IMG/VR virus record: IMGVR_UViG_3300036715_002127
Span: 1 to 27,308 of that record
Length of the DNA stretch: 27,308 bases
Source: a virus
Direction: 5' to 3' (one strand)
Below are positions 1 through 27,308 of the stretch, in pieces (the first letter of the stretch is position 1; each line of letters begins with the position of its first letter). The position numbers and the translations under genes are program-made. Below the pieces are notes generated by a model. That model did no database searches. It worked only from the letters and a program-made list of their open reading frames with translations, and was not told the DNA's origin.

Positions 1-336
1 TTTAGGAATGCAATAATCATTTGTATGGTTTGTTTGATATATAATACTATATGGTGTTACATCTTTATCACCAAGAAGTTCTATTTCATTCTCTATATTA
101 AATAGAGATTTAACATACTTAACTTTAGTCAAACCTAAAGCTGTATCTAATGAGACAGAGTATGTATTGGCTGGGCAAGTTATAGAGAAGGTCTTAGTCA
201 TATAATTAAAATCCAAGACCTTCTCTATCTGTTCAATAGTCAATCTAAAATACTGATTAACTATATTAACCAAAGTTAAATCATGTGATAATTTCTTGCT
301 TTCAATTACGAAATCAAGAAACTCTTTATTAGTCAT
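1..336 (-). CDS. Head-tail adaptor-like virion protein (3' end outside window)
   Basis: Open minus-strand frame running off the left edge; 112 codons are visible. It starts at ATG 334-336 with an AGGAG ribosome site about 6 bases upstream and lies 12 bases after the capsid gene, so it is probably co-transcribed with it. The visible protein has a helical N-terminus (MTNKEFLDFV...) followed by a beta-rich part with a FSITCPANTYSVSL stretch. That pattern, a turn-rich beta pair after a short helical domain, is what I know from small head-tail adaptor or connector proteins encoded just after capsid genes. Position and this pattern are the only support for the role. Family assignment is an inference; the reality of the gene is secure. 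Confidence 0.6.
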   Translation of the reverse strand, partial: MTNKEFLDFVIESKKLSHDLTLVNIVNQYFRLTIEQIEKVLDFNYMTKTFSITCPANTYSVSLDTALGLTKVKYVKSLFNIENEIELLGDKDVTPYSIIYQTNHTNDYCIPK

Positions 337-348
337 AATTTCTCCTAA

Positions 349-1440
349 TTACGCACCAACAAGAATACCACCAGAAGCCTGACCTTCAGAGCTAAACCAC
401 ATCGGAGTTTCACCTCTATAAGTATTAACAGCATAAGTAGCAAATCTACCATGGTCTGATTTCTCAAGAGGTAAAACCTGTTCGGGCTTTACAATAGCCT
501 CTTTAATAGCATCCTTACCAAGGAAGATACAAACAGACTTACCAGCTAACTGTGCATTAAGAGTATTTATGAATGTTTCTATCCACATGCCATTGTCAAG
601 AACAAACTCCTGGCCATAAAAAGAACCAATATAACCAGCATAAAGTTTTTCCTTGTCCTGAAAACGAGTTACAGCATTGTAAAACACAGGGTCAACCATG
701 AGTTTATTACGTGCCTGCTGATTCATTATAATTAGATAGTTACCAAAACCATTACCAGCATAAGACGGGCAATAGTTATTACGCAGCGCAGTTGCAAAAT
801 TCAAAACATCCTGCATGGTCAAAGTTCCTATTGTATTTGTATCAATAGTACCAGTTCCATAAGTAACCTGAGTTACAGAAATAGCAGTAGTGTTATTACT
901 AAATGATTTAGTAGGTGCAAGAGATTTACCAGATATAACAGCTGTAGTTCCATTGTTAGCTACACCTACAATATCCAGATATGGAAAAGCATTTGTTACC
1001 AAATCTTTTTCAACAGAAGCAACAATAGTATTGCCAGCCTGCTCTGTAATCTCAGCCTCGACATCATAGTTAGAAAAGATTTTAGCTCTTTCTGTAAACG
1101 GGAACTGAACACCTCTTTCATCCACAGACACATCAAACTGTTTATATGTCATGCTTGCAGATGGAAGCGGGTCAAACTCATTTAATGACCCAGTCCATGT
1201 AACAGAAGTATCCCTTGTTACCTTTTTAGGTAAGATAAAATACGAAGACTGATTAGCACCAAAATCAGTAACTTTCGATACATACTTCCTAAACTGCGCC
1301 TCAGGCATAACCTTCTTCATGATACTCTTACTGATTGCAGCACGTGAAATAGGCTGACCTTCAGTAGTAAATGAAAAAAACTCCGTGTCCGTAAACGAAC
1401 TCTGTGCAGCCGAACCAACTGTATTCCAAAAAATAGCCAT
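349..1440 (-). CDS. Major capsid protein, N4-gp56 family
   Basis: Builds the icosahedral shell. The 363-residue protein matches in length and pattern the N4-gp56 family of HK97-fold major capsid proteins: an N-terminal arm, a middle part rich in Thr/Gly/Asn, a NYLIIMNQQARNKL helix-strand region near residue 235, and the family-like C-terminal block with LGKDAIKEAIVKPEQV followed by DHGRFATYAVNTYRGE. The start ATG has a canonical AGGAGG 8 bases upstream. Unlike its neighbours it has its own consensus promoter (1498-1526) and a leader hairpin (1458-1478), fitting the need for the most abundant virion protein. The gene before it (probable scaffold) and after it (adaptor) support the role. No truncation or frameshift is visible. 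Confidence 0.93.
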   Translation of the reverse strand: MAIFWNTVGSAAQSSFTDTEFFSFTTEGQPISRAAISKSIMKKVMPEAQFRKYVSKVTDFGANQSSYFILPKKVTRDTSVTWTGSLNEFDPLPSASMTYKQFDVSVDERGVQFPFTERAKIFSNYDVEAEITEQAGNTIVASVEKDLVTNAFPYLDIVGVANNGTTAVISGKSLAPTKSFSNNTTAISVTQVTYGTGTIDTNTIGTLTMQDVLNFATALRNNYCPSYAGNGFGNYLIIMNQQARNKLMVDPVFYNAVTRFQDKEKLYAGYIGSFYGQEFVLDNGMWIETFINTLNAQLAGKSVCIFLGKDAIKEAIVKPEQVLPLEKSDHGRFATYAVNTYRGETPMWFSSEGQASGGILVGA

Positions 1441-1457
1441 AATGTTTCCTCCTGATA

Positions 1458-1478
1458 TACGGCAATTTAATTGCCGTA
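1458..1478 (-). promoter_or_regulatory. Leader hairpin upstream of the capsid gene
   Basis: Perfect inverted repeat with 9-base arms (TACGGCAAT / ATTGCCGTA) and a 3-base loop, lying between the capsid promoter and the AGGAGG site. It is not followed by a T run on the minus strand, so it is not a terminator in the direction of transcription. A 5' stem of this kind may protect the capsid mRNA from degradation or be an RNase III processing site; that role is inferred. Confidence 0.6.
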
Positions 1479-1497
1479 AAAATTTTTACTTAATTTT

Positions 1498-1526
1498 CTT
1501 ATAACATATTTTTTACTTTTTGTCAA
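1498..1526 (-). promoter_or_regulatory. Sigma-70-type promoter for the capsid gene
   Basis: On the minus strand TTGACA (1521-1526) is separated by exactly 17 bases from TATAAG (1498-1503), followed by an AT-rich start region. The -35 box overlaps the TGA stop of the preceding gene. One mismatch in twelve to the vegetative consensus at ideal spacing makes this one of the best promoters in the window. Confidence 0.8.
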
Positions 1527-2128
1527 GTAATTTCTGCAACCTTATCTAACATTGCTTTACCTTTTGCTAAACTTCTGACTTTACCATCTATCTCTAAACC
1601 ATCCCTAAACTCTAATGACGCTTCTTTAGTGGTAGATTCAAGAAGCATTTTTTTATAGTCATTATAAAAATCCTTAAGTTTATAATTAACATTATTATCT
1701 TCTTCTTTTTTGTTAACAGCCTTAAAATCAAACACTTGACTATGTAAACTCTTTAGTTCAGACATAACTGCATTTTTGGCTTCTTCAAGATAATCTACAT
1801 AATCATCTTTAACTGGATTACCTTTCTGTATATCCTCAATAAGTTTAGCATGAGCTTTCTGTTCACATATAGGATATATTTTTGTTATATAAGGCAACGA
1901 AGCGTTCAAAGCAATAAATCTACCTGTCCCAAGTTCCTTATACATTTTTAACTTTTGAACAGCTTCATTCTGATTAAACGTATTCTGTTGTGTGGTACTA
2001 TTATCAACTTGGTTAGTCTGTTGTATATCATTTGGTTTTGTTTCTTCTGTAACTTTCTGTTGAGTATCATTAGATTTATTTCCAGAAACTAAATTCTGAA
2101 GTTGTTTAATCATTTCATTTGTATCCAT
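1523..2128 (-). CDS. Probable scaffolding protein
   Basis: A 201-residue hydrophilic protein lying between large terminase and capsid. Residues 1-60 are low-complexity and rich in Gln, Asn and Thr; the rest is predicted by eye to be helical and Lys/Glu rich, with no cysteine cluster and a basic C-terminal region (RSLAKGKAMLDKV). Size, position immediately before the capsid gene and a charged helical C-terminus are typical of phage scaffolding proteins, whose C-termini bind the capsid. No sequence motif proves it. The start ATG has GAGGAG 8 bases upstream. Its stop codon is part of the -35 box of the capsid promoter. Confidence 0.6.
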   Translation of the reverse strand: MDTNEMIKQLQNLVSGNKSNDTQQKVTEETKPNDIQQTNQVDNSTTQQNTFNQNEAVQKLKMYKELGTGRFIALNASLPYITKIYPICEQKAHAKLIEDIQKGNPVKDDYVDYLEEAKNAVMSELKSLHSQVFDFKAVNKKEEDNNVNYKLKDFYNDYKKMLLESTTKEASLEFRDGLEIDGKVRSLAKGKAMLDKVAEIT

Positions 2129-2140
2129 TTCTTAATCTCC

Positions 2141-3586
2141 TCAATAATTTGGTTTTATTATTGTAAGTTTATTTGTTTTTTGTTTTGACAAAACACCATT
2201 CAAACCATATCTAAAAGCATCATGTATGTGTTCATAATAATTATCTTTAATCGGCCTCCCATTCTTATCAAACTTAAACTCACCTAACATACCTGATAAA
2301 GTTAAAACACATTCCTGAGAAACTTTCAAAGCTGGTTGATTTTGAATTTGGTTAACTAACTTCTCTCTGACCGTAAATATAGAATCACCTACTCCTATCT
2401 TTTGAGAGTGTATAGTTATACCATACTGTTGTTGTATCTTATGTATTATACTTAAACCATCACCTTGCTCCCTATAAGAACCAGCTACATCACCATAAAT
2501 AACCACCTCCTGAATATCTATCTTAAACTTCTCTCTTAATCTCTTTCTTATTATACCAACAAAATCTATAGAAGAAATATCATCCCCAAGTAACTCATCT
2601 ATAGCAGTAATCCTACCCCATTCATCTTCATAAAATAAAATATACGCTGGATGTCTAACGCCAAAATCTAAACCAACATATAACCTGCCATAATAGTGTA
2701 TATCATACAAAGATATTTGATTCTTTAATATATTATTCTCCGAAAAATAAGAAGAATAAATACCATCACCTACATTAGGTGAACCCCAATAACCGTCTAA
2801 CATTACACGTTTATAAGCATAAGGTCTATACTCAAGCTCTACATACCAAGAATGTGGTAAATGAAACCGCTTAACAAAATAAAACCCATCTTGCTGCCCT
2901 ATAATTTCATATCTTATGTTATCTTTCACATAATACAGTTTATCTTTGTATTTATACTCAACTAAATTTTCTAATGTTTTAATTGGTATCTTTATGATTA
3001 AATAATTATCATAAGAACTACTCCTTATAACAATAGAATTTGGAATTGGGTTTTCTACAAAATTCTTGTAAACCCAATGAACTTCAGGCACTGGATTCAA
3101 AGATAGAAACCCTTTATTAAACTTATGCGGAAACCTCAAACGTTCTGATACTTCCTTAAAAGCTTCTTGAGATATTCTGTCCACCTCATCAATGAACACA
3201 ATGTTAAACTCATACGACAACACAGACCTATACTGGTCACCTTTATCAGACAATGACAAATAGTATAACTCTGTATTATTCTGTGTGTTCAAAAATTTCT
3301 GTAACTTTGCATTCTGTTCAATTAAATCTTCAGGAATGTTAAGTTTTAATCTTAATCTATTAAACTCTGATATAATTGTATTCTCAAGGTCTCTCAAAGA
3401 TTCACGAGCTATTAAAATTCTCGACCCAGCAAAATCTTCACTGAAAAATAAATGAGCTAATAAAAAAGTTATTAAAGCTGTTTTAGCTGAACCTTTACCA
3501 CCAACAGCAACAACCCATCTATAATCATTATTAAGAAATGAATCCCACATTTCTTTTTGTTTAGCTGTTAAAACTATATCAGCCAT
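2141..3586 (-). CDS. terL: Terminase large subunit
   Basis: DNA-packaging motor: an ATPase that translocates DNA and a nuclease that cuts concatemers. In the 481-residue protein the Walker A loop is GGKGSAKT (29-36) and the Walker B strand IVFIDE (acidic pair at 133-134). The C-terminal RNase H-fold nuclease shows the expected three acidic sites: D307 in YVGLDFG, D366 in IYGDVAG and D456 in HIHDAFRYG. I chose ATG 3584-3586; an upstream in-frame TTG at 3622 would overlap the preceding gene, and the internal ATG has a G-rich ribosome site (AAAGGCGGGG). The gene sits after the lysis cassette and before scaffold and capsid, far from the portal in this transcript order. Confidence 0.93.
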   Translation of the reverse strand: MADIVLTAKQKEMWDSFLNNDYRWVVAVGGKGSAKTALITFLLAHLFFSEDFAGSRILIARESLRDLENTIISEFNRLRLKLNIPEDLIEQNAKLQKFLNTQNNTELYYLSLSDKGDQYRSVLSYEFNIVFIDEVDRISQEAFKEVSERLRFPHKFNKGFLSLNPVPEVHWVYKNFVENPIPNSIVIRSSSYDNYLIIKIPIKTLENLVEYKYKDKLYYVKDNIRYEIIGQQDGFYFVKRFHLPHSWYVELEYRPYAYKRVMLDGYWGSPNVGDGIYSSYFSENNILKNQISLYDIHYYGRLYVGLDFGVRHPAYILFYEDEWGRITAIDELLGDDISSIDFVGIIRKRLREKFKIDIQEVVIYGDVAGSYREQGDGLSIIHKIQQQYGITIHSQKIGVGDSIFTVREKLVNQIQNQPALKVSQECVLTLSGMLGEFKFDKNGRPIKDNYYEHIHDAFRYGLNGVLSKQKTNKLTIIKPNY

Positions 3587-3600
3587 TAGATACCCCGCCT

Positions 3601-3804
3601 TTAATATGTTTGACTTAAACAACCATAGTCTTCTGTTTTATCTAAAGGCATGTAATAATAACAAATACCTCTATAAGGAGAAGCTCTAAACAATAATTCT
3701 GCAGGAACTTTTTCTTTATCATAATTAATTATATTTCTAAAACATCTATCTTTCCATTCACAACTATAATTTTCACATATATGATACTGACAAGTATATT
3801 CCAT
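3601..3804 (-). CDS. Small cysteine-rich protein of unknown function
   Basis: A 67-residue protein starting MEYTCQYHICENYSC. Six cysteines remain after the chosen start, four of them in a regular N-terminal series (C-x4-C-x4-C-x5-C), so a small metal-binding fold is possible. I chose the internal ATG at 3802-3804 because GGGGGTG lies directly upstream; an earlier ATG at 3816 has no ribosome site. It lies between the holin-like gene and large terminase, 14 bases before the terminase start. A small zinc-ribbon protein next to terminase could be an HNH or packaging accessory, but no HNH residues are seen. Function unknown. Confidence 0.6.
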   Translation of the reverse strand: MEYTCQYHICENYSCEWKDRCFRNIINYDKEKVPAELLFRASPYRGICYYYMPLDKTEDYGCLSQTY

Positions 3805-3821
3805 GCACACCCCCATAATAG

Positions 3822-3853
3822 AAACCCTGCTTATCTTTGTATAAACAGGGTTT
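3822..3853 (-). terminator. Hairpin between lysis cassette and small Cys-rich gene
   Basis: Inverted repeat AAACCCTG (3822-3829) / CAGGGTTT (3846-3853), extended inside by TTAT/ATAA around a 6-base loop. No T run follows on either strand, so efficient intrinsic termination is doubtful; it may instead be a processing or pausing site within the late transcript. It ends just before the holin-like stop codon region and precedes the GGGGGTG site of the next gene. Confidence 0.5.
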
Positions 3854-3856
3854 GCA

Positions 3857-4132
3857 TTATTTCTCTCCAGTCAAAGCCTGCTGGTCTGCCTGCATCTTAA
3901 TAACAGATACCGCAATCTCAATAACAAGATTAAGCGCCCAGTTAGCCCACTTCCAACCAGCTTCTTTTACACCCGCAATAATTACTGCCCTTTTCTCTTC
4001 ACCACTCATATTAGGATTGTCATTAATAGATTTAACAGCTTCAGATACACTATTCCACGCATCAGGTGATGTAATCCATTTCGCTAAACCTATTAAAGCA
4101 CTTTTTTGAATCGAACTTACAACAGCATTCAT
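3857..4132 (-). CDS. Small amphipathic/membrane protein of the lysis region, holin-like
   Basis: A 91-residue protein. Residues 1-60 are soluble and helical, with a SGEEKRAVIIAGVKEAG stretch; residues about 64-82 (WANWALNLVIEIAVSVI) form a hydrophobic or amphipathic segment. Its ATG overlaps the stop of the preceding two-helix membrane gene in an ATGA arrangement, so the two are translationally coupled. This is typical for holin/antiholin or holin/accessory pairs, and an endolysin gene lies just before them. The assignment as a second holin component is from context; the sequence itself is not diagnostic. Confidence 0.6.
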   Translation of the reverse strand: MNAVVSSIQKSALIGLAKWITSPDAWNSVSEAVKSINDNPNMSGEEKRAVIIAGVKEAGWKWANWALNLVIEIAVSVIKMQADQQALTGEK

Positions 4133-4380
4133 GATGCACCTCCTATGTTCAATCCAACTTGTTTACTTGTTGCTATCGTCAAAAATATATTAACTACAGC
4201 AACTATACCACCTGCCAATAGATTAACCATATCTTTATCAATAGGTAACTGATAACTCTGAACTATAATAAACAAAATACCAGCTATTACATTGATAGCA
4301 TTCTGAACATTTTTCCAAGCAGCAGCATTAGATAATTCATAGCCCTTATGTAATACTTGCCACCAATCTAAAAATCCCAT
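4129..4380 (-). CDS. Putative holin with two transmembrane helices
   Basis: An 83-residue protein with two clear membrane segments, about residues 27-43 (NAINVIAGILFIIVQSY) and about 53-70 (LLAGGIVAVVNIFLTIA), joined by a short charged loop (PIDKD). Size, topology and direct adjacency to the transglycosylase gene fit a class II-type holin that forms holes in the cytoplasmic membrane and releases the endolysin. It starts one base after the endolysin stop region and its ribosome site (GGAGG) lies inside the end of the endolysin gene, so expression is coupled. Confidence 0.7.
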   Translation of the reverse strand: MGFLDWWQVLHKGYELSNAAAWKNVQNAINVIAGILFIIVQSYQLPIDKDMVNLLAGGIVAVVNIFLTIATSKQVGLNIGGAS

Positions 4381-4381
4381 A

Positions 4382-4873
4382 CTATTTACCTCCGTTATAT
4401 TGTTTCATAGCCAATAAAACGTTATCTATATAACCCTGATTGACAAAAGTCCAATCATCTTTAACTAAAGGCTTACCTCCATTATATGCTGAAATTACAC
4501 CTTTAATACCATACTTACTATAATAATTTTTCCATAACATTGCTAAATACCGACACCCTACATCAATGTTAACTTCAGGATTAAATAAAGAAGAAAGCCT
4601 TTGATTGAACCCTATACTCCTTGCAGTTGAACCTAATATCTGCATCAACCCTATAGAGGAAGATAACAAAACTAAAGTAGTATCAATAGTCTCGGGTGAA
4701 ACAACTTTGAATGAGTCAGGTTTCTGTATGTATTTTTCATATAAACTCTTCTCAAATCTAAAAGATGTTTCAACCCAAGAACTTTCAACATCTACTATAG
4801 CTTTAACTAAAGCACTATCTACGCCATATTGTTTAGCTTTATCATCTATTATAGCCAAGTATTTATCACGCAT
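4382..4873 (-). CDS. Endolysin, lytic transglycosylase (SLT/goose-lysozyme type)
   Basis: A 163-residue single-domain enzyme that cleaves the glycan chain of peptidoglycan for lysis. The lysozyme-like fold signature is complete: catalytic Glu30 in VDVESSW, the GLMQI motif (75-79), and AYNGG (129-133) near the C-terminus. There is no signal peptide or separate wall-binding domain, so release would need a holin, which is encoded just downstream. The approximately 30-residue insert between Glu30 and GLMQI is a little longer than in the shortest SLT domains. The start has GAGGTGA upstream. Because it sits with the holin rather than the tail genes, endolysin is more likely than a virion-associated ejection enzyme, though the latter cannot be ruled out. 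Confidence 0.88.
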   Translation of the reverse strand: MRDKYLAIIDDKAKQYGVDSALVKAIVDVESSWVETSFRFEKSLYEKYIQKPDSFKVVSPETIDTTLVLLSSSIGLMQILGSTARSIGFNQRLSSLFNPEVNIDVGCRYLAMLWKNYYSKYGIKGVISAYNGGKPLVKDDWTFVNQGYIDNVLLAMKQYNGGK

Positions 4874-4879
4874 AATTAG

Positions 4880-5293
4880 TCACCTCACAATAAATTTCAT
4901 TAAAGGAACATCTTTAGGATAAATAAATTTCCTACCATTAGCTGAAAATGATATAAAGTTCTTGTCGTCTGCAACAACACAAGTCAAAGTAGAATCATTA
5001 TCATTATAAAAACATCTAACACCATTAACCAAAATTGTTGAATTATCACAATCAAAATTCAAATTGTAGATATGATAATTATCTTTATCTGGAGTAGTAA
5101 ACAAAGTAGTATAACACTGTTCAATACTATCACTACATTTAATTGACGATGTTTCATAATATACACCATTGACATTGCCAATCAGTTCTCGCCCATCTAA
5201 AGAACAATAACTGGTAATAGAATCAGCATTAAGATTACTAACGACCATAGCAACTAAAACCAACAAAATAATAAAACTAAACACCTTTTTCAT
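4880..5293 (-). CDS. Exported protein of the lysis region, unknown function
   Basis: A 137-residue protein with a classic signal peptide: MKK basic start, hydrophobic core (FSFIILLVLVAMVV, residues 5-18) and a likely signal peptidase I site after NLNA. There is no lipobox cysteine. The mature part is rich in Asn, Asp and Cys (seven cysteines, suggesting disulfides) and in beta-strand-like repeats. It lies between the small pre-lysis gene, which it overlaps by 17 bases, and the endolysin. A spanin or an exported immunity/superinfection-exclusion protein are possible by position, but it lacks the coiled coil of an i-spanin. Function unknown. Confidence 0.65.
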   Translation of the reverse strand: MKKVFSFIILLVLVAMVVSNLNADSITSYCSLDGRELIGNVNGVYYETSSIKCSDSIEQCYTTLFTTPDKDNYHIYNLNFDCDNSTILVNGVRCFYNDNDSTLTCVVADDKNFISFSANGRKFIYPKDVPLMKFIVR

Positions 5294-5516
5294 GTTTTAA
5301 CACCTCCTGGATGGATTCACCTTCATCCCATTCTACAGACTCTTCACAGTGGCCTGTATCAATAAAATTCAGGATTTTACATAAAACAAATCCCCACCAT
5401 TTTCCTTCTAATTTTGCTTTGAAAGCCCTCGATGAAATAGTCTCATCAGGGTCTCCATCTAAAATGGCGTTAACGAATTGGTCAAGACCTATTAAAACTT
5501 TCTTAACCCAAGTCAT
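5277..5516 (-). CDS. Small phage protein with GDPDETISSRA motif
   Basis: A 79-residue protein. It carries the block DGDPDETISSRAFKAKLEG followed by a Trp-rich helix and a LCKILNFIDTGHCEESVE end. I recognise this combination as a small protein found in many tailed-phage genomes near lysis genes; its biochemical role is not known to me. Start chosen at ATG 5514-5516 with TAGGTG 7 bases upstream; a GTG three codons earlier is the alternative. The 3' end overlaps the signal peptide of the exported protein gene, so the two are coupled. Confidence 0.65.
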   Translation of the reverse strand: MTWVKKVLIGLDQFVNAILDGDPDETISSRAFKAKLEGKWWGFVLCKILNFIDTGHCEESVEWDEGESIQEVLKHEKGV

Positions 5517-5525
5517 AATAAACAC

Positions 5526-6005
5526 CTACTGAACAAAAAACTGGTTCCTTTTTTGTGTAAACCACTGCGCCAATGGCATCAAATCTGGAGGTGTCAAAGG
5601 AACTTTAGTCCCATTAGCACAATGCAAAACTGTATTTGTTACACCTAAATCAAACGCAGTCTTTATCTGCATCAACCCAACAGCATCATCCGAAGTTAAA
5701 GAAATGGTATAATTAACACCATTCAAATTATAAACAGCACCTTGTTTTTTAAGCCTCTCGATTAGATATTCAGCTGAAATATCTTCATATTCAAATGTAG
5801 TTAAATCCAAAATAGAACCCATTAAACCAGCAAAAGGACTAAATTCATTGTCTGGCTTTTTAGTTTTATCCATTAAAGTATTTAGTGTTTCTGTTGATAC
5901 TTTAATAACATGATAATTTTCAGGGTACCTTTCACAAATCATATCCGACAAAACATCATCATGCAACGCAAAAACAGAATTATCTTCTTTTAAAACAAGT
6001 AACAT
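5526..6005 (-). CDS. Probable tail-fibre assembly chaperone, DUF4376-like
   Basis: A 159-residue soluble protein. The C-terminal 65 residues contain a pattern I associate with the DUF4376 domain: a short beta strand (VNYTISLTSDDA), a helix with LMQIKTAFDLGV, a beta hairpin, and a final helix with LTPPDLMPLAQWFTQKRNQFF. Such domains occur in tail-fibre assembly proteins encoded directly after the fibre gene, and here the beta-helix-like spike gene lies just upstream with one small gene between. The start has GGAGG upstream and the stop abuts the next gene. The role is inferred from domain and position. Confidence 0.6.
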   Translation of the reverse strand: MLLVLKEDNSVFALHDDVLSDMICERYPENYHVIKVSTETLNTLMDKTKKPDNEFSPFAGLMGSILDLTTFEYEDISAEYLIERLKKQGAVYNLNGVNYTISLTSDDAVGLMQIKTAFDLGVTNTVLHCANGTKVPLTPPDLMPLAQWFTQKRNQFFVQ

Positions 6006-6015
6006 AAAAACCTCC

Positions 6016-6198
6016 TTATTTATGTTTTATACTTCTAAAAGTTTTAGCTAAAGCAGCCCTTTTGCGTGTTGTTGCATCAGGACTCTTTAACCCTTTCTGA
6101 ATACACTCATCTGTAACCTTGCCACCACAATACTCTGTAAAAGCACCTTTCTTAAGTTTAGGTGCTAACTTACTTAACCACTTTTTATCTTTTACCAT
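6016..6198 (-). CDS. Small basic phage protein (KWLSKLAPKLKKGAF type)
   Basis: A 60-residue very basic protein starting MVKDKKWLSK and ending ATTRKRAALAKTFRSIKHK. I recognise the architecture, a Trp-Lys start, a KKGAF/GK segment and a TRKRA-LAKTFR end, as a small family widespread in phages of several groups; DNA binding or capsid association has been suggested only by its charge. I placed the start at ATG 6196-6198, which has AAAGGAGG just upstream; an in-frame start at 6225 would overlap the spike gene. Function unknown. Confidence 0.65.
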   Translation of the reverse strand: MVKDKKWLSKLAPKLKKGAFTEYCGGKVTDECIQKGLKSPDATTRKRAALAKTFRSIKHK

Positions 6199-6211
6199 TT
6201 TAATACCTCCT

Positions 6212-7669
6212 TTAATAAGTTGCAATATAAGAATTATTATTACCCCATGAATTTACAGTAGGGCTTATTGTTCCATATGTAGATGATGAAGGGATAACAA
6301 CTCTGGATTGATACATAGCAATAATATCAGTATAAGTATTATTTTTAGCAACAACATTAGTAAAATATGAATTACAGAAATCACCTTCAAAACCATTAGA
6401 ATTATTAGCACAAGATATTAGTGATATGTCTGAACAAGAATTAGCAATACTATAAAAACCTAAACCAAAATTACCGTTTGTTATTAAATAATAACCATTA
6501 CCTTCTATATAGTTATTACCCCACCTACATGTAACACTATGAGATGTTGCACAACCACAACACATCAAAAACCCATTTAAATTTATGTTGGATGTTCCAT
6601 ATGACATTACTAAATTAGAACCAAAATTAACTATACCAACTTGTCTTATATTAACATTAGAACAATTATAAATCTGTAAACCTATACCATTACTATTATC
6701 TGTAACTATTGCTACATTATTTAATGACACTTCACGTAGATTATACAAATTTATACCCACGGCACCAGATGTTGTTTGTTTTAAAACTGTATTAAACTTA
6801 TAAAAATTGCCACTTGTTAAAGTAAATGTAGGAACAGAAGAAAACCTTGCTGTATTCTTAACCGTAACTGTATTGCCTGATACCGCAGTAACTTTCCAAC
6901 AACCAGCTACCCAATACCAACTTCCTGTACCATTTACATTACCATCTATACCAACATAATCACCAACATTTATACCAGTTGCATTAGATAAAGTTATAGG
7001 AACAGACCAATTACCTGCTGAACCTGATACACTTCCAGAACTCGATATAGGATAATACGTAGGTGCAACACCATTTAAAACTATAGTATTACCACCTAAT
7101 TGAGGTAATGTAAGCGGTGCTGTTAAATTAAATACTCCTGATGGTAAATTTATTGTAAGTGTAGTTCCAGAAGGTAAAGCAATATAATTATATTCATTTA
7201 AAACATTTTTTAATTCACTTTCTGTAGCTGTTGAAATAGTTTTAGTAACATTACTATCAACTAAACATATATCATGTAATGTAGTTAAATTTTCAAAATT
7301 TAATTTACATCCTGATACCTGTGATTTAGAATTAGTTGCAGAAACTCTAAATGAAGAATTAGAAGAATCATAAGAATCAACAGATATATCACTTAATAAA
7401 TTAGTTGTAAGTGGTTTAACTAAATTTATTTTACCACCAGTTACAGTGTCTCTTCCACCTGTAAATGTAGGAATTGTATCAACTCTTGCTAATTGTGTTG
7501 AGTCTATACCATCAATTTTATCACTATCATTAGCTTTAGCTGTAGTTGGGTCATTATTAACAAAACACTGCCCAAGAATAGTAAAATTATTATTAGCATT
7601 ATTTAAATCAACTGGTATTGTATCAGGGTCAGTTGCCGAAGGCCTAAAAGGTGTTGGATTGTAAGCCAT
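6212..7669 (-). CDS. Tail spike or fibre, beta-helix-like
   Basis: A 485-residue protein. Residues 1-110 contain a particle-attachment-like region (MAYNPTPFRPSATDPDTIPVD then a short AKANDSDKIDGIDSTQLARVD stretch like collar/pyocin-type linkers). From about residue 150 onwards the sequence is a long series of short strands with Asn, Ser and Gly turns and regular hydrophobic positions (for example NLREVSLNNVAIVTDNSNG), typical of a right-handed parallel beta-helix as in spikes that bind or degrade surface sugars. No catalytic pair can be assigned by eye. It is followed by a probable assembly chaperone. Receptor binding is the likely role. Confidence 0.8.
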   Translation of the reverse strand: MAYNPTPFRPSATDPDTIPVDLNNANNNFTILGQCFVNNDPTTAKANDSDKIDGIDSTQLARVDTIPTFTGGRDTVTGGKINLVKPLTTNLLSDISVDSYDSSNSSFRVSATNSKSQVSGCKLNFENLTTLHDICLVDSNVTKTISTATESELKNVLNEYNYIALPSGTTLTINLPSGVFNLTAPLTLPQLGGNTIVLNGVAPTYYPISSSGSVSGSAGNWSVPITLSNATGINVGDYVGIDGNVNGTGSWYWVAGCWKVTAVSGNTVTVKNTARFSSVPTFTLTSGNFYKFNTVLKQTTSGAVGINLYNLREVSLNNVAIVTDNSNGIGLQIYNCSNVNIRQVGIVNFGSNLVMSYGTSNINLNGFLMCCGCATSHSVTCRWGNNYIEGNGYYLITNGNFGLGFYSIANSCSDISLISCANNSNGFEGDFCNSYFTNVVAKNNTYTDIIAMYQSRVVIPSSSTYGTISPTVNSWGNNNSYIATY

Positions 7670-7700
7670 TTATAACATCCTCCTTATTAAATAAAAATAT

Positions 7701-7719
7701 AAATCAATTAAACTGATTT
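7701..7719 (-). terminator. Weak AT-rich hairpin after the tail gene
   Basis: AAATCA (7701-7706) and TGATTT (7714-7719) form a 6-base-pair AT-rich stem overlapping the stop codon of the gene before the spike; on the minus strand it is followed by ATATTTTTATTT. This could be a weak terminator that lowers spike expression, but the stem is poor. Confidence 0.25.
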
Positions 7720-8088
7720 ATTAAAATAAATTTTATGACTATTAATAGGGATAATAATTTGGTCATTTGTATAACAATATCTATTAGCTCCTATCGTATA
7801 TGTACCAAGTAAACTATTTCCTGTTAATGTCCCAAATAAACCAACTTGAGTTATAGGATAAGTAGATGAAGTAGCCCAATCAGTTGTAGCAACAGGAAAT
7901 GAAATAATAATGTTATTTTGAACATATATATAATTACTATCTTCTGTTACACTTAAAGAATTACATTGAACTCTACTATATCCACCTCCACTTACTTCAA
8001 CACCATTACTTAATATCAAACCAATATATATATTTTGTAATGTTGGTCTCAAAAATTCGCCAAAAGAAGAATACCATGTATTAGCCAT
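7708..8088 (-). CDS. Small tail-associated virion protein
   Basis: A 126-residue beta-rich protein starting MANTWYSSFGEFLRPTLQNI. The pattern, a LRPTLQNIYIGLILSNGVE beginning, a GGGYSRV turn, and a later PITQVGLFG stretch, resembles short tail or baseplate proteins that present or anchor fibres and are encoded beside fibre genes. Start chosen at ATG 8086-8088 with GGAGGG upstream; the longer frame from 8127 would read through that ribosome site. The preceding small gene ends at 8090, so coupling is likely. Exact role unknown. Confidence 0.65.
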   Translation of the reverse strand: MANTWYSSFGEFLRPTLQNIYIGLILSNGVEVSGGGYSRVQCNSLSVTEDSNYIYVQNNIIISFPVATTDWATSSTYPITQVGLFGTLTGNSLLGTYTIGANRYCYTNDQIIIPINSHKIYFNKSV

Positions 8089-8089
8089 A

Positions 8090-8251
8090 TCAATTACCCT
8101 CCAATAATAAAATTCCAAAATCAGCATTATAAACAGCTGGATTTATGTCTGTAGTAGTAGATACCATTATTACAGATACAATACTACTACCTTTAACTAA
8201 TATAACAACACCTTTATTAACTTTCAATGTTTTATTAAAAAACTTTATCAT
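8090..8251 (-). CDS. Small ORF in the tail cluster, 53 residues
   Basis: An uninterrupted 53-codon frame (MIKFFNKTLKVNKGVVILVK ... LLLEGN) exactly fills the gap between two tail genes. It begins 3 bases after the upstream stop, with AGGA about 6 bases before the ATG, and its TGA lies 1 base from the ATG of the next gene. The tight tiling is the main argument that it is real. The protein is beta-strand-like with alternating Val/Ile and many Thr/Ser, compatible with a small structural component. Function unknown. Confidence 0.6.
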   Translation of the reverse strand: MIKFFNKTLKVNKGVVILVKGSSIVSVIMVSTTTDINPAVYNADFGILLLEGN

Positions 8252-8253
8252 AA

Positions 8254-9489
8254 TTATCCTAAAGTAAATTCAATATCTCTAATGAAACCAGAGTAATTAG
8301 ATACCAAAGAAAAATAACACCTATCAGCCCATATAGATACAGGATAAGATACTCTTGTAATATCACCTTTAAAAGGGAATACCCTATTAACACCTTTATA
8401 CATTACATCAAAATTAAAATCATAACTCAATACATCAAAAAACTCTCCAAAATCTATTTTAACACTATCTAAATAAAAAGGTTTCTTATTATATAATAAA
8501 TTATTAGGATAAAATACATTACACCCAAAACTGTAAAATAAACTACCTTGCTTTCCATCATCCACTAAATCAAAAGTTAAAAAATTCACCGTTTTGTTAA
8601 GAAAATCATAGTAACATACAGGACTTAAAAAATGATACGATATACCTAAAAATATATTCTTACTACTACTATCTATCCAAACATAATTCTGGTGTATCTT
8701 ATTATAAAACTTATAAAAATTATTATTCAAAGTATATAAATACTGTAACCCTTGACCTAATTCTGATATACTATCCATAGTCTCAAACGGAGATTGCCTA
8801 TACTGCAATACTCTTAACATACTTAAATAAGTAAAATCACCTATATTTAACTTAAACTCAACAGTACCATCATCACCAAAAAGATGAACTGTATTGTCTT
8901 TATAAATACAATCTATATTTAATGTAGGATTAGCTATAGCAGAATAAGTAAAAGGTATTAAATTAACTGTTGAACCATCAGAAGCTGATGATATAGAAGC
9001 TGCATCTAACATAGTCAAAAGATGAATAGTAGTTGGATTAGCTGATATAATAGAAAATAACTGTGAAGTAAACTGCCTAACCTTAAGACCTGTTACTGAA
9101 GCACCATTCAATGTTACTATAATAGTTTTTGCAGTATAAGAAGCTAAATCTATTACAACACATTTTAAGTTAATACCATCCTGATAAAAAAAATAAAACT
9201 GATTACCAAACATTAACTGCCCAAGATATTGATTAACTGTAATGGTATATTTCAAAACACCATTAGAATAAAAAGAACAAATTGTATTATCATTAGATTT
9301 ACAAGCAAAAAAATTATTGTAATAAATGTTAAACTTAAAGGCAGCAGCATCAATTAAATCCTGCAATACTATTACAACTGGAAATGATTGTTTAATATAT
9401 GGTAACTGAATACCTTTACTGGCAGTGTAAATAACACCATCACCAAAGAAACTATCTAATGGAAGTTGTTTTATAGATACTACATTCAT
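8254..9489 (-). CDS. Large beta-rich tail protein, unknown family
   Basis: A 411-residue protein starting MNVVSIKQLPLDSFFGDGVI. Nearly the whole length consists of short strand-turn units with aromatic residues (Tyr, Phe) and few charges, similar in feel to beta-propeller or tail-nozzle/stabilisation proteins of short-tailed phages, but I cannot name a family. The start is the ATG at 9487-9489, which overlaps the upstream stop as ATGA and has AGAGGGA upstream; a TTG start at 9540 is a longer alternative I do not favour. It belongs to the tail cluster between a Trp-rich protein and small tail genes. Confidence 0.75.
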   Translation of the reverse strand: MNVVSIKQLPLDSFFGDGVIYTASKGIQLPYIKQSFPVVIVLQDLIDAAAFKFNIYYNNFFACKSNDNTICSFYSNGVLKYTITVNQYLGQLMFGNQFYFFYQDGINLKCVVIDLASYTAKTIIVTLNGASVTGLKVRQFTSQLFSIISANPTTIHLLTMLDAASISSASDGSTVNLIPFTYSAIANPTLNIDCIYKDNTVHLFGDDGTVEFKLNIGDFTYLSMLRVLQYRQSPFETMDSISELGQGLQYLYTLNNNFYKFYNKIHQNYVWIDSSSKNIFLGISYHFLSPVCYYDFLNKTVNFLTFDLVDDGKQGSLFYSFGCNVFYPNNLLYNKKPFYLDSVKIDFGEFFDVLSYDFNFDVMYKGVNRVFPFKGDITRVSYPVSIWADRCYFSLVSNYSGFIRDIEFTLG

Positions 9490-10190
9490 GACCAAGTCCC
9501 TCTTGTCAACCAAATATTCCCTGGAAATTGCCACCAACAATTTAATGTAGTAACAACATCAGCCCAAGTATATCTTGATAACCAAGTATTAGTTATAAAC
9601 CACTGCCACCACACTGACCTTATATTTTTATATAATAATAAAGGGTTATAATTACAAGTAATTAAATATCTTGCACCCCATTGTGAAATAGGGTCACTGT
9701 AACTTAAATTAGTTTCAAGTTTTACATTACAATTTGAATTATTACTAACTGAATAATCAAAGAAATCTGTTATAAATGCATTATAATTTTGTATAACATA
9801 AAAATCAGGTTTTGTCAATATAAATCTATTACAATAACCATCAATATTACACTTTACATTATGTAAACTTGGTAAAAATATATTTACAACTGAACTTACA
9901 AATCTACTAACTAAATTATCAGCATACTGTGTAAAAAATAACTTATTTTCATTAACTTTGATTTCAAAATAATCACCTATAACAGAATCTTTACCTATAG
10001 TTAAAACTTCAGCATTATTTTTCGTGACTGAAACAACTTCATTTGAACCAACAAACATTCTAACAACACAAGGAAACTTTATACCTATTGTTAATCCTTT
10101 TATAAATTCACTGTCAAAAATAAAAAATAAATTATTAGCAATAGGAAAATTAACATCCTCAACTTTATATGTCAAAGGTTTAGTATTCAT
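9486..10190 (-). CDS. Tail-cluster protein with Trp-rich repeated C-terminus
   Basis: A 234-residue protein with no recognised family. Residues 1-190 are beta-rich and contain a KCNIDGYCNRF segment. The last about 42 residues are extraordinary, with nine Trp, and contain two similar units: WWQWFITNTWLSRYTW and WWQFPGNIWLTRGTW, about 25 residues apart. Such a tail could insert into a membrane or bind aromatic or sugar surfaces. The ribosome site is AGGATTT before ATG 10190, and the stop overlaps the next start (ATGA). Position suggests a virion tail component. Confidence 0.7.
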   Translation of the reverse strand: MNTKPLTYKVEDVNFPIANNLFFIFDSEFIKGLTIGIKFPCVVRMFVGSNEVVSVTKNNAEVLTIGKDSVIGDYFEIKVNENKLFFTQYADNLVSRFVSSVVNIFLPSLHNVKCNIDGYCNRFILTKPDFYVIQNYNAFITDFFDYSVSNNSNCNVKLETNLSYSDPISQWGARYLITCNYNPLLLYKNIRSVWWQWFITNTWLSRYTWADVVTTLNCWWQFPGNIWLTRGTWS

Positions 10191-10191
10191 A

Positions 10192-10632
10192 TTATAAATC
10201 CTCTACAACAGGTATGTTAGACTCCTGCGCCATAACATTTATCTGCACAGGAACCATAACTTTAGCTTCCTCTTTTGTCTTACCCATATTTGATATAGCA
10301 TTCAATAAATCAACTTTTATCTTCATGGCCTGTAAATAAACCTTATCTACCTCTGCCAATAACTTCCTCTTCAAATACTCATTATCTACCTTTGAAAATA
10401 TATCTGTCCTGTTAGAAACCATGTTTAACTCAACACGTTCTAACTTATTCAACAACTCCTGTATTATATGAACCTGCGTAACAAGAAGAGTAGTGTCTAT
10501 CTCATCCCTGCATGAACTCAAAGACTCTGTCTTGTTTTGAATAAAATTTATTAAATTTTTTAAGTCTTTAACTTTATCAGCTACTAAATCACCTTTAGTG
10601 GCCGGAACATATTTAGCTATCTCTTTAGCCAT
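10192..10632 (-). CDS. Helical protein, possible terminase small subunit
   Basis: A 146-residue almost entirely helical protein starting MAKEIAKYVPATKGDLVADK. It has a heptad-like central part (LLNKLERVELNMVSNRTD ...) and a C-terminal VPVQINVMAQ stretch reminiscent of the C-terminal strand of some small terminase subunits. No helix-turn-helix is clear. The ATG at 10630-10632 overlaps the region of the methyltransferase stop (TGATATG), suggesting coupling. Small terminase is my best guess because none other is seen and a coiled-coil body fits, but a virion accessory protein is equally possible. Confidence 0.6.
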   Translation of the reverse strand: MAKEIAKYVPATKGDLVADKVKDLKNLINFIQNKTESLSSCRDEIDTTLLVTQVHIIQELLNKLERVELNMVSNRTDIFSKVDNEYLKRKLLAEVDKVYLQAMKIKVDLLNAISNMGKTKEEAKVMVPVQINVMAQESNIPVVEDL

Positions 10633-10633
10633 A

Positions 10634-11395
10634 TCAATCAATCTCACTTGGTAAACACTGAATGTTCTGCAATCTTCTCTTTGCAGCCTCAAAATAACCT
10701 TTTTCTAACTCTATTCCAATAAACCGCCTGTTCATTTCAAGAGCTGCAACCCCTGTCGAACCTACACCCATAAAAGGGTCTAATACAATATCATCTTCAT
10801 TTGAAGCTATTTTTATTAAATGTTTCAATAATTTCACAGGTTTTTGTGTAGGATGTTTAGGATTATCAACTCGTTCCTGCCCCATACAAATAGGACTCTC
10901 AAAAAAATTGTGCATGTCATGTTGATTACCAAAATTCCATGTATGCCCTTTGTTCCACATACACACTATCATCTCACAACTATTCAAAAATCCTGCCTTC
11001 CTAAATTTAGGAACAGGATTTGTTTTGTGCCAAATAAACACTTGAAATGTATCAAATATGGGGTCAAAGATTTCATGCCATCTACCTACCATATTATAAG
11101 AACAAAAAGCAAACAAATTACCAGTAGGAGCTAAAACCCTTATAAACTCATCCTTTAATTTAATAGGGTCAAAATTTTTATCCCATGCAGCCACATCATT
11201 ATTTATATCGGCTCTCCAACTAAACCTCATGTTACCTGTTGAGTATTGACTCAAATTATAAGGAGGGTCTGTTAAAATAAAATCAATAGACTTATCTGGT
11301 ATTTTTTGTAAAAACTTAAAACTATCCTCATTATAAATTTTATATCTGTCAATCATGTTGATAAATTCCTTGTCTATTTCAGAGCCTCTTTCCAT
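10634..11395 (-). CDS. DNA adenine or cytosine-N4 methyltransferase, class beta
   Basis: SAM-dependent amino-methyltransferase acting on phage DNA, probably to evade host restriction. Catalytic motif IV is DPPY (residues 43-46) and the SAM-binding motif DPFMGVGSTG lies at 206-215, after HPTQKP (181-186); this order defines the beta class (M.MboII/RsrI-like). The region between them carries no long target-recognition insert, giving 253 residues, short for a sequence-specific enzyme but usual for phage solitary methylases. Alternative start at ATG 11356 (MIDRYKIYNEDS), which has AAGGAA 10 bases upstream; the annotated longer start overlaps the preceding gene by 22 bases. No cognate restriction gene is present. 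The target site cannot be read from the sequence. Confidence 0.9.
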   Translation of the reverse strand: MERGSEIDKEFINMIDRYKIYNEDSFKFLQKIPDKSIDFILTDPPYNLSQYSTGNMRFSWRADINNDVAAWDKNFDPIKLKDEFIRVLAPTGNLFAFCSYNMVGRWHEIFDPIFDTFQVFIWHKTNPVPKFRKAGFLNSCEMIVCMWNKGHTWNFGNQHDMHNFFESPICMGQERVDNPKHPTQKPVKLLKHLIKIASNEDDIVLDPFMGVGSTGVAALEMNRRFIGIELEKGYFEAAKRRLQNIQCLPSEID

Positions 11396-11829
11396 ACCTG
11401 TTCATCTATATCATTAGACTGCTCAAATGTTAACTTATTCTGCTCTATTAAATACAACCTCGACGCATTACTTAACCAAGGAGCATCGCAAGTAAATACT
11501 GAACGCTTTAATAACTTATTAAAATAGGTTTTCTCTATATAATTATAAGCATAAACAGACATAGTAAAATACACATTAAACCCATTCCTTGTGACAAAAT
11601 AAAACCTATTAGGCCTATCTAAATCAGATAACGCAACTGCATCATAGAAATTTAACTTGTCTATCAAATCTATAATCAAAGCATCCAATAACCCTATATC
11701 AGATGAATACTCTATAAAGATAGACCTGCCCCATTTACGACCAATTTCTATACCTTTATATGTCAAGAAACCATCTTTACTGCTAAATATATCTCTATCA
11801 AAATCTAAATCAGGATGAAATTCATTCAT
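11374..11829 (-). CDS. Unknown protein between membrane gene and methyltransferase
   Basis: A 151-residue acidic soluble protein (MNEFHPDLDFDRDIFSSKDG ...) that I do not recognise. It has alternating strand and helix segments, a GRKWGRSIFIEYSSD part and a central RPNRFYFVTRNGFNVYFTM two-strand unit. It overlaps the upstream membrane gene by 8 bases and the methyltransferase start by 22 bases, so it is part of a tightly coupled group following the portal gene. The ribosome site is GAAGGTG. Confidence 0.65.
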   Translation of the reverse strand: MNEFHPDLDFDRDIFSSKDGFLTYKGIEIGRKWGRSIFIEYSSDIGLLDALIIDLIDKLNFYDAVALSDLDRPNRFYFVTRNGFNVYFTMSVYAYNYIEKTYFNKLLKRSVFTCDAPWLSNASRLYLIEQNKLTFEQSNDIDEQVWKEALK

Positions 11830-12073
11830 TAGTATTCACCTTCGGAATAAAAAAATCACGAAGTTTATTTATATCACTGCCAGATATAGATATATTACTA
11901 CCTATATTTGATTGATACTTATCTTTATTATCACAACATAAACCATTAACACAATTTAATATTTTTTTCATGTTTGTTTTTATATTATAAACAAAACACA
12001 TTAACACAAGTAAACAACACACCAAAAAACCACAAAGGAAAAATAAAAATGACATAATCAAAGACAAATCCAT
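11822..12073 (-). CDS. Small membrane protein with N-terminal helix
   Basis: An 83-residue protein with one long, Cys-rich transmembrane segment at about residues 5-28 (LIMSFLFFLCGFLVCCLLVLM), followed by a soluble tail with two further cysteines (NCVNGLCC) and an Asn/Ser-rich stretch. Its ATG overlaps the portal TAA (TAATG), so it is translated with portal. The topology resembles i-spanin-like or other single-pass phage proteins, but it lies far from the lysis genes. Function unknown. Confidence 0.65.
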   Translation of the reverse strand: MDLSLIMSFLFFLCGFLVCCLLVLMCFVYNIKTNMKKILNCVNGLCCDNKDKYQSNIGSNISISGSDINKLRDFFIPKVNTNE

Positions 12074-14004
12074 TACTGACCCCCAGAAACCATTTGAAGT
12101 ATTGAACTAAATATATTACCATTCTTATTGCCAAGAGTTGTCTTGAGTAAATCTTTATCAGATATAACCTCATTACCAACCTTAGCACTAACTTCCTGTA
12201 ACTTCTGCTGCTGCGCTTGCTGCTGCTGAGCCATAGCAACCATCTCTTCTTGAGTAGGTATCCTAACAAAATCAGACGGTAAATTCATACGCTTAAACAA
12301 TTCCTTAAATACCGTAACCATATCTATATAAGGAGTTAAACCTAATTGTGAACACAATTGAACAAATTCCATTATACTTTGAACTTCATTCTGTGACTTA
12401 ACTAAAGTAGTCATACCATTAACTGTAATAGATATTCCATCTAATAACATACTATATAATACTTTATTAGTATCAGTATATTCTTGCGATGAAGCCATTT
12501 TATCAACAAGAACTTGATTCTCATTATCATTAAGCAAATCTTTTATATCATCAAACTTATACAAACAATACAACGCTAACATCTTCTTCGCAGCCTTAAC
12601 AAAGAAACTACTCTCTATCCTCGATATAATAGTTGAAATCATTTCAGAATTTTGCTGAGTTTTCAAGGAAACTTCTTTCGCAGTAGGACGACCTTTAGAT
12701 GTAGGCATACCCATCAAAAACTCAGTCATTCCAGTTATATTCTGAACTTCATTAACCAAAAGCTGCCTAACTGGAAGAAGATTAGGGTCAAATGAAGCTA
12801 ACTGAAATGTAGATACCGCAGGCTTCTCTCCTATTGACTTAACAACTGTAAATGGAGATATAGTTATAGTATTCTCTCCTTCAGCTAATGCCTGTGTGTT
12901 TAAGTTAAATCCAGAAGCAGTTGACAAAACACCCCTATCAACTATACCCCTTAAAAATCTCGAATCCTCTTTGAAATAATCCCATACCAAATCAGCAAAC
13001 GATACCTGAACATCATCACTGTAAAAACTCTCAAAAATAATAGGAACTCCACTATCTAAGTCTGATACAAGAGAATAAGATACTAAATATATGTCATTAA
13101 CTATCGTAAACTTATACAAAGAAGATACAAAATCTGGACTCACAAACCTACAATAAACATCTGATACCTTAACAGAAGATGAATAAGAAGGGTCTGTTGA
13201 TACTACATTATAGAAGACTTTATCAACTTCTTTTGTTTTATAATAAGGTTTCAAATCCTCTACTGGATAATCCCATACTAAATTATGCTTGTATGCAACC
13301 TCATATGGTATGTAATTTATAACTTCTATTATCGTCTTATCTTCATTAAAATTACAAAGCAAAGGATGTATAGGTTTTACCGATACATCTTGTGTAACCT
13401 CACCTAATTCATTAACAACATAATCACACTTTATCTCAAGAGATAAATAAGAAGATAATACACTGTAAAACAAACTCTTCTCTATAGCTTCATAAAAATC
13501 AGTTTTACTCGCTGCTATATCAAAAATCTTCTTATACAAGGAAGGAAGAATAGGATTTTCAGAACTGAAATTGATGAAATTATCTTGAGAGGATTTTAAT
13601 AGACTACGCAAATACAAAGATATGAAAATTACTTTCTGAAAAAACAAAGAAGACTTAATGTTAGTCCGCCAATTTCCTGTTTCTAAATCAGGTTCTGTTA
13701 TGATTGAATTTCCATTTAACTCACGAAGGTAGTCTATTACCTTCATCTGACGTAATGTGCAAGCAGATACTGCCCTATTTTTAGCACCTAATACAAAAGC
13801 CTTTACTTCATTATACCCAAGAAGTTTACTACCTGCAGTGGATAATAAAATCAAATCTCTGTCATCACCAGCTAAAATACTGTCTTCAGCTTTATTTTCT
13901 TCTTGCTTCTCAAAACCTTCAGTAGTATTAAACTGCGATGTATTATTGCCTGTGTTTTGAATTATACTAACATTATCTAAACTGGACTTCAACGTATTAT
14001 CCAT
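12073..14004 (-). CDS. Portal protein (head-tail connector)
   Basis: Dodecameric channel at the unique capsid vertex through which DNA enters and leaves; it partners large terminase. The 643-residue length fits portals of short-tailed phages. Recognisable parts are the central beta/alpha clip-wing region, the conserved NITGMTEFLMGMPTSKGRPTAKEV-like segment at about residues 425-450 (a typical portal stem/crown signature in which Thr-Ala-x-Glu-Val precedes a long helix), the long helix with ISRIESSFFVKAAKKMLALY, and a Gln-rich end (AMAQQQQAQQQKLQEV) like the barrel of P22-type portals. It is the first gene of the late block, preceded by two strong promoters. The ribosome site is GAGGG. Its stop overlaps the next start by one base. 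Confidence 0.85.
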   Translation of the reverse strand: MDNTLKSSLDNVSIIQNTGNNTSQFNTTEGFEKQEENKAEDSILAGDDRDLILLSTAGSKLLGYNEVKAFVLGAKNRAVSACTLRQMKVIDYLRELNGNSIITEPDLETGNWRTNIKSSLFFQKVIFISLYLRSLLKSSQDNFINFSSENPILPSLYKKIFDIAASKTDFYEAIEKSLFYSVLSSYLSLEIKCDYVVNELGEVTQDVSVKPIHPLLCNFNEDKTIIEVINYIPYEVAYKHNLVWDYPVEDLKPYYKTKEVDKVFYNVVSTDPSYSSSVKVSDVYCRFVSPDFVSSLYKFTIVNDIYLVSYSLVSDLDSGVPIIFESFYSDDVQVSFADLVWDYFKEDSRFLRGIVDRGVLSTASGFNLNTQALAEGENTITISPFTVVKSIGEKPAVSTFQLASFDPNLLPVRQLLVNEVQNITGMTEFLMGMPTSKGRPTAKEVSLKTQQNSEMISTIISRIESSFFVKAAKKMLALYCLYKFDDIKDLLNDNENQVLVDKMASSQEYTDTNKVLYSMLLDGISITVNGMTTLVKSQNEVQSIMEFVQLCSQLGLTPYIDMVTVFKELFKRMNLPSDFVRIPTQEEMVAMAQQQQAQQQKLQEVSAKVGNEVISDKDLLKTTLGNKNGNIFSSILQMVSGGQ

Positions 14005-14031
14005 TATTAAACCCTCGTCAAAGAATTGGAT

Positions 14032-14055
14032 TAACCTATGTTTTATTATAGGTTA
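14032..14055 (-). promoter_or_regulatory. Leader hairpin before the portal gene
   Basis: TAACCTAT (14032-14039) and ATAGGTTA (14048-14055) form an 8-base-pair stem with an 8-base loop in the 5' leader between the late promoters and the portal ribosome site. It is arranged like the hairpin before the capsid gene, so a stability or processing role is plausible. Confidence 0.5.
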
Positions 14056-14060
14056 CTTAA

Positions 14061-14089
14061 TTTATACTATACTAAAATATATCTGTCAA
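14061..14089 (-). promoter_or_regulatory. Late promoter P2 (proximal)
   Basis: On the minus strand TTGACA (14084-14089), 17 bases, then TATAAA (14061-14066). One mismatch in twelve to the sigma-70 consensus. It reads into the portal gene about 55 bases downstream. Lying directly after P1, it makes a tandem pair. Confidence 0.75.
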
Positions 14090-14092
14090 TAT

Positions 14093-14120
14093 ATTATACA
14101 ACTAAAATTTTATTTGTCAA
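14093..14120 (-). promoter_or_regulatory. Late promoter P1 (distal), perfect consensus
   Basis: On the minus strand TTGACA (14115-14120), 16 bases, TATAAT (14093-14098): both hexamers perfect. It would be recognised by the host vegetative RNA polymerase without a phage sigma factor, so late expression may depend on a repressor, on DNA replication or on antitermination rather than on a new polymerase specificity. Confidence 0.8.
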
Positions 14121-14193
14121 GAAAAAAGTAAAGGCATTTAATCAATGAAAAGAAAGCCTCGCATTATATAGCTAATTTTGCGCAGACACGGAT

Positions 14194-14293
14194 AGTTAGA
14201 CTGAAGAGGCCTGTGGGCGTTTTGCGTTTCGGGAAATTTCATTATGCCCTCCTTGCCTCCGCCAAATGCCGCCAAACGCCTCTTGTCTTAACT
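14194..14293. repeat. Imperfect inverted repeat at the edge of a GC-rich island
   Basis: AGTTAGACTGAAGAGGC (14194-14210) is mirrored by GCCTCTTGTCTTAACT (14278-14293), giving arms of about 17 bases with two or three differences. The enclosed DNA is GC-rich (GCC, CGCC and GGGCG runs), in sharp contrast to the AT-rich flanks. It could be a small inserted element or a long RNA stem; no transposase or target duplication is seen. Confidence 0.5.
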
Positions 14294-14317
14294 TGCATGC
14301 ACTTGGCAAATTTGCAT

Positions 14318-14476
14318 GGAATGGCATCAGCATGGCATGGAATGGGCCCGGCTTGGCATGACATGGAATGGCATCAGCATGGCATGGAATGGGCCCGGCT
14401 TGGCATGGAATGGCATCAGCATGGCATGGAATGGAATGGAATGGCATCGGCATGGAATGGCATCAGCATGGCATGG
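14318..14476. repeat. GC-rich degenerate tandem repeat (GGAATGGCATCAGCATGGCA)
   Basis: The 20-base word GGAATGGCATCAGCATGGCA occurs four times, at 14318, 14365, 14407 and 14454 (spacings 47, 42, 47). The intervals are themselves made of GGAATGG, GGCATGG and GGGCCCGGCTTGGCATG pieces, so this is a nested array rather than repeats with unique spacers. It lies between the late promoters and the palindrome cluster. Function unknown; protein-binding iterons or a replication-slippage product are the options. Confidence 0.85.
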
Positions 14477-14585
14477 CTTAGCAATCTAAAGTTAAAAGAA
14501 TTGCTAAAATAACTTGGAATTTTACATAATGGAAGTTATACGACATAAAACATAAACATTCTTAACATTAAACAATTTAATTTAG

Positions 14586-14674
14586 AGTGCAAATTTTGCA
14601 CTTTTCCCTGTATTAAAAAAGTTAATAAATTTTATTAACTTAAAAATGTTTATGAAAAAGTGCAAAAATTGCAC
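14586..14674. promoter_or_regulatory. Composite dyad: two GTGCAA-type palindromes around a 23-base palindrome
   Basis: GTGCAAATTTTGCAC (14587-14601) and GTGCAAAAATTGCAC (14660-14674) are each palindromic. They flank a perfect 23-base palindrome with arms AAGTTAATAAA / TTTATTAACTT centred at 14630. The outer centres lie 36 and 37 bases from the middle, and T-rich/A-rich borders (CACTTTT and AAAAAGTG) keep the symmetry, so the whole of about 88 bases is one nested dyad. Candidate operator pair with looping, replication origin or recombination/resolution site; no gene is encoded here. Confidence 0.7.
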
Positions 14675-14675
14675 A

Positions 14676-14888
14676 TATAGGAAAAACCTATAGTAACTAT
14701 AAAATTATGAATTTACAAGTTACTTGTAAATTTTCATTTCAAAACGCAATAAAATCAATATGTTACAAATAGCCCTTATAACATATTGATTTAATTAAGA
14801 AAATTTTCAACTATAAAATTTATTACTATAAATAAAATTTTTTAATAGTGAATTGTTAAAAAGTTAGTCGATTTTTCACTATTAAAAA
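14676..14888. repeat. Chain of four further perfect inverted repeats
   Basis: In order: TATAGG/CCTATA (14676-14692, 5-base loop); a 23-base palindrome with arms AATTTACAAGT / ACTTGTAAATT (14710-14732); AAATCAATATGTTA / TAACATATTGATTT (14752-14792, 13-base loop); TTTTTAATAGTGAA / TTCACTATTAAAAA (14839-14888, 22-base loop). All arms pair perfectly. The region has no plausible gene and is very AT-rich. Together with the preceding dyad it forms a roughly 300-base structured block of the kind found at origins or multi-operator control regions. Confidence 0.8.
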
Positions 14889-15036
14889 TTTTTATACATG
14901 CCCCAAATCGGCCTCGGAATCAAAGAAAAGAGCCCCGTAAAAATATTGAATAAAATCAGGGTTTTATTGAGTCAATGAAATGGCAGATGGGTTTTTATTT
15001 TTATATAATAATAAATAATATATTTTATTTCTATTT
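14889..15036. other. AT-rich non-coding stretch
   Basis: Between the palindromes and the triplet repeat I see no convincing gene, promoter or structure. A GC-rich fragment (GCCCCAAATCGGCCTCGG, near 14901-14918) interrupts otherwise AT-rich DNA. Confidence 0.5.
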
Positions 15037-15103
<67 letters not shown>

Positions 15104-15310
15104 CTTTTTCCAGCGCTCAAAAAACTATATAACCCGTTTTATAATAAATTTTTCGCTTTTTTTAGCATGTAAATAACCGATATTATTAAATAAAGCTTTA
15201 AGTCACTTAATCAACCTGTCTTTTTTATAATACAGCTAAAAAACGTTGTAACAGTTTGATTTTATTAGGAAAAATAGCATTTTTTGTTGATTTTTTATAT
15301 TTTTATCCAT

Positions 15311-15449
15311 GGCCGAGCCCTGCGAAGCTCTGCCATGCTATCCTTATCCTTGTCCAGGCCGAGCCCTGCGAAGCTCTGCCAGGCTATCCTTGTCCATATC
15401 CTGCCATGCTATTCTATCCTTGGCTGAGCCTAATCCAAGCCGTTGTCTT
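15311..15449. repeat. Second GC-rich repeat family (GGCCGAGCCCTGCGAAGCTC)
   Basis: Two near-identical copies begin at 15311 and 15357 (period 46). Each contains GGCCGAGCCCTGCGAAGCTC followed by TGCCA-GCTATCCTT and, in part, GTCCA. A degenerate third part (TGCTATTCTATCCTTGGCTG) follows to about 15450. GAGC/GCTC pair around an 8-base loop, so each unit can fold into a hairpin. The DNA before it (15104-15310) is AT-rich with no feature I can support. Related words recur at the end of the small gene ending at 18474. Confidence 0.8.
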
Positions 15450-15522
15450 TCCCTGTTTCCTTGGCTATCTAAAGTAACACGATTTTTATAAAATTATTAT
15501 TTTGAATAATACAAAAAAGCTC

Positions 15523-15551
15523 TTGACAATGTAAATTGGATTTGGTATTGT
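15523..15551 (+). promoter_or_regulatory. Early promoter A
   Basis: TTGACA (15523-15528), 17 bases, TATTGT (15546-15551). The segment 15478-15551 aligns without gaps to 16598-16671 (58 of 74 identical), including the identical 20-mer ACAAAAAAGCTCTTGACAAT. The start region carries TGTAACCAACAATGTAGGTTA, a possible small stem, a variant of which recurs before the next gene at 15950-15969. Confidence 0.8.
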
Positions 15552-15597
15552 GTAACCAACAATGTAGGTTATTACATATCTTATAAGGGGGTGTCTT

Positions 15598-15924
15598 ATG
15601 TTTTATTGCGACTCTTTTATCGTGAACGGCTTTGACATTAAGGGTGAAAATTATGGGCGTGTGGTTTTTAGCCACAAAGACGGTTTTGGCCGGAATGTGT
15701 ATGAGTTCATCCCTGACAGGGATGGGTCTCAAATAAGAATAATTCCTTATTATTTTAAGGCGATAAAAGACGCCACCATCCTTGACCGTGGACGCCTTGG
15801 ATATGATGGGATTCCGGTTTTTTTGGTGGCGCTGAAAAAAAATTCTGTTTACAGAGGTCCTTTAGGGCTATGTGAAACAATTTTTTTTGATAGAAAACAT
15901 TTGTTTTCTTATAGTTTAGATTAA
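15598..15924 (+). CDS. Early protein of unknown function, 108 residues
   Basis: First gene of the rightward programme, directly behind promoter A, with AAGGGGGTG before the ATG. The sequence (MFYCDSFIVNGFDIKGENYG ...) has alternating short strands, a RNVYEFIPDRDG turn and a mixed charge; I do not recognise a family. An early, short, promoter-proximal gene of this kind is typically a host-takeover or anti-defence protein, which is inference only. The coding DNA contains the perfect palindrome CATCCCTGACAGGGATG (15708-15724), one of several inverted repeats inside genes of this region. Confidence 0.65.
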   Translation: MFYCDSFIVNGFDIKGENYGRVVFSHKDGFGRNVYEFIPDRDGSQIRIIPYYFKAIKDATILDRGRLGYDGIPVFLVALKKNSVYRGPLGLCETIFFDRKHLFSYSLD

Positions 15925-15999
15925 ATTCAATTGTGATATTGTGATGTGGTGTATCCAATAGTGTAGTTAAATTTAATATCATGAAAGGGAATTAGAAAA

Positions 16000-16368
16000 A
16001 TGGACGAAATGAATTGGACGTATTACCGTAGTGTCGATGGCGACGTGGTCAAAGTGTTTTTTCCGTTTGAAAGTGTAATTAGCAATGTAGGCGGCGTTTT
16101 TCATGGAAGCCGCGTCATTTCGACCACCGATTTCGAAGAAGATTACGACGCAGTCCTTATATGTCATGGCAGTGATTTACTGTTTCTCACCACCCGTTGG
16201 TGGGACGTAATAGATGGTGACGTCACCATCTATTACGTCGAGGGACTTGCTATCCTGCAGTCCCCTCGACCCTTTATACTCCGGCCGGTGAATTGGCCGG
16301 AAAAGGCCGGTTGGAAATTTTTAATTGGCCATAAAGAGGGGTTTGACACCGGCTGGCGTAAAATCTAA
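16000..16368 (+). CDS. Early protein of unknown function with palindrome-laden coding DNA
   Basis: A 122-residue protein (MDEMNWTYYRSVDGDVVKVF ...) with AAAGGGA about 11 bases before the ATG. It is mostly beta-like with several Trp and Asp residues; no family recognised. The coding DNA is more GC-rich than that of its neighbours and densely folded: besides the 36-base palindrome at 16204-16239 there are CCACC/GGTGG (16190-16203), GTCGAGGGACT with an imperfect partner (16237-16270), CCGGCC/GGCCGG (16282-16300) and GCGGC/GCCGC stems. Composition and structure suggest recent acquisition or selection for RNA folding. The first stretch before it (15925-15999) repeats part of the promoter A start region. 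Confidence 0.65.
   Translation: MDEMNWTYYRSVDGDVVKVFFPFESVISNVGGVFHGSRVISTTDFEEDYDAVLICHGSDLLFLTTRWWDVIDGDVTIYYVEGLAILQSPRPFILRPVNWPEKAGWKFLIGHKEGFDTGWRKI
16204..16239. repeat. 36-base perfect palindrome inside a coding region
   Basis: Arms GACGTAATAGATGGTGAC (16204-16221) and GTCACCATCTATTACGTC (16222-16239) are exact reverse complements with no loop, centred on GACGTC. In frame it encodes DVIDGDVTIYYV. It can be a protein-binding dyad, a long mRNA stem or a cruciform. Confidence 0.95.
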
Positions 16369-16407
16369 ACCATTTTAAGGGGTGATGGTATCGTGCCATT
16401 GCCCCTT

Positions 16408-16465
16408 AAAAGTTATTTTTGTTTTATAAAATAAAATTTTATTTTATAAAACAAAAATAACTTTT
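16408..16465. terminator. 58-base perfect palindrome after the early gene
   Basis: Arms of 29 bases (16408-16436 and 16437-16465), exact reverse complements without a loop, beginning AAAAGTTATTTTTG and ending CAAAAATAACTTTT. Outer TGCCC/GGGCA can extend the stem with a short bulge. In RNA it would be a very long A-U stem 40 bases after the stop codon, so it may end or process both strands' transcripts; termination is inferred because no separate T run is needed inside so U-rich an arm. It contains TTTTATTTTATAAAA, also present at 17383-17397. Confidence 0.85.
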
Positions 16466-16500
16466 CTTTGGGCATGTATTGATTTTTATTTTTTGCGTTA

Positions 16501-16556
16501 AAATTTTAACGGACAAATTAAAATTTTAACGGTCAATTTGTTTAATTTTAACGGAC
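16501..16556 (+). repeat. Three direct repeats of AATTTTAACGGAC (iteron-like)
   Basis: AAATTTTAACGGAC (16501-16514), AAATTTTAACGGTC (16521-16534) and AATTTTAACGGAC (16544-16556); the TTAACGG cores are 20 and 22 bases apart, about two helical turns, so they face the same side of DNA. Degenerate copies occur at 16590-16600 and near 17495. They lie just upstream of promoter B, in the 358-base gap 16369-16726, and may bind a regulator or replication initiator. Confidence 0.75.
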
Positions 16557-16642
16557 GGCTATTTTTACCGTTCCCTTGGATTAAAGGACAATTTTAACAC
16601 GATTTTATTAGAGTTATTATTTCAGATAAAACAAAAAAGCTC

Positions 16643-16671
16643 TTGACAATCATATTAGGATATGGTAATCT
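16643..16671 (+). promoter_or_regulatory. Early promoter B
   Basis: TTGACA (16643-16648), 17 bases, TAATCT (16666-16671), followed by AAAAATCAAAG, which is also found after promoter C at 19022. Duplicate of promoter A over 74 bases. It drives the paired acidic genes that follow. Confidence 0.8.
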
Positions 16672-16726
16672 AAAAATCAAAGAAAAGCTGTAAAGCTTAA
16701 ATCTAAAAAGAAAGGGGATTAAGAAA

Positions 16727-17050
16727 ATGAAAGCTTTATCAAAAAATGAGTTCATTACAAACATGAGGGCAGCTCCAGTTAACTTATTTTCAGATGAGGG
16801 CTTGGAAATTATTTTTGATTATTTAACGAGTTTTGACGCAAATAATCTTAAAGAAATTGAATTTGATTCTGAAGAAATTAGGGAATTTTTTGCGGAAAAT
16901 TATTTTGAAGAAATTTTAGAGTTTTTTGATATTGACTGGCATGGATTGAATGAGAATGATAAAAAATCTTTAGCGGTATCTTATCTCAAAAAAGAAACAA
17001 AAGTTTTAGGTGCCACAGCTAAAGGCACCGTTGTTTTTCAAATTTTTTAA
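16727..17050 (+). CDS. Small acidic early protein, paralogue of the next gene
   Basis: A 107-residue acidic protein (MKALSKNEFITNMRAAPVNL ...). It has the layout of a small-protein family I know from low-GC phages and their hosts: an N-terminal helix ending in MR, an IIFDYL helix, an EIEFD segment, and an end VLGATAKGTVVFQ-like strand pair. Its role is not established; the strong negative charge in the middle would fit DNA mimicry or a host-protein ligand, which is speculation. GAAAGGGGA precedes the ATG. GGTGCC (17009-17014) pairs with GGCACC (17024-17029) within the coding region. Confidence 0.75.
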   Translation: MKALSKNEFITNMRAAPVNLFSDEGLEIIFDYLTSFDANNLKEIEFDSEEIREFFAENYFEEILEFFDIDWHGLNENDKKSLAVSYLKKETKVLGATAKGTVVFQIF

Positions 17051-17076
17051 TTTCAAAAAAGAAAGGAAATTGAACT

Positions 17077-17322
17077 ATGCTAACTCATTTAACATTTCAT
17101 AAATTCTGCAAAGATATGCGCTCGATATTTTCACGGAGCGCTTGTTTAATTTTATTTGATTATTTTGACCAGCAGGAAATGATTCAAAGGGAACCGATAT
17201 TTTATGACCCTTGGTCAATCATAAATACTTATCGTGAAATTCCCTTAGATAAAATCACGAATACAGTAAAAGTGATAGGTGTAACATCGCAAGGAACTGC
17301 AGTGATTTGCGAAAGGGATTAG
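17077..17322 (+). CDS. Small early protein, shortened paralogue of the preceding gene
   Basis: An 81-residue protein (MLTHLTFHKFCKDMRSIFSR ...) sharing with the preceding protein the F-x-x-x-MR helix, LILFDYF, a shortened strand region with EI-P and the end VKVIGVTSQGTAV. It lacks about 25 acidic residues of the middle. The pair therefore looks like an old tandem duplication with divergence. AGAAAGGAAA stands before its ATG, 26 bases after the upstream stop, so both are read from promoter B and end at the strong terminator at 17349. Confidence 0.75.
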   Translation: MLTHLTFHKFCKDMRSIFSRSACLILFDYFDQQEMIQREPIFYDPWSIINTYREIPLDKITNTVKVIGVTSQGTAVICERD

Positions 17323-17348
17323 CCGTTGATTGAATTTTTAACATAATC

Positions 17349-17390
17349 AACCCTTGCCATATCCATAACAGTATGGCAAGGGTTTTATTT
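17349..17390 (+). terminator. Strong intrinsic terminator
   Basis: AACCCTTGCCATA (17349-17361) pairs perfectly with TATGGCAAGGGTT (17372-17384), 13 base pairs with a 10-base loop, followed by TTATTTTAT. An upstream stem GTTGATT (17325-17331) / AATCAAC (17345-17351) overlaps its first three bases and could compete with it. Confidence 0.85.
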
Positions 17391-17443
17391 TATAAAATTT
17401 TATAAATACTTTTTGTTTATTTATAAAATTTTATAAAATAAAA
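17383..17443. repeat. Long AT-only inverted repeat, 24-base arms
   Basis: Left arm 17383-17406 begins TTTTATTTTATAAAA; right arm 17420-17443 is its exact reverse complement; loop of 13 bases (TACTTTTTGTTTA). It shares a 15-base word with the 58-base palindrome at 16408. It follows the terminator directly and may work as a terminator for opposing transcription. Confidence 0.9.
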
Positions 17444-17567
17444 GTTTATGTTTTATTTTTCCGATGTTTTACAGTTTGTTATATGAATTTGTTCGGATTT
17501 AACGGATAATTGTTTAATTTTATATGGGAAGGATAAAAACAAAAAATTGAAATGGAGGATTAAAAAC

Positions 17568-17930
17568 ATGATTATTACAGAATTTTCGGTTGATAGGTCT
17601 CTGCGAAATGGTGATTATGCAATTGGGGATGAGTTAATATACCACGGTCTGTGCAAAGACACGGGGTATTGTTATTATCATTTTGCGGTAAAAGGTGTCC
17701 CCCGATATGTTTATTATTTTACATCAGATTTTATTTTGTCAACGTCTGAAGGGACTGTAAAAAGATACGGTAATGTGACCGTATTAAAAATCCCTGTTAA
17801 GAACTCTGCTTTGTTTTTTGAGCGTGGCAGGGATGACCCCGATGATATTTATCAGGGTTATTTGTCTTCTGATGGGGTAAAGTGGAGAGTCATTTATAAA
17901 AATTTCATGCACGCTGCCTATTTAAGATAG
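17568..17930 (+). CDS. Early protein of unknown function, 120 residues
   Basis: The protein starts MIITEFSVDRSLRNGDYAIG and is rich in Tyr and short beta strands (YYHFAVKGVPRYVYYFTSD), with no recognised family. I chose ATG 17568 because GGAGG lies 9 bases upstream; a start at 17547 would include the ribosome site in the coding region. No clear promoter is seen in 17444-17567, although a TTTAACGGATAATT variant of the iteron occurs there. In-frame stems ATACGGT/ACCGTAT (17765-17784) and ATCCCTG/CAGGGAT (17790-17834) continue the palindrome habit of this region. Confidence 0.65.
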   Translation: MIITEFSVDRSLRNGDYAIGDELIYHGLCKDTGYCYYHFAVKGVPRYVYYFTSDFILSTSEGTVKRYGNVTVLKIPVKNSALFFERGRDDPDDIYQGYLSSDGVKWRVIYKNFMHAAYLR

Positions 17931-17937
17931 TATCGAT

Positions 17938-17966
17938 AAGAGCCTTGACATTATATCAAGGCTCTT
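17938..17966 (+). terminator. Hairpin after the early gene
   Basis: AAGAGCCTTGA (17938-17948) and TCAAGGCTCTT (17956-17966): 11 base pairs, 7-base loop, 8 bases after the stop codon. Only A-rich DNA follows, so it may act as a weak terminator on this strand, a processing site, or a stronger one in the opposite sense. Confidence 0.6.
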
Positions 17967-17995
17967 AAAAATTTAAAATAATGGAGATTGATACA

Positions 17996-18226
17996 ATGAA
18001 AATTTTTGATTTAGAGGGTGTTAAGATGTTAGCATTTGATGCGGGTTATAAGGAGTATAAAGATTATTTATTAGTTGATAAAAATGGTAATTTAGTATTT
18101 TTTAGTTGGGCTCTTAATCCTTTTGATACTGAAGTTCATTTTGTTGACAAATGGGCAGCCAAGCGGTTTTATGACCATGCTCCGAACAAATGTGTATCGG
18201 AAGACGAGGTTTTGTGTTATTTTTAA
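17996..18226 (+). CDS. Small early protein, 76 residues
   Basis: The sequence MKIFDLEGVKMLAFDAGYKE and onward shows a mixed alpha/beta pattern with a YLLVDKNGNLVFFSWAL strand pair and FVDKWAAKRFYDHA helix; family not recognised. The start is ATG 17996 with GGAG 9 bases upstream; an earlier ATG at 17981 overlaps that site. The gene lies between the hairpin at 17938 and an overlapping downstream frame. Confidence 0.65.
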   Translation: MKIFDLEGVKMLAFDAGYKEYKDYLLVDKNGNLVFFSWALNPFDTEVHFVDKWAAKRFYDHAPNKCVSEDEVLCYF

Positions 18227-18234
18227 AAATTTAT

Positions 18235-18474
18235 ATGGAAAAAGATTTTATTATTAAACATTTACAGTTGTTTGGCATACCGTGTTATGACATCACATAT
18301 CATAACACGGTCATTCAAATCATTTGTGGGGCAGAGTTTTTAGATGCTTGGCGCAAGGTTTTAAAAACAGCATTGCCAAGGCATGAGTTAACAGCGCATG
18401 AAATATCCTGGCCATATTTGGGTAAGGATGGCATCGTTAAATATGACATTTGCTATTCTATCCTTGTCCAGTAA
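18235..18474 (+). CDS. Small ORF with in-frame palindromes, uncertain
   Basis: A 79-codon frame (MEKDFIIKHLQLFGIPCYDI ...). The ATG has no good ribosome site and sits 9 bases after the upstream stop; translation could be by coupling, or from an ATG at 18190 inside the previous gene. The amino-acid make-up is plausible for a protein, but the last codons (CYSILVQ) are encoded by TGCTATTCTATCCTTGTCCA, a word of the GC-rich repeat family at 15311-15449. Two perfect stems (18279-18311 and 18347-18380) lie in frame. Coding status is moderate; a structured non-coding RNA is an alternative. Confidence 0.45.
   Translation: MEKDFIIKHLQLFGIPCYDITYHNTVIQIICGAEFLDAWRKVLKTALPRHELTAHEISWPYLGKDGIVKYDICYSILVQ
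18279..18311. repeat. 12-base-pair perfect hairpin inside the small ORF
   Basis: ACCGTGTTATGA (18279-18290) and TCATAACACGGT (18300-18311) with a 9-base loop. A second stem CTTGGC/GCCAAG spans 18347-18380. Confidence 0.9.
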
Positions 18475-18496
18475 CAGGATTGCTATTTTAACGGCT

Positions 18497-18580
18497 TTAA
18501 ATGCCAGCAGGAAAAGACTTTTACAGTATCCTGGTAGGATAGTATTCTTTTTCGTAAAGTCACGTCCTGGTGGCATTTAA
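18497..18580 (+). other. Long imperfect inverted repeat, possible structured RNA or remnant element
   Basis: TTAAATGCCAGCAGGA...GACTTTTAC (18497-18524) pairs with GTAAAGTC...TCCTGGTGGCATTTAA (18554-18580): about 28-base arms with few mismatches, enclosing a second stem ATCCT-GGT-AGGAT (18529-18541). It begins 22 bases after the small ORF. The nearby bases TTTTAACGG again resemble the iteron. A terminator, a small folded RNA or a miniature element are all possible. Confidence 0.6.
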
Positions 18581-18628
18581 GGGCATTAGAATTGATTTTA
18601 CAAAAATACATACTTAAGGAGAAAAAAA

Positions 18629-18976
18629 ATGAAAGAAATAGATTATGAGCAGTATATCCAAGATTTTAATTGTATCTATGGTAAAGAGCTAAAGAAAGCC
18701 ATTTATGAGTTTTTTGATAATGAGTCTGAAATTAAGTTTTTTTTAGATTTAATTGCCGTGAATAAAGGGAAAATTCAGCATGAGTTTTATGTGTTATTAA
18801 ATAAAGAATTAAAACGTAAAGGATATATTTCGCCTGATAAAAAACGGTGGAGTTACCCTGCATTTGAAAGGTTTAAGTATTTGTTATTTTTGAGTTTATT
18901 CATTGATTTAAGAGAAAAGTATAATGATTTTTTTCTTAAAAATAATTACAGATTTTTACAGGATTTACTTATATAA
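18629..18976 (+). CDS. Early protein of unknown function, 115 residues
   Basis: A helical, charged protein (MKEIDYEQYIQDFNCIYGKE ...) with AAGGAG 10 bases before the ATG. It contains long Lys/Glu helices and a C-terminal FLSLFIDLREKYNDFF segment; no family recognised and no membrane segment. It is the last small early gene before the promoter that leads into the deaminase. Unlike the genes before it, its coding DNA shows no obvious perfect inverted repeats. Confidence 0.7.
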   Translation: MKEIDYEQYIQDFNCIYGKELKKAIYEFFDNESEIKFFLDLIAVNKGKIQHEFYVLLNKELKRKGYISPDKKRWSYPAFERFKYLLFLSLFIDLREKYNDFFLKNNYRFLQDLLI

Positions 18977-18992
18977 AGTCTATAAAAACCCC

Positions 18993-19021
18993 TTGACAAT
19001 CGTGAAATGTTAGGGTTTAAT
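18993..19021 (+). promoter_or_regulatory. Promoter C before the deaminase
   Basis: TTGACA (18993-18998), 17 bases, TTTAAT (19016-19021). It shares CTTGACAAT and the start region AAAAATCAAAG with promoter B, the latter running into the AGGAG ribosome site. It probably feeds the deaminase, the tRNA and perhaps the replication genes. Confidence 0.75.
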
Positions 19022-19041
19022 AAAAATCAAAGGAGATGTGT

Positions 19042-19491
19042 ATGAGTTTTAGCAGGCCGTCCTGGGACGATTATTTTTTATCTTTGGCTAACATGGTGGC
19101 AACACGTTCAACCTGCATGAGAAGACAAGTTGGGGCAGTATTGGTCAAGGATAAGCGGATTTTAGCCACGGGCTATAATGGTGTACCGTCTGGTTTACCA
19201 CATTGTCAAGAGACAGGTTGTTTGCGTGAACAGATGAATATACCGTCGGGAGAACGTCATGAATTGTGTAGAGGTCTTCATGCAGAGCAGAACGCCTTGA
19301 TACAAGCAGCTAAACTTGGTTTTTCTGTTGATGGTGCGACGTTATATTGCACAACGTTTCCTTGTGTAATCTGTGCAAAAATGTTAATCAATGCAGGGAT
19401 TATTAGGATAGTGTATTCTGAAGGTTATCCCGATAAGCTTACTCAAGATTTACTGGATGAAGCAGAGTTAGATGCCAAGGTGGTGAAATAG
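19042..19491 (+). CDS. Deoxycytidylate (dCMP) deaminase
   Basis: Converts dCMP to dUMP and so supplies the dTMP branch of nucleotide synthesis. In the 149-residue protein the zinc site is H80-A-E82 with the catalytic Glu, and P-C108-V-I-C111. The ATGYNG and PSGLPHC segments and the insert with a further His/Cys ([12 protein letters not shown]) are typical of T4-like dCMP deaminases. I chose ATG 19042 because AGGAG abuts the earlier ATG at 19036. Its last 18 bases, including the TAG stop, lie within the tRNA-Leu gene. No thymidylate synthase is in the window. Confidence 0.93.
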
Positions 19492-19557
19492 GTAAACACA
19501 AGAGACTTAAAATCTCTTGGCTGTAAAGCCTTAAGGGTTCGAGTCCCTTCCTTGGCA
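19474..19557 (+). tRNA. tRNA-Leu (anticodon UAA), class II with long variable arm
   Basis: Acceptor GCCAAGG (19474-19480) pairs with CCTTGGC (19550-19556); discriminator A 19557; CCA not encoded. D stem GTG/CAC with GG in the loop (19491-19492); anticodon stem AGAGA/TCTCT with loop CTTAAAA, anticodon TAA; variable arm with GGC/GCC; T stem AAGGG/CCCTT with loop TTCGAGT. All arms pair. UUA is the leucine codon favoured by AT-rich genes like these, so it probably supplements host decoding. Its 5' end overlaps the deaminase coding region by 18 bases. Confidence 0.97.
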
Positions 19558-19575
19558 ATAAAAGGAGTTGTAAAA

Positions 19576-20982
19576 ATGTCAAAAAATGAAATTGTCGTTG
19601 ACAAGTGGAACAATTCGATGTGGAATGAATTATATGAATGTATTTTGAAAAACACACCTCTTATTTATATCCAAACAGAAGAGGTGAATAGGGTGGAGAC
19701 TTATGTCAAAAGCATAGTGTCCACCCTGCGTAATTGTAAATATACCCCCGCTGCAGCATTGCCTACCATTGAAGCATGGACACAACCAAGACAATACTCC
19801 CCACCTCAACAGGTTATTTTCATTAAAGCCTGGAACAATATAATTTTAAATGTAAACTTAGAAAGAATTCAAAATTTGTATCACAAAACAGGCTTAACCG
19901 TTATTATAGCGGGGACAAAACCCATCCCAACGGAATATAAGCAATACATAATGCAGCTTATACTCCCACCATTAACTAAACAAGAACACAAAGACATCAT
20001 AAGTCATTTTATCAATACCCCAAATGTAACAAAACTTATTAATGCTACTCGAAATCTAACCACCTGTCAAATTATTGGTGCGTTAACACATGCTATCAAT
20101 CCTGAAACAAAAAGCGTGAATGTTCAAAAAATTTATACATATAAAAATCAAATTTTTAATAATCAACAATTACTTACATATATTCCTGCCACTATTGATA
20201 TGGCACAAGTCGGTGGCTTGAATAATCTTAAACAATGGTTATGTCAAACAGCCAAGATTTATCAAAATCTGGATGCTGCTATGAAATATGGAATTAAACC
20301 TATCAAAGGGATGTGCTTATTAGGTATCCCCGGAACAGGCAAAACCCTCGTGGCAAAAATGGCAGCAACGTTGTTGAAATTACCATTATATCAATTTAAT
20401 ATCCATACTGTGTTGAATAGCCTTGTAGGGGAATCTGAACAACATTTTCAGATGGCATTACAAACAATGAACAACCTGGCACCAGCCGTCATCCTATGTG
20501 ATGAAATAGAAAAAGCATTTGCAGGATATAAATCAAATAATGATAGTGGCATCACAAATCGCTTGTTAGGAATGTTTTTAGGATATTTACAGGATGTGAA
20601 TAACAATAACTTCGTTGCATGCACAGCAAATAATATATCTCAATTACCACCTGAACTTTTGCGGAAGGGTCGCTTCGATGAGATATGGTTTATAAATACC
20701 CCAACACCATCAGATAGATTACAAATTATAAAGATACATTTACCAGACCAATACTATCATTTTAATTTAGAAAAAATCAATGAATATATGACCGATTTTA
20801 CAGGTGCTGAAATTGAAAATTGTATCCAACAAGCATTAAGGCAAACGTTTTATGAAGATACACCATTAACCGAGGATATAATAATCAATCAAGCACAACA
20901 AATAAAACCATTATGTAATATCAAAAAAGACGAGTTACAAGAATTATTTGAAAAATTTGGAAAACAAATTAGGCAGGCATAA
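19576..20982 (+). CDS. AAA+ ATPase, Ycf46-like
   Basis: A 468-residue ATPase. Residues about 1-190 form a variable N-terminal domain; the AAA+ module begins around MAQVGGLNNLKQWL. It contains Walker A GIPGTGKT (250-257), a Ycf46-like LVGESEQHF segment, Walker B VILCDEIEKAF (acidic pair 309-310), sensor 1 Asn352 in ACTAN, and arginine-finger residues in LLRKGRFDEIWF. The whole matches the Ycf46/FtsH-like AAA clade, without a protease domain. The start is ATG 19576 behind AAAGGAG; an in-frame TTG at 19552 lies in the tRNA. The coding strand is C-rich where all neighbouring genes are G-rich, a sign of separate origin. Substrate unknown; remodelling of a protein or loading of a replication factor are options. 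Confidence 0.88.
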   Translation: MSKNEIVVDKWNNSMWNELYECILKNTPLIYIQTEEVNRVETYVKSIVSTLRNCKYTPAAALPTIEAWTQPRQYSPPQQVIFIKAWNNIILNVNLERIQNLYHKTGLTVIIAGTKPIPTEYKQYIMQLILPPLTKQEHKDIISHFINTPNVTKLINATRNLTTCQIIGALTHAINPETKSVNVQKIYTYKNQIFNNQQLLTYIPATIDMAQVGGLNNLKQWLCQTAKIYQNLDAAMKYGIKPIKGMCLLGIPGTGKTLVAKMAATLLKLPLYQFNIHTVLNSLVGESEQHFQMALQTMNNLAPAVILCDEIEKAFAGYKSNNDSGITNRLLGMFLGYLQDVNNNNFVACTANNISQLPPELLRKGRFDEIWFINTPTPSDRLQIIKIHLPDQYYHFNLEKINEYMTDFTGAEIENCIQQALRQTFYEDTPLTEDIIINQAQQIKPLCNIKKDELQELFEKFGKQIRQA

Positions 20983-21002
20983 AATATAAGCAAGGTAAGT
21001 CT

Positions 21003-21080
21003 TTGTTTTTAACTGATTTTTTCAAAGAGCTTGGTATTACAGAGCGGGATTGTATCAAGGCGTTTAAGCAAAAGAATTAA
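21003..21080 (+). CDS. Very small ORF or gene remnant, 25 codons
   Basis: TTG start at 21003 with AAGGT 6 bases upstream; protein (M)FLTDFFKELGITERDCIKAF. The composition is protein-like and the helix resembles part of a helix-turn-helix, but it is too short to judge. It may be the remnant of a longer gene; the frame is closed at 20970-20972 upstream. Confidence 0.25.
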   Translation: MFLTDFFKELGITERDCIKAFKQKN

Positions 21081-21107
21081 ATCCATCGATGAAAGGAGGT
21101 GGTAATT

Positions 21108-21235
21108 ATGGACGTGTTGTCTATGTTTGTGAAAGTGATTTTTATGTTTAGTGTTTGTTAGGTTTAGTGTTGAGTATTATGTTGACAGGTGTAGCTTGTG
21201 AGTATGTTTTGAGATTTCTAAAGCTTATTAAATGA
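21108..21235 (+). pseudogene. Frameshifted copy of the next small membrane ORF
   Basis: ATG 21108 follows a strong GGAGG and opens MDVLSMFVKVIFMFSVC before TAG at 21159. In the -1 frame the protein continues as CLLGLVLSIMLTGVACEYVL...KLIK to TGA 21233. That second part aligns with the intact small protein encoded at 21251-21352. So either a single-base change broke this copy, or ribosomes shift frame; no standard slippery heptamer is seen. Confidence 0.5.
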
Positions 21236-21250
21236 AAGGAGACTTCAATT

Positions 21251-21352
21251 ATGGAAGTAATGTTTATGTTTGGGTTGTGTTTGTTGGGTTTTATGACTAT
21301 AGTTTTAGCGTGTGAACTTTGTTTGAAGTGTATTAAACTCATTAGGAGGTAA
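21251..21352 (+). CDS. Small membrane protein, 33 residues
   Basis: An intact ORF with AAAGGAG 11 bases before the ATG: MEVMFMFGLCLLGFMTIVLA followed by CELCLKCIKLIRR. One hydrophobic helix is followed by a Cys- and Lys/Arg-rich end, a single-pass layout with a positive cytoplasmic tail. Its stop region supplies the AGGAGG site of the clamp gene 5 bases further on, so the two are coupled. A damaged tandem copy lies just upstream. Function unknown. Confidence 0.5.
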   Translation: MEVMFMFGLCLLGFMTIVLACELCLKCIKLIRR

Positions 21353-21356
21353 AATT

Positions 21357-22487
21357 ATGATAGAAATTATTTGTCAAGTAAAAGAAATGGTTGAGAAATT
21401 GACTGTATTATCTAAAGTCAAGTTAGGTTCAAAGAAGTCTTTGGCACCTATTTCGGTTAGAGTTAACGATAAAACTAATTTATGTGAGTTATGTTTAGTG
21501 TTTAACTCTAATTATAATCAGCATTCTATATACGCTGATTATTATGCTTATCTTAAGGCTGTTACATGCAAGGGCAATGGTATGTTTGTGATACCATCAT
21601 TCATTGAGTTACTTAATATACTTAAAACTATTGGTCATAATGATTATATAGCAATTCGATTTGATGATAAGAAAGTAACTGTTTTATATGGTGATGATAT
21701 AATTTTTAAGGGTTCTTCAGAAGTTCCGGATGATAGTTATATTCAGCTATTAAACACTCTTGAATTTGATAAGGAAATTCAGTTACCTTCAGCATTACTT
21801 GATTATACAAGTGATTTACTGAAGGTTATTCCATCAAGAAAGGATTCTAAAGATGCACGTTTTAACAGTATTGTTTTTGATAAAAATCCTGTTCAATCCA
21901 ATAGTTTAGTTGTAATGCGAACAGATGCTATTAGGTTGATGTATTATCCTATTTCATTGGATATTGAATGGCCATTTGGGTGTGTGGTGGTTTCAGAAGA
22001 AGTTATGACTTGGTTTTCTAAATTGAAAAAGAAAAAGGATAAGAGTGTGTTGATTAAGATTCATGAACATGCTTTATCATTGGAATATGATGATTATAGG
22101 GTTGTGTGTTTAGTTGATAAAAAGTTTCTTCCTGTTGCTGATTTTATAAAATCAGATGTTGATTTGATTTTTATCGTTTCAACGGAGCCTTTTTTGAAGG
22201 CTGTTGAGTATGCAACGGTTGGCGATAAGGATGCTGCCGTTACTATAAAATCTGAAAATAAAGAATTGGTTATTTCTAATTGGAATGATGAGTCAAGGAA
22301 AAGAAGAGTAAATTGTGTGTTAGAGAAAGATTTTGAATGGAGTGTAAAAAATAAATTTTTAACTTCTATTTTACAGAAGTGTGGGGATAAAGTATTTGTA
22401 AATAAATTACTTTTCAGTAAAGATTTGTATGTAATTACTTCATCAGATAAGGATTTTTATTATATCGTTAGTAGTTGTAAGAAATAA
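21357..22487 (+). CDS. DNA sliding clamp-like protein (DnaN/beta-clamp fold)
   Basis: A 376-residue protein with the three-domain layout and length of bacterial beta clamps. Domain 2 has the hallmark order: a helix DLLKVIPSRKDSKDARFNSIVF, then LVVMRTDAIRLMYYP, matching the beta-clamp segment in which TDGHRL follows the AR-x-x-x-G-VLF strand. VVVSEEVMTWFSKLKK corresponds to the next helix and FLPVADFIK to the FPDY turn. Domain 3 ends YYIVSSCKK in the place of the usual MPMR end. It would be the processivity factor for a DNA polymerase. Sequence divergence from DnaN is high, so the assignment is strong in fold but not proven. AGGAGG precedes the ATG. Confidence 0.7.
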   Translation: MIEIICQVKEMVEKLTVLSKVKLGSKKSLAPISVRVNDKTNLCELCLVFNSNYNQHSIYADYYAYLKAVTCKGNGMFVIPSFIELLNILKTIGHNDYIAIRFDDKKVTVLYGDDIIFKGSSEVPDDSYIQLLNTLEFDKEIQLPSALLDYTSDLLKVIPSRKDSKDARFNSIVFDKNPVQSNSLVVMRTDAIRLMYYPISLDIEWPFGCVVVSEEVMTWFSKLKKKKDKSVLIKIHEHALSLEYDDYRVVCLVDKKFLPVADFIKSDVDLIFIVSTEPFLKAVEYATVGDKDAAVTIKSENKELVISNWNDESRKRRVNCVLEKDFEWSVKNKFLTSILQKCGDKVFVNKLLFSKDLYVITSSDKDFYYIVSSCKK

Positions 22488-22525
22488 GAAAATATAAAAT
22501 CAAAAGGAGGATTTTATTAAATTCA

Positions 22526-23401
22526 ATGAAGATTGGGCTTTATGACCATGAGAATAATGGTTATCCGAATTTAGCTTTGATGAAACTGTCTGCATGGTAT
22601 AAAGCCCATGGTGATACAGTGGAATGGTTTAATCCTATCATAGGGAATTATGATAGAGTTTATACGTCAAAAATTTTCACTTGGACACCACCTAATAAAT
22701 ACTTGCCACCAGAAATAACAGTGTATGGTGGCACAGGATTTGACATCACCAAAACATTAGATGATGAAGTTGAAAACATGGTGCCTGATTATAGCCTTTA
22801 TAATTGTGATAAATCTTATGGGTTTTTGACTCGAGGTTGTATTAGGTCATGCCCTTGGTGTTTTGTTCCAAAGAAAGAAGGCAAGATAAGAGCTCATCAC
22901 GATATAGAGGATTTTGCCAGGCATAAAGAAGTTGTATTGATGGATAATAATGTCTTAGCTCATTCTCATGGTATAGCACAAATTGAGAAGATAGCCAAAT
23001 TGGGATTAAAAATAGATTTTAATCAAGGGCTTGATGCACGTTTAATTGATGATGGTATAGCTCGTTTGCTTGGTAAGGTTAAATGGTCACCATATTTACG
23101 TTTAGCTTGTGATTCGGTTGCGATGATGGAACCTGTTCGTAAAGCAGTTGAATTATTACGTTGGCATAATGTTACGCCTTCAAAGTATTTTTGTTATGTC
23201 TTGGTTAAGGATATTGATGATGCTTTGGAAAGAGTTAGATTTTTGAAAGGAATATATGTTAATCCATTTTGCCAACCATACAGGGACATGGAAGGAAACG
23301 AGCCAACACCAGAACAAAAACATTTTGCCAGATGGTGTAACCACAAGGCAATATATAATACAGTCCCATGGGAAGATTACAAAGCAAGTAAGAGTAAATA
23401 A
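22526..23401 (+). CDS. Radical SAM enzyme of phage type
   Basis: A 291-residue protein. The [4Fe-4S]-binding motif is C105-x3-C109-x2-C112 within GFLTRGCIRSCPWCFVP, the classic radical SAM signature. Residues 1-70 (MKIGLYDHENNGYPNLALMK ... GGTGFD) resemble the short Rossmann-like cobalamin-type N-terminal domain of B12-dependent relatives, as in MiaB-like and other radical SAM proteins, though B12-binding residues are not evident. It stands in the replication block between clamp and SSB-like gene. Nucleobase or tRNA modification are the obvious candidates; substrate unknown. The AGGAGG-ATG gap is about 15 bases, unusually long. Confidence 0.85.
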   Translation: MKIGLYDHENNGYPNLALMKLSAWYKAHGDTVEWFNPIIGNYDRVYTSKIFTWTPPNKYLPPEITVYGGTGFDITKTLDDEVENMVPDYSLYNCDKSYGFLTRGCIRSCPWCFVPKKEGKIRAHHDIEDFARHKEVVLMDNNVLAHSHGIAQIEKIAKLGLKIDFNQGLDARLIDDGIARLLGKVKWSPYLRLACDSVAMMEPVRKAVELLRWHNVTPSKYFCYVLVKDIDDALERVRFLKGIYVNPFCQPYRDMEGNEPTPEQKHFARWCNHKAIYNTVPWEDYKASKSK

Positions 23402-23421
23402 ATCAAAAGGAGGTTTTTATC

Positions 23422-24087
23422 ATGAGTATTAAAAGTCAAATCATTTCAGAAGAGTCAAATGGGTTGAAGACCAGCAGGTCTTTGGGGCTGCCGATGATTA
23501 AAATAAATCATCAGCATGGTAATTTTATTATGAGTGAAAAAGCCGTTGGTGATACAGATTTGGGCAACACGATAAAATTTACTGTCTTGGCTATTCGAGG
23601 GCAGTATCTTTATTTTGACGTCGATACTGAAACTTTGAAGTATTTATCTCCCATAGATGTGCCTAAAAATCTTAAAAATGCTTCTTGTTTAATAACAAGG
23701 AAGCCATTATCCGAAATAGCAGCCAATCTTGAAAAACAAGGTGCCAAGATGACTTATATTCAAGTGGTCTTTGGCTATACGGAAATGCCTGATAGGTATA
23801 TTCTATCTTGGTTTCCCATGAAAGGGTCTGCAATTAAGGCTTGGATTGAGTATTTTGGCAAAAATCCACCATTGTTAAAAGAAGTATCAATGGGGTTAAA
23901 GAAAAATAAAAAGGGTTCCATTATATATTACACACCTGAAATTAAAGGTGTTAGTGAAGAGATAAAGATAGAAGATGAAGTATTAAAAACTAATTATGAG
24001 AACATTAAAGAAATGCTTACAAGTTACAACAAAGGTGATAAAGAATTGCCACAGCATACTGAAGATGATGATGAGTTGCCATTTTAA
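23422..24087 (+). CDS. Probable single-stranded DNA-binding protein
   Basis: A 221-residue protein with a beta-rich body (residues about 28-130) and a Lys-rich later part, ending EDDDELPF. An acidic tail with a final Pro-Phe is the hallmark of bacterial SSB proteins and analogues such as phage gp2.5-like SSBs, used for docking repair and replication enzymes. The OB fold cannot be proven by eye. Position between clamp, helicase, nuclease and primase genes supports the role. AAAGGAGG precedes the ATG. Confidence 0.6.
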   Translation: MSIKSQIISEESNGLKTSRSLGLPMIKINHQHGNFIMSEKAVGDTDLGNTIKFTVLAIRGQYLYFDVDTETLKYLSPIDVPKNLKNASCLITRKPLSEIAANLEKQGAKMTYIQVVFGYTEMPDRYILSWFPMKGSAIKAWIEYFGKNPPLLKEVSMGLKKNKKGSIIYYTPEIKGVSEEIKIEDEVLKTNYENIKEMLTSYNKGDKELPQHTEDDDELPF

Positions 24088-24104
24088 TTGAAAGGATAAG
24101 AACA

Positions 24105-25286
24105 ATGGCTCTTTGGAAGCATCAACAAGATGGAGTAAATTTATTCCAATCATTAGGGAAGATGTATGCTTATTGGGATACAGGAACAGGCAAGACAAGG
24201 TTTGCTTGTGCCTGTGTGGACACACTGCATAGTAATAATATACTTGTGGTGTGTCCTAAAAATGTATTTATCTCTTGGCAAGATGAGATAAATACATACG
24301 GTCTTAATCCTAATATCTTTACTATCATGTCATATGAGACCTTTCGCAATCGTATGATTGATAGTAAATTTCAAACATTCGATTTCATAATCTTTGATGA
24401 AGCCCATAGATTAAAATCCAATAAAGCCAAGGTTTCAAAGGTAGCCTTGCAATTACGGCAGAAGTTTCCAGATATTCCTTGTTTGATGCTATCAGGAACC
24501 CCCGCTGATAAGTGGCATGAGCTTTTGTTCCCATTCAAAGTTTTATGCCCTAATCAGCGACCTTTCATGTCTGGTTATTCTGTTCTTGTCAATCGATATT
24601 TTTTTCTTGATAATTTCTTTAATCCTAAAAGATTAAGGACAAGTCAAGAAAATTATATCGCATTATTCAAACCTTATCTCAGTATTGTAAAGCGAGAAGA
24701 TGTAATCGAGTTACCAGAGTTATCAAATGTTATAATTAAAACAGAGCCTATCCGGAAACCTAACGAGATTGTATTGGATAAGAATGTCAATGTTTTGACG
24801 CAGTTTATAGCCAAGTATCAGATTGCGCAAGGTGTGTGGGAGAATAAAGTTTTTAATCACACAAAGATAGCTTGGCTGGTTGAATTTCTTAAAGATAATC
24901 CTGATACGGTTGTGTTTAGTAATTTTGTTGCACCTGTCCATGAATTATCCAAGCATGTTGATGGTTATTTTATAACAGGTGATAACAAGAAGCAATTAGA
25001 AACTTGCGTATTTAGGCAAGATAAACCTTTGATTGCCACATACTGTATCAAGGAAGGTCTTAATTTACAGAGGTATAAGAATGTGGTATTTCTATCGTTG
25101 CCTTTGGCATACAGGGATTATGTTCAGAGTTTAAGTAGGGTTTACAGAGCTGGACAGAAGAATAAGGTTGTGGTATATCATATTCTTGGTAATGCTATAG
25201 ATAATAAGGTCTATCAAATTTTACAAAGTAAAAAAGATGTAACAGATGTTTTAAGAGAAAGTCAATTTAATTTAGAGGAGATTTAG
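24105..25286 (+). CDS. SNF2-type superfamily 2 DNA translocase/helicase
   Basis: A 393-residue compact SF2 ATPase: motif I WDTGTGKT (24-31), motif II DEAH (98-101), motif III SGTP (130-133), motif V-like region KEGLNLQ (316-322), motif VI QSLSRVYRAGQ (341-351). The last motif is characteristic of SNF2-family phage helicases. It contains no other domain. Such enzymes remodel DNA or displace proteins at replication forks or in recombination. The start has AAAGGA upstream and its stop is followed one base later by the nuclease gene, so they are coupled. Confidence 0.9.
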   Translation: MALWKHQQDGVNLFQSLGKMYAYWDTGTGKTRFACACVDTLHSNNILVVCPKNVFISWQDEINTYGLNPNIFTIMSYETFRNRMIDSKFQTFDFIIFDEAHRLKSNKAKVSKVALQLRQKFPDIPCLMLSGTPADKWHELLFPFKVLCPNQRPFMSGYSVLVNRYFFLDNFFNPKRLRTSQENYIALFKPYLSIVKREDVIELPELSNVIIKTEPIRKPNEIVLDKNVNVLTQFIAKYQIAQGVWENKVFNHTKIAWLVEFLKDNPDTVVFSNFVAPVHELSKHVDGYFITGDNKKQLETCVFRQDKPLIATYCIKEGLNLQRYKNVVFLSLPLAYRDYVQSLSRVYRAGQKNKVVVYHILGNAIDNKVYQILQSKKDVTDVLRESQFNLEEI

Positions 25287-25287
25287 A

Positions 25288-26061
25288 ATGGAAAATGAAA
25301 CTGATTTTATTATAGAAAATTTACCTCCACATTTATCTGCTTCAACTATCTCTTTGTTTTTAAGGTGCCCATATGCTTTGAAATTGAAGCAAGATGCAGT
25401 TTATCAGAAGCCACCTTTATCGAGTAGTCTTATAAGTGGGTTACTTTTCCATGGTGCGATAGAGCATCTTTTGCTTACAGAGAGTGTTAATTTTGTAAAA
25501 GCTATTGAGAAAGCCAAGTATCTCTTTGAGGAAAGAAATCCTAATGATAAGGTTACAGATAAGATTATTGAGACTGTGGAGAGTATGGTTGATTCTTATT
25601 GTGAGATTTTATATGATATTATGGACGAGAATATAGAAGGAGTTGAGTATTATTTAGAGGATTACTTTGATAATCAGAAGGTAGTTGGTTATGTTGATAT
25701 ACTTACTGATAAACGTCTTATAGATTTGAAAACTACTTCAGCTATTAAGCAAGATGTGCCTGATTTTAGTCATTTGTTTCAAGTAAGTTTATATAATGTT
25801 ATGTATCGTAATCAAGTGAGTGATTTAATTATCAGTAAAGAATTGCATTATGTTACAAAGACTGAAGTTAAGATATGTAAATGTAAGCCTTTAGATAAAG
25901 AGTATGTTAAGCAAGTTGTTAAGTATGTTTCAGATGGTATGAGAGGAGTTGTAGCTCCGTTAGGAAAGTTTCATTCTTGGGCATGTAAGTATTGCACTTA
26001 TTCAGATGCTTGTAAATACTATAAAATGGACAAGTCTGTTAGCTTCGTATATAGGGGTTAA
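25288..26061 (+). CDS. PD-(D/E)XK nuclease with Fe-S cluster, Cas4/AddB-like
   Basis: A 257-residue RecB-family nuclease. Residues form the ordered motifs: S-x-S-x-x-x-x-F-x-x-C27-P-Y, GLLFHGAIE (51-59), D137 in GYVDIL, D146-L-K148 as the catalytic D-x-K, and Q165 in FQVSLY. Cysteines C27, C233, C236 and C242 have the spacing of the 4Fe-4S cluster that staples Cas4 and AddB nucleases. As in phages, the role may be end processing or recombination with the neighbouring helicase. No cas genes or CRISPR are present. ATG lies behind GAGGAG at the end of the helicase gene. Confidence 0.88.
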   Translation: MENETDFIIENLPPHLSASTISLFLRCPYALKLKQDAVYQKPPLSSSLISGLLFHGAIEHLLLTESVNFVKAIEKAKYLFEERNPNDKVTDKIIETVESMVDSYCEILYDIMDENIEGVEYYLEDYFDNQKVVGYVDILTDKRLIDLKTTSAIKQDVPDFSHLFQVSLYNVMYRNQVSDLIISKELHYVTKTEVKICKCKPLDKEYVKQVVKYVSDGMRGVVAPLGKFHSWACKYCTYSDACKYYKMDKSVSFVYRG

Positions 26062-26063
26062 AT

Positions 26064-27308
26064 ATGAAACAAGAATTATGTAAAGTCAGAGATGTTTGTC
26101 AAGATTTAGGTTGGATAGATGATAAAGGCAAAATCAACGACAATGTTATCGTTACTATTCACGACAATGAGAAGTATAAATACTATTCTTTGAATAGTAT
26201 GGTAGGTTCATTTAGCATTGAAGATACATTTAAGACTTTAAATAATACACATAGGATATGTTTGGCTTTACATACATTAGATGGTGCACCATCTCATGAT
26301 ACTTTCTTTAGAACAAAATGTGTAGGTTATGCTGATTTGGATAGTCGTTTATCTCTTGAAGAAATAGAGTCTTTATTCAATGAGAATGAATTTATTAAGC
26401 CAACTTATCTTCACAAGACATATAAAGGTTGGCATTTTCTTTGGGTCTGTGAAGATTGGATTGATGATAAAGCTATCCTTACAGCGTTTTCTTCTTTGGT
26501 TAAGAAGAATATTAAGCAAGCTGATGCTGTTAACAGTATTGTAGCCAAGACAAGAACATTTACTGAGGAATTATTTATAATTAAATTTGGTAAACTTTTG
26601 TCTATCAATAAAGTAAATTCTCTTGTTAAAAATGAATTGAAATTGATTTCTGTGGATAGTAAGGAGTATTCTTTAAGTGAGTTTTCAGTTGAGCATGTTA
26701 ACTTTGCATTGCAGCATTGTGAAGTATTGAAGCAATTAGACAGTGACTGGAGTAATCACAGGTATGAAGAATGGGATATAATGTCTCATGTATATGCAGT
26801 TAAATCAGTCTTTGATAAAACAGCAGAGGATGATTTTATACATAAGTCTTTAACCTGGAAAGGTGAGACTAATGAGAAACTAATTAAACAGCAGTTTCTA
26901 CATCAATCTTCTTGGATTACTAAAGACGCAAAAATACTTCATTTGTATGGCTGCCCAAAGTTTGCTAAGACTGTTGGTGCTTTTGTAAATGGTGTTTGTA
27001 AATTCAAGAAACAATGCGAATTAGCATTATACAATACACCATTTAAGCTCAAAGATGTTTTGGAACAGGATTGGTTTCCTTTTTTCTTCACAAATGAAGG
27101 ATTATTTTTGCAGGTAAGAGATAAGGAAGGTGAATTTAGTAATCAATTAGTCTGTGATATAGTTTCGATTGATGGTGTTTATGATGATATAGGTGGTTCT
27201 GATTTAATTTTCTTCAAGGTTCTTGTTAACAGAAAAGGTGGGTTAAAGCCAGAATGGTTGAGTATTAAAATTGGTAATGGTAAAGATAAAGGATTGACTA
27301 TTCTTCCT
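26064..27308 (+). CDS. PrimPol-like primase (archaeo-eukaryotic type), incomplete at right edge
   Basis: An open frame from ATG 26064 (GGGG ribosome site) running off the window; 415 codons visible. The N-terminal domain has the three catalytic signatures of AEP primases in order: D91-x-D93 in YADLDSR, G-x-H124 in KGWHFLW, and D154 in KQADAV. Such proteins in phages are primase-polymerases often fused to a helicase domain; no Walker A motif is visible up to the edge. It starts 2 bases after the nuclease stop. It probably primes replication with the clamp, SSB and helicase encoded before it. Confidence 0.75.
   Translation, partial: MKQELCKVRDVCQDLGWIDDKGKINDNVIVTIHDNEKYKYYSLNSMVGSFSIEDTFKTLNNTHRICLALHTLDGAPSHDTFFRTKCVGYADLDSRLSLEEIESLFNENEFIKPTYLHKTYKGWHFLWVCEDWIDDKAILTAFSSLVKKNIKQADAVNSIVAKTRTFTEELFIIKFGKLLSINKVNSLVKNELKLISVDSKEYSLSEFSVEHVNFALQHCEVLKQLDSDWSNHRYEEWDIMSHVYAVKSVFDKTAEDDFIHKSLTWKGETNEKLIKQQFLHQSSWITKDAKILHLYGCPKFAKTVGAFVNGVCKFKKQCELALYNTPFKLKDVLEQDWFPFFFTNEGLFLQVRDKEGEFSNQLVCDIVSIDGVYDDIGGSDLIFFKVLVNRKGGLKPEWLSIKIGNGKDKGLTILP

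Follow-up and report, generated by a model that had tools for sequence, protein, structure and literature searches.

A loop-free 58-bp palindrome as a probable derivative of a looped hairpin in the early-gene cassettes of a small phage group

We propose that the perfect 58-bp palindrome at 16408-16465 is the stem-loop of a repeated regulatory cassette which lost its loop by recombination or slippage and whose left arm was copied from the right one by a template switch, its most likely function being that of a back-up terminator and insulator. We put the probability of this reading at about 0.7. The window, by which we mean the whole stretch of DNA analysed, is an IMG/VR record of 27,308 bases and represents a metagenomic contig.

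Positions 16408-16436 are the exact reverse complement of 16437-16465, which gives 29-nt arms with no spacer, and 4 of the 58 bases are G or C. Markov simulations of the whole window returned loop-free arms of at most 13 nt (order-2, n=100) and at most 10 nt (order-4, n=100), and for the AT-rich intergenic stretch taken by itself 500 order-2 runs gave at most 12 nt. Because simulated loop-free arms never exceeded 13 nt, the 29-nt arm cannot be attributed to chance. The first-pass annotation had recognised the palindrome correctly, together with its location 3´ of an early gene (it starts 40 bp downstream of ORF 16000-16368). It was also right about the 15-base word common to the palindrome and the inverted repeat at 17383; this word, TTTTATTTTATAAAA, is present at 16437 and 17383 (plus complements) and absent elsewhere in the window. 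Its premise that a palindrome of 58 bp must be deleted was overstated, as the target of the phage N15 protelomerase is a working 56-bp palindromic core (PMC12624138). The annotation lacked the terminator hairpin abutting the palindrome, a second palindrome at 16204-16239, and the iterons and promoter on the right, which are included in the following list.

15475-15588, + strand: one more promoter module, heading the early region (E 1.1e-20)
16000-16368, + strand: upstream early ORF, 122 aa, family 8 in our clustering, with homologues in L026, L031, L007 and L009
16204-16239, no strand: second perfect loop-free palindrome, 36 bp, GACGTAATAGATGGTGAC/GTCACCATCTATTACGTC, inside ORF 16000-16368
16373-16411, + strand: G+C-containing hairpin of the upstream gene's putative intrinsic terminator, 18 pairs (6 of them G-C), followed by a T-rich tract
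16408-16465, no strand: 58-bp perfect palindrome, the loop-less AT-rich inverted repeat of the cassette
16496-16555, + strand: three iteron-like copies of TTTTAACGG, repeated directly at 16504, 16524 and 16546
16594-16710, + strand: conserved promoter module plus leader, found again in each of the five sister contigs (nhmmer 1.6e-26)
16727-17050, + strand: downstream early ORF, 107 aa, family 0, predicted first gene of the cassette's transcript
17349-17384, + strand: terminator hairpin of the next junction
17383-17443, no strand: second AT-rich inverted repeat (type 2) in the same cassette slot, 26-nt perfect arms, 9-nt loop
17498-17505, + strand: iteron TTTAACGG, belonging to the truncated second copy of the cassette
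18984-19038, + strand: weak copy of the promoter module 5´ of the dCMP deaminase gene (E 0.007)

The elements of the cassette follow one another in the order G+C-rich intrinsic terminator, AT-rich inverted repeat, TTTTAACGG direct repeats, sigma-70-like promoter of the TTGACA/extended -10 type, and leader. As a sequence pattern, the hairpin at 16373-16411 conforms to the definition of an intrinsic terminator, that is a G+C-rich stem followed by a run of T. It abuts the palindrome with an overlap of 4 nt; the left half of the palindrome doubles as the T-rich tail of this terminator, and its other half is the right arm conserved among cassettes. Folded together as RNA, the two hairpins reach -47.8 kcal/mol versus -17.5 for shuffles. 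Another palindrome, 16 bp long (CGTTAAAATTTTAACG, 16496-16511), lies within the iteron stretch. The promoter elements, read from the sequence in the aligned block, are TTGACA at 16643-16648 and TAATCT at 16666-16671 with a 17-nt spacer. The second cassette of the window, at 17383, has no promoter module, whereas L005 and L008 keep theirs.

The product of ORF 16000-16368 has no match in Pfam or PHROG, the intergenic DNA has none in known phage genomes, and an Rfam search of the window returned nothing at the palindrome, its single match being a tRNA elsewhere. The pattern of the promoter module matches none of 84,980 prokaryote genomes and hence gives no clue to the host. Inspection of the palindrome borders by eye revealed no target-site duplication of the kind that a MITE-like element would have.

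Several other features of the window can be recorded here. Direct repeats richer in G+C (GGCATGGAATGGCATC-like and GAGCCCTGCGAAGCTCTGCC-like) are densely packed at 14283-14491 and 15311-15436, between the leftward structural and rightward early blocks; similar ones occur in L030, and they may represent an origin or a non-coding region. A long (TAC)n trinucleotide run is located at 15035-15103, with similar runs in L005 and L026. The divergent intergenic region contains three more long inverted repeats (14587-14674, 14748-14796 and 14832-14895), two or more of which are kept in the sisters. Finally, a tRNA-Leu (anticodon TAA) lies at 19473-19558, at the 3´ end of the dCMP deaminase gene.

IMG/VR protein and pattern searches identified five sister contigs: 3300035180_002179 (L030), _002052 (L031), _001353 (L008/L032), _002766 (L005/L033) and 3300037010_001581 (L026/L034). 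A search for the arms in related phages, which the first-pass annotation had recommended, found no match to the exact 29-nt arm in the viral contig collection, while a shorter arm-loop-arm pattern with any loop of 0-30 nt matched four of 2.9 million viral contigs, all of them sisters. The window and these four contigs contain eight copies of the inverted repeat in total, and the seven copies other than the palindrome have loops of 8-22 nt. Arm and loop lengths are 20 and 11 nt in L030 (where the stem extends outward past an A-C mismatch), 19 and 22 in L031, 24 and 15 as well as 25 and 8 in L008, and 28 and 11 in L005/L033; the second L005 copy has lengths of 27 and 9 with one mismatch (96%). 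A terminator hairpin stands directly to the left of the AT-rich repeat in all eight copies, and each of the seven copies that were folded forms a stable RNA hairpin (z -5 to -10). There are one or two hairpins per contig in the window and the four sisters and none in L026; the promoter module is present in 1-6 copies per contig.

In all likelihood the perfect loop-free state arose locally and recently and is not a conserved requirement. Where the first-pass annotation offered selection or very recent origin, the latter agrees with the looped state of all equivalents in the four sister contigs. Selection for the exact loop-free form is not supported, the recurring form being a stem with a loop; mutation or recombination best explains the loop-free one.

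The AT-rich hairpin is absent from terminator-only junctions (L026, at ~11960 of reversed L034; L030, ~3610; L005, ~4148; also L007 and L009), which have no promoter cassette and run straight into the ribosome site of the next gene. Because terminator junctions without a promoter cassette have no such hairpin, it belongs to the cassette and not to the terminator. There is one exception, the L008 copy at 4331, which has iterons and promoter and no hairpin; the hairpin is thus not strictly required. At L008 4195-4330, iterons and promoter are fused to the opening codons of a truncated gene that resembles family 0, an arrangement that looks like a recombination scar. The suspicion that a repeated element type is spreading between early genes needs to be reworded. 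The repeat at 17383 does belong to a repeated type, but the unit is the whole terminator-hairpin-iteron-promoter cassette, not the palindrome alone, and it is not newly spreading.

When early-region ORFs were clustered into families, the hairpin cassette turned out to be flanked by families 8 and 0 in the window, 14 and 0 in L030, 8 and 3 in L031, and 11 and 3 in L008, and to follow family 14 in L005. L026 also has families 8 and 0 in close vicinity, without the hairpin cassette. The closest relative, L030, is 96.2% identical over 16432-17061, and to the left of 16432 it matches in the type of terminator only. Since this break of homology falls into the middle of the palindrome, the palindrome marks a recombination joint. 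Judged by comparison of the contigs, the cassettes in general mark apparent joints between early genes that are exchangeable within a small group of phages.

For the origin of the loop-free form, arms were compared by edit distance, since MAFFT had aligned the left arm of the hairpins in the wrong place. The right arm differs by 1 edit from its counterparts in L030 and L031. The left arm is 3 edits away from that of L031, its nearest relative (AAAAGGTTTTTTTTGTTTTATAAAATAAA in L031, AAAAGTTATTTTTGTTTTATAAAATAAAA in the window), and precisely these three edits yield the exact complement of the right arm. Both halves of the palindrome have recognisable putative donors. Arms so rich in A and T are of low complexity, and some of their similarity may hence be convergent. 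Starting with a looped, imperfect AT-rich hairpin at a gene joint, recombination or slippage at this joint would remove the loop. A template switch during replication would then copy the right arm onto the left one and produce a perfect loop-free palindrome. The loop might have been lost by slippage on the direct repeats AAAATTTTATTTT, which flank it in L005 and L030, or the process might have started from an L031-like ancestor; alternatively, the tail of the terminator might have been joined directly to the right arm. We infer this order of events and the template switch from the arms, which speak strongly for the pattern and indirectly for the mechanism. Template switching in quasipalindromes, where a polymerase that has stalled takes the nascent strand as its template and leaves a more perfect repeat behind, is documented in E. 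coli reporters (PMC7202029) and RNA hairpins (PMC8794818). The present case shares with them the perfecting of an imperfect repeat by copying of one arm; it differs in that loss of the loop needs an extra step of deletion or recombination, and in that the mechanism is derived from comparison alone. In the literature searched we found no example of a looped hairpin converted to a perfect palindrome at a gene-exchange joint of a phage.

The 36-bp palindrome at 16204-16239 lies 170 bp upstream of the 58-bp one. Its homologues display imperfect symmetry only (matches at 18-24 of 36-41 positions), and compared with L007 there are seven differences in the left half and three in the right. In the same gene family (8), L026 carries a perfect palindrome of 28 bp where the others match at 16 to 20 of 28 positions. 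To judge from their sequences, these two palindromes look like products of the same process. An 8-base arm of the 36-bp palindrome is also found in the short palindrome AGATGGTGCACCATCT at 26279-26294. More distant relatives (L007, at 7677-7706 and 12416-12439, also L006, L009 and L020) contain the perfect loop-free palindrome CCAAAAAATGAAAAC G/C GTTTTCATTTTTTGG with 15-nt arms, and L007, L009 and L020 have a second, shorter copy of it.

As to function, the AT-rich hairpin most likely represents a second terminator and an insulator, which would catch read-through from upstream and isolate the cassette promoter. The promoter may in turn be controlled through the iterons. The role of back-up terminator and insulator is suggested by the constant placement of the hairpin between the terminator of the upstream gene and the cassette promoter, and by the T-rich stretch that follows it. 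The promoter module at 15475, at the head of the region, has neither terminator nor hairpin, which fits the insulating role. A hairpin made of A-U pairs is a weak terminator by classical rules, and the stem considered here is nearly pure A-T, without the G+C-rich stem of an intrinsic terminator. The stems themselves say little on this point: changes on both sides are rare (an A-T pair replaced by G-C in type 1, and one replaced by T-A in type 2), and they do not prove selection on the stem, because template switching or arm copying alone would yield the same changes. A literature search for tandem terminators of AT-rich composition close to early phage promoters came back empty.

Instead of folding as RNA, the repeat might act as DNA. 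Together with the iterons it would bind a phage regulator or a host nucleoid protein and control all cassette promoters at once, its symmetry serving dimer binding or DNA bending. This is a possible, if rather unlikely, explanation. It would account for the fact that the repeat accompanies iterons and promoter and not terminators alone, and for the strict one-strandedness of the TTTTAWCGG iterons (21 sites on the + strand and 0 on the - strand in six contigs), most of which lie within cassettes. Yet the hairpin form and the contact with the terminator are kept although types 1 and 2 have different stem sequences, and loop lengths range from 0 to 22 nt, which is not what a fixed dimer operator would show.

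Two further explanations, both of which we consider doubtful, see the hairpins as consequences or tools of recombination. Firstly, the hairpin could be a neutral scar, a hot spot of recombination or replication at gene joints with no role in expression. Loss of a loop and copying of an arm are indeed mutational events, and the other perfect palindromes lie inside coding sequence, where a regulatory role is unlikely; a scar would hardly explain why long stems have stayed intact in eight copies from five divergent contigs, each copy with a terminator immediately in front of it. Secondly, and with similar reservation, the AT-rich hairpins could be self-repairing recombination joints, at which replication stalls, template switching keeps the arms complementary and the structure guides crossovers. 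If this were true, early genes would be swapped precisely between terminator and promoter.

An assembly artefact is very improbable. Perfect palindromes can confuse assemblers and the contig is metagenomic, but the palindrome ends sharply with distinct unique sequence on each side, its right half and flank match L030, its left half and flank match terminators of the same gene family, and 58 bp is less than a typical short read. A replication origin composed of iterons and an AT-rich palindrome is a still fainter prospect: the iterons do adjoin an AT-rich stretch (16408-16555), but there are between one and three of these units in a contig, as a rule with a promoter and a gene behind each, and the repeat-rich region 14100-15440 between the divergent gene blocks is a better candidate. 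A telomere resolution site for a protelomerase, suggested by a length and perfect symmetry similar to the N15 core and to the 42-56 bp expected of the perfect palindromic core of such a site, is refuted as far as these fragments go, because none of eight records (the window and seven related ones, up to 63 kb, all fragments) encodes a telomere resolvase (PF16684), the equivalents are looped and present in several copies per phage, and genes run across the site in every contig.

With the back-up terminator and insulator as the preferred reading, the cassette can be compared with known systems. PeSL (promoter early stem loop) cassettes of T4-type phages were reportedly the subject of Arbiol et al. 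2010 and Comeau et al. 2014. A citing paper describes them as mediating gene shuffling (PMC4503421), and a PeSL-like element has been proposed for the archaeal virus HGTV-1 (PMC3950731). PeSL and the present cassettes both combine a terminator stem-loop with an early promoter, occur in several copies per genome, and stand at joints of exchangeable early genes that are shuffled; the same pattern is read here from the sequence, with a stem-loop terminator followed by a strong early promoter, multiple copies and a location at joints of exchanged genes. The present cassette differs from PeSL in having a second, long AT-rich hairpin and the TTTTAACGG iterons between terminator and promoter. The terminase and other genes tested show no close relation to T4-type phages. 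We say that the cassette resembles PeSL in arrangement and apparent behaviour and do not claim membership. The SAS/ESAS of Cluster K mycobacteriophages (PMC3203893) are likewise repeated intergenic units with inverted repeats and variable spacers (4-13 bp) upstream of some small genes, but ESAS are 17-bp imperfect repeats of other sequence, tied to a 13-bp translation-start motif and not to a terminator.

Taken together, these contigs offer a readable case of how small early genes could be swapped without losing control of their expression, each joint having its own stop and start signals. If our assumptions are true, the window also catches a looped hairpin in its change to a perfect palindrome at a recombination joint, a process otherwise known from E. 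coli reporters and from the evolution of RNA genes.
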